Positions 1 through 64,000 of a stretch of 64,000 bases of DNA are shown piece by piece. Under the pieces are notes generated by a model, which worked only from the letters and a program-made list of their open reading frames with translations, was not told the origin of the DNA and searched no databases. The stretch's first letter is position 1; each line of letters begins with the position of its first letter. A program made the position numbers and the translations under genes. This DNA comes from Aquimarina sp. ERC-38 (GTDB lineage: Bacteria > Bacteroidota > Bacteroidia > Flavobacteriales > Flavobacteriaceae). The stretch spans positions 3,267,501 to 3,331,500 of the forward strand of contig NZ_CP098511.1 in the NCBI RefSeq assembly GCF_026222555.1, read 5' to 3'.

Positions 1-285
1 AATTTGGAGTATAGTAGCTTTGCAAATTTAGACATCAAGCATACCACCTTTAAAAACTGTAATTTAAAAGAAGTGGATTTTACAGATAGTGATATTTCTA
101 AAAGTATTTTTGCTTATTGTAATTTAGAAAAAGTCATTTTTGAAAATACTACTGGTACCGAAGTAGATTTTCAGACTGCAATGAATGTTCAAATTGACCT
201 GGAAACTAATAATTTTAGGAAATCCATATTTAGCCGAAATAATATAGACGGGTTACTTTCAAAGTATAAGATTAGAATTCATTAG
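1..285 (+). CDS. Pentapeptide-repeat protein, C-terminal part
   Basis: The gene enters from the left edge, so only the last 94 codons are visible and no true start can be assigned. The protein shows the five-residue rhythm of pentapeptide repeats, for example CNLKEVDF, SDISKSIF and CNLEKVIF, with Leu or Phe at every fifth position, as in right-handed quadrilateral beta-helices. It ends in a short non-repeat tail (GLLSKYKIRIH). Qnr/McbG-like proteins that protect DNA gyrase have this fold, but most members have no known function, so no role is assigned. The TAG stop lies within the first five bases of a dispersed inverted-repeat element that begins at 281, so the present C-terminus may have been set by that insertion. 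Confidence 0.75.
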   Translation, partial: NLEYSSFANLDIKHTTFKNCNLKEVDFTDSDISKSIFAYCNLEKVIFENTTGTEVDFQTAMNVQIDLETNNFRKSIFSRNNIDGLLSKYKIRIH

Positions 286-500
286 TGTCCGGTAAAGATT
301 CAAGATCGCTATCGCTTCTAGAAACAAGAATCAAGACTAATCTTTATAGTGTTAAAAATCAATATTGTAATAAATATTTACGTTAAAGAACAAATTACTT
401 TTAAAAAAGTGAAAAAGCAACCTCCAAACACTTTAAAGTTTGGAATTACCTTATTATAATATGCTTTCTAAACTTTTATCTATTTTAACCGAACACTAAT
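281..500. repeat. Dispersed inverted-repeat element, family A copy 1
   Basis: The 220-bp segment begins ATTAGTGTCCGGTAAA and ends TTTAACCGAACACTAAT, which are imperfect inverted copies of each other. It has no ORF and shares interior sequence with copies at 7311-7477 and 43410-43848 and a half copy near 53436-53499. The size, termini and lack of coding are MITE-like, although no partner transposase was found here. It fills nearly all of the gap between the pentapeptide gene and the MocR gene. Confidence 0.7.
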
Positions 501-576
501 GATTATAAATAATGATTAAAAACGAAATTCTTTTAGTGTCAATCAAAATAACGTAAGCAAAACAACAAAGTCTTCT

Positions 577-2076
577 TTATTGACTACTTTTCTTAAGCTG
601 ATTCATTACCTTCTGTAAACGATCTATACTTTGATAAATTTCTTCGGTAGTAAGGCAGGCAAACCCCATTCGGATTCCTTTACTTGTAACAGCATCACCA
701 TAAATTAAATAATCCGATGAAAACGGAATATCAAGTGCTTTTGCCGAAGCCATAACATTATCCCAGGTGTACGTATCGCGTAACAATACCCAAACCGCCA
801 TGCCGCCTTCAGGTTTAGTAAAATTGAAAAACTTACCACATTGTTCAGAGAGAAGTTTGCAAAACAGGTCCCGACGTTTCTTATAAATTTTACGTACTTT
901 TTGGATATGTCGATAAACATCTCCGTTTTTAATAAGAATACTAATTACATGTTCTAAGATAGTATCCCCTTGCCGATCAATAATACTTCGCAAGTGTGCA
1001 GCTTCTCGAATAAAATCAACGGGTCCAATTAAATACCCGATTCGTAGCGCAGGAGCTATAATTTTAGTAAACCCTCCCAGGTACAGCACATTTCCGGTTT
1101 CGTCACTACTAGCCAGGGGTAGGATAGGAGCGTTGTTATAATGAAAATCATAATCATAATCATCCTCAATAATAGCAAACTGGTATTGTTGTGCCAACTG
1201 TAGCAAGTGCATCCTTCGCTGAGGGGATAAGGTAACGGTAGTCGGATAATGGTGATGCGAAGTTACATAAACTGCCTGTATAGGTTGAGTTTTACATAAA
1301 GTTTCAATCTCTTGGGTATTTAATCCATCTTTATCAATACTGACTGTTTTTACCTGACCACCGCAATACGTAAAAGTGTCATTAGCCGTATTATAATTGG
1401 TATTTCCACAGATAATTATTCTGTTTTTCAAAAGTAGTTGTCCTGCCAGGTACATACTCATTTGACTTCCCCGGGTAATCAAAATTTGATCGTAAGTAAT
1501 ATGAAGGCCCCGGGTGGCGTTTAGATATACCGCCAATCTTTTCCTAAGTTGAAGGTTTCCGTAGATAGAATTATATTTTAATAAATGCCGATTGTAACTT
1601 CGCTTCATGACATCCCGATATACTTTTGATATTTCATCAATAGGAACTAAACGGTGATCCGGAACACCATCTGCAATTAGGTTAATTTTTTTATCAAGAA
1701 CTTCAGGTTTTTGATATAATAAATCATTTTTAAGAAAATCAAAAGAAGCGTATTCACTGTTATTTTTTTGATGTATAGGTTGTTTAAAACTTACGGGTTG
1801 TACTACCGGAAGTTGCTTAGTGACAAATGTCCCCTTATTTACTATGGTTTCTATCCAGCCTTGAGCCTGGAGTTCAGTATAAACAGCAATAATGGTTTTT
1901 CGATGTAGGTTGAGTTCGTTAGCTAAAGTCCGGGATCCGGGAAGCTTTACACCCGGTTGGAGTTTTCCTGAGCGTATGAATTTAATAACTTGATGCGAAA
2001 GCTGAAGATAAACAGGTTCCTGTTTTTTACGATCGTAGGAAACATTTCCTTTTAATGGAAAAACCGGACTACTCAT
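577..2076 (-). CDS. MocR/PdxR-family transcriptional regulator
   Basis: This 499-residue protein joins a GntR-type winged helix-turn-helix (about residues 15-85, including LPGSRTLANELNLHRKT) to a class I aminotransferase-like domain (about 120-495). The PLP-binding core is visible: the EDDYDYDFHY stretch near 304-313 and the Schiff-base lysine K338 in GGFTKIIAPALRIGY. Members of this family sense PLP or a related amine and control a neighbouring gene, often one for PLP synthesis or a PNPOx-fold enzyme. The gene is transcribed away from a PNPOx-fold protein, which is its likely target. A short inverted repeat lies in the 64-bp gap between them. The effector is unknown. Confidence 0.9.
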   Translation of the reverse strand: MSSPVFPLKGNVSYDRKKQEPVYLQLSHQVIKFIRSGKLQPGVKLPGSRTLANELNLHRKTIIAVYTELQAQGWIETIVNKGTFVTKQLPVVQPVSFKQPIHQKNNSEYASFDFLKNDLLYQKPEVLDKKINLIADGVPDHRLVPIDEISKVYRDVMKRSYNRHLLKYNSIYGNLQLRKRLAVYLNATRGLHITYDQILITRGSQMSMYLAGQLLLKNRIIICGNTNYNTANDTFTYCGGQVKTVSIDKDGLNTQEIETLCKTQPIQAVYVTSHHHYPTTVTLSPQRRMHLLQLAQQYQFAIIEDDYDYDFHYNNAPILPLASSDETGNVLYLGGFTKIIAPALRIGYLIGPVDFIREAAHLRSIIDRQGDTILEHVISILIKNGDVYRHIQKVRKIYKKRRDLFCKLLSEQCGKFFNFTKPEGGMAVWVLLRDTYTWDNVMASAKALDIPFSSDYLIYGDAVTSKGIRMGFACLTTEEIYQSIDRLQKVMNQLKKSSQ

Positions 2077-2081
2077 ATATT

Positions 2082-2104
2082 ACTATCTGGATGATTATGA
2101 TAGT
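2082..2104. promoter_or_regulatory. Candidate MocR operator
   Basis: A perfect ACTATC/GATAGT inverted repeat with an 11-base spacer lies in the divergent 64-bp intergenic region. It covers the place where the -33 element of the 2141 gene's promoter should be. Binding by the divergent MocR regulator is inferred from position only. Confidence 0.45.
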
Positions 2105-2116
2105 CCAAATCTACTG

Positions 2117-2124
2117 TAATTTTG
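2117..2124 (+). promoter_or_regulatory. -7 promoter element for the PNPOx-fold gene
   Basis: TAATTTTG matches the Bacteroidota -7 consensus TAnnTTTG and ends 16 bases before the ATG at 2141. No good TTTG -33 box is present. That fits a promoter needing an activator, whose candidate site overlaps this position. Confidence 0.5.
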
Positions 2125-2140
2125 ACAAAAACTAATTACT

Positions 2141-2812
2141 ATGTCATCCTATTCAGTAAATAATCTTAACAAAGTAATTCGAGGTAGTAAGAGAGCAACT
2201 TACAACATCGAAGAAATTGATGCCATTGCCGATGCTGGTTTTTTATGCCACGTTGGGTACGAATTTGAAGGTCAAACCATCGTGCTACCGATGGCTTACG
2301 GTAAAATTGGACAAACCTTTTACCTGCATGGGTCTTTAAAAAACCGGATGCTTACCAATTTAATAAGTTCAGGTAAAGCTTGCCTATCGATCACCCATTT
2401 GGACGGTTTGGTTTTAGCCAGGTCCGGATTTCATCATTCAGCCAATTATCGGGCAGCAACGATATTTGGAACAACCCGAATGGTACAAGATCGTGATGAA
2501 AAAATGAAGGCTTTAGAATCTGTAGTTAATCAAATGGTTCCGGATCATTGGGATACTTTGCGAGAGATGAATGAGAAAGAATTTAAATCCACCTTAGTAG
2601 TCGCTGTAGATGTTACTACTGCTTCCGCCAAGATCAGGGCGGAAGGCGTTATTGACGAAAAAGAAGATCAAAACCTTCCTGTTTGGGCAGGAGTAATTCC
2701 AATCAAACAAATAGCCGAAGCACCTATAACCGCTCCCGATGTACCCAAAGAGGTAGAAATTCCAGAGTCGGTCAAGGATTATGCTTCTAAGAATAGCTTT
2801 CTAAAATTATAA
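2141..2812 (+). CDS. Pyridoxamine 5'-phosphate oxidase-fold flavin/nucleotide-binding protein
   Basis: This 223-residue protein belongs to the COG3467-type split-barrel family related to pyridoxamine phosphate oxidase. Residues about 10-165 form the barrel, with the family's early GSKRATYN segment, the FYLHGSLKNRM phosphate-binding region and the ARSGFHHSANYRAA stretch. Members bind FMN, heme or F420 and are mostly of unknown specificity, some being linked to antibiotic or amine detoxification. The divergent MocR neighbour suggests that a PLP-like or amine effector induces it. The start is well placed 16 bases after a TAnnTTTG box. Confidence 0.85.
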   Translation: MSSYSVNNLNKVIRGSKRATYNIEEIDAIADAGFLCHVGYEFEGQTIVLPMAYGKIGQTFYLHGSLKNRMLTNLISSGKACLSITHLDGLVLARSGFHHSANYRAATIFGTTRMVQDRDEKMKALESVVNQMVPDHWDTLREMNEKEFKSTLVVAVDVTTASAKIRAEGVIDEKEDQNLPVWAGVIPIKQIAEAPITAPDVPKEVEIPESVKDYASKNSFLKL

Positions 2813-2956
2813 ATTTTGGAAAGTTTCAACTTATGAAATATTGATTGGCCACTGTATTATCTAGTGACCATATTCAACGTTTGGTTTAAGAACGCCTCTT
2901 GTATGTTGCATTTGCATGCTAAATGCAGAAGATATAAACTGTTGTGTATTTTGCTT

Positions 2957-3274
2957 TTATTCAGTTGCCAAATCCACTTTTTGATTTAGCAACTCTACAT
3001 TAAAGTTAACCTTTGCATTTAATGCTCTAAACACTTTTAAGATTGTTTCAAACCTTGCATCTCTCAAATTATTTTCAATTTTAGAAATCTGCGCTTTTTT
3101 TACTCCAATTAACTCTCCAAGTTGCGTTTGGGTTAATTTTCTTTCCTTACGAGCTTGTTTGATTGCTTCTCCAATAAAGTCAAGTCGCAATTCGTTTTCG
3201 TAAGCATTTCTTTTAGCTGTCCCTTTTTTACCAATATATTTATCTTTAGCTTCATCAAATGTGTATGTTTTCAT
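2957..3274 (-). CDS. higA: HigA-type XRE antitoxin
   Basis: The protein is 105 residues if started at the ATG at 3274; a GTG one codon upstream is also possible. An XRE helix-turn-helix occupies about residues 33-87, with the recognition region QTQLGELIGVKKAQISKIE. The N-terminal extension (TFDEAKDKYIGKKG) is typical of HigA partners of RelE/HigB toxins. The ATG overlaps the stop of the upstream toxin gene (TGATG), so the two would be translationally coupled. The toxin reading frame is interrupted, so this antitoxin may now act alone, as a repressor or as an orphan antidote. Confidence 0.85.
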   Translation of the reverse strand: MKTYTFDEAKDKYIGKKGTAKRNAYENELRLDFIGEAIKQARKERKLTQTQLGELIGVKKAQISKIENNLRDARFETILKVFRALNAKVNFNVELLNQKVDLATE

Positions 3275-3618
3275 CACTTCTTGTTTTTATCTTCAAAATA
3301 TTTGTTCATTAATTCGGTCGCTTTGTCAATCTCTTTTTTCGGTGTTTTTTGAGTTTTTTTAATAATTCCGTGTGTTGCAACTACTATAGTCACTTTATTT
3401 TCAGTTTTATCCCAAAATGCAAAAAGTCGATATTGCTTTTTATTATACAAAGTCCTAAATTCCCAAATATCCGAAGTAAGCTTTTTAAAGAGGGTATTGT
3501 CCGTTTTAACTTTTGCTCTGTCAATGTTAAAGAGTATTTTCTTTTAAGACTTTTCTTCAAGTGTATTTAAGAAGTGAAAAACTTCTTCTAGAAATTCGAC
3601 TTTAAATTTTACCGTCAT
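3274..3618 (-). pseudogene. higB: HigB/RelE-family toxin gene with an internal TAA codon
   Basis: Translating the minus strand from the ATG at 3618 gives MTVKFKVEFLEEVFHFL and then an in-frame TAA at 3546-3544 (codon 25). The same frame then stays open for 88 more codons, reading KKILFNIDRAK, KKLTSDIWEFRTLY and QYRLFAFWD, which is the standard HigB/RelE core (phage-derived Gp49-like). No frameshift is needed, so a single nonsense codon appears to have silenced an otherwise intact 113-residue toxin. It lies directly upstream of higA with a TGATG overlap. A CAA-to-TAA change would be the simplest route. Sequencing error, or restart downstream, cannot be excluded from the sequence alone. Confidence 0.8.
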
Positions 3619-3739
3619 TCAGATATTAGCTTATTACAAATATAAAAGTTTCCTTTTTAGCAAACAAATTTTGTCACATAAACGGTTTCAGCGTATTATA
3701 AACAACAATAGAATAAAAGTAATTACTTTAAACCACAAT

Positions 3740-4350
3740 GTCACATCGAGTGCGCGAGGTACGAGCGTGTATCGAGATGCTCAATTTTGCCACTCGACCA
3801 GACGGTAGCATTATAAATAACTTCCTTAAATTAAACGTCACATCGAGTGCGCGAGGTACGAGCGTGTATCGAGATGCTTAATTTCGCCACTCGACCAGAC
3901 GGTAGCATTACAGATAGTTTTGTTTAACCACAACATTACATCGAGTGCGCGAGGTACGAGCGTGTATTGAGATGCTCATTCTTCAGAATAAAACCACTCG
4001 ACCAGACGGTAGCATTACAAGTAGCTTCGTTTAACTACAACGTCACATCGAGTGCGCGAGGCACGAGCGTGTATCGAGATGTTTGTGCTATGAAAGTAAG
4101 AGGTATAATTCAAAAAGGTCTCGATACAATTTTGTTCTTCATTCTTCAGAACAAAACCACTCGACCAGACGATAAATTTTATGTAGTGACATAAAGCACA
4201 ACGTCACATCGAGTACGCGAAGCATGAGCGTGTATCGAGATGTTCACTCTTCAGAATAAAACCACTCGACCAGACGGTAGCATTACAGATAGTTTTGTTT
4301 AACCACAACGTCACATCGAGTGCGCGAAGCATGAGCGTGTATCGAGATGT
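3740..4350 (+). repeat. Cluster of six family C repeats
   Basis: Six copies of a roughly 40-base motif (CACATCGAGTGCGCGAGG, then ACGAGCGTGTATCGAGATG) start near 3740, 3837, 3934, 4042, 4203 and 4310. Copies are joined by a second conserved block, CCACTCGACCAGACGGTAGC. The spacing of about 97-160 bases and the variable interiors argue against CRISPR. The TCGAG and ATCGAGAT parts allow hairpin folding. The same family occurs in opposite orientation at 9258-9854. This cluster fills the gap between higB and lpd. Confidence 0.85.
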
Positions 4351-4494
4351 TTGTGCTATTAAATAGATAATACAATAAAAGTAGTACTTATACTTCTAAT
4401 TCTGGCGAAACGTAAAGCTTTAACGCCTAGCTTTAAAACTTCTTTTAGATTCTAACAATAATCCTTAAATTCGCGGCAGCAAAAAATCTTATAT

Positions 4495-5886
4495 ATGACT
4501 TCATACGATATTATTGTTTTAGGTAGTGGCCCCGGCGGATATGTTACGGCAATTCGAGCTTCGCAGTTAGGTTTTAAAACGGCGATTATTGAAAAAGAAA
4601 GCCTGGGTGGGGTATGTTTAAATTGGGGGTGTATCCCAACCAAAGCTTTACTTAAAAGTGCACAGGTATTTGAATACTTAAAACATGCCAAAGATTACGG
4701 ATTAACGGTAGAGAAGTTTGATAAAGATTTTAATGCAGTAGTAAAACGTAGCCGAAATGTTGCCGAAGGAATGAGCAAAGGCGTACAGTTTTTAATGAAA
4801 AAGAATAAAATTGACGTTATTGAAGGTTTTGGAAAGCTGATCAAAGGTAAAAAAGTGGAAGTTAGTAGTAGTGACGGCAAAAAAACTACCTATGAAGCTA
4901 AAAATATTATCATTGCTACCGGGGCACGTTCGCGTGAATTGCCCAACCTACCTCAAGACGGTCAAAAAGTGATTGGGTATCGAAAAGCCATGACTTTAGA
5001 AAAACAACCGGAAAAAATGATCGTAGTAGGATCGGGAGCTATCGGAGTGGAATTTGCCAATTTCTACAATTCTATGGGTACCGAAGTAACTATTGTAGAA
5101 TACCTGCCTAACCTGGTTCCGTTAGAAGATGAAGAAGTTTCCAAACAATTTGAGCGAAACTATAAGAAATCCGGGATCAAAGTAATGACGAATGCTGCGG
5201 TAGAAAGCGTAGATACTAGCGGTGATAAGGTGAAAGCTACTGTAAAGACTAAAAAAGGCGAAGAAATATTAGAAGCTGATATTGTACTATCTGCCGTAGG
5301 TATTAAAACAAATATTGAAAATATTGGCCTGGAAGAATTAGGAATTGCTACAGACCGGGATAAAATTGTCGTTAATGATTGGTACCAAACCAACATCCCC
5401 GGAATTTATGCAATTGGTGACGTGGTACCTGGCCCTGCACTGGCACATGTGGCTTCAGCCGAAGGAATTATTTGTGTGGAAAAATTAGCCGGGTTACATG
5501 TTGAAGCTTTAGACTATAACAACATACCGGGATGTACCTATGCTTCCCCTGAAATTGCAAGTGTAGGAATGACTGAAAAACAGGCCAAAGAAGCCGGATA
5601 TGAAATTAAAGTAGGTAAATTCCCATTTTCTGCATCCGGAAAGGCGAGTGCTGCCGGGACTAAAGATGGATTTGTAAAAGTGATTTTTGATGCTAAATAC
5701 GGAGAATGGTTAGGTTGCCATATGATTGGTGCCGGAGTAACTGATATGATTGCTGAAGCTGTTTTAGGTAGAAAACTGGAAACTACCGGACATGAAGTAC
5801 TAAAAACCGTTCATCCTCACCCTACCATGAGTGAAGCAGTAATGGAAGCCGTAGCAGATGCTTACGATGAGGTTATTCATTTGTAA
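4495..5886 (+). CDS. lpdA: Dihydrolipoyl dehydrogenase (first of two)
   Basis: This 463-residue flavoprotein reoxidises the dihydrolipoamide of 2-oxo acid dehydrogenase complexes using NAD. The FAD-binding GSGPGG motif lies near residues 9-14, the redox-active disulfide is in GGVCLNWGCIPTKALL (about 37-52), an NAD-binding VGSGAIGVEF segment is near 178, and the catalytic His-Glu pair is in HPHPTMSEAVMEA near the C-terminus. Length is normal. A near-consensus -7 box (TAAATTCG, 4466-4473) precedes the ATG. The WGC variant around the second cysteine distinguishes it from the paralogue at 38955, so the two probably serve different complexes. No E1 or E2 subunit genes are next to it. Confidence 0.95.
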   Translation: MTSYDIIVLGSGPGGYVTAIRASQLGFKTAIIEKESLGGVCLNWGCIPTKALLKSAQVFEYLKHAKDYGLTVEKFDKDFNAVVKRSRNVAEGMSKGVQFLMKKNKIDVIEGFGKLIKGKKVEVSSSDGKKTTYEAKNIIIATGARSRELPNLPQDGQKVIGYRKAMTLEKQPEKMIVVGSGAIGVEFANFYNSMGTEVTIVEYLPNLVPLEDEEVSKQFERNYKKSGIKVMTNAAVESVDTSGDKVKATVKTKKGEEILEADIVLSAVGIKTNIENIGLEELGIATDRDKIVVNDWYQTNIPGIYAIGDVVPGPALAHVASAEGIICVEKLAGLHVEALDYNNIPGCTYASPEIASVGMTEKQAKEAGYEIKVGKFPFSASGKASAAGTKDGFVKVIFDAKYGEWLGCHMIGAGVTDMIAEAVLGRKLETTGHEVLKTVHPHPTMSEAVMEAVADAYDEVIHL

Positions 5887-5989
5887 TTTTTAATAGTATA
5901 GCTTTAAGATTGAATGATCTTTTAAGTAATACTATTATATAACACTGTCATATAGAATACGGTATTCATAATATAATGGTAAAGTCAAT

Positions 5990-6033
5990 ACAGGCTTGTC
6001 AAAGTTTTAGACACTTTAGACAAGCCTGTTTTA
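5990..6033 (+). terminator. Terminator after lpdA, possibly bidirectional
   Basis: ACAGGCTTGTC (5990-6000) pairs with GACAAGCCTGT (6019-6029). A further AAAGT/ACTTT pairing lies inside, and TTTTAT follows. It sits between the convergent lpdA and Dph6-like genes and may stop transcription from both sides. Confidence 0.8.
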
Positions 6034-6072
6034 TATGGAATCAGCGGATAAATTAAAGTTAAATAAAAGAGG

Positions 6073-6825
6073 TTACTTATTTACGCTATCTACCTTCGGA
6101 ATTAAATCGCAATACCAGAAAGCATTATCCCAATTCTGGTCATTACTTGAAGTACCACAAACTTCGTCATCATCATTATCATCAGTAGCTTGATAACTTT
6201 TAAGTACTTTTTCTCCTATGGAAAAAATTATCGGACTTTTGAAAATAGGACCATCGTAGACAAACGTATGAAATTCACCGTTTTCTCCGCACGGGTCAAC
6301 ACCTTCCGGCAAACGCTTTAGAAAATCCTCGTTGATTGGAACCCCGCAAAAAGTCTTATCTAATAGCTTAGCATTCGTACAAACTACGATTGCTTTATAT
6401 CCTAAATCAATAAACTCGCGGACTAATTTACGGGTATCTTTTTTCCAAAGTGGAAACACTGGTTTGATACCTACAAGCTCTAATTGTTTCTCACGATAAG
6501 CACGTAAGTCTTCTAAAAAGATATCACCAAAAACCGAATGAGTAAGCCCTTGTTGTTGTAGCGTTTGAATATGCTGCTTAAGTATTGCATCATAAGTAGT
6601 CATACTAACATTACCAGGTAGTTCAATAGTATGAAGCTTCATACCTAAACTTTCTACTTGCATCTCTAACAAAGCTTTACGAACTCCGTGCATAGAAATT
6701 CTGTTAAACTCACTGTTAACAGAAGTCACCAACGTATCAATGGTAAAAGTTGGATTTTTTAATAGGGTATGCAACGTAAGACAACAGTCTTTACCTCCGC
6801 TCCAATTCAAATAGGCTTTTTGCAT
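6073..6825 (-). CDS. Dph6-related ATP-pyrophosphatase
   Basis: This 250-residue protein belongs to the COG2102 adenine-nucleotide alpha-hydrolase family. The PP-loop SGGKD occurs at residues 9-13, and the second signature GENGEFHTFVYDGP lies near 180. Archaeal and eukaryotic relatives form the amide of diphthamide on EF-2. Bacteria lack that modification, so the bacterial substrate is unknown; an ATP-dependent amidation is the likely chemistry. The ATG overlaps the aroQ stop by one base (TAATG), indicating a two-gene operon. The acidic DDNDDDEV stretch near residue 216 is an insertion of unknown meaning. Confidence 0.85.
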   Translation of the reverse strand: MQKAYLNWSGGKDCCLTLHTLLKNPTFTIDTLVTSVNSEFNRISMHGVRKALLEMQVESLGMKLHTIELPGNVSMTTYDAILKQHIQTLQQQGLTHSVFGDIFLEDLRAYREKQLELVGIKPVFPLWKKDTRKLVREFIDLGYKAIVVCTNAKLLDKTFCGVPINEDFLKRLPEGVDPCGENGEFHTFVYDGPIFKSPIIFSIGEKVLKSYQATDDNDDDEVCGTSSNDQNWDNAFWYCDLIPKVDSVNK

Positions 6826-7244
6826 TACACCTCTATAAAACTTCGGATTGCCAGGTCATAGCCTTTAATACCAAAACCCATTATAATACCTGATACTACA
6901 GCAGAAAGGTATGAATGATGCCGGAAGCTTTCTCGTTTATGCGTGTTTGAAATATGGACTTCGATCACCGGGGTTTTAATCGCCTTGATAGCATCTGCAA
7001 TGGCAATAGATGTATGTGAATAGGCACCTGCATTAAGTACCACCCCTTGAAATATATCGTCAGCCTCTTGCAATTTAGTAACCAGATCTCCCTCGTGATT
7101 GGACTGATAATAGGCTAGTTCAATATCTTTATACCGGAACTGTAGATCTGCAAAAAAGTCTTCAAAAGTCTGACTTCCGTAAACCTCTGGTTCTCTTTTA
7201 CCTAGTAAGTTTAAATTAGGGCCATTTATAATTAGTATTTTCAT
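6825..7244 (-). CDS. aroQ: Type II 3-dehydroquinate dehydratase
   Basis: The enzyme converts 3-dehydroquinate to 3-dehydroshikimate in the shikimate pathway. From the ATG at 7244 it has 139 residues, close to the usual 140-150. The active-site pattern is clear: GPNLNLLGKREPEVYG near the N-terminus with the catalytic tyrosine, YQSNHEGDLV, LNAGAYSHTS, and HISNTHKRESFRHHS near residue 100. An in-frame start eight codons further upstream would add non-conserved residues, so the ATG giving MKILIINGPN is preferred. It is followed immediately by the Dph6-like gene and lies back-to-back with the OMP/xerD region. Confidence 0.95.
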   Translation of the reverse strand: MKILIINGPNLNLLGKREPEVYGSQTFEDFFADLQFRYKDIELAYYQSNHEGDLVTKLQEADDIFQGVVLNAGAYSHTSIAIADAIKAIKTPVIEVHISNTHKRESFRHHSYLSAVVSGIIMGFGIKGYDLAIRSFIEV

Positions 7245-7310
7245 GTTTTTGTTTTGTTTAATAAGCAACTAGAATGTTTTTACTCTCCTAATAGTATAGT
7301 ATTCTAAATC

Positions 7311-7477
7311 ATTAGTGTCCGGTTAAAATAAATAAAAGTTTGTAAAGCCTGGTAATATATGGTGATCTTAAACTTTAAAGTAGTTGGAGGTTGCTTTTTT
7401 AGTTTTTTTAAAATTAATTAGTTTTGATTCTTCATTTTAGAAGCAATAGCGATCTTGAATCTTTACCTAACATTTAT
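7311..7477. repeat. Dispersed inverted-repeat element, family A copy 2
   Basis: This copy is in the opposite orientation to the one at 281-500, beginning ATTAGTGTCCGGTTAAA and ending near CTTTACCTAACATTTAT. The second terminus has decayed. It is about 50 bp shorter than copy 1 and lies between aroQ and the beta-barrel gene, just upstream of the aroQ start region. Confidence 0.65.
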
Positions 7478-7497
7478 GATGTAAAGTTTACATTATG

Positions 7498-8136
7498 TTA
7501 TTGATCGGCATCCTGGGTTTCTTCATTAAATATCCTTCGGTTATCTTTGGTTTTAAATAAATACCCGAGGGATACTTGCGCCATTTGATTTTTAGCTTCA
7601 ATTGAAGTATTATTAAAATCTCGCAAACCGGAGTAATACCGTGCCTGAAAAAATAATCCTGATTCAAGATAATAGCCTATACCTACGACTGCTCCGAAAT
7701 CAAAATTATTAAAAGAATCGTAAAAAGGGTCATTATCCGGTAAGTCTTCATTACCAAAAGTACTTAAATTAGCTACTTGTAACCCGGCTTCAATAGCAAA
7801 GGAATTTTTAATATAATATTTAGCTAAAACTGGTAAAGCAATATAGTTCATTCCAATCTCTTGTGTTTGATTTTCTACTTCCATAGTATATCCTTGTGCG
7901 GAATAAAAAAGTTCTCCTTGCACATAAAACTGATCAAACACCGGATATTCAACCAAAACCCCAAAATGAGCCCGGGTTCTACCTCCGGTGTTTTCCAAGT
8001 CACCGGTAACAAAACTATAATTAATTCCTCCTTTGAAACCAGCTCTGGCAAACTTTAGCTCTTCATCCTTAATTTTTTGGGCATTAGCTATATCTACGAG
8101 CATAACCACTATAAAAAATATTAAAAATTGTTTCAT
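7498..8136 (-). CDS. Outer-membrane beta-barrel protein (porin/PorT-like family)
   Basis: This 212-residue protein starts with a signal peptide (MKQFLIFFIVVMLVDIANA, cut before QK). The rest alternates polar and hydrophobic residues with aromatic girdles, for example FKGGINYSFVTGD, YYIKNSFAIEAGLQ and FFQARYYSGLRD. This is the pattern of the small eight-stranded barrels annotated as outer membrane beta-barrel domain in Bacteroidota. A specific function cannot be assigned. It ends shortly after the family A repeat and is divergent from xerD, with 167 bp between the two starts. Confidence 0.75.
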   Translation of the reverse strand: MKQFLIFFIVVMLVDIANAQKIKDEELKFARAGFKGGINYSFVTGDLENTGGRTRAHFGVLVEYPVFDQFYVQGELFYSAQGYTMEVENQTQEIGMNYIALPVLAKYYIKNSFAIEAGLQVANLSTFGNEDLPDNDPFYDSFNNFDFGAVVGIGYYLESGLFFQARYYSGLRDFNNTSIEAKNQMAQVSLGYLFKTKDNRRIFNEETQDADQ

Positions 8137-8303
8137 AGAGAGGGTGTATTGATATTCAAAAATACCTTATTTTTTACTATTTTTAGGACTTGACCTCTAG
8201 AAGTAATTCAAATGCGTCTGAATAACTAATTAAAAATTTTATGAACTTAAATAGTGATGCCCTTGTCTTATTTTCCATCATTTTCTATTGATATTAAGAA
8301 ATT

Positions 8304-9200
8304 ATGAACTGGGAACAAGCTGTTAAAGATTTTACTTCTTACCTCACGATTGAAAGAGGACTATCTAAAAATTCTATTGATAATTACCAATATGATATCT
8401 ATAAATTGGTCAAATATCTAAAGCAGCACCAAATTAAAACGGTTCCGGTAACAATCAATAAAGAAGTATTACAGCAGTTTATTTATACGATTGCTAAAGA
8501 GGTCAACGCACGATCTCAATCCCGAATCATATCGGGCTTAAAAGGGTTTTTTAACTATTTGCAGTTTGAAGATTATCGAAATGATAATCCTATGGACTTA
8601 ATCACTACCCCTAAAATAGGAAGAAAACTACCGGATACACTTTCTACTGAAGAAATAGATATCCTAATTAGTAAAATTGATCTGAGTAAAGCCGAAGGAG
8701 AGCGAAACCGGGCGATGATTGAAACGCTTTACGGATGCGGGCTCAGGGTTAGTGAACTTATTAATCTAAAACTTTCCGGTTTATTTTTTGAAGAAGGTTT
8801 CATTAGCGTTATCGGAAAAGGTAACAAACAACGATTGGTTCCGGTGGCTCCTGTTACCGTAAAATATATTGACATCTATAAGAACCAAATTCGGTCACAT
8901 ATTACTATTGCCAATGGTCATGAGGATATTCTTTTCTTAAACCGAAGGGGGAAACAACTTACACGGGCTATGATCTTTACTATTGTTAAGAATCTGGCTA
9001 CTAAAGCTAATTTTAATAAAAATATAAGTCCACATACTTTCAGGCATTCTTTTGCTACGCATTTGTTAGAAAATGGAGCGGATTTACAGGCAATACAACT
9101 AATGTTAGGACACGAAAGCATTACCACTACTGAAATTTACATGCACGTAGATAAAAGTCACCTTACCGAAGTCATTAATACATTCCATCCTCGGAGGTAG
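8304..9200 (+). CDS. xerD: Tyrosine recombinase, XerD type
   Basis: This 298-residue site-specific recombinase has the expected XerC/D size. Residues 1-95 are the core-binding SAM-like domain (YLTIERGLSKNSIDNYQYD). The catalytic domain carries R148 (YGCGLRVSEL), K172 (GKGNKQR), H244 and R247 (HTFRHSFATH), H270 (LGHESI) and the nucleophile Y279 (TTTEIYMHVD). Its usual role is resolving chromosome dimers at dif with a second Xer protein. Its place near aroQ suggests the chromosomal housekeeping copy rather than a phage integrase, although an inverted family C cluster starts 58 bp beyond its stop. Confidence 0.92.
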   Translation: MNWEQAVKDFTSYLTIERGLSKNSIDNYQYDIYKLVKYLKQHQIKTVPVTINKEVLQQFIYTIAKEVNARSQSRIISGLKGFFNYLQFEDYRNDNPMDLITTPKIGRKLPDTLSTEEIDILISKIDLSKAEGERNRAMIETLYGCGLRVSELINLKLSGLFFEEGFISVIGKGNKQRLVPVAPVTVKYIDIYKNQIRSHITIANGHEDILFLNRRGKQLTRAMIFTIVKNLATKANFNKNISPHTFRHSFATHLLENGADLQAIQLMLGHESITTTEIYMHVDKSHLTEVINTFHPRR

Positions 9201-9257
9201 TTGGTGGACTTTATTAGTTGATGGTTTTTAGTTGTCCGTTGATAGTTTACATTATGA

Positions 9258-9854
9258 TCTCTCGTACCTCATGCACTCGATGTGACGTTTCTGTTTAATG
9301 GAGCTATTTGTAATATTACCGTCAGGTCGAGTGGCAAAATTGAGGAACGAAATTTTGTTGTATCGAGACCTTGGTGAATTATACCTTTTACTTTTCATAG
9401 TAAAAACATCTCGATACACGCTCATGCTTCGCGCACTCAATGTGACGTTGTGTTTTATACAACTACATATAATTTTATCGTCGGGTCGAGTGGCAAAATT
9501 GAGGAACGAAATTTTGTTGTATCGAGACCTTGGTGAACTGAAATACTTACTTTCATAGCATAAACATCTCGATACACGCTCATGCTTCGCGCACTCGATG
9601 TGACGTTGTGCTTTATATAATTTTGTCGTCAGGTCGAGTGGTTTTATTCTGAAGAATGAAGAATAAAATTGTATCGAGACCTTAGTAAATTATCCCTCTT
9701 ACTTTCATAGCACAAACATCTCGATACACGCTCGTACCTCGCGCACTCGATGTGACGTTTCGGTTAATCAAATCTATTTATAATGTTACCATCGGGTCGA
9801 GTGGCAAAATTGGGCGTCTCGATACACGTTCGTACCTCACGCACTTGATGTGAC
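9258..9854 (-). repeat. Cluster of five family C repeats, inverted relative to 3740-4350
   Basis: Five copies of the motif occur here in reverse orientation (CATCTCGATACACGCTC, then a GCGCACTCGATGTGAC end), starting near 9259 (truncated), 9408, 9566, 9717 and 9815. They alternate with GGTCGAGTGGCAAAATTGAG blocks. It fills the 694-bp gap between xerD and the M1 peptidase. With the first cluster it forms long, imperfect inverted repeats around about 4.9 kb. Confidence 0.85.
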
Positions 9855-9894
9855 GTTTTTACCTATAAAATGAGAAATTTCAATAATCTTATCT

Positions 9895-11523
9895 CTACAA
9901 ACCTACCTCCTCAACCTCTATATAAAATCCCGGATCGACTTTAAATTCAGTTGCGCGCACTAGAAGGGATTGCCAATCTGCGGTGGGTGTGATCCATAGT
10001 TCTTTACCGTCTATAATAATTTTAACAGGTATGGTAAATCCTGGTACAACCGATGTAAATTTATACTGAATATGATCTTTTTCTTTTTTGTAAGATAGTA
10101 CCGGAATATCCGTAGTTCGTAAGTATTGATCGAAAAAAGGTTTTAATGATAAACCGGATTCTTTTATAATATAATTTTCTATTTCCTCAGAAGTGACGGT
10201 TTTATGGTAAAAAGTTGTATTTAAACCTCTTAAGATAGCACGCCATTTTTCGTCATCATTGATCATTTGCCGTAGGGTATGTAAAACATTTGCTCCTTTA
10301 TAATACATATCTCCTGATCCTTCCTGATTGACTCCATAAGGTCCAATCATAGGTTTATCGTTTAAGATTTTTTTGCGGGTACCGATTACGTAAGCGGCAG
10401 ATGCTTCTTTACCATAATAATAGTCTAAAAATAAATTTTCGGAATACGCTGTAAAGCCTTCATGAACCCACATATCCGCGGCGTCCTTGTAAGTGATATT
10501 ATTGGCAAACCATTCATGACCGGATTCGTGGATTATAATAAAGTCAAATTTTAACCCCCAACCGGTACCTGATAAATCCGTACCTAAATAGCCATTTGTA
10601 TACCGATTTCCGTAAGTGACAGAACTTTGATGTTCCATACCTAAATAGGGAGCTTCGACCAGTTTAAAACTATCTTCGTAAAAAGGGTAGGGACCAAACC
10701 AGTGTTCAAAAGCTTCCATCATTTTGGGTGCATCTTTAAATTGTTTTTTTGCTTTGGCTTTATTGTAACTAAGTACGTAATAATCCATATCCAAAACCCC
10801 TTTTTCCCCTTGATATTTTTCACCAAAATGAACATAATCTCCAACATTAATATTTACGCCATAATTATTAATCGGATTGCTTACAAACCAATGAAACGTT
10901 GTTTTTCCATCTTTATGCTTCTCGGTTTTTCGAAGCCTTCCGTTTGATACATTCATAAAACCTTTGGGTACTTTAACACTAATCAACATGCTGTCTACTT
11001 CATCATACATATGGTCTTTGTTAGGCCACCATACACTAGCCCCTAATCCCTGGCAAGAAGATGCTACAAATGCTTTTCCGTTTTTATCTTTAGTCCAGGA
11101 GATACCCCCATCCCAGGGAGCCCGAACGGCTTCCCTTGGTTTTCCTTCGTAAAAAACAGTAATACTATCCAGCGCATTTAATTTAGGAGTATCCGGAAGT
11201 GTGATAAAATGTGCATTTATCTCAGAAGTTACTGGTAATTCTTTTCCTCGCTGTACTACTTTGGTAATTTGTAAAGGAGGTTGAAGGTCAATCTGCATAA
11301 CCAAATTTGGATTCAGTACTTTATAATGCACCGTATTTTTACCGACAATTGTTTTTTGGTCAGGGTTTACTTCAATATCCAGATGGTAATAGGTAAGGTC
11401 CCACCATTCCCGTTCGGGAGTAATAGATCCTCTTAAGGTGTCCTGTCTAGTAAAGTTTTTTTGTTGCGAAAAACAGGTAAAAAAACTAAAACAACATCCG
11501 ATTAGAATAAAATATTTCTTCAC
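9895..11523 (-). CDS. M1-family metallopeptidase, secreted
   Basis: From the GTG at 11523 the protein has 542 residues. It begins with a signal peptide (MKKYFILIGCCFSFFTCFS, cut before QQ); a TTG ten codons upstream would only blur this signal. The gluzincin catalytic set is present: GMEH near 295, the zinc motif HESGHEW (H332, E333, H336) and the third ligand E355 in MWVHEGFTAYSE. It is shorter than full aminopeptidase N and ends after a small beta domain, as in many Bacteroidota M1 proteins. The likely role is trimming of peptides in the periplasm or outside the cell. It follows the M28 peptidase in the same direction. Confidence 0.9.
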   Translation of the reverse strand: MKKYFILIGCCFSFFTCFSQQKNFTRQDTLRGSITPEREWWDLTYYHLDIEVNPDQKTIVGKNTVHYKVLNPNLVMQIDLQPPLQITKVVQRGKELPVTSEINAHFITLPDTPKLNALDSITVFYEGKPREAVRAPWDGGISWTKDKNGKAFVASSCQGLGASVWWPNKDHMYDEVDSMLISVKVPKGFMNVSNGRLRKTEKHKDGKTTFHWFVSNPINNYGVNINVGDYVHFGEKYQGEKGVLDMDYYVLSYNKAKAKKQFKDAPKMMEAFEHWFGPYPFYEDSFKLVEAPYLGMEHQSSVTYGNRYTNGYLGTDLSGTGWGLKFDFIIIHESGHEWFANNITYKDAADMWVHEGFTAYSENLFLDYYYGKEASAAYVIGTRKKILNDKPMIGPYGVNQEGSGDMYYKGANVLHTLRQMINDDEKWRAILRGLNTTFYHKTVTSEEIENYIIKESGLSLKPFFDQYLRTTDIPVLSYKKEKDHIQYKFTSVVPGFTIPVKIIIDGKELWITPTADWQSLLVRATEFKVDPGFYIEVEEVGL

Positions 11524-11687
11524 GATTAAAAAGTTAAGTTTGTATGAGATCAAAAATAGTTCCTAAACTGATTCTAAGCTTATCATTTTTTAAAAAGAAG
11601 AAATTATACTGTTGCTTAGCAGTTTCTTTGAATGATAGATACCTAAAGAAGTTGACAACGATATTAGAACAGCGTACATAATTACCA

Positions 11688-13028
11688 CTACTCCCTAAAA
11701 ACTTCGGAAGGAAATACAACCGGGCTTTCAAAACCATTAGTTCCTACCGTAGAAATTCCGAAGAAATAATTGTCAATTACAATTCCATCTAAGGTAAATT
11801 GAGTTTTGTCTCCTACAAACCGACTGTGATCCCAGGTAGGGCTGGTTGTATCTCGCCAATAGATTTTGTAACCTTTAACCCCGGAATTACCTGCTTTTTC
11901 CCATTTAAATTTAGCGCTGGGTTCTACGATTCCACCAATTTTTACGTTTTTAGGTGCCGGAGGTGCCCAGGCAAGACTTGCCAGATTAATTGCATTGACC
12001 GCTGTTAATTTGGCAGCATATTCAAAATTGACGTGCTCTACCGTATCTCCGTAATCTATTCCGTTTTCGGTACGGATATCCTGATGCTGTTGGGTATAGT
12101 TTTCATGAGCTTCCATAATCCGAATTCCGGCGAAGCCCAGATCATTAAAAGGTTTATGATGACCGCCACGACCAAATCGATCCAGGCGGTAGATCATCAT
12201 GGGTTTCATCTCAGGCATATAAGTTTTTACATTACCATGCACATACCTTGCCAGTTGTCGGGAAATTCCGTCCACCTCTCCGCCATAATAACGACGTGCT
12301 TTGCGTTGCTTTTCTGTTTCGGTGGGATTGGTAGGTTCAGAAAATATTCTAAAGCTGCGATTGTCAATAACTCCGTCCACTCCTTTAATATTTCCGATCA
12401 TATCATTGTTTAAAATACCAATAATATCCCAGCCATTTTCTTTAGCATATTTGGCTAATCCGGCACCGCCAAACAACCCTTGTTCTTCTCCTGATAGTCC
12501 TACGTATAAGATACTACTTTCAAACTGATATTTTGATAAAATCCGGGCAGCTTCCATGGTTCCCGCCATACCGCTGGCATTATCGTTAGCTCCTGGCGCG
12601 TCAGTCGTAAAATCCATGGTATCACTAGCTCGTGAATCAATATCCCCACTCATGATAACAAAGCGGTTCGGATATTTAGTTCCTTTTTGTATGGCTAAAA
12701 CATTAACTACCCAAGCATCTTTGGGTATACGGGTTCCCATATCTTTAGTAACAAAATCTTTTTGATACGAAACCTGTAAACAGTTGTTACAATTCTTAGA
12801 GATAGTTTCAAATTCGGATTTAATCCAGCGTCTAGCCGCGCCAATCCCCCGGGTTTCTGAAACTGTATCACTAAAGGTGTTACGAGTACCAAAATCGGCA
12901 AGTTTTTTAATATCTTTTTCAATTCGATCTGCAGAAACCGAATCAATGATTGCATAGATTTTAGGATTGGTTTGCGCAAAGGTGGTAAGTATACTAAAAA
13001 TACAAGTGAAGTAAAGAATTGATCTCAT
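11688..13028 (-). CDS. M28-family zinc aminopeptidase with C-terminal FnIII-like domain, secreted
   Basis: This 446-residue protein has a signal peptide (MRSILYFTCIFSILTTFA, cut before QT). The M28 domain spans about 20-345 and shows the zinc/catalytic segments MSGDIDSRAS, PGANDNASGMAG (bridging Asp), YVGLSGEEQGLFGG (general base and ligand Glu) and LNNDMIGN. The last 90 residues (from PPAPKNVKIGG) resemble a fibronectin type III domain that often precedes secretion or binding modules. It lies 164 bp upstream of the M1 peptidase gene on the same strand, so the two may supply complementary exopeptidases. Its upstream region now ends in the IS256-like insertion. Confidence 0.9.
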   Translation of the reverse strand: MRSILYFTCIFSILTTFAQTNPKIYAIIDSVSADRIEKDIKKLADFGTRNTFSDTVSETRGIGAARRWIKSEFETISKNCNNCLQVSYQKDFVTKDMGTRIPKDAWVVNVLAIQKGTKYPNRFVIMSGDIDSRASDTMDFTTDAPGANDNASGMAGTMEAARILSKYQFESSILYVGLSGEEQGLFGGAGLAKYAKENGWDIIGILNNDMIGNIKGVDGVIDNRSFRIFSEPTNPTETEKQRKARRYYGGEVDGISRQLARYVHGNVKTYMPEMKPMMIYRLDRFGRGGHHKPFNDLGFAGIRIMEAHENYTQQHQDIRTENGIDYGDTVEHVNFEYAAKLTAVNAINLASLAWAPPAPKNVKIGGIVEPSAKFKWEKAGNSGVKGYKIYWRDTTSPTWDHSRFVGDKTQFTLDGIVIDNYFFGISTVGTNGFESPVVFPSEVFRE

Positions 13029-13209
13029 TGTGCTATTTTAAAGCTGGTAATTTAGGTATTAATTTGAAGTAGCTGATTTTTGTTTAGATAATTATAACAG
13101 AAATAGGGGTGGATACATAAAAGTTGAGTTTTTACTACGTATTTATCTAATGAGAGTGTAAACTGTACTCTGTCTGATTAAAATTTTAGTTTAATTTTAA
13201 TGAGATATT

Positions 13210-13734
13210 ATGACAACACAAGAACAACAAGAATTAGAGAAGAAGGCACTAGAGCAATTCATGTCTGGTAAGAGTCTTTTTAGTAAAGATGGTGCTTTTG
13301 CACCAATGCTTAAAAGTTTTATTGAGAAGGCTTTAGCGTCTGAGATGGAAGGTCACCTGGACGATGTTGAACGTTCCAAAGGAAACAAACGTAATGGCAA
13401 GGGCAAGAAGACCATCAAGAGCGGTTTTGGGACTTTTGATATTGAAACCCCTCAAGATCGTCTCAGTAGCTTTGAACCAGAGCTGGTCAAAAAGCGGCAA
13501 AGTATCCTGGCAGACAACCTTTCAGATAAAATAATCGGTCTCTATGGCCTGGGGATGAGCTACCGTGATATCTCTTCACACATCAAAGAGATGTACGACA
13601 CAGAGATCTCCCATACCGTGCTAAGCCAGATTACAGATAAGATCATTCCGGATGTAAAAGCATGGCAGAACCGTCCTCTAGAACCTTTATACTGCATCGT
13701 CTGGTTAGATGCTATGCACTACAAGGTTAAAGTA
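13210..13734 (+). pseudogene. IS256-family (mutator-type) transposase, 5' part
   Basis: The first 175 codons of the transposase are intact. They include the N-terminal region (KSFIEKALASEMEGHLDD), the GLGMSYRDISSHIKEMY segment and the first catalytic Asp in IVWLDAMHYKVK. The frame then runs into the inserted IS21 element and stops at 13791 after foreign codons. The second half resumes in the same frame at 16278. Joining the halves without the extra target copy gives a continuous protein of about 435 residues, which shows that the insertion is the only lesion. Confidence 0.93.
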
Positions 13735-13806
13735 TGTTTATTTCAACTGAAAAGTATACCACTATTTCATTTCAAAAGTATACCATTTTAAATTAAATAT
13801 CAATGG

Positions 13807-13847
13807 TACTTTAGTTCCCTGGGGGGTACCCCCAGGGAACTAAAGTA
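13807..13847. terminator. Very strong hairpin in the IS21 left end
   Basis: A perfect 19-bp stem (TACTTTAGTTCCCTGGGGG and its complement) encloses the loop GTA. It lies 33 bp downstream of the istB stop and inside the left terminus. No long T-run follows on either strand. It could block transcription entering or leaving the element, or shield istAB messages from invading transcripts. Confidence 0.6.
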
Positions 13848-13879
13848 AGGTGGTGCCCGGATGTGATTTTTTTCTTTTT

Positions 13880-14635
13880 TCATTGACCCATCATTTGTTT
13901 GGTTTCTTTTAATCGGTAGGATTCTCCATTCATATTAATAAGATGTGCTTTATGGGTTAGCCGGTCCACTAAGGCAGCCGTGAGTACGGGATCACCGAAA
14001 ATCTCTTCCCAACGTTCAAATCCCAGATTGGTAGTAATAATGGTTGATTTACGTCCTGCTCTTAAAGAGAGGTGATTAAATAAGAGTTCCGATCCTTCTT
14101 TATCGAAGGAGACATACCCAAACTCGTCACAGATGACCAGATCGTACTTCTCAAAGCGGGCTTCCATTACTTTTAAGTTGCGCTGGGAGTGCGATTCTCG
14201 TATTTGTGTCAATAGTTTATGTACGGTGGTGAACAGCACTTTATACCCTTGCAGGCAGGCCTTTAGTCCCAGACCCACAGCAATATGGGTTTTACCCGTT
14301 CCGGGATTACCTGCCAGTATTATATTTTGTCCGGATTCTATAAAGTCAAGACGTTCCAATAGCGGTAGTTTCTCCATGGCACCGGTAGGTAATTGATCTC
14401 TGACCAGTTCATTTAGATACATTTTTGAAGGAAAATTAGCCTGTCTAATATGGAATTTCTTACGATTCTCTATCCGCCCTTCATACTCCCGCTCCATGAG
14501 TTGTAAAAGGAAGTGTTCGTAATCCATCCCTTCCATGGCAGCCTCTTTGGCCAGTTGGCTAAAGTCTCTTCTAAATACGGGCAACCGTAATTCTTTGCTG
14601 TAATCCACTATACGCTGATTGATTGTTTTATTCAT
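13880..14635 (-). CDS. istB: IS21-family helper ATPase IstB
   Basis: This 251-residue AAA+ protein assists the IstA transposase by selecting and remodelling target DNA. The Walker A motif GNPGTGKTH lies near residues 109-117, and the Walker B segment LVICDEFGYVSFD near 170. Length and motifs are typical. It starts 6 bp after the istA stop, and the gene pair is complete. Confidence 0.95.
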   Translation of the reverse strand: MNKTINQRIVDYSKELRLPVFRRDFSQLAKEAAMEGMDYEHFLLQLMEREYEGRIENRKKFHIRQANFPSKMYLNELVRDQLPTGAMEKLPLLERLDFIESGQNIILAGNPGTGKTHIAVGLGLKACLQGYKVLFTTVHKLLTQIRESHSQRNLKVMEARFEKYDLVICDEFGYVSFDKEGSELLFNHLSLRAGRKSTIITTNLGFERWEEIFGDPVLTAALVDRLTHKAHLINMNGESYRLKETKQMMGQ

Positions 14636-14641
14636 CGATTT

Positions 14642-16177
14642 TTAATTTAGTAACGCTGATAGTTGTTGAAGTTGTGATTGGGCCATAGTAGTAATTTGAG
14701 TGGGTACCAGGGGCTCATCTTGCTGCTCTTGCTTATTGCCCAGCACTGCTTTTATCTTTTCCACAGTAAGTTTCTTTATCGGGCTTTGGGTAAGCTGGTT
14801 CACTACTTGTTCTAGTTTTTCATGGGTAATTTTATGTGCTCGGCAATAAATCAAAAGGTCAATAAAGCCTCGCGCTTCCCCTGTAAAATGGGTTCGATAG
14901 AGCTGTTTTAAGTACTCTGAACTTGCCAGGGCTATACTTCCCGGAAGGGCCCTAGGCTTGCGTTTAAAAGTGTCCAGATAATGGTCGATTTTTATGACCC
15001 ATTGGTGTTTGTGGTAGCTTCGTTTATGAATGGCTACTTTTTGATTATCGTGATAAAGCCATAACTCGTGGCTCATAATCTTAACATCTACAAAACGGCC
15101 CACTAAATGATCTGCTACGGAATACCGGTTGGTTTTGTAGCTTACCGTAGCGTATTTATCTACTCTGAGCTGAATTTGTTCAAAGCAGCGCAATCTTATC
15201 GGTGCTACTTTTAGAGCGTTTTTTTCCTGATCAAATAATTCATTAGCAGTCTTCCCGGTAAGTTGTTGTTTGGTATTATTAAGCCTTGCTATGGTATTAG
15301 ATAGCCAAGTATTGGCTTCCTTAAAATTGGTGAAGCTAGATTTTACACCAAAACTCTTACGGCGAATGTATTCCACGCTGCGTTCCACATGCCCCTTTTC
15401 ATTACCCCGATAGCTATTGCAAAAGCGGTGGCTGAACTGATAGTGCCCGCGTAATTGCAGTAAAGCCTGGGTAGGTTCCTTCTGATATGGACCAACGAAC
15501 TTAGCTACTGCTACCCGCATATTATCGTAAACCATTTCTTTGTAAACACCACCTACCTGTGCAAAGAACGCTACGTGAGTTTCCATAAAGGCTAGTGTGT
15601 CCTGGCGCTGATAGATAGCGGCAAAGCGATAATTGCTGTAGGCCGCTGTAAAAACAGCAAGTTGCAGACGGGTCAGCTTTCCATCTATATAGAGCTTGAT
15701 CTCTCCCCAATCAAACTCGCAAACATCACCTGGGGTATACGCTTGACGGATAAAAGCTTCCTTAGGTACTTTTTTTCCTTGTTTTTCTTTAATGTAATTA
15801 CACACGGTAGTGTAGCCAATAATAATGCCTTGCTCCTGCAAAAGAGAGTGGATATCACACTTTTTAAGCAACTGCTTTCTTAGTCCCTGCTGCCTTTTCT
15901 TTTCATTAGACAACAATAACGCATCGATGACCTGTTGAACCTCTAGGGTGAGTTTTAATCTGCCACGCTTCTCCTTACTATAGCTTGGAGGGGTCGATAA
16001 AAATTGAGCCATTACTTCCTCACAAGGCAAACCCGATTGCAATCCAGATTCAAATTGGGTAATATATTTCTTTACCGTTTTTCTGCTAATTCCAAGCTCA
16101 TTGCTTATAGCTCGTTGACTTTTACCCTCACGGTAACTCTTTATTATAATTTCCTGTTTTGTATACATACTTATCAT
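14642..16177 (-). CDS. istA: IS21-family transposase IstA
   Basis: This 511-residue DDE transposase has an N-terminal helix-turn-helix (SYREGKSQRAISNELGISRKT, residues about 9-30) and a catalytic core. The first Asp is in VCEFDWGEIKLYID, the second in MVYDNMRVAV, and the glutamate is expected in the GNEKGHVERSVEY segment. The C-terminal half carries the Mu-type beta-barrel domain. No frameshift or stop is seen, so the protein should be functional together with istB. Confidence 0.95.
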   Translation of the reverse strand: MISMYTKQEIIIKSYREGKSQRAISNELGISRKTVKKYITQFESGLQSGLPCEEVMAQFLSTPPSYSKEKRGRLKLTLEVQQVIDALLLSNEKKRQQGLRKQLLKKCDIHSLLQEQGIIIGYTTVCNYIKEKQGKKVPKEAFIRQAYTPGDVCEFDWGEIKLYIDGKLTRLQLAVFTAAYSNYRFAAIYQRQDTLAFMETHVAFFAQVGGVYKEMVYDNMRVAVAKFVGPYQKEPTQALLQLRGHYQFSHRFCNSYRGNEKGHVERSVEYIRRKSFGVKSSFTNFKEANTWLSNTIARLNNTKQQLTGKTANELFDQEKNALKVAPIRLRCFEQIQLRVDKYATVSYKTNRYSVADHLVGRFVDVKIMSHELWLYHDNQKVAIHKRSYHKHQWVIKIDHYLDTFKRKPRALPGSIALASSEYLKQLYRTHFTGEARGFIDLLIYCRAHKITHEKLEQVVNQLTQSPIKKLTVEKIKAVLGNKQEQQDEPLVPTQITTMAQSQLQQLSALLN

Positions 16178-16277
16178 TTTCTAGACATCTCTATTGAAAT
16201 GTCCAAGTTGGTAATAAGTGGTATACTTTTAAATTGAAATATGGGGTAGTTTTATTTTAATATATACAGTTAAAGTA

Positions 16278-17060
16278 GAAGGGAAGATCGTTCACAAGGC
16301 ACTTTACAACATCTTGGGAATTAACAAAGAGGGGCAAAAAGAAATACTAGGGATATACTTATCTGAGAGCGAAGGTGCTAACTTCTGGTTGCAGGTACTT
16401 ACCGACCTTAACAATAGGGGGCTTGAAGATATTTTGATAGCCTGTACCGATAACCTAAAAGGATTTACTAATGCGATACTCGGTGTTTTCCCCAAAGCTG
16501 AGGTTCAACTTTGTATCGTTCACCAAATACGTAACTCCTTAAAGTATATAGCTTCAAAGGATCAAAAGGAATTTATGAAAGACCTTAAAAAAGTCTATCG
16601 GGCAACAAATAAACAAGTGGCAGAGGATGAACTGGAAAAGCTATCGGGCAAGTGGGAAGAAAAATATCCGGTAGTCATTCAAAGTTGGCAAAACAACTGG
16701 GAGCATCTATCACAGTACTTTAAGTATACAGCACCTATCAGAAAAATCATCTATACCACCAACGCTGTAGAGGGGTACCATCGCCAGGTACGCAAAGTAA
16801 CCAAGACCAAGGGTGCCTTTACAAATGATATGGCACTGCTCAAGCTCGTTTACCTTGCTACGATGAACATCCAGAAAAAGTGGACAAGCCCTCTGCACAA
16901 CTGGAGCTCTACCATACAGCAACTTTATATTATCTTTGAGGGTAGGATAGACCTGGATATTGGTAAAAACCAATCAAAACGTGTCGCTGACGCTAGGTCG
17001 CATTCCAAAATCAGTCGAAAACAAGTTTCGACTAATTTTGAAATGGATAAGAAAAAATAA
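16278..17060 (+). pseudogene. IS256-family transposase, 3' part
   Basis: These 260 codons continue the frame broken at 13734. They contain the second catalytic Asp (LIACTDNLKGFTNAI), the IVHQIRNSLKYI segment and the catalytic Glu (TTNAVEGYHRQVRK). An in-frame ATG does not occur until well inside and the first Asp is on the other fragment, so this part alone cannot be active. The stop lies 27 bp before the right terminus. Confidence 0.93.
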
Positions 17061-17086
17061 CTCAGACAGAGTTTAATTTACACTAC

Positions 17087-17554
17087 CTATCTAATTGATA
17101 AAAGCTTTTCATAATCATATTTTTCATAGTCTTTAGCTTTTTGTTTCCTTAATTTGACCAACTCATTTTTTACTTGTACTCTATACCAATACTCCGGGTT
17201 CGTTCTGGAAAAGGAACTTATTTTTAAAACAATATCAGGATTTAATTTTCTTTTTCCAGTTAGGTACGTATGTAAATTACTGTCCTTCATACCAAAATAT
17301 TTAGCCAAATCTTTTTTAGTAATTCCAAGTACTTTTAGATACATTTTGATAAAATCCAATATATTGATAACCTTATCTTCGTCAATGGATTCTTTCTCGA
17401 TATAATCTTCTAATTTGTACTGGATAGAAAGAAGTTTGTTTCTAATTTTTCTTTCTTTTGATTGATTTTCAGAATGTTGTTTAACAAAAGTATTGATACT
17501 ATTTAATTTTTCTTCATTCCAAATATTTTCAGGTTTAATTTCTCTTTCCTTCAT
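17087..17554 (-). CDS. XRE/HigA-like HTH protein, probable antitoxin of the GNAT pair
   Basis: This 155-residue protein has a charged, probably helical N-terminal half and an XRE-type helix-turn-helix around residues 75-125 (GITKKDLAKYFGMKDSNLHT, GKRKLNP). A HigA-like motif follows (SRTNPEYWYRVQVKNEL). It starts 6 bp after the GNAT-like gene on the same strand, the arrangement of a toxin-antitoxin operon with the antitoxin second. The IS256-like element ends exactly at its stop codon: the TAG is built from TA of the target duplication and G of the element, where the uninterrupted locus would have read TAA. The protein is therefore unchanged. Confidence 0.75.
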   Translation of the reverse strand: MKEREIKPENIWNEEKLNSINTFVKQHSENQSKERKIRNKLLSIQYKLEDYIEKESIDEDKVINILDFIKMYLKVLGITKKDLAKYFGMKDSNLHTYLTGKRKLNPDIVLKISSFSRTNPEYWYRVQVKNELVKLRKQKAKDYEKYDYEKLLSIR

Positions 17555-17560
17555 AACTAT

Positions 17561-18067
17561 TTAATTTAGATATTCAGTTATTAATTTTTCGCTTCCTTCT
17601 GGTAAAATGATCATAGTTGTGGTATTTTTCAATCTTACGGCATTATACTTTTGACTGTATAGGGTCATAAGTTTTATTTCATCCTCAACTTTTTCTTCTA
17701 TAACATCAAAGGCTACGTATCCTTCTTTATCATTCATAAAACTTTGTCTACAAGCAAAAGCAATTAAACATCCAGCAACTTTATCATACATTCTTTTATT
17801 TCCTTTATTATGTGGAGCTACTTCAACAAATGCCATATACACATGAAAATCCGTTTTAGTATTGATAATCAAACATCCTTCAACAACATCAGGATTGATT
17901 AATGTAGTTAACGTGTAAGTTTTATGTTCTTTTTTCTTTGAATGCTTATTAAAATTAAACCTCCATCCTGAACTTATGGAGGGTAACTTATTTTTGTTTT
18001 TTGTAATTAAAAGTATTTTAGCTTCATCTTCTGAATTACTTCTACAATTAAATACTTTAACATTCAT
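17561..18067 (-). CDS. GNAT-like protein, probable toxin of a type II TA module
   Basis: The start at 18067 gives 168 residues (MNVKVFNCRSN). A longer frame from 18130 would run through the promoter and operator and is rejected. The central part (CLIINTKTDFHVYMAFVEVAPHN, then KRMYDKVAGCLIAFACRQS) matches the strand/P-loop/helix plan of a GNAT acetyltransferase, with a loose acetyl-CoA loop HNKGNKR. The C-terminal TTTMIILPEG strand fits the last GNAT strand. Known GNAT toxins (TacT, AtaT, KacT) acetylate charged tRNA, but their usual antitoxins are ribbon-helix-helix proteins, whereas this one has an XRE-type partner. The toxin role is inferred from the layout and the palindromic operator, not from catalytic residues. 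Confidence 0.6.
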   Translation of the reverse strand: MNVKVFNCRSNSEDEAKILLITKNKNKLPSISSGWRFNFNKHSKKKEHKTYTLTTLINPDVVEGCLIINTKTDFHVYMAFVEVAPHNKGNKRMYDKVAGCLIAFACRQSFMNDKEGYVAFDVIEEKVEDEIKLMTLYSQKYNAVRLKNTTTMIILPEGSEKLITEYLN

Positions 18068-18084
18068 AAATGATTGTATACTAT

Positions 18085-18092
18085 CAAAGGTA
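18085..18092 (-). promoter_or_regulatory. -7 element of the GNAT/HTH operon
   Basis: On the minus strand TACCTTTG matches TAnnTTTG and ends 17 bases before the ATG at 18067. The palindrome at 18098-18118 occupies the position of the -33 element. Confidence 0.6.
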
Positions 18093-18097
18093 TTAAA

Positions 18098-18118
18098 AAT
18101 TATACAAAATGTATAATT
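18098..18118. promoter_or_regulatory. Palindromic operator of the GNAT/HTH module
   Basis: This is a perfect 8-5-8 inverted repeat, AATTATAC and GTATAATT, just upstream of the -7 box and overlapping the last bases of the MFS gene. A repressor bound here would cover the -33 region, as expected for autoregulation by an XRE antitoxin. Confidence 0.65.
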
Positions 18119-19283
18119 AAACAACCTCATTTTTTAACCTAAAAAGAGAAAATAATCCAAAAACCGCCCCAATTCCTAAAATTAATAAAGCATATTGAAT
18201 GGATGTATATTCAGTAAGATATTGTACCAACTGAATACTGATAATGGTTACCGTATATCCAATACAATTGACAATGGTTAAAGCGGTTCCTTTTAAGGCT
18301 ACTGGTGCGCTTTTTGCAATTAACGTAGAAAATTGCGGGGAGTCCGAAATTACCAGAAGTCCCCATAGCACTAAAAAAACAATAAATAGAGGAGGAGCCA
18401 GGTAAAAGGAAAATGGTACCAGTAAACAACATATTCCGGAACCTAACAGGCTTATAAATGCAATTTTTTTACTTCCAAAACTTAAGGAAAGAAAACCACC
18501 TATACTACAAGATAAAGCACCGATAGCAATAGCTACAAACGACCATAGAGCAACGGATAGATTTGTTCCGTTGTAATTATTATAACTTAAAAGTAAGACC
18601 GGTACGAATCCCCAAAATGCATACAGCTCCCACATATGTCCGAAATACCCAAAAGCAGCTTTTCGGAAATCAGGTTTTTTAAAGATTTGAGAGATTTGCT
18701 TTGTACTAAAGTTAAGAGATCTTTGTGCAAAAGGTCCGTCCGGTACGCCAAAACCAATAAGTCCGCCCCCAACAAGTGCCAACCCGGAGGTTACGTATAC
18801 AATAGTCTGATAACTTCCGCTTATGGATAGGTAACTTACCAAATGTGGGAAGGCGGTACCTAATACCAAAGCACCTACTAACAAGCCTAAAGCCTTTCCT
18901 AATCCTTTTTGGTAGTAATCGGAAGCAATCTTCATGCCTACCGGATAGATACCAGCCAAACAAAAACCGGTTATAAAACGAACAAAAAGTACACTGATAA
19001 ATGAAATTCCCGGCACAACCAAAACCAGGTTAGCTAAAGCACCGAACAAAGCGGCTACCATAAAAACTTTAGAGGAAGAAAAACGATCGTTAATGGCATA
19101 TAAGGCAAACAAAAACGTGCCCATAATAAATCCGATTTGAACGCTAACCAGCGCATATCCTACCTGGCTACTATTAATATCGTTCCCCGTTAGGACATCA
19201 CTAATTACCACATTCCCTACAAACCATAGTGAAGTGCATAGAAACTGAGCTACGACAATAAGTGGTAAAACAAAAGATTTCAC
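18117..19283 (-). CDS. MFS transporter
   Basis: This 388-residue integral membrane protein has about twelve hydrophobic segments, as expected for the major facilitator superfamily. Loop motifs include LYAINDRFSSSK after the second segment (position of motif A) and FITGFCLAGIYPVGMKIASDYY. The CynX/NimT-like layout does not define a substrate. It starts 9 bp after the otsAB stop on the same strand, so it is probably in that operon and could move a solute linked to osmotic stress, which is only an inference. Its end overlaps the operator of the GNAT/HTH module. Confidence 0.85.
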   Translation of the reverse strand: MKSFVLPLIVVAQFLCTSLWFVGNVVISDVLTGNDINSSQVGYALVSVQIGFIMGTFLFALYAINDRFSSSKVFMVAALFGALANLVLVVPGISFISVLFVRFITGFCLAGIYPVGMKIASDYYQKGLGKALGLLVGALVLGTAFPHLVSYLSISGSYQTIVYVTSGLALVGGGLIGFGVPDGPFAQRSLNFSTKQISQIFKKPDFRKAAFGYFGHMWELYAFWGFVPVLLLSYNNYNGTNLSVALWSFVAIAIGALSCSIGGFLSLSFGSKKIAFISLLGSGICCLLVPFSFYLAPPLFIVFLVLWGLLVISDSPQFSTLIAKSAPVALKGTALTIVNCIGYTVTIISIQLVQYLTEYTSIQYALLILGIGAVFGLFSLFRLKNEVV

Positions 19284-19292
19284 AAGCCTTAC

Positions 19293-21506
19293 TTAAAGTG
19301 CCGAAGCAAAATCCTTTAACAACTGGTGTACTTCTTTAGTTCCTTCTACATAATATTTTGCTTTCGTTTTTTTAAAACCAACTTTGATAGTATATGTACT
19401 TTCCGGAAGTTCTTTAAACATAAATTCATCCGTCCAGTCGTCACCTATGGCAAAAATAAATTCATAGTCGGTATTCATTAACATTTTAGTAGCTGATTTA
19501 CCTTTATTGACGCCCCCGGCTTTTATTTCCAATACTTTATCACCGTCCATAATTTCGAGGTTATGATTTGCAATCAAATGTTGTATGGTTGTTTTTACTT
19601 CTACCGCGCGTTTTCTAGCCAAATCCGGGTCAACATTACGATAATGCCAGGCTAGCGAATAATTTTTTTCTTCGATAATAGAACCGGGAGTCCGGTCTGT
19701 AAAAGTTTCTAAAATAGGTGCAATAACCTCAAACCATTTATTACCTACGGCTTCCATTAATTCCCAGTCTTTCCCGGTTTCGCGTAACCAGGCTCCATGT
19801 TCTGTAATTAAAGTATAGGGTTTATGACCAAACCATTTATTAAAGGTGTCTTTATCTCTACCTGTGATTATAATAAGTTTAGTATCAGGTAATTCATAGA
19901 TAGCATCCAGAATGGTATATAATTCTTCGGTAGGTTTGGCATGTTCCGGAATTTTTTGAAATGGGGCTAGCGTACCGTCATAATCCAAAAATAAAATACG
20001 TTGCTTCGCCTTTTTAAAGTCCGAAAACATATGGTTTTTAATGGTGGTATTTAACTTTTTAAGCGCAATTTGCTTTTCATGCTGTTGCGTTAATTCCAGC
20101 GCTTCCATAAAATCCGAAGCCCAACGTTCTACATCATAGCGTTGCAATCGTTTTTGCATGGCACTATTTCGTTTTATCTGCTCTTCTACCGGCATTTCCA
20201 GTGCATATTTTATAGTATCTGCAATCTCTTCAAAGTTATTAGGGTTAATAATTAAAGCTTCGCTCATTTCTTTAGATGCTCCTGTCATTTCACTTAAAAT
20301 TAAAACCCCTTTTTTATCTACTCTTGCTGCCACATATTCTTTAGCCACCAGGTTCATACCATCCCGGATAGGGGTAAGCAAAGCAACTTCACTCGAAGTA
20401 TAGAGGTCAATCAGGTTTTCAAAAGGCATGGATCGATAGAAATACCAGATAGGTGTCCAACTGACCTCGGCAAACCTTCCGTTAATTCTTCCTACTAATT
20501 GATCAATTTCATTTTTTAATAATTGGTATTGCGGAACGTCTGATCGGGAAGGAACGGCCAACATCACCAAACGCGCTTTTCCTTTAAATTGCGGATATTT
20601 CTCTAAAAAATATTCAAAGGCACGCAGACGATTGGCAATACCCTTGGTATAATCCAGACGGTCAATAGATAGAATTAATTTGGCTTTACTACCTTCCTTT
20701 AAATGTTTATCAATTTCCTGTTGAACTTCACTTTTGTTCTTTTTATCCTTTTTATCATGAGAGATGGCAGCTTTATGAAATTTTTGGTAATCAATTCCCA
20801 TAGGAAAAGAATCTACCACGACATTCCGGTTCTCTAACTGAACGGTGTTAAAATTAATCTCATGTCCTAAAATACGCTGGGTTGCGCTTAAAAAATGACG
20901 TTCATAATCATAGGTATGAAATCCAATTAAATTGGATCCTAATAAACCTTCCAGAAGTTCTTTACGATAAGGAATCGTACGGAATACTTCATAAGAAGGA
21001 AATGGGATATGTAAAAAGAATCCGATGGTAGCTTCCGGAATCTGGTTGCGTACTAATTGTGGAACCAGTAATAATTGATAATCATGTACCCAGATGGTAT
21101 CTCCGTCTTTATAAGTTTCGATAACTTTATCGGCAAACTTTTGGTTGACCTTCTGATACATCTCCCAGGTATCTCTTTCAAACCGCGTATATTCCATAAA
21201 ATAATGAAATAATGGCCACAGGGTATCATTACTAAATCCGAAGTAGTAGCCATCCAATTCCTCTTGTGATAGTGCCACTCCGGAGCACTGATGCTCTTTA
21301 AGTGTCTGGTTTACTTTCTTATGCAATTGAGGTGTCAGGCAATCTTCTGTCAGTCCGCTCCAGCCTATCCAAATCCCGTCACTATCGGAATGAACGGATT
21401 TCATACCTGTAGCTAATCCTCCTACGCTGGGCGTAGCTTCTATAGAATCATTATCAATTTTTAGTTGTAAGGGTAATCGATTTGAAATAATGATAGTTTT
21501 ACTCAT
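19293..21506 (-). CDS. otsAB: Bifunctional trehalose-6-phosphate synthase/phosphatase
   Basis: This 737-residue fusion makes trehalose from UDP- or GDP-glucose and glucose-6-phosphate. Residues 1-470 are the GT20 synthase (SNRLPL start, GGLATGM, WVHDYQLLLVPQ, SIDRLDYTKGI, RDGMNLVAKEYVA). Residues about 490-735 are a HAD phosphatase with the nucleophile motif LFLDYDGTL near 503-511, the TGRDKDTF segment and the closing AIGDDWTDEFMF motif. A fused enzyme is common in Bacteroidota. The divergent gene encodes a GH15 hydrolase of the trehalase/glucoamylase family, with an MscS channel next to it, so the locus probably builds, removes and releases osmolytes. Confidence 0.95.
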   Translation of the reverse strand: MSKTIIISNRLPLQLKIDNDSIEATPSVGGLATGMKSVHSDSDGIWIGWSGLTEDCLTPQLHKKVNQTLKEHQCSGVALSQEELDGYYFGFSNDTLWPLFHYFMEYTRFERDTWEMYQKVNQKFADKVIETYKDGDTIWVHDYQLLLVPQLVRNQIPEATIGFFLHIPFPSYEVFRTIPYRKELLEGLLGSNLIGFHTYDYERHFLSATQRILGHEINFNTVQLENRNVVVDSFPMGIDYQKFHKAAISHDKKDKKNKSEVQQEIDKHLKEGSKAKLILSIDRLDYTKGIANRLRAFEYFLEKYPQFKGKARLVMLAVPSRSDVPQYQLLKNEIDQLVGRINGRFAEVSWTPIWYFYRSMPFENLIDLYTSSEVALLTPIRDGMNLVAKEYVAARVDKKGVLILSEMTGASKEMSEALIINPNNFEEIADTIKYALEMPVEEQIKRNSAMQKRLQRYDVERWASDFMEALELTQQHEKQIALKKLNTTIKNHMFSDFKKAKQRILFLDYDGTLAPFQKIPEHAKPTEELYTILDAIYELPDTKLIIITGRDKDTFNKWFGHKPYTLITEHGAWLRETGKDWELMEAVGNKWFEVIAPILETFTDRTPGSIIEEKNYSLAWHYRNVDPDLARKRAVEVKTTIQHLIANHNLEIMDGDKVLEIKAGGVNKGKSATKMLMNTDYEFIFAIGDDWTDEFMFKELPESTYTIKVGFKKTKAKYYVEGTKEVHQLLKDFASAL

Positions 21507-21540
21507 AAAGTAAGAAAGATTGTTGGTGGTTATATTTGAA

Positions 21541-21560
21541 TTTTGCTAAATTTCGCAAAA
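21541..21560. promoter_or_regulatory. Inverted repeat between otsAB and GH15
   Basis: TTTTGC and GCAAAA are separated by eight bases in the 95-bp divergent gap. A TAnnTTTG box for the GH15 direction (TATATTTG, 21531-21538) lies just beside it. The element could be a shared operator, but the match is short. Confidence 0.35.
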
Positions 21561-21601
21561 AGAAATTAAAGCCACGGCTATTTAAAGGAAAATTATAATT
21601 T

Positions 21602-23407
21602 ATGGATAATTTAGATTACGGAATCATTGGGAATTGTAGAAGTGCTGCGCTTATTTCTAAGTACGGTTCTATCGATTGGGGGTGTCTTCCTAATTTTGAT
21701 TCGGATTCTGTTTTTGCAAAAATTCTGGATGAAAAAATAGGGGGAAGCTTTGAGATTTTAGTAAAAGATACTTATAAGATTTCACAGAAATACATTCCCA
21801 GTACAAATATTCTAGTTACAGAATTTGCTGATGGTGATCACATTTTTGAAGCTATTGATTTTATGCCCCGCTATAAGAATGCTGACGGTACCTTTTATGC
21901 CCCGGCAGATATTATCCGGTATATTAAACTAATTTCCGGTACGCCTAAATTTAGGGTAAAATACGATCCAAAACTAGAATATGCAATTGCAGCTACCGAA
22001 CATAAAATCGAAAGCGATTATATCAAGAGTATTACGTATGACGACAAATATGATACTTTATATCTATACACTGATCTGGATCGAGAAAAAGTATTAGCAT
22101 CCGAAGAATTTACACTTACCGAACATGCCTATTTTGTAGTCAGTTATCATGAAAAAATATTAAAACAATCCCTGGAACGTTCGTATTTAAAAATGCAACG
22201 TACCCGGGTCTACTGGTTAAACTGGAGTGAAAATACCACCTCTTATAACTTTTATAACGATCAGATTTTACGAAGTGCTCTAGTCTTAAAATTGTTAAGC
22301 TACGAGAAGTCAGGAGCTGTTCTAGCTGCTGCTACCACTTCGTTACCGGAAACCATTGGAGAAGTACGTAACTGGGATTACCGGTTTTGCTGGATTAGAG
22401 ATGCGTCAATGGTGATTAAAGTAATTTCGAACCTGGGTCACAAAAATTTGGCAAAACGGTTTTTACAATTTATCATAGATATTATACCAGATAAGGATCA
22501 AAAGATCCAAATTATGTATGGTATCAACGGTGAAACGAAGCTTACGGAAAAAACTCTGGATCACTTAAGTGGGTATAAAGGATCTAGCCCGGTACGGATA
22601 GGGAATGCGGCATATCACCAAAAACAACATGATATTTATGGTATTTTGATGGACGTTATTTATCAGCAATTTGTGAAGTTTGATACGGATGTAGATAATA
22701 GTGAAGGACTCTGGACTATTTGTAAAAGTATTGTACATATTGTTAATGTTAACTGGGAAAAACCAGATAAAGGTATCTGGGAGTTTAGAACAGAAGAACG
22801 GCACTTTACCTTTTCTAAACTTTTATGTTGGGTTGCCGTAGACCGAGCTATAAAAATTGGGGAATTAATTGATAAAACCAATAAAAACGAACGTTGGATT
22901 CAGTTACGGGATCGTATTTACCAAGATATTTATACCAAGTCCTGGAACGAAGAAATACAGGCATATACCCAATCGTACGGTTCCGCTGACCTAGATGCTT
23001 CTACTTTATTGATGGAATCCTATGGTTTTATTAAAGCTCGAGACCCACGTTTTATCAGTACTGTCAAGGCTACTGAAAAGGAGTTATGTAATGATGGCTT
23101 GTTGTATCGTTATAAAAACAAAGATGATTTTGGCTTACCCTCTTCGTCTTTTACAATTTGTAGTTTCTGGTTTATTAATAGTTTGTATAAAATAGGAGAA
23201 CGTAAAGAGGCCAAGCGTTTGTTTGACCAATTATTATCTTATAGCAACCATCTGGGCTTGTTTAGTGAAGATATAGACTTTAAGTCCAAACGATTGTTAG
23301 GTAATTTTCCACAAGCTTATTCGCATTTGGCTTTAATTGAAACTGCAGTTAACTTTTGTGGGGGCATTACCGAAGAAGACCGGATTATGGAATCTATTCA
23401 TGAATAA
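21602..23407 (+). CDS. Glycoside hydrolase family 15 protein (glucoamylase/trehalase type)
   Basis: This 601-residue protein has the N-terminal GH15 beta domain (DYGIIGNCRSAALISKYGSIDW, residues 4-25) and an (alpha/alpha)6 barrel with NWDYRFCWIRDASM near 257-270 and the C-terminal GNFPQAYSHLALI signature near 572. Between them SLYKIGERKEAKRLFDQLL is the usual helical stretch. No signal peptide is seen, so it acts in the cytoplasm. Bacterial GH15 proteins near ots genes are often trehalases, which would let the cell recycle the trehalose made by the divergent otsAB gene. The substrate cannot be read from sequence. Confidence 0.9.
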   Translation: MDNLDYGIIGNCRSAALISKYGSIDWGCLPNFDSDSVFAKILDEKIGGSFEILVKDTYKISQKYIPSTNILVTEFADGDHIFEAIDFMPRYKNADGTFYAPADIIRYIKLISGTPKFRVKYDPKLEYAIAATEHKIESDYIKSITYDDKYDTLYLYTDLDREKVLASEEFTLTEHAYFVVSYHEKILKQSLERSYLKMQRTRVYWLNWSENTTSYNFYNDQILRSALVLKLLSYEKSGAVLAAATTSLPETIGEVRNWDYRFCWIRDASMVIKVISNLGHKNLAKRFLQFIIDIIPDKDQKIQIMYGINGETKLTEKTLDHLSGYKGSSPVRIGNAAYHQKQHDIYGILMDVIYQQFVKFDTDVDNSEGLWTICKSIVHIVNVNWEKPDKGIWEFRTEERHFTFSKLLCWVAVDRAIKIGELIDKTNKNERWIQLRDRIYQDIYTKSWNEEIQAYTQSYGSADLDASTLLMESYGFIKARDPRFISTVKATEKELCNDGLLYRYKNKDDFGLPSSSFTICSFWFINSLYKIGERKEAKRLFDQLLSYSNHLGLFSEDIDFKSKRLLGNFPQAYSHLALIETAVNFCGGITEEDRIMESIHE

Positions 23408-23456
23408 TATCGAAAGGTAGCGTTATAATTTTATGATGAATGCTATTTGATTTAAA

Positions 23457-23543
23457 GCCGTCAGATTGAGTAATTTCATGTAATGAAGTGAAGAAAAATA
23501 GCGGGTCCTTGACTTGATCGAGGATATCTAAATTAGGCTTTAA
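23457..23543 (+). repeat. Family D dispersed repeat, copy 1
   Basis: The segment contains GTCAGATTGAGTAATTTC, then AATGAAGTGAAGAAAAATAG and CCTTGACTTGATCGAGGATA. Related copies occur at 40425-40517 and, reversed, at 55909-55980. The CTTGA/TCGAGGATA part can form a small stem. It lies between two convergent genes. Confidence 0.6.
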
Positions 23544-23606
23544 ACTTAAAGTAATTTGAGTTATTTAAAATGCCGAAGTTTAAAATTAATTATTAGGGGC
23601 AAATTA

Positions 23607-24668
23607 TTAAGTAGTTGCTTCCGATTTCTTTAATAAAATTCGAGAGCGTGGTATACTTTCCGGATAATTTTCCTGTATAAAACGAACCAGTTGTTCCCGG
23701 ACATGTACTCGTAAATCCCAAGCAGTAGGGGAGTCTTTTGCACTCATTAGTGCCCGAATTTCGATACCTTCGGGTTTTACGTCAGTCACTTGTAATACAT
23801 TGACTTGTTTGTCCCATAATTCTGTCGCATGTAACACCCGAGTCAGTTCTGTACGCAAAGCTTCTACATTCATTTTATAATCCGTAAAAATAAATACGGT
23901 TCCCAGAATTTCTGAAGTTTCGCGAGTCCAGTTTTGAAAGGGTTTTTCGATAAAATAGGTAGTAGGTACGATTAACCTACGCTTATCCCAAATTTTGATA
24001 ACTACGTACGTCAGGGTAATTTCTTCAATAGTACCCCATTCTCCTTCTACAATAACTACATCGTCTAGGCGTATGGGTTGGGTAAATGCAATCTGGATAC
24101 CGGCAAGTAGAGTACCCAGGGCTTTCTGAGCAGAAAAACCAATAATGATCCCTGCCACCCCAGCGGAAGTTAGCATACTTACACCAATACTTCGGATGCT
24201 TTCAAAACTCATTAGACCAATGCCGATTGCAAAGACTATAATGATAAAAATGGCAATGCGTTCCAGGATATTGAACTGCGTATAAATTTTTCGTGCCCGT
24301 AAATTGTTGGAAGCATTGATATCATAACTAGCTACAATACGTTGTTTAATTACTTTTAATACTGCTATAATAATCCAGGTAATAGCAATGATAAGTAGAA
24401 TCGTAGCAATACCATTGGTGGTAGCAGTCAATTCTTCGGTTACGTATTCTTCTACCGGAAGTAACTTAGTAGTAACGGCTGCTAGTAAAAGGAATAACGG
24501 AAGTTTTATTCGGGTAGCGAAATGCGGAGGTATTAAAAATCGTGAATCCCTACCAACCGCTTTTAAAATCAAGTGCAAAGCAATATACGATGCAATTAAA
24601 ATTCCAAATCCGATAAGGAGTTGCCGAAGAAAGAGTTGGTTGATAGTTCCGAATAGGTTAAAGTTCAT
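23607..24668 (-). CDS. MscS-family mechanosensitive ion channel
   Basis: This 353-residue protein has four or five N-terminal membrane segments (to about residue 190). The pore-lining helix and beta domain (SMLTSAGVAGIIIGFSAQKALGTL region near 165-190, then PIRLDDVVIVEGEWGTIEEI near 200) are the MscS signature. The C-terminal cytoplasmic part is short. Such channels release solutes when the membrane is stretched by a fall in osmolarity. The placement next to trehalose genes fits a role in unloading osmolytes. It is convergent with the GH15 gene. Confidence 0.92.
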   Translation of the reverse strand: MNFNLFGTINQLFLRQLLIGFGILIASYIALHLILKAVGRDSRFLIPPHFATRIKLPLFLLLAAVTTKLLPVEEYVTEELTATTNGIATILLIIAITWIIIAVLKVIKQRIVASYDINASNNLRARKIYTQFNILERIAIFIIIVFAIGIGLMSFESIRSIGVSMLTSAGVAGIIIGFSAQKALGTLLAGIQIAFTQPIRLDDVVIVEGEWGTIEEITLTYVVIKIWDKRRLIVPTTYFIEKPFQNWTRETSEILGTVFIFTDYKMNVEALRTELTRVLHATELWDKQVNVLQVTDVKPEGIEIRALMSAKDSPTAWDLRVHVREQLVRFIQENYPESIPRSRILLKKSEATT

Positions 24669-25397
24669 TTTATAATTTTAAGGGGTGGTAAAGAAATGGT
24701 ATTAGTTATTGTCGATAAAAACAAAGAGTAAAATACCCATATTAAACGGAATAAGGTGTACTGAAATACAAATTTATGTATCTTATAATAATCTAATCTA
24801 GTTCTTTCTAAAAGTGTAGAATAAACCTGACCATATTATTCAATTATATAATCAAAACATGGTTTAAAGGACAACCTATGACCGTTTTTTGGAGCGAATT
24901 AATTTATGATCCCTTGTAATTACGGCTTTTATAAATTTTAATAGGGTTTTGTTTATTTACTAGGTCAGTTTCTCATACTTAGACCGGAACTTTCCGCAAT
25001 AGATCCGTATTGGAATGGTTTCTATTGATAAGAGTTTAGAAAGAATGCAAGAAAATAATTATGAGTTTTATTATAGTTCGTAAGTCTTTATTAAGTTCTC
25101 AATTCAGAAGATAGTAAATGGAACGAAAGTAATTTGGATTAAAAATGGTCTTAGCAATATTATATTGTTCAACAACTAAATTAATTATAGTTCAGTTTAA
25201 GGGATAGCTCACAAGATTAATAAAGTTAAATTTAGCCTTAAAAAATAGTAATAAAATAATAGCGAGTGAACAATAGTGGAAAATTGACTTTAAAACGGAA
25301 TAGTTAGAGGTATTAAATTAGAATGCTGAATTTTGAAAAGTTCTTTTTTACTAGAAACGAGAGATTGATTATATTGAACCCATCAAATCAGAACACT
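24669..25397. other. Intergenic region of about 730 bp without a recognisable gene
   Basis: Both strands have frequent stops in all frames, and no repeat family, RNA gene or convincing terminator was recognised. The base composition is AT-rich like the rest. It carries the promoter of the CocE-type gene somewhere near its right end, but no clear TTTG/TAnnTTTG pair was found. A decayed gene is possible. Confidence 0.4.
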
Positions 25398-27320
25398 ATG
25401 CGACTCTATTTTTTTAATTTACTTTTTTTATTTTTTATAGTATCATGCTTCTACGGTCAGCAACAGGATTCTTTATTATTAAAAAAGAATTACGATCTAA
25501 AAGAATATCGTATTCCTATGCGTGATGGAGCCGAACTTTTTACTGTGATTTATACACCCAAAGACACTTCTAAAAAATATCCTATTTTGATAAATCGCAC
25601 TTGTTACAATGCGTCTAAATATACGAATTATCAATATAATGGATATCCTTCAAAATATATAGTTAAAGATGGCTATATCCTGGTATTTCAAGATGTTCGG
25701 GGACGGTATATGTCTGATGGTACTTTTGATAATATGCGACCAAACATTGCTGGGAATAATCCTAAGAATAAGAATGATATTGACGAAAGTTCAGATACTT
25801 ATGATACTATTGACTGGTTGTTAAAAAACATAAAAGGTTCTAATGATAAAGTAGGTATGTACGGGATATCTTATCCAGGACATTATGCAGCTGCGGGTTT
25901 GATTGATGCACATCCAGCATTAAAAGCGGTATCTCCTCAAGCTCCAATTGCAGATTTTTTCTTTGACGACTTCCATCATCAAGGTGCTTATCTACAAAGT
26001 TATACCGCAGCTTTTGCTGTCTTTGGATATCAAAAAGATAGTCTTACCCGTAAAACCTGGTATACAGATAAAATTAAACGATTTTACGATAATCCGACTC
26101 CTGATGCATACGACTTTTTTCTCAAAATGGGGCCTCTTAAAAATGTTACTAAAAAGTATCATCATGATAACTTCTTTTGGAAGCAAGTAACAGAACATCC
26201 CAACTATGATGAATTTTGGCAAAAAAGGAATATTTTACCTCACTTAACTAATATTGAACCAGCAGTAATGACAGTTGGGGGATGGTTTGATGCTGAAGAC
26301 CTCTACGGTCCGCTAAACATTTATAAGACTATAGAAGTAACTAGTCCTAAAGCCGATAATACTATTGTAATGGGACCATTTGACCATGGTGGCTGGGCAA
26401 GGGAAAAAGGAAAAACGGTTCATAATCATATATATTTTGGAGATAGTATTGCTACCTTTTTCCTCAAGGAAATAGAGCAAAAATTCTTTGCAAGACACTT
26501 AAAGAATGAAAATTCAAATTCTTTACCAGAAGCCTATATGTATGACACAGGGTCAAAAGAATGGAAGAAATTTAATAAATGGCCTCCAGAAAATATTGAA
26601 AGCGTAATTTTAGTTTTTGGTAATAATGGTAAACTTAGTATTAATGGTTCCATAGATAAAAAGTTAAAATTTGAATATACCAGTGATCCTCAGAAGCCCG
26701 TACCTTATACTTCCCAGACTCAAGGTTTAACATTCACCCCTAGAAGATATATGTCTGATGACCAGCGAGAAGCCTCTCGTCGCCCAGACGTATTAACTTT
26801 TGAGACAGAATCCTTGACTTCAGACCGAACGCTTGCTGGTGAAATTATGGCTAAGTTAAAAGTTGCAATTAGTACTACCGATACTGATTTTATAGTAAAA
26901 ATTATTGATGTCTATCCGCCCGAACATAAGAACTTTGAGCACAATCCCGATAATATTATTATGGGCGGTTATCAACAATTGGTCCGTGCGGAGGTTTTTA
27001 GAGGAAGGTTTCGAAATAGTTTTGAAAAACCAAAACCGTTCGTTCCCGGTAACCCCGAAGATGTAAATTTTCGTTTACAGGATATTTTACATACTTTTAA
27101 AAAGGGACATCGTATTATGGTACAAATTCATAGTACCTGGTTTCCCTATATTGACCGTAACCCACAAAAATATATAGATAATATTTACAAGGCCAATGAA
27201 GAAGATTTTATAAAATCAAACATTACTGTTTTCGGTTCTTCTACTGTTGAAGTAGGTGGTACTCAAAACTGTTGTGAACCAGCTTTATTTCAGGCAGATA
27301 AGGGGGAATTTAAGAATTAG
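25398..27320 (+). CDS. CocE/NonD-family (S15-type) hydrolase, secreted
   Basis: From the ATG at 25398 the protein has 640 residues and opens with a signal peptide (MRLYFFNLLFLFFIVSCFYG). An in-frame upstream ATG at 25323 would bury that signal after 25 polar residues. The alpha/beta-hydrolase domain has the nucleophile S158 in GMYGISYPGHYAA, the acid in VGGWFDAEDL, and the base in GPFDHGGWAR. The C-terminal half is the jelly-roll domain of X-Pro dipeptidyl peptidases and cocaine esterase-like enzymes, including the RRYMSDDQREASRRPDVLTF region. The natural substrate may be an acyl ester, amide or peptide. Flanking genes give no clear context. Confidence 0.9.
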   Translation: MRLYFFNLLFLFFIVSCFYGQQQDSLLLKKNYDLKEYRIPMRDGAELFTVIYTPKDTSKKYPILINRTCYNASKYTNYQYNGYPSKYIVKDGYILVFQDVRGRYMSDGTFDNMRPNIAGNNPKNKNDIDESSDTYDTIDWLLKNIKGSNDKVGMYGISYPGHYAAAGLIDAHPALKAVSPQAPIADFFFDDFHHQGAYLQSYTAAFAVFGYQKDSLTRKTWYTDKIKRFYDNPTPDAYDFFLKMGPLKNVTKKYHHDNFFWKQVTEHPNYDEFWQKRNILPHLTNIEPAVMTVGGWFDAEDLYGPLNIYKTIEVTSPKADNTIVMGPFDHGGWAREKGKTVHNHIYFGDSIATFFLKEIEQKFFARHLKNENSNSLPEAYMYDTGSKEWKKFNKWPPENIESVILVFGNNGKLSINGSIDKKLKFEYTSDPQKPVPYTSQTQGLTFTPRRYMSDDQREASRRPDVLTFETESLTSDRTLAGEIMAKLKVAISTTDTDFIVKIIDVYPPEHKNFEHNPDNIIMGGYQQLVRAEVFRGRFRNSFEKPKPFVPGNPEDVNFRLQDILHTFKKGHRIMVQIHSTWFPYIDRNPQKYIDNIYKANEEDFIKSNITVFGSSTVEVGGTQNCCEPALFQADKGEFKN

Positions 27321-27421
27321 TTATATGGAACTGATATTAACTATGAAATAAAGAGAAATAGTTTCAGGAATGAGTTCAAATGAATTTTCTAAACGGACAT
27401 GGAAGAAAAGAGAAAAAATCT

Positions 27422-28096
27422 TTATAATTTCATCCTATCAAGGTTCTTTTTAATAGTTTCCATTTTTATGTCGGCTTCAAATTGAACAAAATTTTCTGGG
27501 GTTACTTTTTTAGAGAATATGCCGTTTTCTAATAATAGAAGTTCATCGCAGAAATTAGTTAGGGTAGATAAGATATGAGAACTGATAAGTATAGTTTTAT
27601 TCAAGGATTTTAATTTAAAGAGTAATTCTTCAATGATCATATTGCTTTGAAGGTCAACCCCGTTAAAAGGTTCATCCAGAATATAACAAGAGTTGCCCTG
27701 GCCAAGTATAGCTGTAAGAGCTAATTTCTTTTTCATTCCGGTAGAATACTGATCAACATACCTATCCAGAGGAAGTTCAAAAATATTATTATCTTCAATA
27801 GTGAAGTTTTTAATATTTCGTGCCTGAACTAAGAGTCTAATATATTCTCTTCCGGTAAGTTTAGGAAAGAAAAAAGGTTCGGTCGCAAGGTAACCCAAAT
27901 TCTTTTTTGTATTATTTTTAAAAGTTATCGATCCGGTATAGCTTTCTAACCCGGTCATACAATTAAATAAAGTAGTTTTTCCCGCTCCGTTTTTACCAAT
28001 AATCCCATAGATTTTTCCTGTATTAAAGGTGTACGAAATATTGTTTAAAATTAATACCGAACCATAACTTTTAGATAAACCTGAAATTGTAATCAA
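27422..28096 (-). CDS. ABC transporter ATP-binding protein
   Basis: This 224-residue ATPase has Walker A (GIIGKNGAGKTT, about 33-44), the signature STGMKKKLAL near 118 and Walker B (CYILDEPFNGVD near 138-149), followed by the switch histidine in ISSHIL. It belongs to the CcmA-like exporter group. Its ATG overlaps the stop of the membrane gene by 4 bp, so they form one exporter unit. The cargo is unknown. A short C-terminus after the H-loop is typical for this subgroup. Confidence 0.9.
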   Translation of the reverse strand: MITISGLSKSYGSVLILNNISYTFNTGKIYGIIGKNGAGKTTLFNCMTGLESYTGSITFKNNTKKNLGYLATEPFFFPKLTGREYIRLLVQARNIKNFTIEDNNIFELPLDRYVDQYSTGMKKKLALTAILGQGNSCYILDEPFNGVDLQSNMIIEELLFKLKSLNKTILISSHILSTLTNFCDELLLLENGIFSKKVTPENFVQFEADIKMETIKKNLDRMKL

Positions 28097-29037
28097 CGTA
28101 AATAAAATTTTAAACTTTGTACTGATTTTTTATAAAAATAGGGTATGGTAAAAAGTAAAGCCGGAGGAAAAATAATTACTACGAAAAACAAAAGCTGTCT
28201 CGGCAATTGGTCTGTATTAGGAAAAAAAGCATATTTTAATAAAATAGCGGTTGCTAAATATGTAATTCCAATAAATGATGCGGCAAGAAAAATGTCCAGC
28301 GATTCAAAAAAGAATACAAGTACGAATCCAAAAAGCGGAAGTAAGGATAGTAATGAAAACTGTAAAGCAATTTTTAATTTTTTCCGTATAAATTCCTCGG
28401 GGGTGGTATCATACGACCATACAATATATGGGTCTTCGATAAGGTTGTAATAAGAAATAGCCGTAAAGAAAAATACCAACATACTAAAAATACAAAGATT
28501 AAAATTACCTACATAAACCGAAATCGAACCAAGGAAATACACAAATAAGTACGCCAAATATGTCTTTCTAAAGCCCAGGATAAATTCAAAAGGATGTTTA
28601 TAAAATGGCGTTGGAATAGTAAAATTTCTATCGATATGAAAAGAAAACAAGCCGGTAATTATAGCAATACTTATAGAAACAATTGAATAAATCCATAATT
28701 TCTGAAAGAGAAAGATAAAAGCTACCGGTAAGCTAATTAAGATATTTTCTATAACTCTTATAAACTTATGGGTTGACCTTCCATAACAATTATGTAAAAA
28801 GTCATTTCTTTTTTTTGAAGAAAAACTAGTAACTAAAAAGAGTACTATAAAAAGATAAAGATAGGGGGCAGCAACTAATTTTAGAAAAATCCAATTTGAA
28901 AAACAGAAAAACACGATGGCGATGAATGGTATTCCCAGTAATGGGGAAATACCAAAAAGCTTAAGCCTTCGCAATAACAAAGTAGCCTGAAGTTGAAAGT
29001 GATACAGCATACAAATTAAAACTAAACAAGCAACCAC
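28093..29037 (-). CDS. Integral membrane protein, probable ABC permease partner
   Basis: This 314-residue protein has eight or so hydrophobic segments with basic, aromatic-rich loops (GRSTHKFIRVIENILIS, IDRNFTIPTPFYKHPFEFILGFRKTY). It has no strong family signature. The 4-bp overlap with the ATPase gene makes it the likely membrane partner. It resembles small Bacteroidota ABC-2-like exporters where only one membrane gene is present. The start at 29037 lies 7 bp after the monooxygenase-like gene. Confidence 0.7.
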   Translation of the reverse strand: MVACLVLICMLYHFQLQATLLLRRLKLFGISPLLGIPFIAIVFFCFSNWIFLKLVAAPYLYLFIVLFLVTSFSSKKRNDFLHNCYGRSTHKFIRVIENILISLPVAFIFLFQKLWIYSIVSISIAIITGLFSFHIDRNFTIPTPFYKHPFEFILGFRKTYLAYLFVYFLGSISVYVGNFNLCIFSMLVFFFTAISYYNLIEDPYIVWSYDTTPEEFIRKKLKIALQFSLLSLLPLFGFVLVFFFESLDIFLAASFIGITYLATAILLKYAFFPNTDQLPRQLLFFVVIIFPPALLFTIPYFYKKSVQSLKFYLR

Positions 29038-29044
29038 TCTTTAG

Positions 29045-29350
29045 TTACGATCCTTCGTTTTTAAAAATAATCTCATAATGTTCTACTATAGGAAAAGGTT
29101 CATAATAATGATGTAATAACTTTTTCCAATGCTGATATTCTTCCGAAGTTCTAAAATTTACTTCATGGCTTTCAATATCCTTCCAATGCACTAATAAAAG
29201 ATATTTATTTTCGACTTCCATACATTTGTGTAAAGAATGGCGTATATACCCTTCAATATGAGAAATATATTGAGAAGCCGTAGCAAAATCTTTTTCAAAA
29301 TTGGTGGCTTCTCCTTTTTTTACGTAAAGCAATGCTTGTTCTAATATCAT
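29045..29350 (-). CDS. Antibiotic biosynthesis monooxygenase-domain protein
   Basis: This 101-residue protein has the ABM/dimeric alpha-beta barrel pattern: MILEQALLYVKKGE as first strand, a helix (FEKDFATASQYISHIEG), then the KYLLLVHWKDIESHEVNF strand/helix and a C-terminal helix ending in the IVEHYEIIF strand. Members act as small oxygenases or heme/quinone-handling enzymes. It comes first in a three-gene unit with the ABC exporter genes, spaced 7 bp. The functional link is unknown. Confidence 0.8.
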   Translation of the reverse strand: MILEQALLYVKKGEATNFEKDFATASQYISHIEGYIRHSLHKCMEVENKYLLLVHWKDIESHEVNFRTSEEYQHWKKLLHHYYEPFPIVEHYEIIFKNEGS

Positions 29351-29390
29351 AGACTACTATTAGTGTTCGACCGTTACATGAATAAAATAT

Positions 29391-29570
29391 GGCTTTAGTT
29401 TATAATAGTGTTGGTGTATCAAAATTGAACTAACTATTTTATTTACAGCTATTTACTATATTCCAAACCCTTTCCAAAGGAAAGGACTTTTAGCTACTTT
29501 CCCTTCAGGAAGGGCAGGGGATGGGATCTAAGTGAATTGGAATTATTTACGCTATTTTAAACTAGAACCT
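29391..29570. repeat. Family B palindromic repeat, copy 1
   Basis: The segment shares the ACTATTTTATTTACAG block, the CCCTTCAGGAAGGG palindrome and a TAAACTAGA terminus with copies at 50592-50772 and 43536-43728. It sits between a gene start and the end of fahA and holds no ORF. Confidence 0.65.
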
Positions 29571-29677
29571 AAATTTTTTATAAATAGTAGTATCCTAAAT
29601 TTATAGACGGAAATAACATTTTTCTTACCACTTGTTTACTAGTAAGTAGTGCAAGTAAACTTTTTTAAAGAAAATTT

Positions 29678-30958
29678 CTACTTCTTAAAAACCGGAAGTA
29701 ATTTTGTAGATACTTCTCCAAAACCAATACGAACATCTTTATTTTTACAATATCCCGTCATAATTACCGTATCGTTGTCTTCAATAAATTTTCGGTTTTC
29801 TCCATCAGATAGTTGTACCGGATTTTTACCTTTCCAACTTAATTCCAACATCGATCCGTAAGAATCCGGAGTAGGTCCGGAAATCGTACCACTACCCATC
29901 ATATCACCCGAATTTACCGGGCATCCGTTAATGGTATGATGTGCCAGTTGTTGGCTCATATTCCAGTACATATATTTAAAGTTACTCTTACAAACTTTAA
30001 CTGGCTTTCCCTTTTCCGGTTGAATAGCAACCTCCAGGTGAATGTCAAAACTTCGTTCCCCTTCGGTTTGTAAGTAGGGGAGTTGTTCTTTTTCCGGTTT
30101 TGGCCCAGCTACCCGAAAGGGTTCCAAAGCATCCAAAGTAATAATCCACGGTGAAATAGAAGAGGCAAAACTTTTTCCTAAGAAGGGGCCAAGCGGAACA
30201 TATTCCCATTTTTGAATATCCCGGGCACTCCAATCATTAAACAATACTAGTCCAAAAATATAATCTTCTGCTTCATCTACTGGTATAGGTTCTCCTAACG
30301 GATTTGCATCGGTAGTAATAAATGCCATTTCCAGTTCAAAATCAACCAATCGCGATGGCCCAAAGATCGGACTATCCGCTCCGTCGATAATTTTTTGCCC
30401 TTGCGGACGGTGAACTGGTATGCCTGACGGAATAATAGAACTACTACGGCCGTGGTACCCTACCGGCATATGTAGCCAGTTAGGTAAAAGGGCGTTGTCA
30501 GGATCCCTAAACATAGTTCCTACATTGGTAGCATGTTCTTTACTGCTGTAAAAATCGGTATAATCCCCTACCGTGACCGGAAGTTGCATTTCAATTTCTT
30601 CCAGTTTAAACAGCACTATTTTTTTATGTTCTTCATTATTTTGAAGCGCCTTGTTTTCTTTATCAAAAATTTCGGCAATACGGTTTCGAACCAACCGCCA
30701 GGTTTTTTTACCATCAGAGATAAAGTCATTTAAACTATCTTGTAAAAAAATATCATCTGTTAAAGGAATCCCTTCAAAGTAGCCCAATTGATGTAATGCT
30801 CCCAGGTCAATCGCTGTATCTCCGATACGGGTTCCTATGGTTATGATATCATCCCGGGTAAGAAATACCCCAAAAGGAATATTTTGGATAGGAAAATCGG
30901 TTTTTGAAGAAGTAGCAATCCACGTCTGTCTATTGGGGTTATTCGCGGTTATGGGCAT
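29678..30958 (-). CDS. fahA: Fumarylacetoacetase
   Basis: This 426-residue enzyme splits fumarylacetoacetate to fumarate and acetoacetate, the last step of tyrosine degradation. The N-terminal domain (residues 1-120) and the FAH catalytic fold are complete. Metal and active-site segments are visible: DYTDFYSSKEHATNVGTMFR near 137, GYHRPHG-type YHGRSSSIIPSG near 169, DFELEMAFI with metal carboxylates near 208, and FNDWSARDIQKWEYVPLGPF near 241. Length is normal. No other tyrosine catabolic genes are next to it. Confidence 0.95.
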   Translation of the reverse strand: MPITANNPNRQTWIATSSKTDFPIQNIPFGVFLTRDDIITIGTRIGDTAIDLGALHQLGYFEGIPLTDDIFLQDSLNDFISDGKKTWRLVRNRIAEIFDKENKALQNNEEHKKIVLFKLEEIEMQLPVTVGDYTDFYSSKEHATNVGTMFRDPDNALLPNWLHMPVGYHGRSSSIIPSGIPVHRPQGQKIIDGADSPIFGPSRLVDFELEMAFITTDANPLGEPIPVDEAEDYIFGLVLFNDWSARDIQKWEYVPLGPFLGKSFASSISPWIITLDALEPFRVAGPKPEKEQLPYLQTEGERSFDIHLEVAIQPEKGKPVKVCKSNFKYMYWNMSQQLAHHTINGCPVNSGDMMGSGTISGPTPDSYGSMLELSWKGKNPVQLSDGENRKFIEDNDTVIMTGYCKNKDVRIGFGEVSTKLLPVFKK

Positions 30959-31136
30959 GAGTATATTTTTAAACTTATAATTTTAATTAGGGTCAATCGA
31001 GCTTTTAAAGTAAATCAACGCTATAGTCAAATATAGAATATTACCTATAACTACTACTTATTGAGATGTGAAAGTTATATAAAATTATGTACTCCATCCG
31101 TTATTAAGAAAATATTTACATTTGGATAAAAATCGA

Positions 31137-31167
31137 TTCGTAATATGCCAGATTGTTCTTATTTTTG
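31137..31167 (+). promoter_or_regulatory. glyA promoter
   Basis: TATTTTTG at 31160-31167 matches the TAnnTTTG -7 box, and TTCG lies exactly 19 bases upstream (31137-31140), one mismatch from TTTG. Transcription from here would begin near 31173, which supports the ATG at 31192. Confidence 0.6.
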
Positions 31168-31191
31168 TATCCTATTTTAAAACAAAAAACA

Positions 31192-32466
31192 ATGCAACGC
31201 GACGAAAAGATTTTTGAGTTGATTGAAGAAGAAAAAGAAAGGCAGATCAACGGCTTAGAATTAATAGCTTCTGAAAATTTTGTTAGTGAACAGGTGATGG
31301 AAGCTGCTGGTTCTGTTCTTACGAATAAATATGCCGAAGGATATCCGGGTAAACGATATTACGGCGGTTGTGAAGTAGTTGATGTTGTAGAAAGAATAGC
31401 CATTGATAGGGCAAAAGAACTTTTTGGAGCTGAGTATGCTAATGTGCAACCACATTCCGGTTCGCAGGCGAATACGGCGGTATACCATGCTTGTTTAAAA
31501 CCAGGTGATAAAATCCTGGGCTTTGATTTATCTCATGGAGGGCACTTAACCCACGGTTCCCCGGTAAACTTTTCAGGTAAATTATATAATCCTGTTTTTT
31601 ACGGAGTTGAAGAAAGTACCGGAAGATTGGATTATGATAAAATTCAGGAAATCGCGACTCAGGAAAAACCACAACTAATTATTGCAGGAGCATCGGCTTA
31701 TTCCCGTGAAATTGATTATAAAAGATTTAGAGAAATTGCAGATAGTGTAAATGCTATTTTATTAGCTGATATTGCACATCCTGCAGGATTAATTGCTAAA
31801 GGCTTATTAAGTGATCCTGTACCGCATTGCCATATTGTAACTACGACTACTCATAAAACCCTAAGAGGTCCTAGGGGTGGTTTAATGATTATGGGTAAAG
31901 ATTTTGAAAACCCGTTCGGAATCACTTTAAAAAACGGTAAAAAACGAATGATGTCTTCTCTCTTAGACAGTGCCGTTTTTCCGGGTAACCAGGGAGGTCC
32001 GTTGGAACATATTATTGCAGCAAAAGCTATTGCTTTTAAAGAAGCTTTAAGTGATGAGTTTTTACACTATATGGTTCAGGTAAAAAAGAATGCTTCCGTG
32101 ATGGCACAGGCATTTATGGACAAAGGGTATAAAGTGATCTCCGGAGGTACAGACAATCATATGATGTTGATTGATTTACGGAATAAAAATGTATCCGGAA
32201 AAGAAGCCGAAGAAGCTTTAGGTAAGGCAGATATTACCCTTAATAAAAACATGGTGCCGTTTGATGATAAATCCCCGTTTGTGACTTCCGGAATTCGGAT
32301 TGGAACGGCGGCTATTACTACTCGTGGGTTAAAAGAAGATGATATGCAACGTATCGTCGAATTTGTTGATGAAGTAATTCAAAATATTAACGACGAATCT
32401 ATTTTAAAATCCGTTGGTGATAAAGTACATATGATGATGTCAGACATGTCGCTTTTTGTAGCGTAA
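31192..32466 (+). CDS. glyA: Serine hydroxymethyltransferase
   Basis: This 424-residue PLP enzyme interconverts serine and glycine and feeds one-carbon units to tetrahydrofolate. Signatures include [37 protein letters not shown], the PLP lysine in [14 protein letters not shown] near residue 222 and the [18 protein letters not shown] end region. A TTG 13 codons upstream is in frame, but it lies before the promoter's -7 box and its residues are not part of the family, so the ATG at 31192 is chosen. A hairpin terminator follows at 32511. Confidence 0.97.
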
Positions 32467-32510
32467 AGAATTGATAACTTTTTTAATGCTATTAAAAGTT
32501 AGTAACGAAG

Positions 32511-32540
32511 TGGTAAGGTTTTAAAGCCTTACCATTTTTT
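32511..32540 (+). terminator. glyA terminator
   Basis: TGGTAAGG and CCTTACCA form a perfect 8-bp stem with an 8-base loop, followed by six T residues. It lies 45 bp after the glyA stop. Confidence 0.85.
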
Positions 32541-32618
32541 ATATAATCAATACAGATAGATGCGAAATATATGAGAATGGTCAACCGATTTTGGCATTAT
32601 TGACTTAGCGGTATGTTT

Positions 32619-32807
32619 TTATTGAAGAACGATATCACTATCAATATGTAATTTTTAATGTAAGGCTTTTACAATAGTTAAAGTGATTTCTCTTTTTCCG
32701 TTTAAATAATCACTAATTCGGGAAGCACTGGTGTTTAATAAAACCGCCAGGTCTTTTCGTTTAAACATACGTGATTCAATTATTTCCTGTAGGGAAAGAA
32801 GTCTTGT
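32619..32807 (-). pseudogene. 5'-truncated XRE/HigA gene copy
   Basis: The minus strand encodes SLQEIIESRMFKRKDLAVLL, then ASRISDYLNGKREITL and a DSDIVLQ end, nearly the same as the last third of the intact HTH gene at 36667-37044. The copy lost its N-terminal two-thirds and four codons after SRMF. The frame is still open toward the island but has no plausible start, and the similarity stops near 32807, where cargo DNA begins. Confidence 0.8.
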
Positions 32808-32851
32808 AGCTTTTATATATTTGTTGGCAGTAAGTAAAAAAAGAATTGAAA

Positions 32852-33691
32852 ATGCAAAAACAAGAAAATATTAAAATACACGAAACAGCATTTGTAACTT
32901 CTACATTTCGCTCAATGAACGAAAACTTGAGTCAAGATTTTTTTTCAAAATTATGGGGAAATGAAAAAACTGAAATATGGATTAAGGAATACCTTAAAGA
33001 AGTTTCATCTGAGGAAACCTTCGCTCATTGTTTAAGAAACAGGTACTTCCTTGATAAAATTAGAGAAGTAATTAAAACTAACAATATTGAAGTCGTAATA
33101 AATTTTGGATGTGGTTTGAGTATGTACCCATTTCTATTAGATGAAAAATTAGTCAATATAGAAATTGACAAGGCTGAAATTATAGAATACAAGAAATCCA
33201 AAGTTGATATTTGGCAAACAACGGGTGCTCTTCCAAAACGAAATATTCATTTTATAGGTGTTGATTTAAGTAAAGATTACGAGCAAAAATTATTGGCTAA
33301 AATAAATTCAATAAAAAATAACAGACCCTGTTTTATACTAATTGAAGGGGTGTTGTTCTTTCTTAATAAAGAAGAAACAAACAAACTGTTTGACTTTTTT
33401 AATTTAATTCAAAATCAAGGTGATTTAATTGGTAGTGCCTCTTTCCAAGAATCATTAAAGGAAACTTTAGCGTTTAAAAAATTAATAATTTTCTTTGGTG
33501 GGAACGTTTCGAAAACAGGTGAAAGTGATTATCAAACAATACAAGATGAATATTATAGAAAAAGAAAAGAATATAAATTAATTGATCATCAAGATTATTT
33601 TAGTCTGTCAAAAAAATATGAGCATAAAATTGAATTGGAAAAAGACTTGATTTTAAATGAAAACTTTTATCTATTGGAAAAATCATCTTAA
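32852..33691 (+). CDS. Leucine carboxyl methyltransferase-family SAM methyltransferase
   Basis: This 279-residue protein (from the ATG at 32852; a TTG two codons earlier is also in frame) shows the COG3315/LCM pattern: the HETAFVTSTFRS N-terminus, the SAM-binding VVINFGCGLSMYPFLL segment near 95, the acidic VNIEIDKAEIIEYK strand that holds the ribose, and the FILIEGVLFFLNKEE post-motif. Bacterial members methylate small molecules, often polyketides or other natural products; the substrate here is unknown. It is the first gene of the island between glyA and the HTH gene, beginning right after a GTTGGCAG boundary sequence, and its codon use looks more AT-rich than that of glyA. Confidence 0.8.
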   Translation: MQKQENIKIHETAFVTSTFRSMNENLSQDFFSKLWGNEKTEIWIKEYLKEVSSEETFAHCLRNRYFLDKIREVIKTNNIEVVINFGCGLSMYPFLLDEKLVNIEIDKAEIIEYKKSKVDIWQTTGALPKRNIHFIGVDLSKDYEQKLLAKINSIKNNRPCFILIEGVLFFLNKEETNKLFDFFNLIQNQGDLIGSASFQESLKETLAFKKLIIFFGGNVSKTGESDYQTIQDEYYRKRKEYKLIDHQDYFSLSKKYEHKIELEKDLILNENFYLLEKSS

Positions 33692-33710
33692 AATGTAATA
33701 AAAACATTCT

Positions 33711-33904
33711 GCCAACAAGGTATAAAAAACATAGGGCGTTTGTGCTAAACCTAAAGTTCTGTTCATATTAGCAAAGTCCGCTAAATATAAAATTTGGCGT
33801 TTATAGGAGAAAAGATAAAAGCATGATATTTATATTTAGCTAAGTAATAAACCGAAACGAAAGTGCTTATAACATGCCCTACGTTTCTTATACTGAACGT
33901 TAGC
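33711..33904 (+). repeat. Imperfect palindrome ending the methyltransferase unit (attC-like)
   Basis: GCCAACAAGGTATAAAAAAC with ATAGGGC at the left pairs with GCCCTACGTTTCTTATAC and GAACGTTAGC at the right across a 194-bp segment. The outer arms are mismatched at several sites, as in integron attC sites. The outer ends (GCCAAC/GTTAGC) resemble core sites but do not match the RYYYAAC/GTTRRRY consensus. Confidence 0.55.
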
Positions 33905-33925
33905 GATCATTAAAGGAAAAAATAA

Positions 33926-34366
33926 ATGGAAATTAAAATAAGAGAAGCAAAACCATCAGAATTTGTAAATGTCTATAATTTAATAAAGGAATTTTCGGAA
34001 TTCATCAAAACGCCTGAAAAAGTGAAGATAACTCCTGAACAAATGGTTATGGATGAAAAGTATTTTAAATGTCTTATCGCTACTAATGGAAATATGATTC
34101 TAGGATTTGCAACATATTTTTTCTCCTATTACTCTTGGACAGGAAAAGCTATTTATTTAGATGACTTATACGTTCCTGAAAAATATCGAAATCAAGGTAT
34201 AGGAAGCAAGCTATTTGACAAGATAATCGAAATTGGAAAAACTGAAGATTGCTGTAAAATGAAATGGCAAGTGTCAAATTGGAATGAAAAAGCGCAAGAC
34301 TTTTATAAAGATAGAGGAGCAATTATTGATGATGTTGAAGTTAACTGTGATTTAGAATTGAATTAA
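33926..34366 (+). CDS. GNAT-family N-acetyltransferase
   Basis: This 146-residue protein covers a whole GNAT domain: the IKIREAKPSEFVNVYNLIKEF start, the IYLDDLYVPEKYRNQGIGSKLFDKI strand/P-loop with the acetyl-CoA motif RNQGIGS near 92-98, and the WQVSNWNEKAQDFYKDRGA segment. Similarity is to diamine/polyamine-type acetyltransferases (the YYSWTGKAIYLDDLYV region is typical). It is the second gene of the island, bounded on both sides by palindromic sites, one gene per unit. Confidence 0.85.
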   Translation: MEIKIREAKPSEFVNVYNLIKEFSEFIKTPEKVKITPEQMVMDEKYFKCLIATNGNMILGFATYFFSYYSWTGKAIYLDDLYVPEKYRNQGIGSKLFDKIIEIGKTEDCCKMKWQVSNWNEKAQDFYKDRGAIIDDVEVNCDLELN

Positions 34367-34370
34367 AAAA

Positions 34371-34450
34371 CGAGTTGCTAACACTATATAATAATACATA
34401 GCTGCCCTTTAGATCAGCAACGTTTGTTATACTAACCGTTACTCGCAAGC
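34371..34450 (+). repeat. Imperfect palindrome ending the GNAT unit (attC-like)
   Basis: CGAGTTGCTAACACTATATAAT at the left pairs in part with the right arm ending GTTATACTAACC-GTTACTCG over 80 bp. It begins 5 bp after the GNAT stop. The core layout (GCTAAC, a TATA-rich arm and a TATACTAACCGTTA arm) is the same as at 33711-33904, although the interior is shorter. Confidence 0.5.
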
Positions 34451-34490
34451 TAAAAAAACAACATAGATTAAATTTAATTTACAATCCTTA

Positions 34491-35738
34491 ATGAAAAACA
34501 TAGTATCAATTTTAATAATATTAACAATACTATTTTCGTGTAAACAAAATAGTGAAATCAAAAAAAACAATGAAAGAGATTTCACCGCTATAAACGATAC
34601 TTTAACTAAGGATTTACAAAAAGCCTTTGAGAAAGGTGCTATTATTGGGTTTTCTGTATCAGTAGTTGACGAAAACGGAGTGGTTTACGAAAACGGGTTT
34701 GGTTACAGAGATATAGAATTAGAAAAAAAGTATACACCAAATACGACTCAAAATATTGCTTCAATTTCTAAAACTTTAATAGGAGTTTCACTATTGAAAG
34801 CGCAAGAATTGGGAAAATTAAATTTGGATGACCCAATTAACAAATACCTTCCTTTCAAAATAACAAATCCCAATTATCCTGATAAACCAATTTTAATTAA
34901 ACATCTTGCATATCATTCATCTTCGATAATTGATGTTGATGAAGTGTATGCAAAGTCTTATGTTTTAAAAAAATCTAAACATAATGATAATGAAGGAGTA
35001 TATGATTGGTTTAGTATGCCCGAAAAGAGAATTTCACTCATCGAATTTCTCAATAATAGCCTTACTGAAAACGGGAAATGGTATACTAAAGAGATCTTTG
35101 CCAATATAGAACCTGGTGTAATGAGAAAATATTCAAACATTGGAGCTGCTCTTTGTGCACAAATAATTGAATATGCTACTGGACAAGATTACCAATCTTT
35201 TACAAAAGATTATATACTACAACCTTTAAAAATGACATCTTCAGGTTGGTCCTCAAAAGATATTGACACTACAAAACGTTCAAGATTATTTGCAAACAAA
35301 GAAATGCTTATAGCTGAATATTCCTTGATTACCTATGCAGACGGCGGTTTTATCACTTCAAATAACGATTTAGGATTGTTTTTAACAGAGTTAATGAAAG
35401 GCTACAAAGGTTCAGGCACACTTTTGAACAAAGAGAGTTATACGAAGTTGTTTAAAAAACAAAAATTCCCAAACGTAGAAACTGAACAAGAATTTGGGAT
35501 TTTTATGGAATTTAGTAAAGAGTTTATTAAAATTAAAGATGATGTAATTGGTCATAATGGGTCCGACCCAGGAGTTATGACTGCTATGTATTTTAATCCA
35601 AAAACTGAAACAGGTAAAATACTTTTAGTAAATACAGATTCAGATTTTAATGAAAATTTTTGGCCAGAAGTAGCATCAATTTGGAATTCATTGATTAAAT
35701 ACGAGACCGAATTGAACAGCGGGAAAGCCAGTAGGTAG
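34491..35738 (+). CDS. Serine hydrolase, beta-lactamase class C-like family, lipoprotein
   Basis: This 415-residue protein starts with a lipoprotein signal (MKNIVSILIILTILFSC, cysteine near 17). The penicillin-recognising fold shows SISKTLIG (nucleophile Ser with Lys three residues on), the RKYSNIGAAL motif in place of YxN, and HNGSDPG in place of KTG. Such proteins include DD-peptidases, esterases and real AmpC-like lactamases, and the sequence does not tell them apart. It is the third cargo gene of the island and follows the second palindromic boundary. Resistance is not implied. Confidence 0.85.
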   Translation: MKNIVSILIILTILFSCKQNSEIKKNNERDFTAINDTLTKDLQKAFEKGAIIGFSVSVVDENGVVYENGFGYRDIELEKKYTPNTTQNIASISKTLIGVSLLKAQELGKLNLDDPINKYLPFKITNPNYPDKPILIKHLAYHSSSIIDVDEVYAKSYVLKKSKHNDNEGVYDWFSMPEKRISLIEFLNNSLTENGKWYTKEIFANIEPGVMRKYSNIGAALCAQIIEYATGQDYQSFTKDYILQPLKMTSSGWSSKDIDTTKRSRLFANKEMLIAEYSLITYADGGFITSNNDLGLFLTELMKGYKGSGTLLNKESYTKLFKKQKFPNVETEQEFGIFMEFSKEFIKIKDDVIGHNGSDPGVMTAMYFNPKTETGKILLVNTDSDFNENFWPEVASIWNSLIKYETELNSGKASR

Positions 35739-36005
35739 CAACGGCTATAAGCAATGCGGAATTAAGTGCTTAAACCGAAAGAGATCGCAAATTCGCAATG
35801 ACCGCCAAAACCTTGTTTTGGCTCTGTGTTCAACTACAGTGTTAAATTAAAAGGCCAATTTTCTTACAATGTTTTGTTCTAAATTGAAAGTTATAGCTTT
35901 TAATATGCCAGTAACCGTCAGTAAAAATAAAAAATTTCACAAAAACCTTATTCTTAAAAATATTGGTGTAAATTTGATTTAATTATGAACCAATTACACT
36001 AAACT
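35739..36005. other. Intergenic segment with a half boundary site and the parDE promoter
   Basis: The start (AGCAACGGCTATAAGCAATG) resembles the left arm of the other boundary palindromes, but no convincing right arm was found. Near the right end TAAATTTG (35969-35976) matches the -7 consensus for the ParDE operon, and GTGTAA/TTACAC (35967-35972, 35995-36000) form a loose inverted repeat that could be a ParD operator. Confidence 0.4.
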
Positions 36006-36245
36006 ATGGTAAGACAAAGTATTTCTTTTACGCAACCAAATGATGAATGGTTAAAATTGCAAGTAAATAGCAAAGAGTATTCTAGTAAAAGTGAATTGAT
36101 TAATGATTTGATAAGACAGGCTAGAAATCAACAAACTCAAATAGACTGGATTAGAGCCAAACTAGATAGAGCTGAGCAAACTGGATTTACAAAGGATTCA
36201 AAACAAGATATTTTAGCAGAAGCGAAATTACGATTGAATGGCTAA
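36006..36245 (+). CDS. parD: ParD-like ribbon-helix-helix antitoxin
   Basis: This 79-residue protein begins with a ribbon-helix-helix (RQSISFTQPNDEWLKLQVNS, KEYSSKSELINDLIRQA, residues 3-40), the ParD/CopG type that binds its own promoter. The C-terminal helix (WIRAKLDRAEQTGF, KQDILAEAK) would wrap the toxin. It overlaps the ParE gene by 8 bp. The pair forms a complete type II toxin-antitoxin operon at the right end of the island, a common stabilising cargo. Confidence 0.92.
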   Translation: MVRQSISFTQPNDEWLKLQVNSKEYSSKSELINDLIRQARNQQTQIDWIRAKLDRAEQTGFTKDSKQDILAEAKLRLNG

Positions 36246-36531
36246 ATACAAATTGAGTAATGAAGCAAAAGAAGATTTAATACGAATTTATAAATACGGA
36301 ATTAAAAAATTTGGAGAGATTCAAGCTGATAAATATTTTGACTTATTCTTTGAATATTTTGACACTATAGCAGATAGGCCATTCTCTTTTGAGGCTGTGG
36401 ATTATATTAAAGATGGTTATAGACGCTGCCCTTGTGGAGTTGATAGTATTTATTACAAAATTAATAATGATAATATGGTAGAAATAATAGCTATTGTAGG
36501 ACGTCAAGACTTAAAAAACATTTTCGAATAA
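36238..36531 (+). CDS. parE: ParE/RelE-superfamily toxin
   Basis: This 97-residue protein matches ParE: AKYKLSNEAKEDLIRIYKYG at the start, GEIQADKYFDLFFEYFDTIAD as the helical hairpin, and the RRCPCGVDSIYYKINNDNMVEIIAIVGRQD strands. ParE toxins poison DNA gyrase. The frame is intact, unlike the HigB gene near 3.5 kb. The ATG overlaps parD, and a hairpin terminator follows 21 bp after the stop. Confidence 0.92.
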   Translation: MAKYKLSNEAKEDLIRIYKYGIKKFGEIQADKYFDLFFEYFDTIADRPFSFEAVDYIKDGYRRCPCGVDSIYYKINNDNMVEIIAIVGRQDLKNIFE

Positions 36532-36537
36532 TATAAA

Positions 36538-36868
36538 AGAAGTAGGTAACAAAGTGGTAAGGTTTTAATGCCCTACCACTTTTTATATAATTAATCAATT
36601 CAAATAGCTTTAAAATGTATAAGAATTGTCAACAGGTGTGTAGAATATTAGCCTGGTGATATCTTTTTATTGGAGAATGATATCACTATCAATATTTAAT
36701 TTTTGATGTAAGGCCTTTGCAATATTTAAAGTGATTTCTCTTTTTCCATTCAGGTAATCACTAATTCGGGAAGCACTGGTGTTTAATAAAACCGCTAGGT
36801 CTTTTCTTTTTAATCCCATTTCAAACATACGTAATTCAATCATTTCCTGTAAGGAAGGAAGTCCTATA
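36538..36868. repeat. Right copy of the direct repeat flanking the accessory island
   Basis: This copy matches 32498-32807 and includes a terminator and the 3' half of the intact HTH gene. Together the copies bracket about 3.7 kb of cargo. Confidence 0.75.
36553..36584 (+). terminator. parDE terminator
   Basis: AGTGGTAAGG and CCCTACCACT form a 10-bp stem with one mismatch around TTTTAATG, followed by TTTT. It is the island-side copy of the glyA terminator. Confidence 0.75.
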
Positions 36869-37044
36869 GGAAAATGAGTTTCTTCATATTGTTCAATAGT
36901 ATCTGTAATAACTTCAAATTCTTTCCCTAAAGGGCTATCGATAGGTGTCTGATCGTCAACACGATCAATTAATTCTTCTAAACGAAGATTTGCCTTTATA
37001 TAATCCTTATATGTTATTGATTTTTTCATGTTTCTATAGTTCAT
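36667..37044 (-). CDS. XRE/HigA-family HTH protein (orphan antitoxin-like)
   Basis: From the ATG at 37044 the protein has 125 residues. The N-terminal half (DYIKANLRLEELIDRVDD, then EFEVITDTIEQYEETHFPI) is typical of HigA proteins. The helix-turn-helix is in MGLKRKDLAVLLNTSASRIS, YLNGKREITL near 80-112. The start overlaps the stop of the upstream lipoprotein gene (TGATG), so it is probably co-transcribed. No HigB partner lies nearby. The 3' part was duplicated at 32619-32807. Confidence 0.8.
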   Translation of the reverse strand: MNYRNMKKSITYKDYIKANLRLEELIDRVDDQTPIDSPLGKEFEVITDTIEQYEETHFPIGLPSLQEMIELRMFEMGLKRKDLAVLLNTSASRISDYLNGKREITLNIAKALHQKLNIDSDIILQ

Positions 37045-38672
37045 CAATTCCCATCTTCCTCTCGATCTCTAAACATCACACTTTCATAAGCACCAATATC
37101 CGGAGCATTCATATCCCTCGTTTTTCCGGTAATATCTACGCCCATACCCGGTGCCGTTGCTTTTCCGTCTGCTGCTGATTCTTCACCTATATTTAGAAAA
37201 TTCTGGCTTTTTCTACGTAAATCTAAGTCTGTATCATCATCGGTAAAACGGTCGAGATTTCTTCTGTAATCTGCATCTTCATTCAAGATAATATCGCGGT
37301 ACAAAGCAGTATCAGTAAAATCATACAATTCCGGGTTTTCCGGTTCAGTACTGGGGGGTGTATATTGAATTAAACAATTTTTAAAATTAAAGTTAAAGGC
37401 AGCCTGATCGGTTTTATTAAAACCAATCTCTTGCTGACGGTTACCGTTAATAATACAATTAGTAAAATTAGCTTCAACCAGGTCAGCAATTACTAAGGTT
37501 GCCTCATCTGTATTGGGGTTCACCAGTATATTATTATCAATAAGTACAGAAGGAAATTCTCTTTGAGAACCGTTTTGCCAGTAATTAGCAAACGTACAAT
37601 GTTCAAAATTGTAAATACCGCCCAGAGAACAACTAACGGCAACCTGTCCGGCATTATTGATTACTACATTTTCACCCCTTACGTTTCCGGTTCGCATCAA
37701 TAACCCCACGTTGGACTGGTTATAAATTTGCGTATTTGTAATTTCTAGGGTAGGATCGGTACCACCATCGTTAGAAGCCATTAAAATTCCGACGGTTCCG
37801 TTTTTAATAGTAGCATGGTTTATTTTATGATTAGTGCTTCCTGCAGTTAACCAGATAAAACCCCATTGTCCCGGTATTTCGCTAAATTCTGGTTCCAGGC
37901 GGTCACCTTCAAAAATGACTTCATTTTCTTGTAATAACGGATCGGTACTTACCTCTCCATTTACTTGTAATGACGCCATATTTGCAGCAATCAGGCCTGA
38001 GTTTTCGTGAAAATGGATTCTGGTACCTGCCTCTATGGTTAAGGTTTTTTCCGGTGGAATCGCTGCAAATCCGTAGATGACATAGGGCTTTTCGTTGGTA
38101 AACGTAAGTTCATCATCATCCAGGAAAAAACCTTCAATTCGTATTTCATCTTCATTCTCGTCCAAACCTAAAAGTAAAGTTTCCGTTTCCCCGGTCATAT
38201 TATCACGCGAAGGAAATAAAAATACCGCGTCTTTTATCAAGGTAACCAAATCAACATCTTGCTGATTGCCATCCGGGTCAAAAAGAATCTGATCGGTGTA
38301 TAAAAATTCAGTTTCAGAAGATTGTTGTGTGATGTCGGTTGTAGTTTCAACAAAAATAAAAATACTGTCTTTTGCTAAAATCTGTATATCGTTAAAAGAA
38401 GTACCCGCAATTCCATCCACATTTAAGCGGTAATTTGAGGCTTCCCCATTTCTTAAAGTAATTCTTGGAATAGTAAAATCATCTCCCGTTCTATTATACA
38501 CTTTAAATTGATAAGTACTTGAACTAATATTAGAAAAGATAGTATCTAGGACTAAGGTATCCGTTGAAAATTCAAGGTTTCCCGTACTAGGCTCCGAATC
38601 AAAATCCTTTCGGCAAGAACTCCAAAAGATAATCGTAAAACAGGAAATTAAAACAAAAATATATTTTTTCAT
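37044..38672 (-). CDS. Right-handed beta-helix repeat lipoprotein
   Basis: This 542-residue protein has a lipoprotein signal (MKKYIFVLISCFTIIFWSSC, lipid-modified Cys near 20). The N-terminal third resembles the Ig-like domain of Bacteroidota surface lipoproteins. After that come parallel beta-helix rungs, such as INHATIKNGTVGILMASN, ITNTQIYNQSNVGLLMRTG, VVINNAGQVAVSCSLGG and FTNCIINGNRQ. These often bind or cut polysaccharide, but no catalytic set was identified. A conserved VGADITGKTRD-type C-terminal motif (MGVDITGKTRDMNAPDIGAYE) is present. It is outside the island and was probably next to glyA before the insertion. Confidence 0.8.
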   Translation of the reverse strand: MKKYIFVLISCFTIIFWSSCRKDFDSEPSTGNLEFSTDTLVLDTIFSNISSSTYQFKVYNRTGDDFTIPRITLRNGEASNYRLNVDGIAGTSFNDIQILAKDSIFIFVETTTDITQQSSETEFLYTDQILFDPDGNQQDVDLVTLIKDAVFLFPSRDNMTGETETLLLGLDENEDEIRIEGFFLDDDELTFTNEKPYVIYGFAAIPPEKTLTIEAGTRIHFHENSGLIAANMASLQVNGEVSTDPLLQENEVIFEGDRLEPEFSEIPGQWGFIWLTAGSTNHKINHATIKNGTVGILMASNDGGTDPTLEITNTQIYNQSNVGLLMRTGNVRGENVVINNAGQVAVSCSLGGIYNFEHCTFANYWQNGSQREFPSVLIDNNILVNPNTDEATLVIADLVEANFTNCIINGNRQQEIGFNKTDQAAFNFNFKNCLIQYTPPSTEPENPELYDFTDTALYRDIILNEDADYRRNLDRFTDDDTDLDLRRKSQNFLNIGEESAADGKATAPGMGVDITGKTRDMNAPDIGAYESVMFRDREEDGN

Positions 38673-38890
38673 ATGCTTTTAACAGAAGTAATCCGTAATG
38701 TAAAATACGAATATAAAATAAAGTACGATCAAAACAGAAGTTTTGACTCTTTATACATTACTATTTAAAACAGTTTAATCCGTTTTTTATTTTAGTAAAG
38801 GTATTTTTAAACGTCAAAATCGAAAAATTAAAAACATTAAAATAATGATAGTATAATTATTTCTAAAACCACCAGAATCTTAAAAACAGG

Positions 38891-38922
38891 TTGAAGTAAC
38901 CCATAAAACATTTGTACCTTTG
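38891..38922 (+). promoter_or_regulatory. Promoter of the second lpd gene
   Basis: TACCTTTG (38915-38922) matches the -7 consensus, and TTG at 38891-38893 lies 21 bases upstream. The start codon is 33 bases downstream. Confidence 0.6.
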
Positions 38923-38954
38923 TCATCATTTTTTAATTATACAATACAAAATTT

Positions 38955-40361
38955 ATGAGTACCTATGATGTAGTAGTAATCGGGTCCGGGCCAGGCGGAT
39001 ATGTAGCAGCCATACGTTGCGCACAATTAGGATTAAAAACTGCCATTATCGAAAAATATGCTACGCTGGGAGGAACTTGTCTTAATGTAGGTTGCATTCC
39101 AAGTAAAGCCTTACTAGATTCTTCTCATCATTATGAAGATGCTGTAAAACACTTTGAAGACCACGGAATTGAAGTGCCGGGCGAAATAAAAGTAAACCTG
39201 GAAAAAATGATTGCCCGTAAACAGGCGGTAGTCGATCAAACTTGCGATGGGGTGCAATTTTTAATGAAGAAAAATGACATTACTGTATATGAAGGGGTAG
39301 GTTCTTTTAAAGATAAAACTCATATTACTATTAAAAAATCAGACGGTTCTGAAGAAACTATCGAAAGTAAAAATATAATCATAGCTACCGGTTCCAAACC
39401 AGCTACCTTACCTTTTATCAACATTGATAAAAAACGCGTAATCACTTCCACAGAAGCTTTAAAACTAAAAGAAATCCCCAAACATATGGTGATTATTGGT
39501 GGCGGGGTGATCGGATTAGAGTTAGGACAGGTGTACAGAAGGATAGGAGCAGAGGTTTCGGTGATTGAATACCTGGACCGTATTATTCCCGGAATGGATC
39601 GTGCCCTTTCTCGCGAACTACAAAAAGTGATGAAAAAACAAGGGGTTAAATTTTATACCTCTCATAAAGTTACCGAAGTAAAAGTTGCGGATAAACAAGT
39701 TACCATTACCGCCGAAGATAAAAAAGGAAAGTCGGTGGAATTTGAAGGGGATTACTGCCTGGTTTCCGTAGGGAGAAGGCCGTATACCGACGGATTAAAC
39801 CTGGAAGCTGCCGGAGTAAATTTAAATGATAAAAATCAAGTCGAGGTAAATGATCATTTACAAACCAGCGTTTCTCATATTTACGCAATTGGTGATGTAA
39901 TTAAAGGTGCTATGTTAGCGCATAAAGCGGAAGAGGAAGGTGTATTTGTAGCGGAAACTATTGCAGGACAGAAACCACATATTGACTATAACCTAATCCC
40001 CGGAGTAGTATATACCTGGCCGGAAGTAGCAGCAGTAGGTAAAACCGAAGATGAATTAAAAGAAGCAGGCATCGCTTATAAATCCGGCCAATTCCCGTTT
40101 AGGGCCTTAGGAAGATCCCGTGCAAGCGCGGATTTGGACGGTTTTGTAAAAATCCTTGCTGATGAAAAAACAGATGAAGTATTAGGAGTGCATATGATAG
40201 GGGCAAGATGTGCCGATTTAATTGCCGAAGCAGTAACTGCTATGGAATTTAGGGCATCCGCCGAAGATATTGCAAGAATGTCGCACTCACATCCGACATT
40301 TGCAGAGGCTGTAAAAGAAGCAGCCCTAGCTGCCACGGAAAACCGTGCTTTACATGTGTAA
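38955..40361 (+). CDS. lpdA: Dihydrolipoyl dehydrogenase (second of two)
   Basis: This 468-residue flavoprotein has the FAD motif GSGPGG (9-14), the redox disulfide in GGTCLNVGCIPSKALLDSSHH near 40-58, the NAD-binding GGGVIGLELG segment near 181 and the His-Glu pair in HSHPTFAEAVKEA. The NVGCIPSKALL type is the usual E3 of 2-oxoglutarate dehydrogenase and glycine cleavage, whereas the copy at 4495 is of the NWGCIPTKALL type often linked to pyruvate dehydrogenase. The assignment to complexes is inferred from these signatures only. Confidence 0.95.
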   Translation: MSTYDVVVIGSGPGGYVAAIRCAQLGLKTAIIEKYATLGGTCLNVGCIPSKALLDSSHHYEDAVKHFEDHGIEVPGEIKVNLEKMIARKQAVVDQTCDGVQFLMKKNDITVYEGVGSFKDKTHITIKKSDGSEETIESKNIIIATGSKPATLPFINIDKKRVITSTEALKLKEIPKHMVIIGGGVIGLELGQVYRRIGAEVSVIEYLDRIIPGMDRALSRELQKVMKKQGVKFYTSHKVTEVKVADKQVTITAEDKKGKSVEFEGDYCLVSVGRRPYTDGLNLEAAGVNLNDKNQVEVNDHLQTSVSHIYAIGDVIKGAMLAHKAEEEGVFVAETIAGQKPHIDYNLIPGVVYTWPEVAAVGKTEDELKEAGIAYKSGQFPFRALGRSRASADLDGFVKILADEKTDEVLGVHMIGARCADLIAEAVTAMEFRASAEDIARMSHSHPTFAEAVKEAALAATENRALHV

Positions 40362-40424
40362 AGTTTATTTTTCTTGTTTGATATTGAGATAAGTATATGA
40401 AACCTTTAGAATGTTTAAGGGAAA

Positions 40425-40517
40425 AAAGCGTTAATTCGAGTATTTTTTCGTAATGAAATGAAGAAAACATAGCCTGTCCTTGATTTAATCGAGGATATCG
40501 AGAATAGCTTTTTTAAA
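40425..40517 (+). repeat. Family D dispersed repeat, copy 2
   Basis: It contains TTCGAGTATTTTTTCGTAATG, then AATGAAGAAAACATAG and CCTTGATTTAATCGAGGATA. It lies 64 bp after lpd, like the other copies that follow gene ends. The best match is the reversed copy at 55909-55980. Confidence 0.6.
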
Positions 40518-40633
40518 TAGAATCCTTGTTCTTGATACAGTTCTTCCTTTAGTTATAGAAATCGAACTGACGAATTTTATAATAATTATTATTTATGCAT
40601 CACAGATAAAAGAAGTAGATAAAATAAAAGGGC

Positions 40634-40779
40634 TTGTCTAAAAAGTAATAAAAATTGTTATGCAGTCGCAACGAATAATTCGTCTGCGCTGATTATAGGC
40701 AGTAGTCAAAATGATTTAAAAATTAAATTTTATTTTTCAATTTTACTCGAAACGCCAGTAGCATAAACATTTTAGACAA
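40634..40779. repeat. 146-bp segment with 10-bp perfect terminal inverted repeats
   Basis: TTGTCTAAAA (40634-40643) and TTTTAGACAA (40770-40779) flank an AT-rich interior without an ORF. No second copy was found in the window; the hairpin at 5990-6033 contains a related TTGTC...GACAA core. It may be a single MITE-like insertion or a decayed IS. Confidence 0.4.
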
Positions 40780-40870
40780 TCTCTAATTCTTGTTAAAATA
40801 AGAAAAGAACTTAATAACCTAACTCTGAGTAACTTAAACAACTTAATAACAAATAACTATCCCAATACAA

Positions 40871-41152
40871 GTGAAATATTCCGAAGCTTACTATAATACT
40901 TATCAACACCTCCCCGAAGAGTTAGCCAAGCAATACACGAACCTTCGATTTGATAACCATTGTTATTTACGAATCGCTTTAGATAATACTTTTAAAGCCA
41001 AATGGGATACGGTTTTAAAAAGACCCGCCTATAAAAACCTTAGTGCAACGGAACGCGAAGAAGTTTTAAACTTACTCAAAACCTATAAAACGAACGAAGC
41101 CCTGTTACAGGAACATAATAAAAATTCCTTAGAATGGAGGGGTAAAAAATAA
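40871..41152 (+). CDS. Conserved small hypothetical protein
   Basis: This 93-residue protein starts at a GTG and has no signal peptide or membrane segment. It is rich in aromatic and charged residues (SEAYYNTYQHLPEELAKQY, NLRFDNHCYLRIALDNTF, AKWDTVLKRPAYKNL). Small proteins with the FDNHCYLRIALD block occur in flavobacteria, but I cannot name a function. It is convergent with the CDGSH gene, 14 bp between stops. Confidence 0.75.
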   Translation: MKYSEAYYNTYQHLPEELAKQYTNLRFDNHCYLRIALDNTFKAKWDTVLKRPAYKNLSATEREEVLNLLKTYKTNEALLQEHNKNSLEWRGKK

Positions 41153-41166
41153 GAGTTACTGCTACA

Positions 41167-41406
41167 CTATTCAGTTCTGTGACTTCCATCACAATAAGGA
41201 GGATTGCTGGTTAACTTACAGGTGCATAGAGAAGCTTTTTTATCTTTTTCCACCGAAAAAATCATTGGAACACCGCCTTCATTTTTATGAGCACCATTGC
41301 AAAAAGGTTGTTTCTCGCTATACCCACAACTACACCAGGCGTATTTGGTATCTTTTTCTAATTCTATAACTACCGGTTGGTTTCCTGCTCTCTTTGGTGT
41401 ACTCAT
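41167..41406 (-). CDS. Double CDGSH iron-sulfur protein
   Basis: This 79-residue protein has two CDGSH-type clusters. The first uses C25, C27, C36 and H40 (WCSCGYSEKQPFCNGAH), the second C61, C63, C72 and H76 (LCTCKLTSNPPYCDGSH). Each binds a 2Fe-2S centre with three Cys and one His. Such tandem bacterial proteins are soluble and may carry electrons or clusters. There is no membrane anchor, unlike mitoNEET. Confidence 0.92.
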   Translation of the reverse strand: MSTPKRAGNQPVVIELEKDTKYAWCSCGYSEKQPFCNGAHKNEGGVPMIFSVEKDKKASLCTCKLTSNPPYCDGSHRTE

Positions 41407-41584
41407 AATTCACAATTTTTGTTTTTGTGAAAGTATTTAAAAATGAGTTTAGATTGAAAATAAATTAGGAATGCAAGTACCGTAAATTTTAAATTCTAAG
41501 TTCTGACCCCTTTTAAAACATTAAAATTTAAAGCTTCAACTTTCATCTTTTAACTTTGGGAGTAGACATGCCTTTCTTCCCTTC

Positions 41585-43357
41585 CTATATTCTAGCTTGA
41601 TAAGTGTATAGATCATGATACCGGCCTTCTTTGGTGATTAATTCCTGGTGCGTACCTCTCTCAGCAATACGTCCGTTTTCAATCACTAGAATTTGATCGG
41701 CTTTTCGGATGGTACTTAGCCGATGTGCAATAACAAAAGTGGTTCGGTTTTGCATTAAGGTTTCCAGGCTTTTTTGAATTAAAGCTTCACTTTCCGTATC
41801 CAGGTTAGAGGTAGCTTCATCTAAGATGATAATTTTAGGATCTGATAAAATAGCCCGTGCAATCGCAATACGTTGCTGTTGGCCCCCCGATAATTTAACC
41901 CCACGTTCTCCAATTTTAGTTTCCAGGCCTTCCTCAAAACGATCGGTAAATTCATCTACATAAGCTGCCTTTACCGCTTTGGTAATTTCCTCTTCGGTAG
42001 CATTGGGTTTTGGGAATATAATATTTTCCCGTATGCTACCTTCAAATAAAAATTCATCCTGTAAAACCACTCCCAGGTATTTCCGATAACTGTTCAGTTT
42101 AACTTCCGCTAGGTTTTTTTCGTCAATACAAATAGTACCCGAATCCGGATTTAAAAAAGAAGCAGCTAATCCGGCAATCGTGGATTTACCGGAACCCGAA
42201 CTTCCTACCAGGGCAGTTACACTTCCCGCCGGGGCTTCAAACGATATGTTATGTAAAACTTCTTTATTTTCTTCGTAAGAAAAGGAAACGTCCTTAAACA
42301 CTAACTTTCCGGTTAAATTCGTTAACTCCAACGTTCGATTCACATCATCATCTTCGGTTTCCAGATTCATTAGCTCTTCCGTACGGTCAAGACCTGCCAA
42401 AGCTTCGGTCAATTGACTCCCGATATTACTCATTTGTACGATAGGAGCGATCATAAATGCCAGTACCATGGTAAAAAATAAGAAATCCCCGGTGGTCATA
42501 GATCCTTCAATCATATAATAACCGCCAATTCCCATGATTCCGGTAGAAGCAACCCCCGCCAGTAAAAACGTAGAGGAACTGGTCATCAAGGCCGTAGCCG
42601 TCAAACTTTTTTTAACATTGATAAAGATACGATTCACCCCTTCTTCAAAAACCTGGCTTTCTTGTTCTTCAGCGTTAAAACCTTTAATTACCCGTACCCC
42701 GCCCAAGGTCTCGGTTAATCTTCCTTTTACCTCCGCATTAATTTTTCCTCGTTTTCTAAAAATAGGTCGGATGTATTTAAAAGCCTTCAACACAACAAAC
42801 CCAAATATGGATATGGGAATAAGGACAAACATGGTCATCAGCGGATTAATATATATCAACAACCCAAAAGATACAATGGCCGTAAATGTACCACCTACTA
42901 ATTGTACTAATCCAGTACCGATCAAATTACGAACGCCTTCCACATCACTCATAATCCGGGAGACCAGAGCCCCTGACTTATTATCATTAAAAAAGCGTAT
43001 CGGTAGCGCCAGTACTTTTCGTTGCACCTGGGCTCTTAATTCCGAAATTAAGTACTGCGCCTGTACACTTAAAATACGGGTAAGTAAAAAGGAAGTGATG
43101 GCTTGGATTAGAATGGCAATCGCGACTATAAACAATAACTCGTATAAGCCGTCAAAATCCCTTTCCGGAATGATTTCATCTAATAAGACTTTACTTTTCC
43201 AGGGAAGTACCAATCCTGCCAGTCGTCCTACTACAATAAGCACTAAACCTATCAACACCAGGTTTCTCCTGGGCCAGATGATGGTCTTAAAGGCTTGTAG
43301 AATACTGACTTTATTTTTTTTGGTTTCCGAAGAATTCGTTTGTACAGTAGAACGCAT
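41585..43357 (-). CDS. ABC exporter half-transporter (MsbA-like)
   Basis: This 590-residue protein joins six N-terminal membrane helices (residues about 25-320) to a nucleotide-binding domain. Walker A is in VGSSGSGKSTIAGL near 386, the signature in VKLSGGQQQR near 487 and Walker B in IIILDEATSNLD near 511, with the switch His in IAHRLSTI. It should work as a homodimer. Relatives export lipid A, lipids, drugs or peptides; the cargo is not defined here. It stands alone, with a repeat-rich gap upstream. Confidence 0.92.
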   Translation of the reverse strand: MRSTVQTNSSETKKNKVSILQAFKTIIWPRRNLVLIGLVLIVVGRLAGLVLPWKSKVLLDEIIPERDFDGLYELLFIVAIAILIQAITSFLLTRILSVQAQYLISELRAQVQRKVLALPIRFFNDNKSGALVSRIMSDVEGVRNLIGTGLVQLVGGTFTAIVSFGLLIYINPLMTMFVLIPISIFGFVVLKAFKYIRPIFRKRGKINAEVKGRLTETLGGVRVIKGFNAEEQESQVFEEGVNRIFINVKKSLTATALMTSSSTFLLAGVASTGIMGIGGYYMIEGSMTTGDFLFFTMVLAFMIAPIVQMSNIGSQLTEALAGLDRTEELMNLETEDDDVNRTLELTNLTGKLVFKDVSFSYEENKEVLHNISFEAPAGSVTALVGSSGSGKSTIAGLAASFLNPDSGTICIDEKNLAEVKLNSYRKYLGVVLQDEFLFEGSIRENIIFPKPNATEEEITKAVKAAYVDEFTDRFEEGLETKIGERGVKLSGGQQQRIAIARAILSDPKIIILDEATSNLDTESEALIQKSLETLMQNRTTFVIAHRLSTIRKADQILVIENGRIAERGTHQELITKEGRYHDLYTYQARI

Positions 43358-43409
43358 AGATCTTTTTAGACTATTTTAAAATTTGATAAGAAAAATTATA
43401 ATTATTTTC

Positions 43410-43848
43410 ATTAGTGTCTGGTTAAAATAAATAAAAGTTTACAAAGTATAGTAAAATAAAGTAATTCCAAACTTTGAACTGTTTAGACTGCTTTGTCACT
43501 TTTTAAAAGCAATTGGTTCTTTAATGTAAAAATTCACTCTAGTTTAAATAAGCGTTGTTAATATTATTACATAAAACACTGATAATCAGATTTTAAAATT
43601 AGCATCATCAAAACATCCTTCCCCAACCCTTCCTTCGAAGGAAGGGAGCAAAAAAGTCTCCCTTTGAAGGGAGATTTAGAGGGATGTTCAGCATTATTTT
43701 GATAACAATGCTAATTTAAACTAGAGTCTAAAAATTCATTACATTATTGATTTTCAATACTATAGTGATTAGTCTTAATTCTTGTTTCTAGAAGCGATAG
43801 CGAACTGCCCGTCTGCAAGCGAGTCTTGAATCTTTACCGGACAATAAT
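43410..43848. repeat. Family A copy 3, containing a family B insertion
   Basis: It starts ATTAGTGTCTGGTTAAAATA and ends TTTACCGGACAATAAT and spans the whole gap between the ABC exporter and helicase genes. Without the inserted family B element (43536-43728) and one 9-bp duplication it aligns with copies 1 and 2 throughout. Confidence 0.75.
43536..43728. mobile_element. Family B MITE-like element, copy 3, with target duplication
   Basis: The 193-bp element has near-perfect termini (ACTCTAGTTTAAATAAGC and its inverse at the other end). It is flanked by the direct repeat TAAAAATTC (43527-43535 and 43729-43737). Removing it restores a continuous family A copy. Inside is the palindrome CCCTTCCTTCGAAGGAAGGG. 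It has no coding capacity. Confidence 0.8.
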
Positions 43849-43851
43849 GCA

Positions 43852-45204
43852 TCACTTTCTCTTTTTATGCTTTAAGTTAAAGGTTTTATCCCCTTTAGTT
43901 TTCGGTTTTTTATATTTCTTTTTAATTTCGCGTTGGTATTTTCCGCCTAAATTTACTTTTTTATTTTTCTCCTTTTTTTCATGAAAAGCAGGTCCTACTT
44001 CATCCTCCGGTCGTCGGTTTGGATTGTAATGTTCTTTGACTTTTTCCTGTTCTTCAGGTATTAGTTCAGTAGATACGTCTACTGCTTCCGGTAGGATATC
44101 CAAGCTGATTTTTTGCTCCATCAATTCTTCGATTTCTTCCCTAAACTCCTTTTCTTTAGGCGTAGTAAAAACCAGCGAAACGCCTTTTTTTTCAGCCCTT
44201 CCGGTTCGTCCAATACGATGCATGTAATTTTCCGGATATTCCGGAGTATCCAAATTGATCACGTGGCTAATATCGTAGATATCCAAACCTCTCGCCATAA
44301 TATCCGTAGCAATCAATATCCGAATGTCACCGGATTCAAAGTTTTCAATACTTCGTAACCGGTAATTTTGGGTTTTATTGGAGTGTATGACCGCACATTC
44401 TTCCGGAAATTCCTGTTCTAATTGCTCAAAAAGCCGGTCAGCCAATTTTTTATGATTGATAAATACCAAAACTTTAGTAAAATCCGACCGTTTTTCCAGT
44501 AAATACAGTAAGAAATTTACTTTCGTATTAAAATTAGGAAGATCGTAAGTAAATTGTTCGATATTTTCTAAAGGTGTCCCGCTTCTGGCTACAGAAACCT
44601 TTTGTGGTTTATTAAATATTTGTTCGATAATAGCTTCCACTTCCTGGGTCATGGTTGCTGAAAACATAATATGTTGTCGCTGACGTGGTAAGATATCAAA
44701 AATGTTCATTAATTGGGGGCGAAACCCCAAATCTAACATAACATCTACTTCATCAATCACTATCTTCTGTATGGATTTTAATTGCAAAGCCCGACAAGCC
44801 GCCAGGTCAAACAACCGCCCCGGAGTTGCTACGACTATATCCAGTCCGGCAGCGACCTGCTCTTTTTGCGTATTGATATTGGTACCCCCATACACTCCGG
44901 CACATCGAATGTTAAGGTATTTGCTCAACTTTTCAATTTCGCTAAATACCTGTACTACCAATTCACGGGTAGGAACAAGAATAAGTACTCTCGGGTTTTG
45001 TTGAACCGAATACTTTAAAGAACGTAAAATGGGTAATAAATATGCAAAGGTCTTTCCGGTACCGGTTTGTGCAATGCCCACGACATCCTTACCGGACATA
45101 ATAGGAGAAAAAGCCTCTATCTGAATCGGGGTTGCAGTTTGAAAACCTAAATCGTCCAGGGCATTCTGTAAGGAATTGCTTAAATTAAATTCAGTAAAAT
45201 TCAC
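43852..45204 (-). CDS. DEAD-box RNA helicase (DEVD variant)
   Basis: This 450-residue helicase has the Q motif (GFQTATPIQIEAF), motif I AQTGTGKT near 46-53, PTREL near 78, TPGR, SAT, and HRIGRTGR near 332. Motif II reads DEVD (VIDEVDVMLDLGF) in place of DEAD. The final 70 residues are lysine-rich (EKKEKNKKVNLGGKYQREI), which probably binds RNA. Relatives in Bacteroidota act in ribosome assembly and cold adaptation. It is divergent from the FMN reductase gene, with an 83-bp gap and a TACCTTTG promoter box. Confidence 0.92.
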   Translation of the reverse strand: MNFTEFNLSNSLQNALDDLGFQTATPIQIEAFSPIMSGKDVVGIAQTGTGKTFAYLLPILRSLKYSVQQNPRVLILVPTRELVVQVFSEIEKLSKYLNIRCAGVYGGTNINTQKEQVAAGLDIVVATPGRLFDLAACRALQLKSIQKIVIDEVDVMLDLGFRPQLMNIFDILPRQRQHIMFSATMTQEVEAIIEQIFNKPQKVSVARSGTPLENIEQFTYDLPNFNTKVNFLLYLLEKRSDFTKVLVFINHKKLADRLFEQLEQEFPEECAVIHSNKTQNYRLRSIENFESGDIRILIATDIMARGLDIYDISHVINLDTPEYPENYMHRIGRTGRAEKKGVSLVFTTPKEKEFREEIEELMEQKISLDILPEAVDVSTELIPEEQEKVKEHYNPNRRPEDEVGPAFHEKKEKNKKVNLGGKYQREIKKKYKKPKTKGDKTFNLKHKKRK

Positions 45205-45223
45205 AAAAAACAGTCTTTACTTA

Positions 45224-45231
45224 CAAAGGTA
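45224..45231 (-). promoter_or_regulatory. -7 element of the helicase gene
   Basis: On the minus strand TACCTTTG matches TAnnTTTG, 19 bases before the start codon at 45204. No matching TTTG -33 box is seen at the standard distance. Confidence 0.5.
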
Positions 45232-45238
45232 GACTTAT

Positions 45239-45269
45239 TTTGTTAGGGGTATCATTTTAATTACTTTTG
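45239..45269 (+). promoter_or_regulatory. Promoter of the FMN reductase-pabB-tilS-dsbD run
   Basis: TTTG (45239-45242), 19 bases, then TACTTTTG (45262-45269) is a full match to the Bacteroidota consensus. The ATG lies 18 bases after the -7 box. Confidence 0.75.
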
Positions 45270-45287
45270 AATTCTTGAAATGTACAA

Positions 45288-45833
45288 ATGAATAAAATAC
45301 TGGCTATCGCCGGATCAAATAGCACAACTTCTATTAATCAACGCTTGGTAGAATGGGTGGCGGGGGAATTACCAGGTCAAAAAGTGAAAGTGTTAAAAAT
45401 TGGTTCGTACCAAATACCTATATATAGCGAAGATCTGGAACGTACTTCCGGCATCCCCGGACAAATTATGGGTATTGCAAAAGAAATAGAAGAAGCCACA
45501 GCCCTGATACTCTCTGTAAGTGAACATAACGGAACCTGGAGTGCTTTTTTTAAGAACATTATAGATTGGCTGTCCCGATACAACCGGAACTTCCTGGAAC
45601 ATAAAAAAATACTGTTGATGAGTACCTCTCCCGGGCAACGGGGCGGACTGACTGCGGTAGAACACGCACGGCAAATTTTACCAAGATTTAGCGGAGAAGT
45701 CGTAGAAAGTTTTAGCTTTCCTTCCTTTTATCAAAATTTTAATAAAGAAATGGGTACGGTCACGAATGAAGTTTTATTATTAGGATTACGGGAAGTATTA
45801 ACGACTTTCTCTCAAAACCTGATGGAAAGCTGA
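45288..45833 (+). CDS. NADPH-dependent FMN reductase family protein
   Basis: This 181-residue flavodoxin-like protein begins with the FMN phosphate-binding AIAGSNSTTSINQRL loop (residues 5-20). It continues with IPIYSEDLE and the SVSEHNGTWSAFFKNIIDW segment (residues 77-96), a typical PxYN-like region altered to EHNG, and LLMSTSPGQRGG. It uses NAD(P)H to reduce flavins or quinones. It is first in a run of four co-oriented genes and overlaps the extended start of pabB. Confidence 0.9.
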   Translation: MNKILAIAGSNSTTSINQRLVEWVAGELPGQKVKVLKIGSYQIPIYSEDLERTSGIPGQIMGIAKEIEEATALILSVSEHNGTWSAFFKNIIDWLSRYNRNFLEHKKILLMSTSPGQRGGLTAVEHARQILPRFSGEVVESFSFPSFYQNFNKEMGTVTNEVLLLGLREVLTTFSQNLMES

Positions 45834-45865
45834 GAACCTCAACCACATATCCGCTTCCTGAGCAT

Positions 45866-47146
45866 TTGGGTTTATTTAAAAAAAAACTGTTACAGTGGTC
45901 ACAACAATTTGAAGAGGTCATATGGCTGGATTCCAATCAGTATCCTCAGCGCTACGGTAGCTACGAAGCTATTATGGCTACCGATGCTTTTACCGTCCTA
46001 AAAACTGATGCTTACCAGGCATTTGATAAATTAAACGAATACCAACAGCAAACCGCCGACTGGATATTCGGGTATTTGTCTTATGACCTTAAAAATGATG
46101 TGGAAAATTTAACTTCAAAAAACCCCGACTATATAGGGTTCCCGGAACTTTATTTTTTTCAACCGAAGCGGCTATTTTTAATTAGAAAGGACAAGGTAGA
46201 AGTTTTGTACCTAAATATGGTTTCAGATGAAGTGGAAGCGGATTGGAAGGAAATTCTTCAAACTAGAACTAAAACTTCTGCGGTATCAAAGACTTCAGGG
46301 AATAGTAACATCCGGATTAAGTTACGGATGAGTAAAAATGCATACAGAGAAAAAGTAAAAACCATTTTAGATCATATTCATCGTGGCGATATTTACGAAG
46401 CTAATTTTTGTCAGGAGTTCTATGCGGAACATAGTGAAATTGATCCAATTCAAAGCTATTTTTACTTAAATAACATCTCGCAACCACCTTTTGCAACTTT
46501 TCTAAAACTGGATCAACTTTATTTACTTTCTGCTTCGCCGGAACGCTATATTAAAAAATCCGGAATCCAGGTAACATCACAACCTATCAAAGGAACTGCA
46601 AAACGTTCAAAAGACCTGGAAAAAGATCGCAGATTAAAAATGTCTTTAAAGAATGACGCTAAAGAACAGTCAGAAAATATTATGATTGTGGATTTAGTTA
46701 GAAACGACTTATCCAAAATAGCAAATACAGGTTCGGTTAGCGTTGAAGAATTATGCGGATTATATACTTTTAAGCAAGTACATCAGATGGTATCCACCGT
46801 AAGTGCTCAGGTAAATGCTGACCAATTACCAGTTTCTATTTTACGAGCTACCTTCCCGATGGGAAGTATGACCGGAGCTCCTAAAATTAAAGCTATGCAA
46901 ATTATTGAAGCCTACGAAATTTCAAAAAGAGGATTGTATAGCGGTTCAGTTGGATATTTTGACCCTAAGGGAAATTTTGATTTTAATGTAGTTATTCGTA
47001 GTATCTTGTATAATCAAAAAACAAAGTATATTTCAACCATGGTGGGGAGTGCCATTACGGCAAAAAGTAATTCGGGTAAAGAATACGAAGAATGTTTGTT
47101 AAAAGCCAAAGCCATGCGGGAAGCATTGGAAATAAATAGTTTGTAA
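45866..47146 (+). CDS. pabB: Aminodeoxychorismate synthase component I
   Basis: This chorismate-binding enzyme makes 4-amino-4-deoxychorismate for folate. Signatures are PIKGTAKRSKDLEKD near 238, ENIMIVDLVRNDLSKIA near 271, TFPMGSMTGAPKIKAM near 329 and the SVGYFDPKGNFDFNVVIRSI end. The length from the TTG at 45866 is 426 residues. No ATG opens this frame. The frame is open upstream, and a CTG at 45830 would add RTSTTYPLPEH, which looks like the usual N-terminus; it overlaps the FMN reductase stop as CTGA, in the place where ATGA is common. The true start is therefore uncertain. No pabA is in the window. Confidence 0.9.
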   Translation: MGLFKKKLLQWSQQFEEVIWLDSNQYPQRYGSYEAIMATDAFTVLKTDAYQAFDKLNEYQQQTADWIFGYLSYDLKNDVENLTSKNPDYIGFPELYFFQPKRLFLIRKDKVEVLYLNMVSDEVEADWKEILQTRTKTSAVSKTSGNSNIRIKLRMSKNAYREKVKTILDHIHRGDIYEANFCQEFYAEHSEIDPIQSYFYLNNISQPPFATFLKLDQLYLLSASPERYIKKSGIQVTSQPIKGTAKRSKDLEKDRRLKMSLKNDAKEQSENIMIVDLVRNDLSKIANTGSVSVEELCGLYTFKQVHQMVSTVSAQVNADQLPVSILRATFPMGSMTGAPKIKAMQIIEAYEISKRGLYSGSVGYFDPKGNFDFNVVIRSILYNQKTKYISTMVGSAITAKSNSGKEYEECLLKAKAMREALEINSL

Positions 47147-47156
47147 TTTTGAACTT

Positions 47157-48488
47157 GTGAATAATCTGGTAGCCACATTTAAAGAACATCTGGAAAAGAA
47201 CTTTTCCGAACTACTTGATACTCCTTTTTTAATTGCCTGTAGTGGGGGAGTGGATAGTATGGTATTAGTATCTTTATGCCAACAACTATCCCTGAATTTT
47301 GGGATAGCCCATTGCAATTTCGAACTAAGGGCAGAAGAAAGTGACGGAGACGAAAGATTTGTTCAGGAAACTGCCCATTTACTACAAATACCTCTATTTC
47401 AAAATAGGTTTGATACTACAAAAGAGGCTAAAACCAGAAAAAAATCAATTCAGGTAACCGCACGTGAATTACGTTATCAATGGTTTAAAGAATTAATAGC
47501 TACCCAAAATTTTGAATTTGTACTAACTGCACATCATCTGGACGACGTTCTGGAAACGTATTTAATAAACCTGTCCCGGAGTACGGGAATCGAGGGACTT
47601 ACGGGTATTCCGGAAAGAAACAAACACATTGTAAGGCCATTACTGTTGTTTTCAAGAGAACAACTGCTTTCGTATGCCTTACAAGAGGAAATATCCTGGC
47701 GGGAAGATTCGAGTAATCAAGGGATAAAATATTTACGCAATCAACTTCGACATTCGGTGATTCCGGCATTAAAAGGTACTAACCAGAACTTTTTACAAAA
47801 TTTTAAACATACTATTGACTTTCTAAGCGAAAGCCAGGATTTTATCCGATGTCAGATAGATGCTATTTCAAAACAAATTATCCGTAAAACTTCTGACAAT
47901 GAGTTCGAAATTTTAATTGAAAAATTAAAGGTTTACCCAAATCCATCTTTTATTCTGTATCAATTATTAAAAGATTATAATTTTACCGCATGGAAAGATA
48001 TTAATCGGTTACTTACTGCTGAATCTGGTAAATTTGTGACTTCTCCCACCCATCAAATTAGTAAACACCGGAAGGTTTTAATAGTTGCTCCGACAAACTT
48101 AGAAATAGCTAATAGTACTGCTTTTTATCCAATTACCGAAAGTGACACTACAGTTTGTTTTCCTGGTGGAATGTTAAAAATGACTCAAGTTAAAGAATAT
48201 ACTAAAGCGTCTATTAATGAAATTTATATAGATCAGGAAAGGTTAAGCTTTCCTTTAAGGATTCGAAAAAAAGAGGAAGGAGATTACTTTTACCCTCTAG
48301 GTCTAGGAGGGAAAAAGAAAATTAGTAAATTTTTCAGGGACGAAAAACTATCTTTACCCGAAAAAGAAAAAGTTTGGATTTTAAGCAGTGGTGATAAGGT
48401 CGTTTGGATAATTAACCATCGGGCAGATGAACGTTTTAAAGTCAAAAGTAACACAAATAAAATAGTGAAAATAGTCTTCTATGAATAA
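47157..48488 (+). CDS. tilS: tRNA(Ile)-lysidine synthase
   Basis: This 443-residue enzyme modifies C34 of the minor tRNA-Ile to lysidine so that it reads AUA. The N-terminal PP-loop is IACSGGVDSMV near 27-37, followed by TAHHLDDVLETYLINLSR near 123. The C-terminal third includes the family's conserved RIRKKEEGDYFYPLGLGGKKKISKFF region and the WIINHRADERFKV end. The start is a GTG. The gene ends inside the first codons of dsbD (8-bp overlap), so the two are coupled. It is essential in nearly all bacteria. Confidence 0.95.
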   Translation: MNNLVATFKEHLEKNFSELLDTPFLIACSGGVDSMVLVSLCQQLSLNFGIAHCNFELRAEESDGDERFVQETAHLLQIPLFQNRFDTTKEAKTRKKSIQVTARELRYQWFKELIATQNFEFVLTAHHLDDVLETYLINLSRSTGIEGLTGIPERNKHIVRPLLLFSREQLLSYALQEEISWREDSSNQGIKYLRNQLRHSVIPALKGTNQNFLQNFKHTIDFLSESQDFIRCQIDAISKQIIRKTSDNEFEILIEKLKVYPNPSFILYQLLKDYNFTAWKDINRLLTAESGKFVTSPTHQISKHRKVLIVAPTNLEIANSTAFYPITESDTTVCFPGGMLKMTQVKEYTKASINEIYIDQERLSFPLRIRKKEEGDYFYPLGLGGKKKISKFFRDEKLSLPEKEKVWILSSGDKVVWIINHRADERFKVKSNTNKIVKIVFYE

Positions 48489-50487
48489 GTACTTCTGGAT
48501 TATAATTTTAGCGTTATCAACCTTTTTGGGTCATAGTCAAATTTTTGATCCGGTACAATGGAATGCTACGATTGAAAAAGCTGATGATCATACTTTTACC
48601 CTAGGCTTTAAAGCCAAAATTGAAGAAAATTGGCATGTATACTCCCAAAAAGAATACCCCGAAGATGCTATTGCACCCATACCTTTATCCCTTGATTTTA
48701 AAGATCAGGAAAAAAAATATGAATTAATAGGTATCACCACAGAAAGTGAAACAAAAACCAGTTTTAACGATGTTTTTAAGTTGGATGAAACCTACTTCGT
48801 TAATTCCGCTTTCTTACAACAAATAATAAAGTTTATAGATACACCGATACCCGTAAAAGTAGAGATTAAATACCAGGTTTGTAAAGAGGTTTGTTTAAAT
48901 GAAAGTGCCTATTTTATTTTTACCCCTGCAAGTTTAAAAGCACAGGTTGTAGAGGCATCCGTTTTTGAAGGAAAAGAAGAAAATGTATCTACTGTTCCAG
49001 TTATCACTCCGTCATTCGATCAATCTGCAGATACCAATACCGCAGTAAATAGTAATACTACGGGGATAGAGGAAGAGCAAAATTTATGGGCGTTGTTTTT
49101 TATTGCTTTTTTATCCGGATTTGCCGCCTTGCTGACCCCCTGTGTTTTTCCTATGATTCCCATGACCGTCAGTTTTTTTACCAAACAAAGTAAAACCAAA
49201 GCTTCCGGGATTAGAAATGCTATATTTTATGCCATCTTTATTATTGTAATTTACGTAGGACTGGGTTCAATTGTCACTGCTATTTTTGGAGCAGATGCTT
49301 TAAATTCCTTGTCCACAAACGTCTGGTTCAATCTGGTTTTTTTCCTGCTTTTATTAGTATTTGGATTTTCATTTTTAGGAGCGTTTGAGATTGTATTACC
49401 TAATTCCTGGGCTAATAAAATAGACCGGAAATCAGAAAGGGGAGGAGTTGTGGGGATCTTTTTTATGGCCTTAGCCCTTGCTATTGTTTCCTTTAGCTGT
49501 ACGGGTCCGATTGTAGGAACTATTCTCGTAGAAGCCGCTTCAAAAGGAGGAATTGCCCCTTTAGTCGGTATGTTCGGTTTTTCTTTAGCAATTGCCTTAC
49601 CTTTTGCCGTCTTCGCTTTATTTCCAGGTTGGTTGCAATCTTTGCCTAAAAGCGGAAGCTGGTTAAATACGGTCAAAGTATTCCTTGGGTTCTTAGAAAT
49701 AGCCTTTGCCTTTAAATTTCTATCAAATGCTGACCTGGTTCTACAATTGCACCTATTAAATCGGGAAATATTTCTAGCAATCTGGATTGCCATCTTCGGG
49801 ACTTTATCACTTTACCTGCTGGGTAAAATTAAATTACCTCACGATAGTCCGTTACCTTTTATTTCTGTAGGTAGGTTATCTTTAGCCCTGTTAAGCCTGG
49901 CGTTTACTTTGTATTTAATTCCGGGTTTATGGGGAGCTCCTTTAAAATTAATAAGTGGTTTCCCGCCACCCTCCAGTTACAGTGAATCTCCCAGGGGGTT
50001 AGGAACTTCTTCTCCAGTACTACTCAATGATCAATTACCTGAGGGAGCTACGTATGGCGAACATGATTTGATCGTTTTTAAAGATTATCAAGATGGATTG
50101 GCATATGCCAAAAGAGTTAACAAACCGGCACTTCTGGATTTTACCGGCTATGCTTGTGTCAATTGCCGAAAAATGGAAGAAAATGTATGGTCACAACCCG
50201 AAGTATTACGAAAGTTACGGGAAGAGGTCGTTTTAATTTCTTTATATGTGGATTATAAAAAGGAACTTCCGGAAGCAGAGCAGTATATTTCAAAAACAAC
50301 CGGAAAAAAGATTAAAACCATTGGAAATAAATGGAGTGATTTTCAGATTGAACGCTACGCTGCAAATGCACAACCTTATTACGTATTAATTGATCATAAC
50401 CAACAAAACTTAAATGCACCTATCGGGTACACCCCTGATGCAACGGATTATCTTAGTTGGTTAAAGGAAGGGATTGGAAATTTCTAG
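48481..50487 (+). CDS. dsbD: DsbD-type thiol:disulfide interchange protein
   Basis: This 668-residue inner-membrane protein moves reducing power to the periplasm. A signal peptide (MNKYFWIIILALSTFLGHSQ) precedes the N-terminal alpha domain with its cysteine pair in VCKEVCLNES near 138-144. The membrane domain has eight segments, with Cys in LLTPCVFPMIPMTVSFF near 220 and SFSCTGPIVGT near 340. The C-terminal thioredoxin-like domain holds the CxxC in GYACVNCRKME near 557. All three parts of the cascade are present. The partner proteins are not in the window. Confidence 0.93.
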   Translation: MNKYFWIIILALSTFLGHSQIFDPVQWNATIEKADDHTFTLGFKAKIEENWHVYSQKEYPEDAIAPIPLSLDFKDQEKKYELIGITTESETKTSFNDVFKLDETYFVNSAFLQQIIKFIDTPIPVKVEIKYQVCKEVCLNESAYFIFTPASLKAQVVEASVFEGKEENVSTVPVITPSFDQSADTNTAVNSNTTGIEEEQNLWALFFIAFLSGFAALLTPCVFPMIPMTVSFFTKQSKTKASGIRNAIFYAIFIIVIYVGLGSIVTAIFGADALNSLSTNVWFNLVFFLLLLVFGFSFLGAFEIVLPNSWANKIDRKSERGGVVGIFFMALALAIVSFSCTGPIVGTILVEAASKGGIAPLVGMFGFSLAIALPFAVFALFPGWLQSLPKSGSWLNTVKVFLGFLEIAFAFKFLSNADLVLQLHLLNREIFLAIWIAIFGTLSLYLLGKIKLPHDSPLPFISVGRLSLALLSLAFTLYLIPGLWGAPLKLISGFPPPSSYSESPRGLGTSSPVLLNDQLPEGATYGEHDLIVFKDYQDGLAYAKRVNKPALLDFTGYACVNCRKMEENVWSQPEVLRKLREEVVLISLYVDYKKELPEAEQYISKTTGKKIKTIGNKWSDFQIERYAANAQPYYVLIDHNQQNLNAPIGYTPDATDYLSWLKEGIGNF

Positions 50488-50524
50488 GTTTCTGTGAGTT
50501 GATTAGGCACTAGGCAGAAGGCAA

Positions 50525-50591
50525 AAGTTACTTGTTGTTAAGTTACTAAGTTATTTAGTTAATCAGTTATTGGGTTAATAGGTTATTTGGT
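50525..50591. repeat. Degenerate short tandem repeat (GTTA-rich)
   Basis: The stretch repeats variants of AGTTATT/GGTTATT (TTAAGTTACTAAGTTATTT, then AGTTATTGGGTTAATAGG) in units of about 7-9 bases. Similar runs occur at 40800-40860 and 53610-53635. They may vary in copy number but hold no gene. Confidence 0.4.
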
Positions 50592-50772
50592 GGCTTCAGC
50601 TTACAATAGCATGATGCATTAAATTAACATAACTATTTTATTTACAGTTATCTATGCTATCCTAAATCTTTTCTAAAGAAAAGGACTTTGTGACTCCCTT
50701 CCCTCTGGGAAGGGCTGGGGATGGGACTAATTTATATGAATTAAAATTATCAACGCTATCGTAAACTAGAGT
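50592..50772. repeat. Family B palindromic repeat, copy 2
   Basis: It carries TAACTATTTTATTTACAG, the CCCTTCCCTCTGGGAAGGG palindrome and the GTAAACTAGAGT terminus. It is closest to the copy at 29391-29570. It lies between dsbD and the 42-bp tandem array. Confidence 0.65.
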
Positions 50773-50827
50773 CTATTTGGTTTATTTGTTGCTATACTCA
50801 AAATACTAAATGTTAAGTAATAAATGG

Positions 50828-51064
50828 ATGGCTGAGGCTCTCGACATGCTATAAATTAAGTAAAGTCAAATGGCTGAGGCTCTCGAAATTCTTTAAATTA
50901 TGTAAAGCAGATGGCTGAGGCTCTCGACATTCTATAAATTAAGTAAGAACGGATGGCTAAGGCACTGGATATTCTATAAATTAGGTAAGAACGGATGGCT
51001 GAGGCTCTCAACTTACTGTAAATTAAGTGAGGTCAGATGGCTGAGGCTCTCGAAGCCATCTGTT
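50828..51064 (+). repeat. 42-bp tandem array, six units, each with an 8- or 9-codon micro-ORF
   Basis: Units start at 50828, 50870, 50911, 50953, 50995 and 51037, so the period is 42 with one 41. Each begins ATGGCT(G/A)AGGC and reads MAEALDML, MAEALEIL, MAEALDIL, MAKALDIL, MAEALNLL or MAEALEAIC before a stop. The last unit also forms a perfect 9-bp stem (CAGATGGCT and AGCCATCTG) around 11 bases; the other units keep only the left arm. It is 96 bp upstream of the DUF885 gene. Confidence 0.75.
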
Positions 51065-51159
51065 AAATTACCCTTAAAAATATTTATAAGCTCAAATTCC
51101 TACATATATTAGAAAAAAGTGATAAAATTTCATCTAATTTTTTATATAAGTACCAAAAC

Positions 51160-53016
51160 ATGTGTAAATATTTAAAAACACTTTTACTGCTTATTAGTTT
51201 TTCAGCTATTACTAATTGTAAAGATGACAAAGTAGGAACCCTTTTAAAAGGACCTACCACCGCCATGGTAGAAGTGCATTCCCAAAAGCTTAATGATTGG
51301 TTTGAATCTGAATTTCAGGAATACGTAAATGAATCACCAATGTTACAAACCCAATTAGGGATCAAAACTAAAGACTATGGGAAATGGGATGATATTTCTT
51401 CTCAAAAACAAGTAAAAGACTTAGAAAAAACTAAAAAAAGGTTGGCTTTCTTACGGGATTCGGTTAAAGTAAATCACTTGAATCCTCAAACTCAGTTAAG
51501 TTATGATTTGGCTTTACAAGGCGTAAAAAATGAAATTGAAGATTTTAGTTTTCGGTTGTATAATTACCCGGTAAACCAGATGCATGGAATGCAGGCAGAA
51601 ATTCCTGCTTTTTTAATTAATATGCATGAAATTAAAGATACTATTGATGCTAAAGCCTACATTTCCCGGCTTAGAGGTATAAGTTCTTTATTCAATGACT
51701 TGGTCGAAAACATTAAAATACGAGAGAAAAACGGGATTATGCCACCTAAGTTTGTATTTCAAAAAGTAATTGAAGCAAGCCGTAATGTAATTAAGGGAGT
51801 TCCCTTTGATAATTCTACCAAAGCCAGTACGCTACTAGCTGATTTTACAAATAAAGTTGATCAGTTAGCTATTGAAAATAAGGAAAAACAAGAACTCATT
51901 AAAGAAGCGGAGCAAGCCTTGCTACAAAACGTACAACCCGCCTATCAAAAGTTAATTGCCACCTTAGAAGATCAACAGAAAAGGGCTACGATGGATGACG
52001 GCGTATGGAAATTTCCGAAGGGAAAGGAGTTCTATAAAAACGCTTTACAAAGAACTACCACTACGGATATGACCGCAGAAGAAATTCATCAGTTGGGTTT
52101 AAAAGAAGTAGAACGTATTCATAACGAAATGCGTGCTATTATGAAAATGGTAGGCTTTACGGGTTCTCTACAGGACTTTTTTATTTTTATGAAAGAAGAC
52201 GAGCAATTTTATTATCCTAATACCGAACAAGGTAAAAAAGAATACTTGGAACAAGCCGTTACCATTATTGATTCAATGAAAGGTAAATTGGATGAATTAT
52301 TTATCACACAACCCAAAGCCGATATTGTAGTAAAAGCCGTTGAACCTTTTCGGGAAAAAAGTGCCGGAAAAGCATTTTATCAACAAGGAACTCCTGCCGG
52401 TTCACGACCGGGTAAATATTATGCTAATTTGTACGATATGAAAGCCATGCCAAAGTACCAAATGGAAGCTTTGGCTTATCACGAAGGAATCCCGGGGCAT
52501 CATATGCAAATTAGTATCGCACAAGAACTGGAAAATATTCCAAAATTCAGGAAATTTGGAGGGTATACCGCTTATGTTGAAGGTTGGGGATTGTACAATG
52601 AGTTTTTACCGAAAGAGATAGGAATGTACAGCGATCCGTATTCGGATTTTGGGAGATTGGCTATGGAGTTATGGCGTGCTGCCCGGTTAGTAGTAGATAC
52701 CGGAATCCATGCTAAAAAATGGACGCGGGAAGAAGGAATTAATTATTATGTAAACAATACCCCAAACGCAGAAAGTGATGCTATTAAGATGGTGGAGCGG
52801 CATATTGTAATGCCGGGTCAGGCAACTGCTTATAAAGTAGGAATGAATAAAATCTTAGAACTTCGGGAAAAAGCGAAAAATGCATTAGAAGATGATTTTG
52901 ATATCCGGGAGTTTCATGATGTTTTACTTACCAATGGTGCAGTCCCATTATATACGTTAGAAAAGCTGGTAAATGAATATATTAAGTTAAAAAGTAATAA
53001 ATCGGATGAGGTGTAA
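51160..53016 (+). CDS. DUF885-family metallopeptidase-like lipoprotein
   Basis: This 618-residue protein has a lipoprotein signal (MCKYLKTLLLLISFSAITNC, lipid Cys near 20). The DUF885 domain fills the rest. It contains the zinc-type motif ALAYHEGIPGHHMQISIAQ near 440, with the second ligand expected in GGYTAYVEGWGLYNEF, and the C-terminal HIVMPGQATAYKVGM segment. Related proteins act as carboxypeptidase-like M32-clan enzymes, but few are characterised. It probably faces the periplasm. It stands alone between repeat-rich gaps. Confidence 0.88.
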   Translation: MCKYLKTLLLLISFSAITNCKDDKVGTLLKGPTTAMVEVHSQKLNDWFESEFQEYVNESPMLQTQLGIKTKDYGKWDDISSQKQVKDLEKTKKRLAFLRDSVKVNHLNPQTQLSYDLALQGVKNEIEDFSFRLYNYPVNQMHGMQAEIPAFLINMHEIKDTIDAKAYISRLRGISSLFNDLVENIKIREKNGIMPPKFVFQKVIEASRNVIKGVPFDNSTKASTLLADFTNKVDQLAIENKEKQELIKEAEQALLQNVQPAYQKLIATLEDQQKRATMDDGVWKFPKGKEFYKNALQRTTTTDMTAEEIHQLGLKEVERIHNEMRAIMKMVGFTGSLQDFFIFMKEDEQFYYPNTEQGKKEYLEQAVTIIDSMKGKLDELFITQPKADIVVKAVEPFREKSAGKAFYQQGTPAGSRPGKYYANLYDMKAMPKYQMEALAYHEGIPGHHMQISIAQELENIPKFRKFGGYTAYVEGWGLYNEFLPKEIGMYSDPYSDFGRLAMELWRAARLVVDTGIHAKKWTREEGINYYVNNTPNAESDAIKMVERHIVMPGQATAYKVGMNKILELREKAKNALEDDFDIREFHDVLLTNGAVPLYTLEKLVNEYIKLKSNKSDEV

Positions 53017-53268
53017 TGGTTTTTAATCAAAAGAGTCTCTCACCAGGCTCTGCCTAGGGTTTAGCGCACAGATTTATGACTTTTAGATTCAAGAACCAAG
53101 AATCAAGACACAATAAGTCTTGTTTCATAATTCTTGTAGCGAAGCGTTCTTGTTTCTAATACTTCGATAATTTTTTCTCGAAGTAGTTCATTTAAAAATT
53201 CATACTATCCGATGTAATTTAATTGAATAAATAACGACTATTTCGCAAAATAAACATATGATTTACAA

Positions 53269-53431
53269 TGAAGTGGTTTAAATTTTTCTGATTGAAGCGA
53301 AAAATAGGTATTTTTTGCTTAATTGAAATCATTTTTCAGCTGCATAGCCGTAGCTACGGAACTTAAAAATGATAAAAAGTAAGTGAAAAAGAACATTTTG
53401 CAGCCAATTAAGGAAAGTTTAAACAACTTCA
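53269..53431. repeat. Family F multi-stem palindrome with terminal inverted repeats
   Basis: The 163-bp segment begins TGAAGTGGTTTAAA and ends TTTAAACAACTTCA. Within it CTTAATTG/CAATTAAG, GCTGCA/TGCAGC and the palindrome CCGTAGCTACGG form nested stems. It has no ORF. It lies in what looks like a decayed family A copy. Confidence 0.6.
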
Positions 53432-53435
53432 ATAA

Positions 53436-53499
53436 TAGATTAGTCTTGATTCTTGATTTTAGAAGCCATAACGATCTTCAATTTTTACCGGACATTAAT
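53436..53499. repeat. Family A half copy
   Basis: TTAGTCTTGATTCTTGATTT and ATTTTTACCGGACATTAAT match one end of the family A element. The other half is not clear, although AAGAATCAAGAC near 53095 may be a rearranged piece. The rest of 53017-53268 holds fragments of similar sequence and no gene. Confidence 0.5.
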
Positions 53500-53660
53500 A
53501 ATCCTAATAATAAACATATTCTAAGTAACTAATGCTTCAAATTAGAAATAGTATAAAAAATTCAGTTAATTTTTAACAAGTATTGATTTTATCAACCGAA
53601 AACGTTATAGATTTCTTAGTTATTAGGTTATTAGCCTTGTAAGCAATAGTTTTGACCACC

Positions 53661-54650
53661 ATGTCGCAAAATATAGAAAAAATTGCCGTTTTAACCTCTG
53701 GTGGAGACGCTCCCGGAATGAATGCTGCCATAAGGGCCGTAGTTCGTGCCTGTAGTTATCATAACATCACTTGTATTGGTGTATATAAAGGATATGAAGG
53801 GCTTATCCATAATAATCTCGAAGAACTGAATGCTCGCTCGGTACGAAATGTAATTAATAAAGGAGGGACGTTCTTAAAATCTGCCAGGTCTAAAGATTTT
53901 AGAACTGAAGAGGGGCGTAAAAAAGCTTACGATAACTTAATTGCAAATTCAATTGATGCACTTATTGTTATCGGAGGGGATGGTAGTTTTACCGGTGCTT
54001 TAAAATTATCCCAAGAATTTAATTTTCCGGTAATCGGTATACCGGGTACTATTGATAATGACATTAACGGTACGGATTTTACCATCGGATATGATACGGC
54101 TTTAAATACAGTGGTAGAAGCAATCGATAAAATTAGGGATACTGCCAGTTCGCATAACCGGCTTTTTCTGATTGAAGTAATGGGTAGAGATGCTGGAGAT
54201 ATTGCCTTAAATGCTGGTATTGGAGCCGGTGCGGAAGAAATTTTAATACCTGAAGAAAACCTGGGTGTGGACCGATTGATTGAATCCTTACGTAAAAGTA
54301 AAGAGTCCGGAAAAACTTCTAGTATTATTGTAGTAGCAGAAGGAGATACCTCGGGTAAAAATATTTTTGAATTAGGCGAATATGTTGAGGAAAAGCTAGA
54401 AGATGATTATGAAGTCCGGGTGTCCGTATTAGGACATATCCAGCGGGGTGGGAGTCCAAGTTGTTACGACCGGGTACTTGCAAGTAAATTGGGAGTAGGA
54501 GCGGTTGAAGCGCTATTAGAAGGAAAGAGAGATGTGATGATTGGTATTGTCCACAAACAAGTTACTGTGGTAGCACTTACAGAAGCCCTTCAAAAAAGGG
54601 TTCATAAACATGACCAATTGATTAAAGTAGCTGATATTACATCAGTTTAA
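53661..54650 (+). CDS. pfkA: ATP-dependent 6-phosphofructokinase
   Basis: This 329-residue enzyme phosphorylates fructose 6-phosphate in glycolysis. ATP- and substrate-binding segments are complete: IAVLTSGGDAPGMNAAIRAV (residues 7-26), GTFLKSARSKDF, VIGGDGSFTGAL near 102, GIPGTIDNDINGTDFTIGYDTA near 124 (base Asp in the GTIDNDI motif) and EVMGRDAGDIA near 175. The ATG at 53661 is preferred over a TTG three codons earlier. It is 36 bp upstream of gapA, so glycolysis genes are clustered here. Confidence 0.96.
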   Translation: MSQNIEKIAVLTSGGDAPGMNAAIRAVVRACSYHNITCIGVYKGYEGLIHNNLEELNARSVRNVINKGGTFLKSARSKDFRTEEGRKKAYDNLIANSIDALIVIGGDGSFTGALKLSQEFNFPVIGIPGTIDNDINGTDFTIGYDTALNTVVEAIDKIRDTASSHNRLFLIEVMGRDAGDIALNAGIGAGAEEILIPEENLGVDRLIESLRKSKESGKTSSIIVVAEGDTSGKNIFELGEYVEEKLEDDYEVRVSVLGHIQRGGSPSCYDRVLASKLGVGAVEALLEGKRDVMIGIVHKQVTVVALTEALQKRVHKHDQLIKVADITSV

Positions 54651-54683
54651 AAGTAGAATATATTTAAAACAATTAAATTATAA

Positions 54684-55688
<1,005 letters not shown>

Positions 55689-55701
55689 TATTAAAGTAGA
55701 T

Positions 55702-55742
55702 AAGCGCAGTTTCAATAAGTTTTATTGAGATTGCGCTTTTAT
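55702..55742 (+). terminator. gapA terminator
   Basis: AAGCGCA and TGCGCTT pair, continued by GTTTCAATAA with TTATTGAGAT. A TTTT run follows. It lies 13 bp after the gapA stop. Confidence 0.85.
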
Positions 55743-55804
55743 ATTTAGTACCTTTTTATAACCGTAATAACCCATGTTGCATTTGAATAATAATCTATAT
55801 AAAT

Positions 55805-55980
55805 TTCGTCAGTTTGAGTGCTTCGACCGAAGAAGGAAGTGTATTTTATCTACGTTCAGTAGAACTATCGAGTCTTTCGACCAGGCTTAAGATGACGAGG
55901 ATTTTGGTCAAAAAAGCTATTCTCGATACATTTTTTCTTCATTTCATTACGAAAAAACACTCGAATTGACGCTTTTTCTC
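55805..55980 (-). repeat. Family D repeat copy 3 with adjoining CGTCAGTTTGAGTG element
   Basis: The core at 55909-55980 (AAAAAAGCTATTCTCGATAC, then TTCTTCATTTCATTACGAAA) is the reverse of copy 2 at 40425-40517. The left part, CGTCAGTTTGAGTGCTTCGAC to CGACCAGGCTTAAGATGACG, resembles the start of copy 1 and carries its own inverted pairings. The rest of the gap to 56210 has no recognised feature. Confidence 0.55.
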
Positions 55981-56210
55981 CTAAATGCATTGGAAGTTAT
56001 AGTAGTATTTGGCTTACTAAATCAATTATAAATACAAAAATAACCTGTTTTACTAGTTAATACCTGCTGTTGTATAGTATTGACAATGGGTTAAAGCAGC
56101 TATTAGTATTTAGGCAACTATTAAAAGTTTTTTAAAGAAATTTACCATTCTTGCAAGGTAAAGGCTATGGAATAGGGACAAACTCATATTAACTAAAGAA
56201 TATTTTATAA

Positions 56211-57074
56211 ATGATTTTAATAACAGACGGAGGTTCCACAAAATGTGACTGGATATTAATGGATATGTCCGGTACCATCATTTTTAAGACGCGAACAGAA
56301 GGTTTAAACCCCGCCGTTTTTGAAAAATCATTATTGGAACAACGTATTAAAGCAAATATTGAGTTACATTCTAAAAAAGATGAAGTTAGCGTAGTTCATT
56401 TTTACGGAGCAGGTTGTGGTACGGCAAAACCGGCCAGCATCTTAAAGAACGTACTGGAAGAGTTTTTTAGTAACGCAAAAGAGATTAAGGTAAAAGAAGA
56501 TATGGTTGCAGCGGTATATGCTGCTACCACAGAACCTGGTATCGTTTGTATTCTGGGTACCGGATCAAATAGCTGTTATTTTGATGGGGATCATATACAT
56601 ATGGCAGTAGACTCTTTAGGATATATTTTGATGGATGAAGCCAGTGGAAACTATTTCGGAAAACGTCTTATTAAAGATTATTATTACAAACGTATGCCTC
56701 CGGAGGTAGCCGAAGATTTTGAAAAACGTTTCGATCTGAACTCTGATACCATTAAAGAAAATCTATATAAAAAGCCAAATCCCAATACATACCTGGCATC
56801 CTTTGCCGAATTTATCTTTACTAGTGAACGTAATGGTTATTTCTATAAAGTACTTACCGAAGGTATTCAGCATTTTGTAGAAACACGGGTATTATGTTAC
56901 CCTGAAGCTCAAAATGTTCCGATTCATTTTATAGGTTCTATTGCTCATTTTAGTGATGATATTATCCGGGCAGCTGTATGGCCTTATCATTTAACGGTGG
57001 GAAATATTGTAAGAAGACCTATTGATGGGATTATTGATTATTATCGTAACGATGTACTAAAAGTCAATTCTTAG
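56211..57074 (+). CDS. BadF/BadG/BcrA/BcrD-family ATPase, N-acetylglucosamine kinase-like
   Basis: This 287-residue protein has the ASKHA phosphate loop LITDGGSTKCDWILMD (residues 3-18), the GAGCGTAK segment near 66, a second nucleotide motif VCILGTGSNSCYFDG near 115 and the LMDEASGNYFGKRLIKDYY stretch. This layout is closest to bacterial GlcNAc kinases, which would recycle wall amino sugars. It is convergent with the sensor kinase gene, 45 bp between stops. Confidence 0.88.
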   Translation: MILITDGGSTKCDWILMDMSGTIIFKTRTEGLNPAVFEKSLLEQRIKANIELHSKKDEVSVVHFYGAGCGTAKPASILKNVLEEFFSNAKEIKVKEDMVAAVYAATTEPGIVCILGTGSNSCYFDGDHIHMAVDSLGYILMDEASGNYFGKRLIKDYYYKRMPPEVAEDFEKRFDLNSDTIKENLYKKPNPNTYLASFAEFIFTSERNGYFYKVLTEGIQHFVETRVLCYPEAQNVPIHFIGSIAHFSDDIIRAAVWPYHLTVGNIVRRPIDGIIDYYRNDVLKVNS

Positions 57075-57119
57075 GCTTTAGTATATGATACTTATTCCCA
57101 ATTTTTTACCTTGCGTTTA

Positions 57120-58922
57120 TTAACTTTCTTCTTTTTGTATAGGATAATTTAATGTGATTTTAGTACCCTTTCCAGGTTTGGACTTTATAAAAATCCTTCC
57201 TTCAATGTAATTAATCCGTTCTTTCATAAAAAATAATCCCATACCCCCTTCAGCATTGTTTTTAGGCACCTTGGGAACGCTTTCCAGATCAAAACCTTTT
57301 CCATCATCTTGTATGGTGATACTAAGTAATTCATCAGAATGATTGATAGTCACCATTATTACCTCAGCTTCTGCATATTTAATAGCATTATTAACAGCTT
57401 CTTGAGTAATTCTATATAAATTGGTTTCTACCAGGGTGCCAAATCGAAACTCTTTAGTTGTATTATTCGTAATGACAATCTCCTTTCCAGTAAGTTTTCT
57501 TAGTTCCAGCACCATTTTATCCAGTGCAGCAACAATGCCGTAATCCGTTAACTCAGGTGGAGTAAGATTAAAAGTAGCGACCCTAATTCCTTTAATTAAA
57601 TCTTTAGCTAACTTCTTTAAGCCTTCAATTCGTACGGTTGCCTTATCCGGGTTTTTTAAGTTGATAGCCTCAATATTAAACTTAAGGGCGGTAAGCATCT
57701 GTCCAATACTATCGTGAATTTCTTTAGCAATACGTTTTCTTTCTTCTTCCTGGGCTTCTACAATCTGACTTACGGTTAAGCGTTGTAGTTCTTCTTTTAC
57801 CTTATATTCTTTAGCTCGTAGTACTTCCAGTTCTTCTTGTGCTACTACTTGGGTGGTAATATCAGAGCAAAGTAGTAAACGCTCTGTAGTACCTTTCTTT
57901 TTATAGATACTTAAAATAGAAATATCGAGCCATAATTCTAATTTTGAAGTAACTATATGAAACTTTTCATTATAAACTCCGCCAGTATTTTGTTGTAGAT
58001 AATGTAACAACCTATTTTGTTGGACTTCATCTAACTGAAAAAAATTAAGGATGTTTCCTTTTTCGCCTTCTTTACTTAAAATTTTTGCAAATCTTTTACC
58101 TAGGGTAATAATAGTACCTTGTTCATCGACCCTGGCATAAAGTAAAGTCTGGTCAATAGCTTTGGTTAAAGTAATAAGTTCTTGAACATTTTCATTCTGA
58201 ATTTTCCGGAGCTTTTCTGCGTTATTGGCCATTTTGGTAGCCTTACGTTCAGAATTTAATAAATTAGAAATGGTTTGTTTAACGCCTAAGGCAACCGGAC
58301 GAAAAAGGAAAATAAATTCAACGATCAGTATTAAAAGAACCAGGGCAGCCAATACGTATTCTATTCGTTGCAGCCATACTACTTTCGTTTTAGCTTCGGT
58401 TTCGTATTGTTGTACAATAGCATCCATTTTTCCTAAAAATATAGGTTCATGAAAAATTACGGTATCCAGTAATTCCTTACTTCCCGCAATTTCAAGATTA
58501 GAACCTTTATTTAATTTAATAAAAGAAATGATACTTGCTTCTATCTTACTGAAAACCGGTTGCAATTCGTTGAACATAGTGGTAATCTGGCGTTTTTTCT
58601 CCCTTTTATTGTAAGACACCAGTTTTTTATGGGCGGTTGTCCACTCCTGTAAGGTTTGTTCAATACGGTTTAAATAATGATAATTAGTAGTATCCTTAAA
58701 GTAGTTTTGATATAATAATATTTCTTTAGTCAACTTCTGACTTAGCATACGTTGTCTACCGGAAATATTAATAATCTCAGAGTCGTCTAGTTGCGAAGTA
58801 ATAAATTGTTGAATAACTACCTGTCCGAATAAGGTAAACAAGGCAATGGCTCCGAGAGCAAAAACGTAAATTTTCCGGAGGCGGTTAAAAGTTTGAAAAT
58901 CCAGTGATTTGGGAATATTCAA
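57120..58922 (-). CDS. NarX-like sensor histidine kinase (HisKA_3)
   Basis: This 600-residue membrane kinase has TM1 near 18-38, a periplasmic type IV pili/NarX-type domain (39-180, with the nitrate-sensor-like P-box ISGRQRMLSQKLTKE at 53-67), TM2 near 188-208, a PAS-like region about 250-365, then the HisKA_3 site H403 (KRIAKEIHDSIGQM) and the HATPase domain with DDGKGFD and GGMGLFFMKERINY. The P-box suggests binding of nitrate or nitrite. With nirBD and a LuxR-type regulator in the same cluster it is the likely nitrogen-oxide sensor. The regulator gene lies 4 kb away at 62886. Confidence 0.9.
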   Translation of the reverse strand: MNIPKSLDFQTFNRLRKIYVFALGAIALFTLFGQVVIQQFITSQLDDSEIINISGRQRMLSQKLTKEILLYQNYFKDTTNYHYLNRIEQTLQEWTTAHKKLVSYNKREKKRQITTMFNELQPVFSKIEASIISFIKLNKGSNLEIAGSKELLDTVIFHEPIFLGKMDAIVQQYETEAKTKVVWLQRIEYVLAALVLLILIVEFIFLFRPVALGVKQTISNLLNSERKATKMANNAEKLRKIQNENVQELITLTKAIDQTLLYARVDEQGTIITLGKRFAKILSKEGEKGNILNFFQLDEVQQNRLLHYLQQNTGGVYNEKFHIVTSKLELWLDISILSIYKKKGTTERLLLCSDITTQVVAQEELEVLRAKEYKVKEELQRLTVSQIVEAQEEERKRIAKEIHDSIGQMLTALKFNIEAINLKNPDKATVRIEGLKKLAKDLIKGIRVATFNLTPPELTDYGIVAALDKMVLELRKLTGKEIVITNNTTKEFRFGTLVETNLYRITQEAVNNAIKYAEAEVIMVTINHSDELLSITIQDDGKGFDLESVPKVPKNNAEGGMGLFFMKERINYIEGRIFIKSKPGKGTKITLNYPIQKEES

Positions 58923-59003
58923 AAGATTTATTTTTAATTATCAATAATAAGCAAGGTAAGCAATTTCCTACTTACTTTTGATAAAGGTTTGATAGCTTAA
59001 TTT

Positions 59004-59591
59004 CTAAGGTAAAGCAGCCTGTACCAACTCTTTCTCTTTTGAAGAAAAATTAATTTTTAACGCAGCTTTATGCCCTTTATCCGACATCTTATTCCATGTT
59101 TTTCGGATAATATCTGTAACTTTAGCATCTTCATGCTTTGCAATAAATTCCTCAAAATAATAGGTTAAGAATACCAGACATGCAACATCTTCCAGGGTTT
59201 GTGTACCATCATCTTTTTTTAATTGTTTCTTTTGTAATAAGAAAGAAACACGCTCTATAGTTTCCATTTGATAGCCCACCTGTGCTAAGATAGAAGAAGC
59301 TTTATCCGCATGAAATTTTTTAAGGTTAGCTCTCCATTTTAAATAACCTTTTTTATCCATTGGATAGGATTCTCGCGGAATTTGCCATCGGCAAATATGT
59401 TGCGCCCTAACTGCTAATTTTAACGCTTCGGAAGCATTAGGTTCAAAATGTGCTAATGTTTCGGTCATTCTATGACCGTAGATAAGTTCTTTAGCGACCT
59501 CTTTACCATCAACTAATTCCGAATTAGGATCTTCGGCGTTTGCCTGATCAATTAGTTGGTATGCCTTCTGTAACCGGTTGCTATTTTCCAT
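59004..59591 (-). CDS. DUF4202-family protein
   Basis: This 195-residue soluble protein fits DUF4202: GHRMTETLAHFEPNASEALKLAVRAQHICRWQIPRESYP in its N-terminal half (cut here into the HRMTETL, RAQHICRW and PRESYPMD blocks) and FLTYYFEEFIAKHED near 140. The paired His residues and the conserved acidic sites look HD-domain-like. It occurs next to assimilatory nitrite reductase genes in many Bacteroidota and has no established activity. It lies between nirD and the kinase gene, all on one strand. Confidence 0.88.
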   Translation of the reverse strand: MENSNRLQKAYQLIDQANAEDPNSELVDGKEVAKELIYGHRMTETLAHFEPNASEALKLAVRAQHICRWQIPRESYPMDKKGYLKWRANLKKFHADKASSILAQVGYQMETIERVSFLLQKKQLKKDDGTQTLEDVACLVFLTYYFEEFIAKHEDAKVTDIIRKTWNKMSDKGHKAALKINFSSKEKELVQAALP

Positions 59592-59637
59592 AAGGAAGTT
59601 TTGTTTATCACAAAAATAGAATTATTGTGTACATAAA

Positions 59638-60015
59638 CTAGTCTTTGAAACCCACATATACCATATTATTTTCGATTTTTACCGGATACGTAGCAATTGG
59701 TGGTAAATCCCCATTTAGGTTTTCACCATTTTCTAAGGAAAAAGTCTTTTTATGCATCGGGCAGGCGACCTTTGCAATACCTGCCTGGTCACCAATCATA
59801 CCGCGACTTAATACCATTTCCATTTTATGCGGACATATATTTTGACAAGCATACCACTTGTTTTTACGGGCAAAATTAAATACTGCTATTTGCTTGTCCT
59901 TGTATTTGATACAAGCTCCGCCATTTTCAGGAAAGTCTAGAGTAGTAGCCGCTTTAAACCATACGGTGACTTCGTCAATAGTGGTCTTTTGATAGGTTTC
60001 TAATATATTATTCAT
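59638..60015 (-). CDS. nirD: Nitrite reductase small subunit (Rieske-type)
   Basis: This 125-residue protein has a Rieske fold with one 2Fe-2S cluster (CPHKM and CPMHKK as the two Cys-His pairs, near residues 62 and 85). It pairs with NirB in NADH-dependent nitrite reduction. The frame starts 54 bp after the nirB stop. Length and motifs are normal for the bacterial small subunit. Confidence 0.93.
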   Translation of the reverse strand: MNNILETYQKTTIDEVTVWFKAATTLDFPENGGACIKYKDKQIAVFNFARKNKWYACQNICPHKMEMVLSRGMIGDQAGIAKVACPMHKKTFSLENGENLNGDLPPIATYPVKIENNMVYVGFKD

Positions 60016-60069
60016 ACAAATTCAATCAAATTTTAATTCTAATGATCAGATAGCTTAGTTTGGCGTTTC

Positions 60070-62586
60070 TTACTGCCAGTGTTGTGGCATTTTCTGATCC
60101 CGAAGCGGAACAAAAACCAGGTTATCATCTTTATCATCACTATTTACAAAGTGCTTAAATCTTTTCATCATTTCTTCATCCTCTACGGCTTGTTTCCATT
60201 CGCATTGAAAATTGTTGACAAGCGTTTTCATTTCTTCTTCTAATTCTAAGGCAATACCCAGTGAATCTTCTACTACCACTTGTTTTAAGTAATCAATGCC
60301 ACCTTCTAGTTTGTCTAACCATTTTGCCGTTCTTTCTAAAGGTGCGGCAGTACGTATGTAAAACATAAGAAATCGGTCCAGATAGCTAATGACAGTGGCA
60401 TTGTCAATCTGCTCAGCTAATAATAAAGCATGTTTCGGAGTAGCACCTCCGTTTCCACATACATACAGGTTCCAACCACCTTCTACAGCTATGACACCAA
60501 AATCTTTTCCTCTTGCTTCGGCACATTCTCTTATACAACCGGATACACCGCCTTTTAGTTTATGAGGAGAACGCAATCCTTTATAACGTTCTTCCAGTTC
60601 GATAGCAAAACTAACACTTTCGTCCATTCCATAACGACACCAGGTAGAGCCGACACAACTTTTTACTGTTCTTAAAGACTTCCCGTAGGCATGACCACTT
60701 TCAAAACCATGTGCAATCAATTCTTTCCAAATCATGGGTAACTGATCTAATCTGGCTCCAAAAAAATCAATCCGTTGCCCTCCGGTAATTTTAGTATATA
60801 AATTATATTTTTTACCAATTTCACCAAGTACGATTAATTTTTCCGGGGTGATTTCACCAGCAGCAATACGCGGTACTACGGAGTAGGTACCATTACGCTG
60901 AATATTAGCAAGAAACCGATCATTAGAATCTTGAATAACCACCTCTTCATTTGCAGTATCTGCATATAAACTGGCAAGAATAGAAGCTACAAGCGGTTTG
61001 CAGGTTTCACAACCATCCCCCTGACCAATAGCGTCAATAATGGTATCAAAACTCCGGTAGTTTTTAACCTTAATTAAGCTGTATAACTCTTGTCGGTTAT
61101 ACTCAAAATGTTCGCAAATCGTATCTTTTACTTCTTTTCCTAAAGATTTTAAGGTAGCTTCTACTAAATCCTTAACCATAGGTTTACAACCACCGCATCC
61201 GGTTCCGGCACGGGTAAGATCAATTACATCTCCCAGGTTTTGACAGGAACCATTTTCAATAGAAGAACAAATGCTTCCTTTATTTACATTTTCGCAGGAA
61301 CATATCTGAGCATCTTCCGGCAGGTCCAGCACATTACCTAATAGGGAACTACCGTCTCCACTACGGTTACCCAGAATTAAGTCTTCCGGATCTTCCGGTA
61401 ATTTCATGGCTGTATTATAAAGTTGGAACAAGGCATTGTAATCTGATGAGTCACCAACCAGTATTCCTCCTAATAATAAAGTACCATCTTTAGATACGTT
61501 GATTCGTTTATAAATTCCTTTTCTTTTATTTTCGTAGACAATAGCATCAGCATCTTCACCTTCGTACAGTGCATCCCCAAAACTGGCTACTTCCGTTCCT
61601 ATCAATTTTAACTGAGTGGACATATCAATAGCTTCGGACATCACTTTATCAGATTCTCCCAATATTTGAGAGACAGCAATATCTGCCATCTCGTAACCAG
61701 GAGCCACTAAGCCATAAATCATATTATTATACAAGGCTACTTCACCAATGGCATAGATATCATTATCCGAAGTTTTCATCGTATGGTCTACGATAACCCC
61801 ACCACGCAATCCGGTTTCCAGTCCGCATTCTTTTGCCAGTTCATCCCTGGGTCGTATTCCGGCTGAAATTACCAGCATATCGGTTTTTAATTCCGATCCG
61901 TCTACATATTGAAGACCTTCAATGGCATTAGTACCCTGTATAAACGAGGTTTGTTTACTTAAATGGATTTGTAATCCTAATTTTTCAATAGTTTCCTGAA
62001 GCATATCGCTACCGCCCTGATCTAATTGCCGGGGCATTAACCGGGGAGCGAATTCTACCACATGTGCATCTAACCCCAGTTCTTTAACGGCATTAGCCGC
62101 TTCTAAGCCTAATAATCCACCTCCTAATACGGTTGCACTTGATTTACCTGCTAGTTGAATCTTTTTAGCATAGGTAGCAATGGCTTCTAAATCTTCAATA
62201 GTTCGATAGACAAATACACCTTCCTTTTCAACTCCTTCAATAGGAGGTACAAAGGCTGAAGAACCGGTTGCTAACACCAGATAATCATAAGAAAACTGTT
62301 GCCCTCTATGAGTTTGGATGGTTTTTTGCGCTCGGTTTATTTCGGTAACCAACTCAGAAGTATGTAATTCTATTTTATTCTCTACATACCACTCGCTAGA
62401 GGATAAACTTAGATCATCTGCACTTTTACCCGCATAAAATTCGCTTAAATGCACACGATCGTAAGCCCTACGGGGTTCTTCTCCAAAAACTATAATTTTA
62501 AAATGGTCTGACTTACCAGATGCTACCAGTTTTTCACAAAACTTATAACTCACCATTCCGTTTCCAATAATTAATATGGTTTTCAT
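60070..62586 (-). CDS. nirB: NAD(P)H nitrite reductase large subunit
   Basis: This 838-residue enzyme reduces nitrite to ammonia. An FAD/NAD domain fills residues 1-400 (IIGNGMVSYKF at the N-terminus, VLGGGLLGLEAA near 153), then two BFD-like cysteine modules (CSCENVNKGSIC near 423; GQGDGCETCKPLV near 514) and the sulfite/nitrite reductase domain. There the siroheme/4Fe-4S cysteines are in KSCVGSTWCRYG near 644 and GCIRECAEARG near 683. The order nirB-nirD-DUF4202 is an assimilatory operon. The promoter region contains TACGTA boxes. Confidence 0.95.
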   Translation of the reverse strand: MKTILIIGNGMVSYKFCEKLVASGKSDHFKIIVFGEEPRRAYDRVHLSEFYAGKSADDLSLSSSEWYVENKIELHTSELVTEINRAQKTIQTHRGQQFSYDYLVLATGSSAFVPPIEGVEKEGVFVYRTIEDLEAIATYAKKIQLAGKSSATVLGGGLLGLEAANAVKELGLDAHVVEFAPRLMPRQLDQGGSDMLQETIEKLGLQIHLSKQTSFIQGTNAIEGLQYVDGSELKTDMLVISAGIRPRDELAKECGLETGLRGGVIVDHTMKTSDNDIYAIGEVALYNNMIYGLVAPGYEMADIAVSQILGESDKVMSEAIDMSTQLKLIGTEVASFGDALYEGEDADAIVYENKRKGIYKRINVSKDGTLLLGGILVGDSSDYNALFQLYNTAMKLPEDPEDLILGNRSGDGSSLLGNVLDLPEDAQICSCENVNKGSICSSIENGSCQNLGDVIDLTRAGTGCGGCKPMVKDLVEATLKSLGKEVKDTICEHFEYNRQELYSLIKVKNYRSFDTIIDAIGQGDGCETCKPLVASILASLYADTANEEVVIQDSNDRFLANIQRNGTYSVVPRIAAGEITPEKLIVLGEIGKKYNLYTKITGGQRIDFFGARLDQLPMIWKELIAHGFESGHAYGKSLRTVKSCVGSTWCRYGMDESVSFAIELEERYKGLRSPHKLKGGVSGCIRECAEARGKDFGVIAVEGGWNLYVCGNGGATPKHALLLAEQIDNATVISYLDRFLMFYIRTAAPLERTAKWLDKLEGGIDYLKQVVVEDSLGIALELEEEMKTLVNNFQCEWKQAVEDEEMMKRFKHFVNSDDKDDNLVFVPLRDQKMPQHWQ

Positions 62587-62591
62587 AGCAC

Positions 62592-62635
62592 TACGTATTT
62601 GTAGTCCAAAAATAAGTATAAATACGTATATACGT
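62592..62635 (-). promoter_or_regulatory. nirB promoter with TACGTA boxes
   Basis: On the minus strand TATTTTTG (62607-62614) fits the -7 consensus. TACGTA lies at 62592-62597 and the palindrome ACGTATATACGT at 62624-62635, which replaces the expected -33 box. That is where an activator would sit. Confidence 0.5.
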
Positions 62636-62686
62636 CCTATAAATTTGATAATAATCTTAGGATAATTTTAGGAATATAGAAAAATA

Positions 62687-62718
62687 AATCTATGAAGGTG
62701 GCTTCAAGTTCATAGATT
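62687..62718. promoter_or_regulatory. Perfect 10-bp inverted repeat in the nirB/regulator gap
   Basis: AATCTATGAA and TTCATAGATT are separated by 12 bases, GGTGGCTTCAAG. No T-run follows on either strand. It may be an operator or an RNA hairpin upstream of nirB. Confidence 0.4.
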
Positions 62719-62773
62719 AGGCTTAAGGTATTCTTTAAATTATACAGTTTTATTCTGATTTATAAGGTAGTTT

Positions 62774-62799
62774 TACGTAATACTACGTATGAATACGTA
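62774..62799. promoter_or_regulatory. Three TACGTA boxes with 10-bp spacing
   Basis: TACGTA occurs at 62774, 62784 and 62794, exactly one helical turn apart, about 87-112 bp before the regulator gene. The same hexamer occurs on the nirB side. No clear TAnnTTTG box lies between this and the ATG. Confidence 0.5.
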
Positions 62800-62885
62800 T
62801 TTTTAACAATTTTATAAGAACCTTTAAAGAAATAGCATTTAATTTTATAGTTAGCAATCGTATTAATAACTTAAATAACTTTACC

Positions 62886-63566
62886 ATGGTAAGTCTTGTA
62901 CTGGTAGATGATCATTTTTTAGTAAGAGATGGTATCAGGGCACTTCTGGAAGATGAAGATGATTATAGAATCGTTGGGGAAGCTGCAAACGGTGAAGAAG
63001 CGATCCGACTAGTCGCTTCTTTAAAACCTAATATTGTCATTTGTGATATTAGAATGCCGGGGATGTCCGGGATTGAAACGGTAGAACAACTTAGTCAGAG
63101 AGAAAACGGACCAAAAACTATCATGCTTTCCATGCATGATTCTGATGAATATATTTTACAAAGTGTAAAGGCAGGAGCAGACGGGTACTTACTTAAGGAT
63201 GCTGGAAAAGAAGAGTTTCTAAAGGCTTTGGCAACCGTTTCAAAAGGAGAAAAATACTTTAGCGGAGATGTTTCTACCATCCTTATTAAAAGTTTAACCC
63301 AAGGTGATACTCCCAGCGCTACAAATAGTAAAAACTCAAAAACCGAAACTAAAAAAAATCAGTTGGTAGAATTGACCAAAAGGGAAAGGGAAATCATGGA
63401 TTTGGCAATTTCAGGCTTAAGTAATAAAGAAATCGCAAACCAACTTAATATTAGTAAACGAACCATTGAAGTGCATCGTTTTAATTTAATGAAAAAGATG
63501 AAGGTGAAGAATGTACTTGAACTTAGTCATAAGGCAAAAACCCTCGGTTTACAGGTTAGCTATTAG
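62886..63566 (+). CDS. NarL/FixJ-family response regulator
   Basis: This 226-residue protein has a receiver domain (residues 1-120) with the phospho-acceptor D54 in NIVICDIRMPGMSG, acidic D8-D9 and K109-region LKDAG. The LuxR-type helix-turn-helix spans about 160-215 (LTKREREIMDLAISGLSNKEIANQLNISKRT, shown here as TKREREIMDL, SNKEIANQLN and KRTIEVHRF). It is the natural partner of the HisKA_3 kinase at 57120, with nirBD and DUF4202 between them. It likely controls the divergent nirB. Confidence 0.92.
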   Translation: MVSLVLVDDHFLVRDGIRALLEDEDDYRIVGEAANGEEAIRLVASLKPNIVICDIRMPGMSGIETVEQLSQRENGPKTIMLSMHDSDEYILQSVKAGADGYLLKDAGKEEFLKALATVSKGEKYFSGDVSTILIKSLTQGDTPSATNSKNSKTETKKNQLVELTKREREIMDLAISGLSNKEIANQLNISKRTIEVHRFNLMKKMKVKNVLELSHKAKTLGLQVSY

Positions 63567-63603
63567 ATTCGATCCGAAGGGATTTATCACCTATGTATAC
63601 TCT

Positions 63604-63996
63604 TTATTTTGTACCTATTTGAGTTTCGTATAAACCGGTAACTATATCAAAACTTTCCGTTAAGAAATTAGTATTTTTATAGATGGTTGCGATCTCCTTG
63701 GTACCTTTATAAATAGCGTGTTCATCTGTTTTTAAAGGTTCCCAATAAAATAAAACCTTACTTAATCCATCCTGTATGGCGGTATTATTATACGAACTGG
63801 TTATTAATTTGGTAACCACCTCATCAAATTGTTGAAAGGTTCTTCTTAAAACCAGTTTATAGTCATTCTTTTGTTTTGAAAAGAGCCTGGCCCCTATATA
63901 ATAAAGACATAAACGCTGTGAGAGCATTCGTTGCCTTCCGGAATAGTTAATAATACGGATCAACCGATAATCGTCCTCTGTAATATTATCATAACT
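63604..63996 (-). CDS. NarX/type IV pili-type sensor domain fragment, start unclear
   Basis: The minus strand encodes DDYRLIRIINYSGRQRMLSQ at its N-terminal end, then a helical region to TGLYETQIGTK and the stop at 63604. That is a NarX/PilJ-like P-box domain like the one in the 57120 kinase, without its transmembrane or kinase parts. Reading upstream, the domain-like sequence (SYDNITED) ends at an in-frame TAA at 63997-63999, with no ATG on the way, only a TTG at 63963. It could be a truncated or nonsense-interrupted copy of a tandem sensor, or a gene with an unusual start. The DNA beyond 64000 is not visible. Confidence 0.55.
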   Translation of the reverse strand, partial: SYDNITEDDYRLIRIINYSGRQRMLSQRLCLYYIGARLFSKQKNDYKLVLRRTFQQFDEVVTKLITSSYNNTAIQDGLSKVLFYWEPLKTDEHAIYKGTKEIATIYKNTNFLTESFDIVTGLYETQIGTK

Positions 63997-64000
63997 TTAC

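Follow-up and report, generated by a model that had tools for sequence, protein, structure and literature searches.

The window, a stretch of 64,000 nucleotides from Aquimarina sp. ERC-38 (Flavobacteriaceae), contains three single genes in the same direction, which the initial annotation described as a methyltransferase, a GNAT and a serine hydrolase and which it suspected of forming a cassette array. All three are present on the + strand, in a region with these features:

32813..32825, + strand: 5' boundary half site, TTATATATTTGTT, with GTT at 32823-32825
32826..32832, + strand: start box of cassette 1, GGCAGTA, reverse-complementary to the end box at 6/7 positions
32846..33691, + strand: gene of cassette 1, leucine carboxyl methyltransferase-like (PF04072; LCM-type), first ATG at 32852
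33707..33713, + strand: end box of cassette 1, TTCTGCC
33714..33901, + strand: site 1, family F0, 188 bp, an imperfect palindrome AAC-n3-GTATAA...TTATAC-n5-GTT, from AAC at 33714 to GTT at 33901
33926..34366, + strand: gene of cassette 2, a GNAT acetyltransferase (PF00583)
34380..34440, + strand: site 2, 61 bp, F0-type, apparently with an internal deletion
34491..35738, + strand: gene of cassette 3, a serine hydrolase (PF00144 Beta-lactamase)
35740..35800, + strand: left half of a third site, AACGGCTATAAGCAATGCGG, which by eye resembles families F4/F6
36006..36531, + strand: parDE-type toxin-antitoxin pair (PF03693, PF05016), 3' of the third half site

The palindrome reported at 33711-33904 is real and corresponds to site 1. 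The one at 34371-34450, which was said to have the same plan, corresponds to site 2: its 25-nt arms are 72% (left) and 76% (right) identical to those of site 1, which 1 and 0 of 2000 shuffles equal, and it looks like a copy of site 1 with an internal deletion. The half site expected after 35738 begins at 35740; we found no right half for it. At the other end of the array, the boundary half site is nearest by eye to TATATATTTTTGTTGGCAGTAA from locus L073, and its GTT would be the crossover point, like that of the attI-type TATA-n-GTT found behind the recombinase genes described below. The sequence just before the first gene had been thought to be close to the inverse of the left arm; indeed, GTTGGCAG, near this GTT, is the exact reverse complement of CTGCCAAC, which precedes site 1. 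The boxes of cassette 2 (AGCGATC and AGCAACT) agree at just 4/7 positions and are decayed. The start and end boxes of cassette 3 do not match, so this cassette is damaged or fused.

Within the window, the folding energies of the sites do not differ significantly from chance (z = -1.47 for site 1, -0.02 for site 2, and -1.00 for the region of site 3), and a scan for the right-arm pattern gave no excess (3 hits versus 3.14 expected). A loose regular-expression scan for cores was also tried and was dropped, as its output was noise. We consider the palindromes to be above chance because they recur. The 211-bp stretch 33700-33910 has 17 blastn matches in its own genome, itself included (E from 1.9e-106 to 2.9e-6), and these sites are spread over 11 places. 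At E < 1e-10, the window and ten other retrieved stretches together contain 22 sites, complete or partial. Across 37 sites, a stem of 16 pairs covaries, with 65 double-changed cells versus 20.9 +/- 3.2, and none of 500 shuffles reach this. By eye, the spacers are unequal (about 3 nt on the left and about 4-6 nt on the right). When up to five candidates per genome were scored, the family of site 1 has matches in 44 of 149 genomes of the family, the source genome counted. Mean identity of the sites is 0.65 within a locus and 0.49 between loci. No Rfam family scored above its gathering score in loci L074, L080 or L261.

Sites at 11 places in a genome in which we found no intact close recombinase could be MITEs or REP-like intergenic repeats, which are scattered near genes and do not form a recombination unit. 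We consider this extremely unlikely, and it is already contradicted in relatives. There, a tyrosine recombinase (TYR) is located 5' of the site arrays. The first loci with both (L047-L055) were chosen for having TYR and a site on one contig, so we repeated the test on further loci. Loci L067-L086 are the top matches to TIGR02249 with enough flanking sequence and were chosen blind to sites, although some of their genomes had earlier F0 matches; the others were L095-L174 (the best 80 among the matches listed), 14 loci from the same genus, and 20 from the phylum. In 15 of 20 TYR-anchored loci we detected sites, and all 80 are on the strand of TYR and on its 3' side. The other five loci have no F0-F7 site: L071 and L084 nevertheless have exact-box cassettes, the sequences of L067 and L072 break off too early, and the TYR of L076 carries internal stops. 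The same-genus loci, which were read by eye, agree, with 39/39 sites on the TYR strand and 3' side, in 11 of the 14 TYR loci. Thus the proposed correlation with a tyrosine recombinase holds for 119/119 sites in these two TYR-anchored sets, which is not expected of scattered repeats. The exceptions are L047 and L051, where TYR is divergent from the sites, and L014, where 2 of 4 sites are on the opposite strand.

The sites are also linked to the genes between them. As the initial annotation noted, the cores do not fit GTTRRRY. In 88 cassettes, the core instead consists of GTT and a 7-nt box that differs between cassettes and, with rare exceptions, fits R-B-V-N-N-H-M. If a circular cassette is to recombine by a crossover at GTT, its start box (after GTT) should be reverse-complementary to its end box (before AAC). 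The two agree at 5/6 positions or better in 47 of 71 neighbouring pairs (mean 4.85), versus 5 of 109 when the boxes inside one site are paired (mean 2.19); 2000 shuffles gave a mean of 2.20 and at most 12 pairs with 5 or more matches. Of the 24/71 pairs below 5/6, many span long stretches in which sites may have been missed, and some may be genuine exceptions. That the boxes link the ends of gene segments, and not the ends of repeats, also argues against the MITE or REP-like reading, as do gene segments that are common to different genera and have their edges at GTT and AAC.

The 88 cassettes, which were selected for exact boxes, have a median length of 686 bp, and the start codon lies a median of 28 nt after GTT. 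Cassettes mostly hold one gene each; the palindromes border mostly single-gene units, instead of lying away from them. A sequence-agnostic search found 36 chains of at least two cassettes on one strand of 100 loci, with up to 8 cassettes in a chain, versus 4 in 1.5 Mb of Markov sequence on both strands. Among 20 phylum loci on few-contig genomes, just 8 have a chain of at least two cassettes, and in L079, L082 and L083 sites are present, with none of their cassettes meeting the exact-box test. Of 56 loci examined, 31 have exact-box cassettes, and in 17 of these an attI-like GTT with a matching box follows TYR within 120 nt. By eye, TATA-n-GTT is found behind TYR, and in many loci it is 3' of a palindrome.

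Many genes lie between the two arms of an exact 10-bp inverted repeat (GTT-box ... box'-AAC). Such repeats could also suit a shufflon-like system, in which TYR flips genes between matching inverted boxes on double-stranded DNA, and the longest ORF is reversed in 5 of 79 cassettes. However, in 74/79 it is along the site strand, and inversion leaves cross-genus cassettes at attI unexplained, so we regard this as very unlikely.

We instead propose that Bacteroidota have a widespread integron-like platform and that the window contains three decayed cassettes of it, and we consider this highly probable. A working platform would comprise TYR, an attI-like GTT just behind it, and a one-strand array of mostly single-gene cassettes between imperfect palindromes. 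In excision, a single crossover at GTT between two sites would release the cassette and close it as a circle, in which the cassette's own 7-nt boxes would pair, giving the hairpin site a complete outer stem. In insertion, TYR would join this folded single strand to GTT, either at attI or at a further site. The sequences themselves show the anatomy, the strand and 3'-side pattern in the two TYR-anchored sets, the complementary boxes, the covarying stem, and shared cassettes with edges at GTT and AAC; the circle, the single-strand substrate, and catalysis by TYR are inferred.

This platform is similar to the sedentary chromosomal integrons, with their IntI, attI and attC. Both have one recombinase gene, an adjoining attI, a one-strand array of mostly single genes that start near the start of the cassette, and imperfect palindromes with inner and outer arms, unequal spacers, and GTT/AAC cores that are more similar within a locus than between loci. 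In contrast to chromosomal integrons, TYR lacks the IntI insertion and mostly has an N-terminal extension, the array is mostly 3' of the recombinase gene, the core is GTT with a free 7-nt box, and in several pairs the site and gene were apparently not inherited together. The consensus of the R box of attC is GTTRRRY/RYYYAAC. Overall, the platform appears to use a recombinase and a recombination-site code that are unlike those of integrons.

An alternative is that these are true integrons by descent, in which case TYR is an IntI that lost the insertion and the sites are divergent attC. Besides the identical anatomy, a (R/K)(S/N)PLD-like C-terminal end is common to TYR and IntI, and six TYRs score 180-210 bits with TIGR02249, above XerC/XerD in all six. 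On the other hand, the XerA model NF040815 ("site-specific tyrosine recombinase/integron integrase") outscores TIGR02249 for all six, for which it is the best NCBIfam model, and two pass its cut-off. TYR usually consists of an extension of about 95 amino acids at the N-terminus and a XerA/IntI-like core. The insertion is missing from the six TYRs when they are aligned with IntI1 and two IntI from the phylum, and none of the 149 family genomes has a protein above the TIGR02249 cut-off. (Integron integrases are defined by an additional IntI-specific domain, according to an excerpt of PMC9668308.) A tree that unites the array TYRs with IntI was rejected (p-AU 0.021), in a test on 54 hand-picked rows out of 137 collected recombinases and with a group that was named after the first tree was seen. 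Together with boxes that do not fit GTTRRRY and sites that switch at AAC between some homologous cassettes, this makes descent from IntI doubtful, at perhaps one chance in a handful or slightly better. XerA-type recombinases differ from TYR in that TYR has the extra N-terminal extension and often a cassette array behind it. Among loci with more than 1.5 kb behind TYR, at least two repeat blocks are found there in 9/20 with the extension versus 6/34 without it. Contigs end within 2 kb on the 3' side of 18/36 N-extended TYRs and on the 5' side of 5/36; for the other loci, these counts are 14/44 and 6/44. We count these contig ends in favour of the platform.

The switching of sites is not predicted by a simple integron model and counts against the platform reading. 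In five pairs of homologous cassettes, the identities of the cassette and of its site are 0.86/0.43, 0.78/0.44, 0.78/0.61, 0.92/0.58, and 0.87/0.65, against a background of 0.49 (maximum 0.59) for shuffled sites. These pairs are few and hand-picked, and have arm scores of at least 7 of 9; C69_G129, C69_G102, C72_G098 and CE_G166 were left out for doubtful site ends (arm scores of 4-6 of 9). These comparisons suggest that, unlike with attC, gene and site have been inherited separately in several homologous pairs. As a counterexample, the cassette pair of L214 and L121 retains related sites. Around this same gene the boxes are different (GTAAGTA in L214 and GTGGTTA in L121), and each is exact at its own other end. 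Homologs of cassette C69 in 20 loci (L241-L260) have the end box before AAC in 5 cases, one with an altered letter, and 2 of those 5 also have the start box behind GTT; the remaining loci have ordinary or decayed genes.

We tentatively suggest, as a possibility that falls somewhat short of even odds, that the platform arose independently in Bacteroidota, through recruitment of a XerA-like recombinase, and that genes and sites are exchangeable separately. The mobile gene unit would then run from GTT-box to box'-AAC, the host array would supply the site, and both boxes would be rewritten together, as L214 and L121 may illustrate.

In Aquimarina sp. ERC-38, the sole close TYR copy that we found is broken. 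Since this TYR is a pseudogene, the window array is decayed and is probably immobile unless a TYR from outside acts on it. The idea of an unusual Bacteroidota-type cassette system is thus supported, with the array in the source genome as a remnant. Like the known integrase-free cassette arrays, it has no working integrase nearby, although its sites are not canonical attC. Nor are the genes part of a conserved block: 32.5-37.3 kb of the window has no blastn matches in 10 congener loci, where different genes occupy the interval after glyA, and in one congener (G153) that interval also has a decayed site. Homologs of the cassette 1 gene in 10 other genomes of the family have no convincing box pair. 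Among the loci compared, the nearest copies of the parDE-type pair (68-73% identity) adjoin an F0 site in genome G051 (L062), and the pair at 36006..36531 is possibly further cassette content.

In the source genome, a single upstream junction sequence precedes four sites, three of which adjoin a gene for a 507-aa transposase. The one copy that we scanned is of the DDE_Tnp_1_6/DUF772 type. Some integron-associated IS elements, the IS1111-attC group, target attC; the sites near the transposase gene are reminiscent of these, although the scanned copy is not IS110/IS1111.

Integrons are on record in Bacteroidota (see the list in PMC8618304), and intI was reported in the Bacteroidetes/Chlorobi group (PMC2426708). 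An excerpt of the IntegronFinder 2.0 paper names just one complete integron in Bacteroidetes proper, from Salinibacter, besides earlier In0 elements (PMC9024848). Our literature search found no published description of the platform proposed here. If our proposal is correct, then much of the class has a cassette system that is invisible to tools based on IntI and attC, and nature would have provided a second case in which to study how tyrosine recombinases adopt folded sites, this time without the IntI insertion. Because sites are swapped, the way in which cassettes originate could also be put to the test. If genes and sites are exchanged separately, this would be a direct route to the birth of cassettes and to host-specific sites, which is an open question for integrons.

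Relatives of TYR at E <= 1e-60, including those without arrays, are present in 91 of 395 sampled genomes of the phylum and in 57 of 171 genera. One TYR copy is on a mobilizable plasmid of Pontibacter, with box-matched segments behind it.

The initial annotation described a methyltransferase, a GNAT and a serine hydrolase gene on one strand, with two imperfect palindromes between them and half of a third after, and this layout holds:

31153-32466: glyA, ahead of the three-gene array
33714 (AAC) to 33901 (GTT): site 1, 188 bp, AAC-n3-GTATAA ... TTATAC-n5-GTT
34380-34440: site 2, which resembles an internally deleted copy of site 1

The arms of site 2 share 72% and 76% identity with their counterparts in site 1. 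The folding energies of these palindromes were not above those of shuffled sequences, so the case for the sites rests on their recurrence. Within its own genome, the stretch 33700-33910 is matched 17 times (itself included), and an iterated profile found 22 matches at E < 1e-10 across ten fetched stretches and the window. Counting its own genome, site 1 is matched in 44 of the 149 family genomes, with up to 94% identity in another genome (at most five candidates were scored per genome). Where contigs are long, repeated copies of the sites fall mainly on a single strand. The window also contains direct repeats (32496-32809 and 36540-36869, 82-88% identical): the 3' end of an HTH (antitoxin-like) gene at 36667-37047 is duplicated, in truncated form, immediately ahead of the first cassette.

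Several contigs with sites also encode a tyrosine recombinase (TYR) of 355-387 amino acids. Because we first noticed this link via co-occurrence, we redid the test starting from the recombinase, using 20 loci that each span up to 20 kb about a top-scoring TYR gene and were chosen by recombinase score and flank length. These TYRs are mainly 370-440 amino acids, with shorter ones in loci L072 and L076. When the loci were compared with themselves, about 13 of the 20 had repeats 3' of TYR as judged by eye, many of them 120-160 bp long. Profiles from eight seed sites identified 80 sites, spread over 15 of these loci, and all 80 were on the TYR's strand and 3' side. The same was true, as read from coordinates, of 39 sites in 11 of 14 loci from the window's genus; the window's own site family (F0) was present in 9 of those 11. 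Outside both sets there are exceptions: TYR is divergent from the sites in L047 and L051, and in L014, from the window's own genome, two of four sites are on the opposite strand.

Among the best 80 loci from a scan of named genomes, 36 TYRs have an N-terminal extension and 44 do not. A contig end lies within 2 kb of the extended TYRs on the 3' side in 18/36 and on the 5' side in 5/36, versus 14/44 and 6/44 for the others. Repeat arrays would cause such an excess of 3' contig ends behind extended TYRs. Where more than 1.5 kb was available behind TYR, at least two repeat blocks were found in 9/20 extended loci versus 6/34 others. Among the loci listed, Rufibacter sp. SYSU D00344 has the most repeat blocks (13), followed by Flavobacterium enshiense DK69 (11), Algibacter onchidii (10), and Seonamhaeicola aphaedonensis (6). 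In the examples checked, a protein of 122-127 amino acids is encoded divergently, immediately 5' of TYR. This family is found in 26 genomes (members include L099 9545-9922 and L205 18601-18969), two members that we scanned had no Pfam match, and it is a possible regulator.

We define boxes as the variable nucleotides just outside GTT (the cassette's start) and AAC (its end). Among the 163 sites examined, AAC could be recognised in 133 and GTT in 126, which gave 71 neighbouring pairs. The six nucleotides after GTT and the reverse complement of the six before the next AAC had a mean of 4.85 matches, and 47/71 pairs agreed at 5 or 6 positions. Within single sites, the mean was 2.19 and 5/109 had at least 5; across 2,000 shuffles of site ends, the mean was 2.20 and the maximum was 12 pairs with at least 5. 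The complementarity spans up to 7 nucleotides and then breaks. Without any site model, we searched one strand of 100 loci for GTT-box ... box'-AAC segments joined by 45-230 nucleotides, and found 36 chains of at least two cassettes, up to eight long. A Markov control (1.5 Mb, both strands) had 4 chains of two; given the near strand symmetry of the test, this amounts to about 2 per strand. Chance may account for a few of the 36 chains from the loci, such as L118.

Selecting for 7/7 boxes gave 88 cassettes from 31 of 56 loci. The cassettes have a median length of 686 bp. Of 79 ORFs with 60 or more amino acids, 74 have the orientation of the sites, and the median distance from GTT to the start codon is 28 nucleotides. 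With rare exceptions, the boxes of these cassettes read R-B-V-N-N-H-M. In 17 of the 31 loci, the first box-matched GTT is at most 120 nucleotides downstream of TYR's stop codon; by eye, the first GTT is often in a TATA-n-GTT context, preceded by a palindrome in many loci. The arrangement of TYR, a nearby GTT, and cassettes corresponds to that of integrase, attI, and cassettes. In the window, boxes agree at 6/7 positions for cassette 1 and 4/7 for cassette 2, with no match for cassette 3: they are worn.

F0 sites have a 16-pair stem that is maintained in 88.6% of cells across a non-redundant set of 37. Double changes numbered 65, versus 20.9 ± 3.2 in shuffles (0/500 had as many), although kinship among sequences can by itself exceed such shuffles. 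The stem is lost when the partner strand is shifted by 1-3 columns, but the structure was derived from these same sequences and is hence favoured over slid versions.

Many TYRs are automatically named "site-specific tyrosine recombinase/integron integrase" by NCBI. Six TYRs were aligned with IntI1 and two IntI from the phylum: the two groups have a (R/K)(S/N)PLD-like C-terminal end in common, but the ~45-residue insertion of the IntI proteins is absent from the TYRs. Against NCBIfam models, these six scored 188-236 bits for XerA (NF040815; two of six exceeded the cut-off of 220), 180-210 bits for IntI (TIGR02249; cut-off 265), and lower for XerC and XerD. None of the 149 family genomes passed the IntI cut-off. 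In tests on 54 hand-chosen rows, a clade uniting array TYRs with IntI was rejected (p-AU = 0.021), and array-bearing TYRs may form a single clade (p-AU = 0.17); these results are suggestive only. Classical IntI passed the cut-off in 84 of 296 genomes from the phylum, which is commoner than we expected from passages of surveys; among the matches listed, one was from the window's class.

NCBI has already labelled this protein family, but we did not find its arrays described in open-licence literature, nor, by title or abstract start, arrays of this kind in Bacteroidota. This includes the portions consulted of PMC9024848, PMC8618304, PMC9668308, PMC8138268, PMC2426708, PMC8946536, and PMC8352920.

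In the window's own genome, the close TYR match is a pseudogene with several stops (2813757-2814743). In L014, the pseudogene is followed on its 3' side by two sites in its own orientation, and the two sites in the opposite orientation lie beyond its other end. There is also a 51-amino-acid TYR fragment; the remaining matches are recombinases of 300-328 amino acids (33-40% identity). With the pseudogene counted, TYR matches at E ≤ 1e-60 occur in 14 of 22 genomes from the genus, and G167 has two near-identical TYR genes (L203 and L204), each with its own sites behind it. A 507-amino-acid ORF (L010 6101-7624, L014 7772-9295, and L017 12146-13669), a DDE transposase in the copy scanned, adjoins the left end of three own-genome sites, and an identical junction sequence precedes four. 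These junctions look as if an IS targets the AAC core.

In all 10 congener loci fetched, a 201-amino-acid gene follows glyA, directly or past extra genes; the next neighbours (518 and 468 amino acids) are common to the window and 9 of the 10. A decayed F0 site is present at this position in one congener (G153). Homologs of the methyltransferase occur in 10 more genomes of the family, but none sits in a convincing cassette.

Elsewhere, distant hosts have cassette genes in common. One 151-amino-acid cassette protein of Algoriphagus ornithinivorans has a counterpart with 97% identity in Sediminicola (G056), and the DNA similarity begins at the GTT region. A two-gene, 3.7-kb cassette, the first behind TYR in G167, is 87% identical to that of G087, beginning at GTT. 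G403 and G068 carry a DUF3885 cassette with 92% identity over its whole GTT-to-AAC length; the sites after it are unlike (0.58 identity; shuffled background 0.49, maximum 0.59). Five family genomes and a Sphingobacteriales MAG have a third cassette whose end box is preserved, with a changed letter in one case; the sites that follow it are assigned to F0, F1, and (by eye) F4. Because these homologous cassettes are followed by unlike sites, the site was not inherited with the gene in these pairs, which differs from attC of integrons. As a counterexample, L214 and L121 have related sites after the same gene. That gene has different boxes at both ends, yet each box pair is still exactly complementary, which would imply coordinated rewriting of both boxes. 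Finally, a mobilizable plasmid of Pontibacter kalidii (pls1, L176) encodes a TYR followed by three exact box-matched segments.
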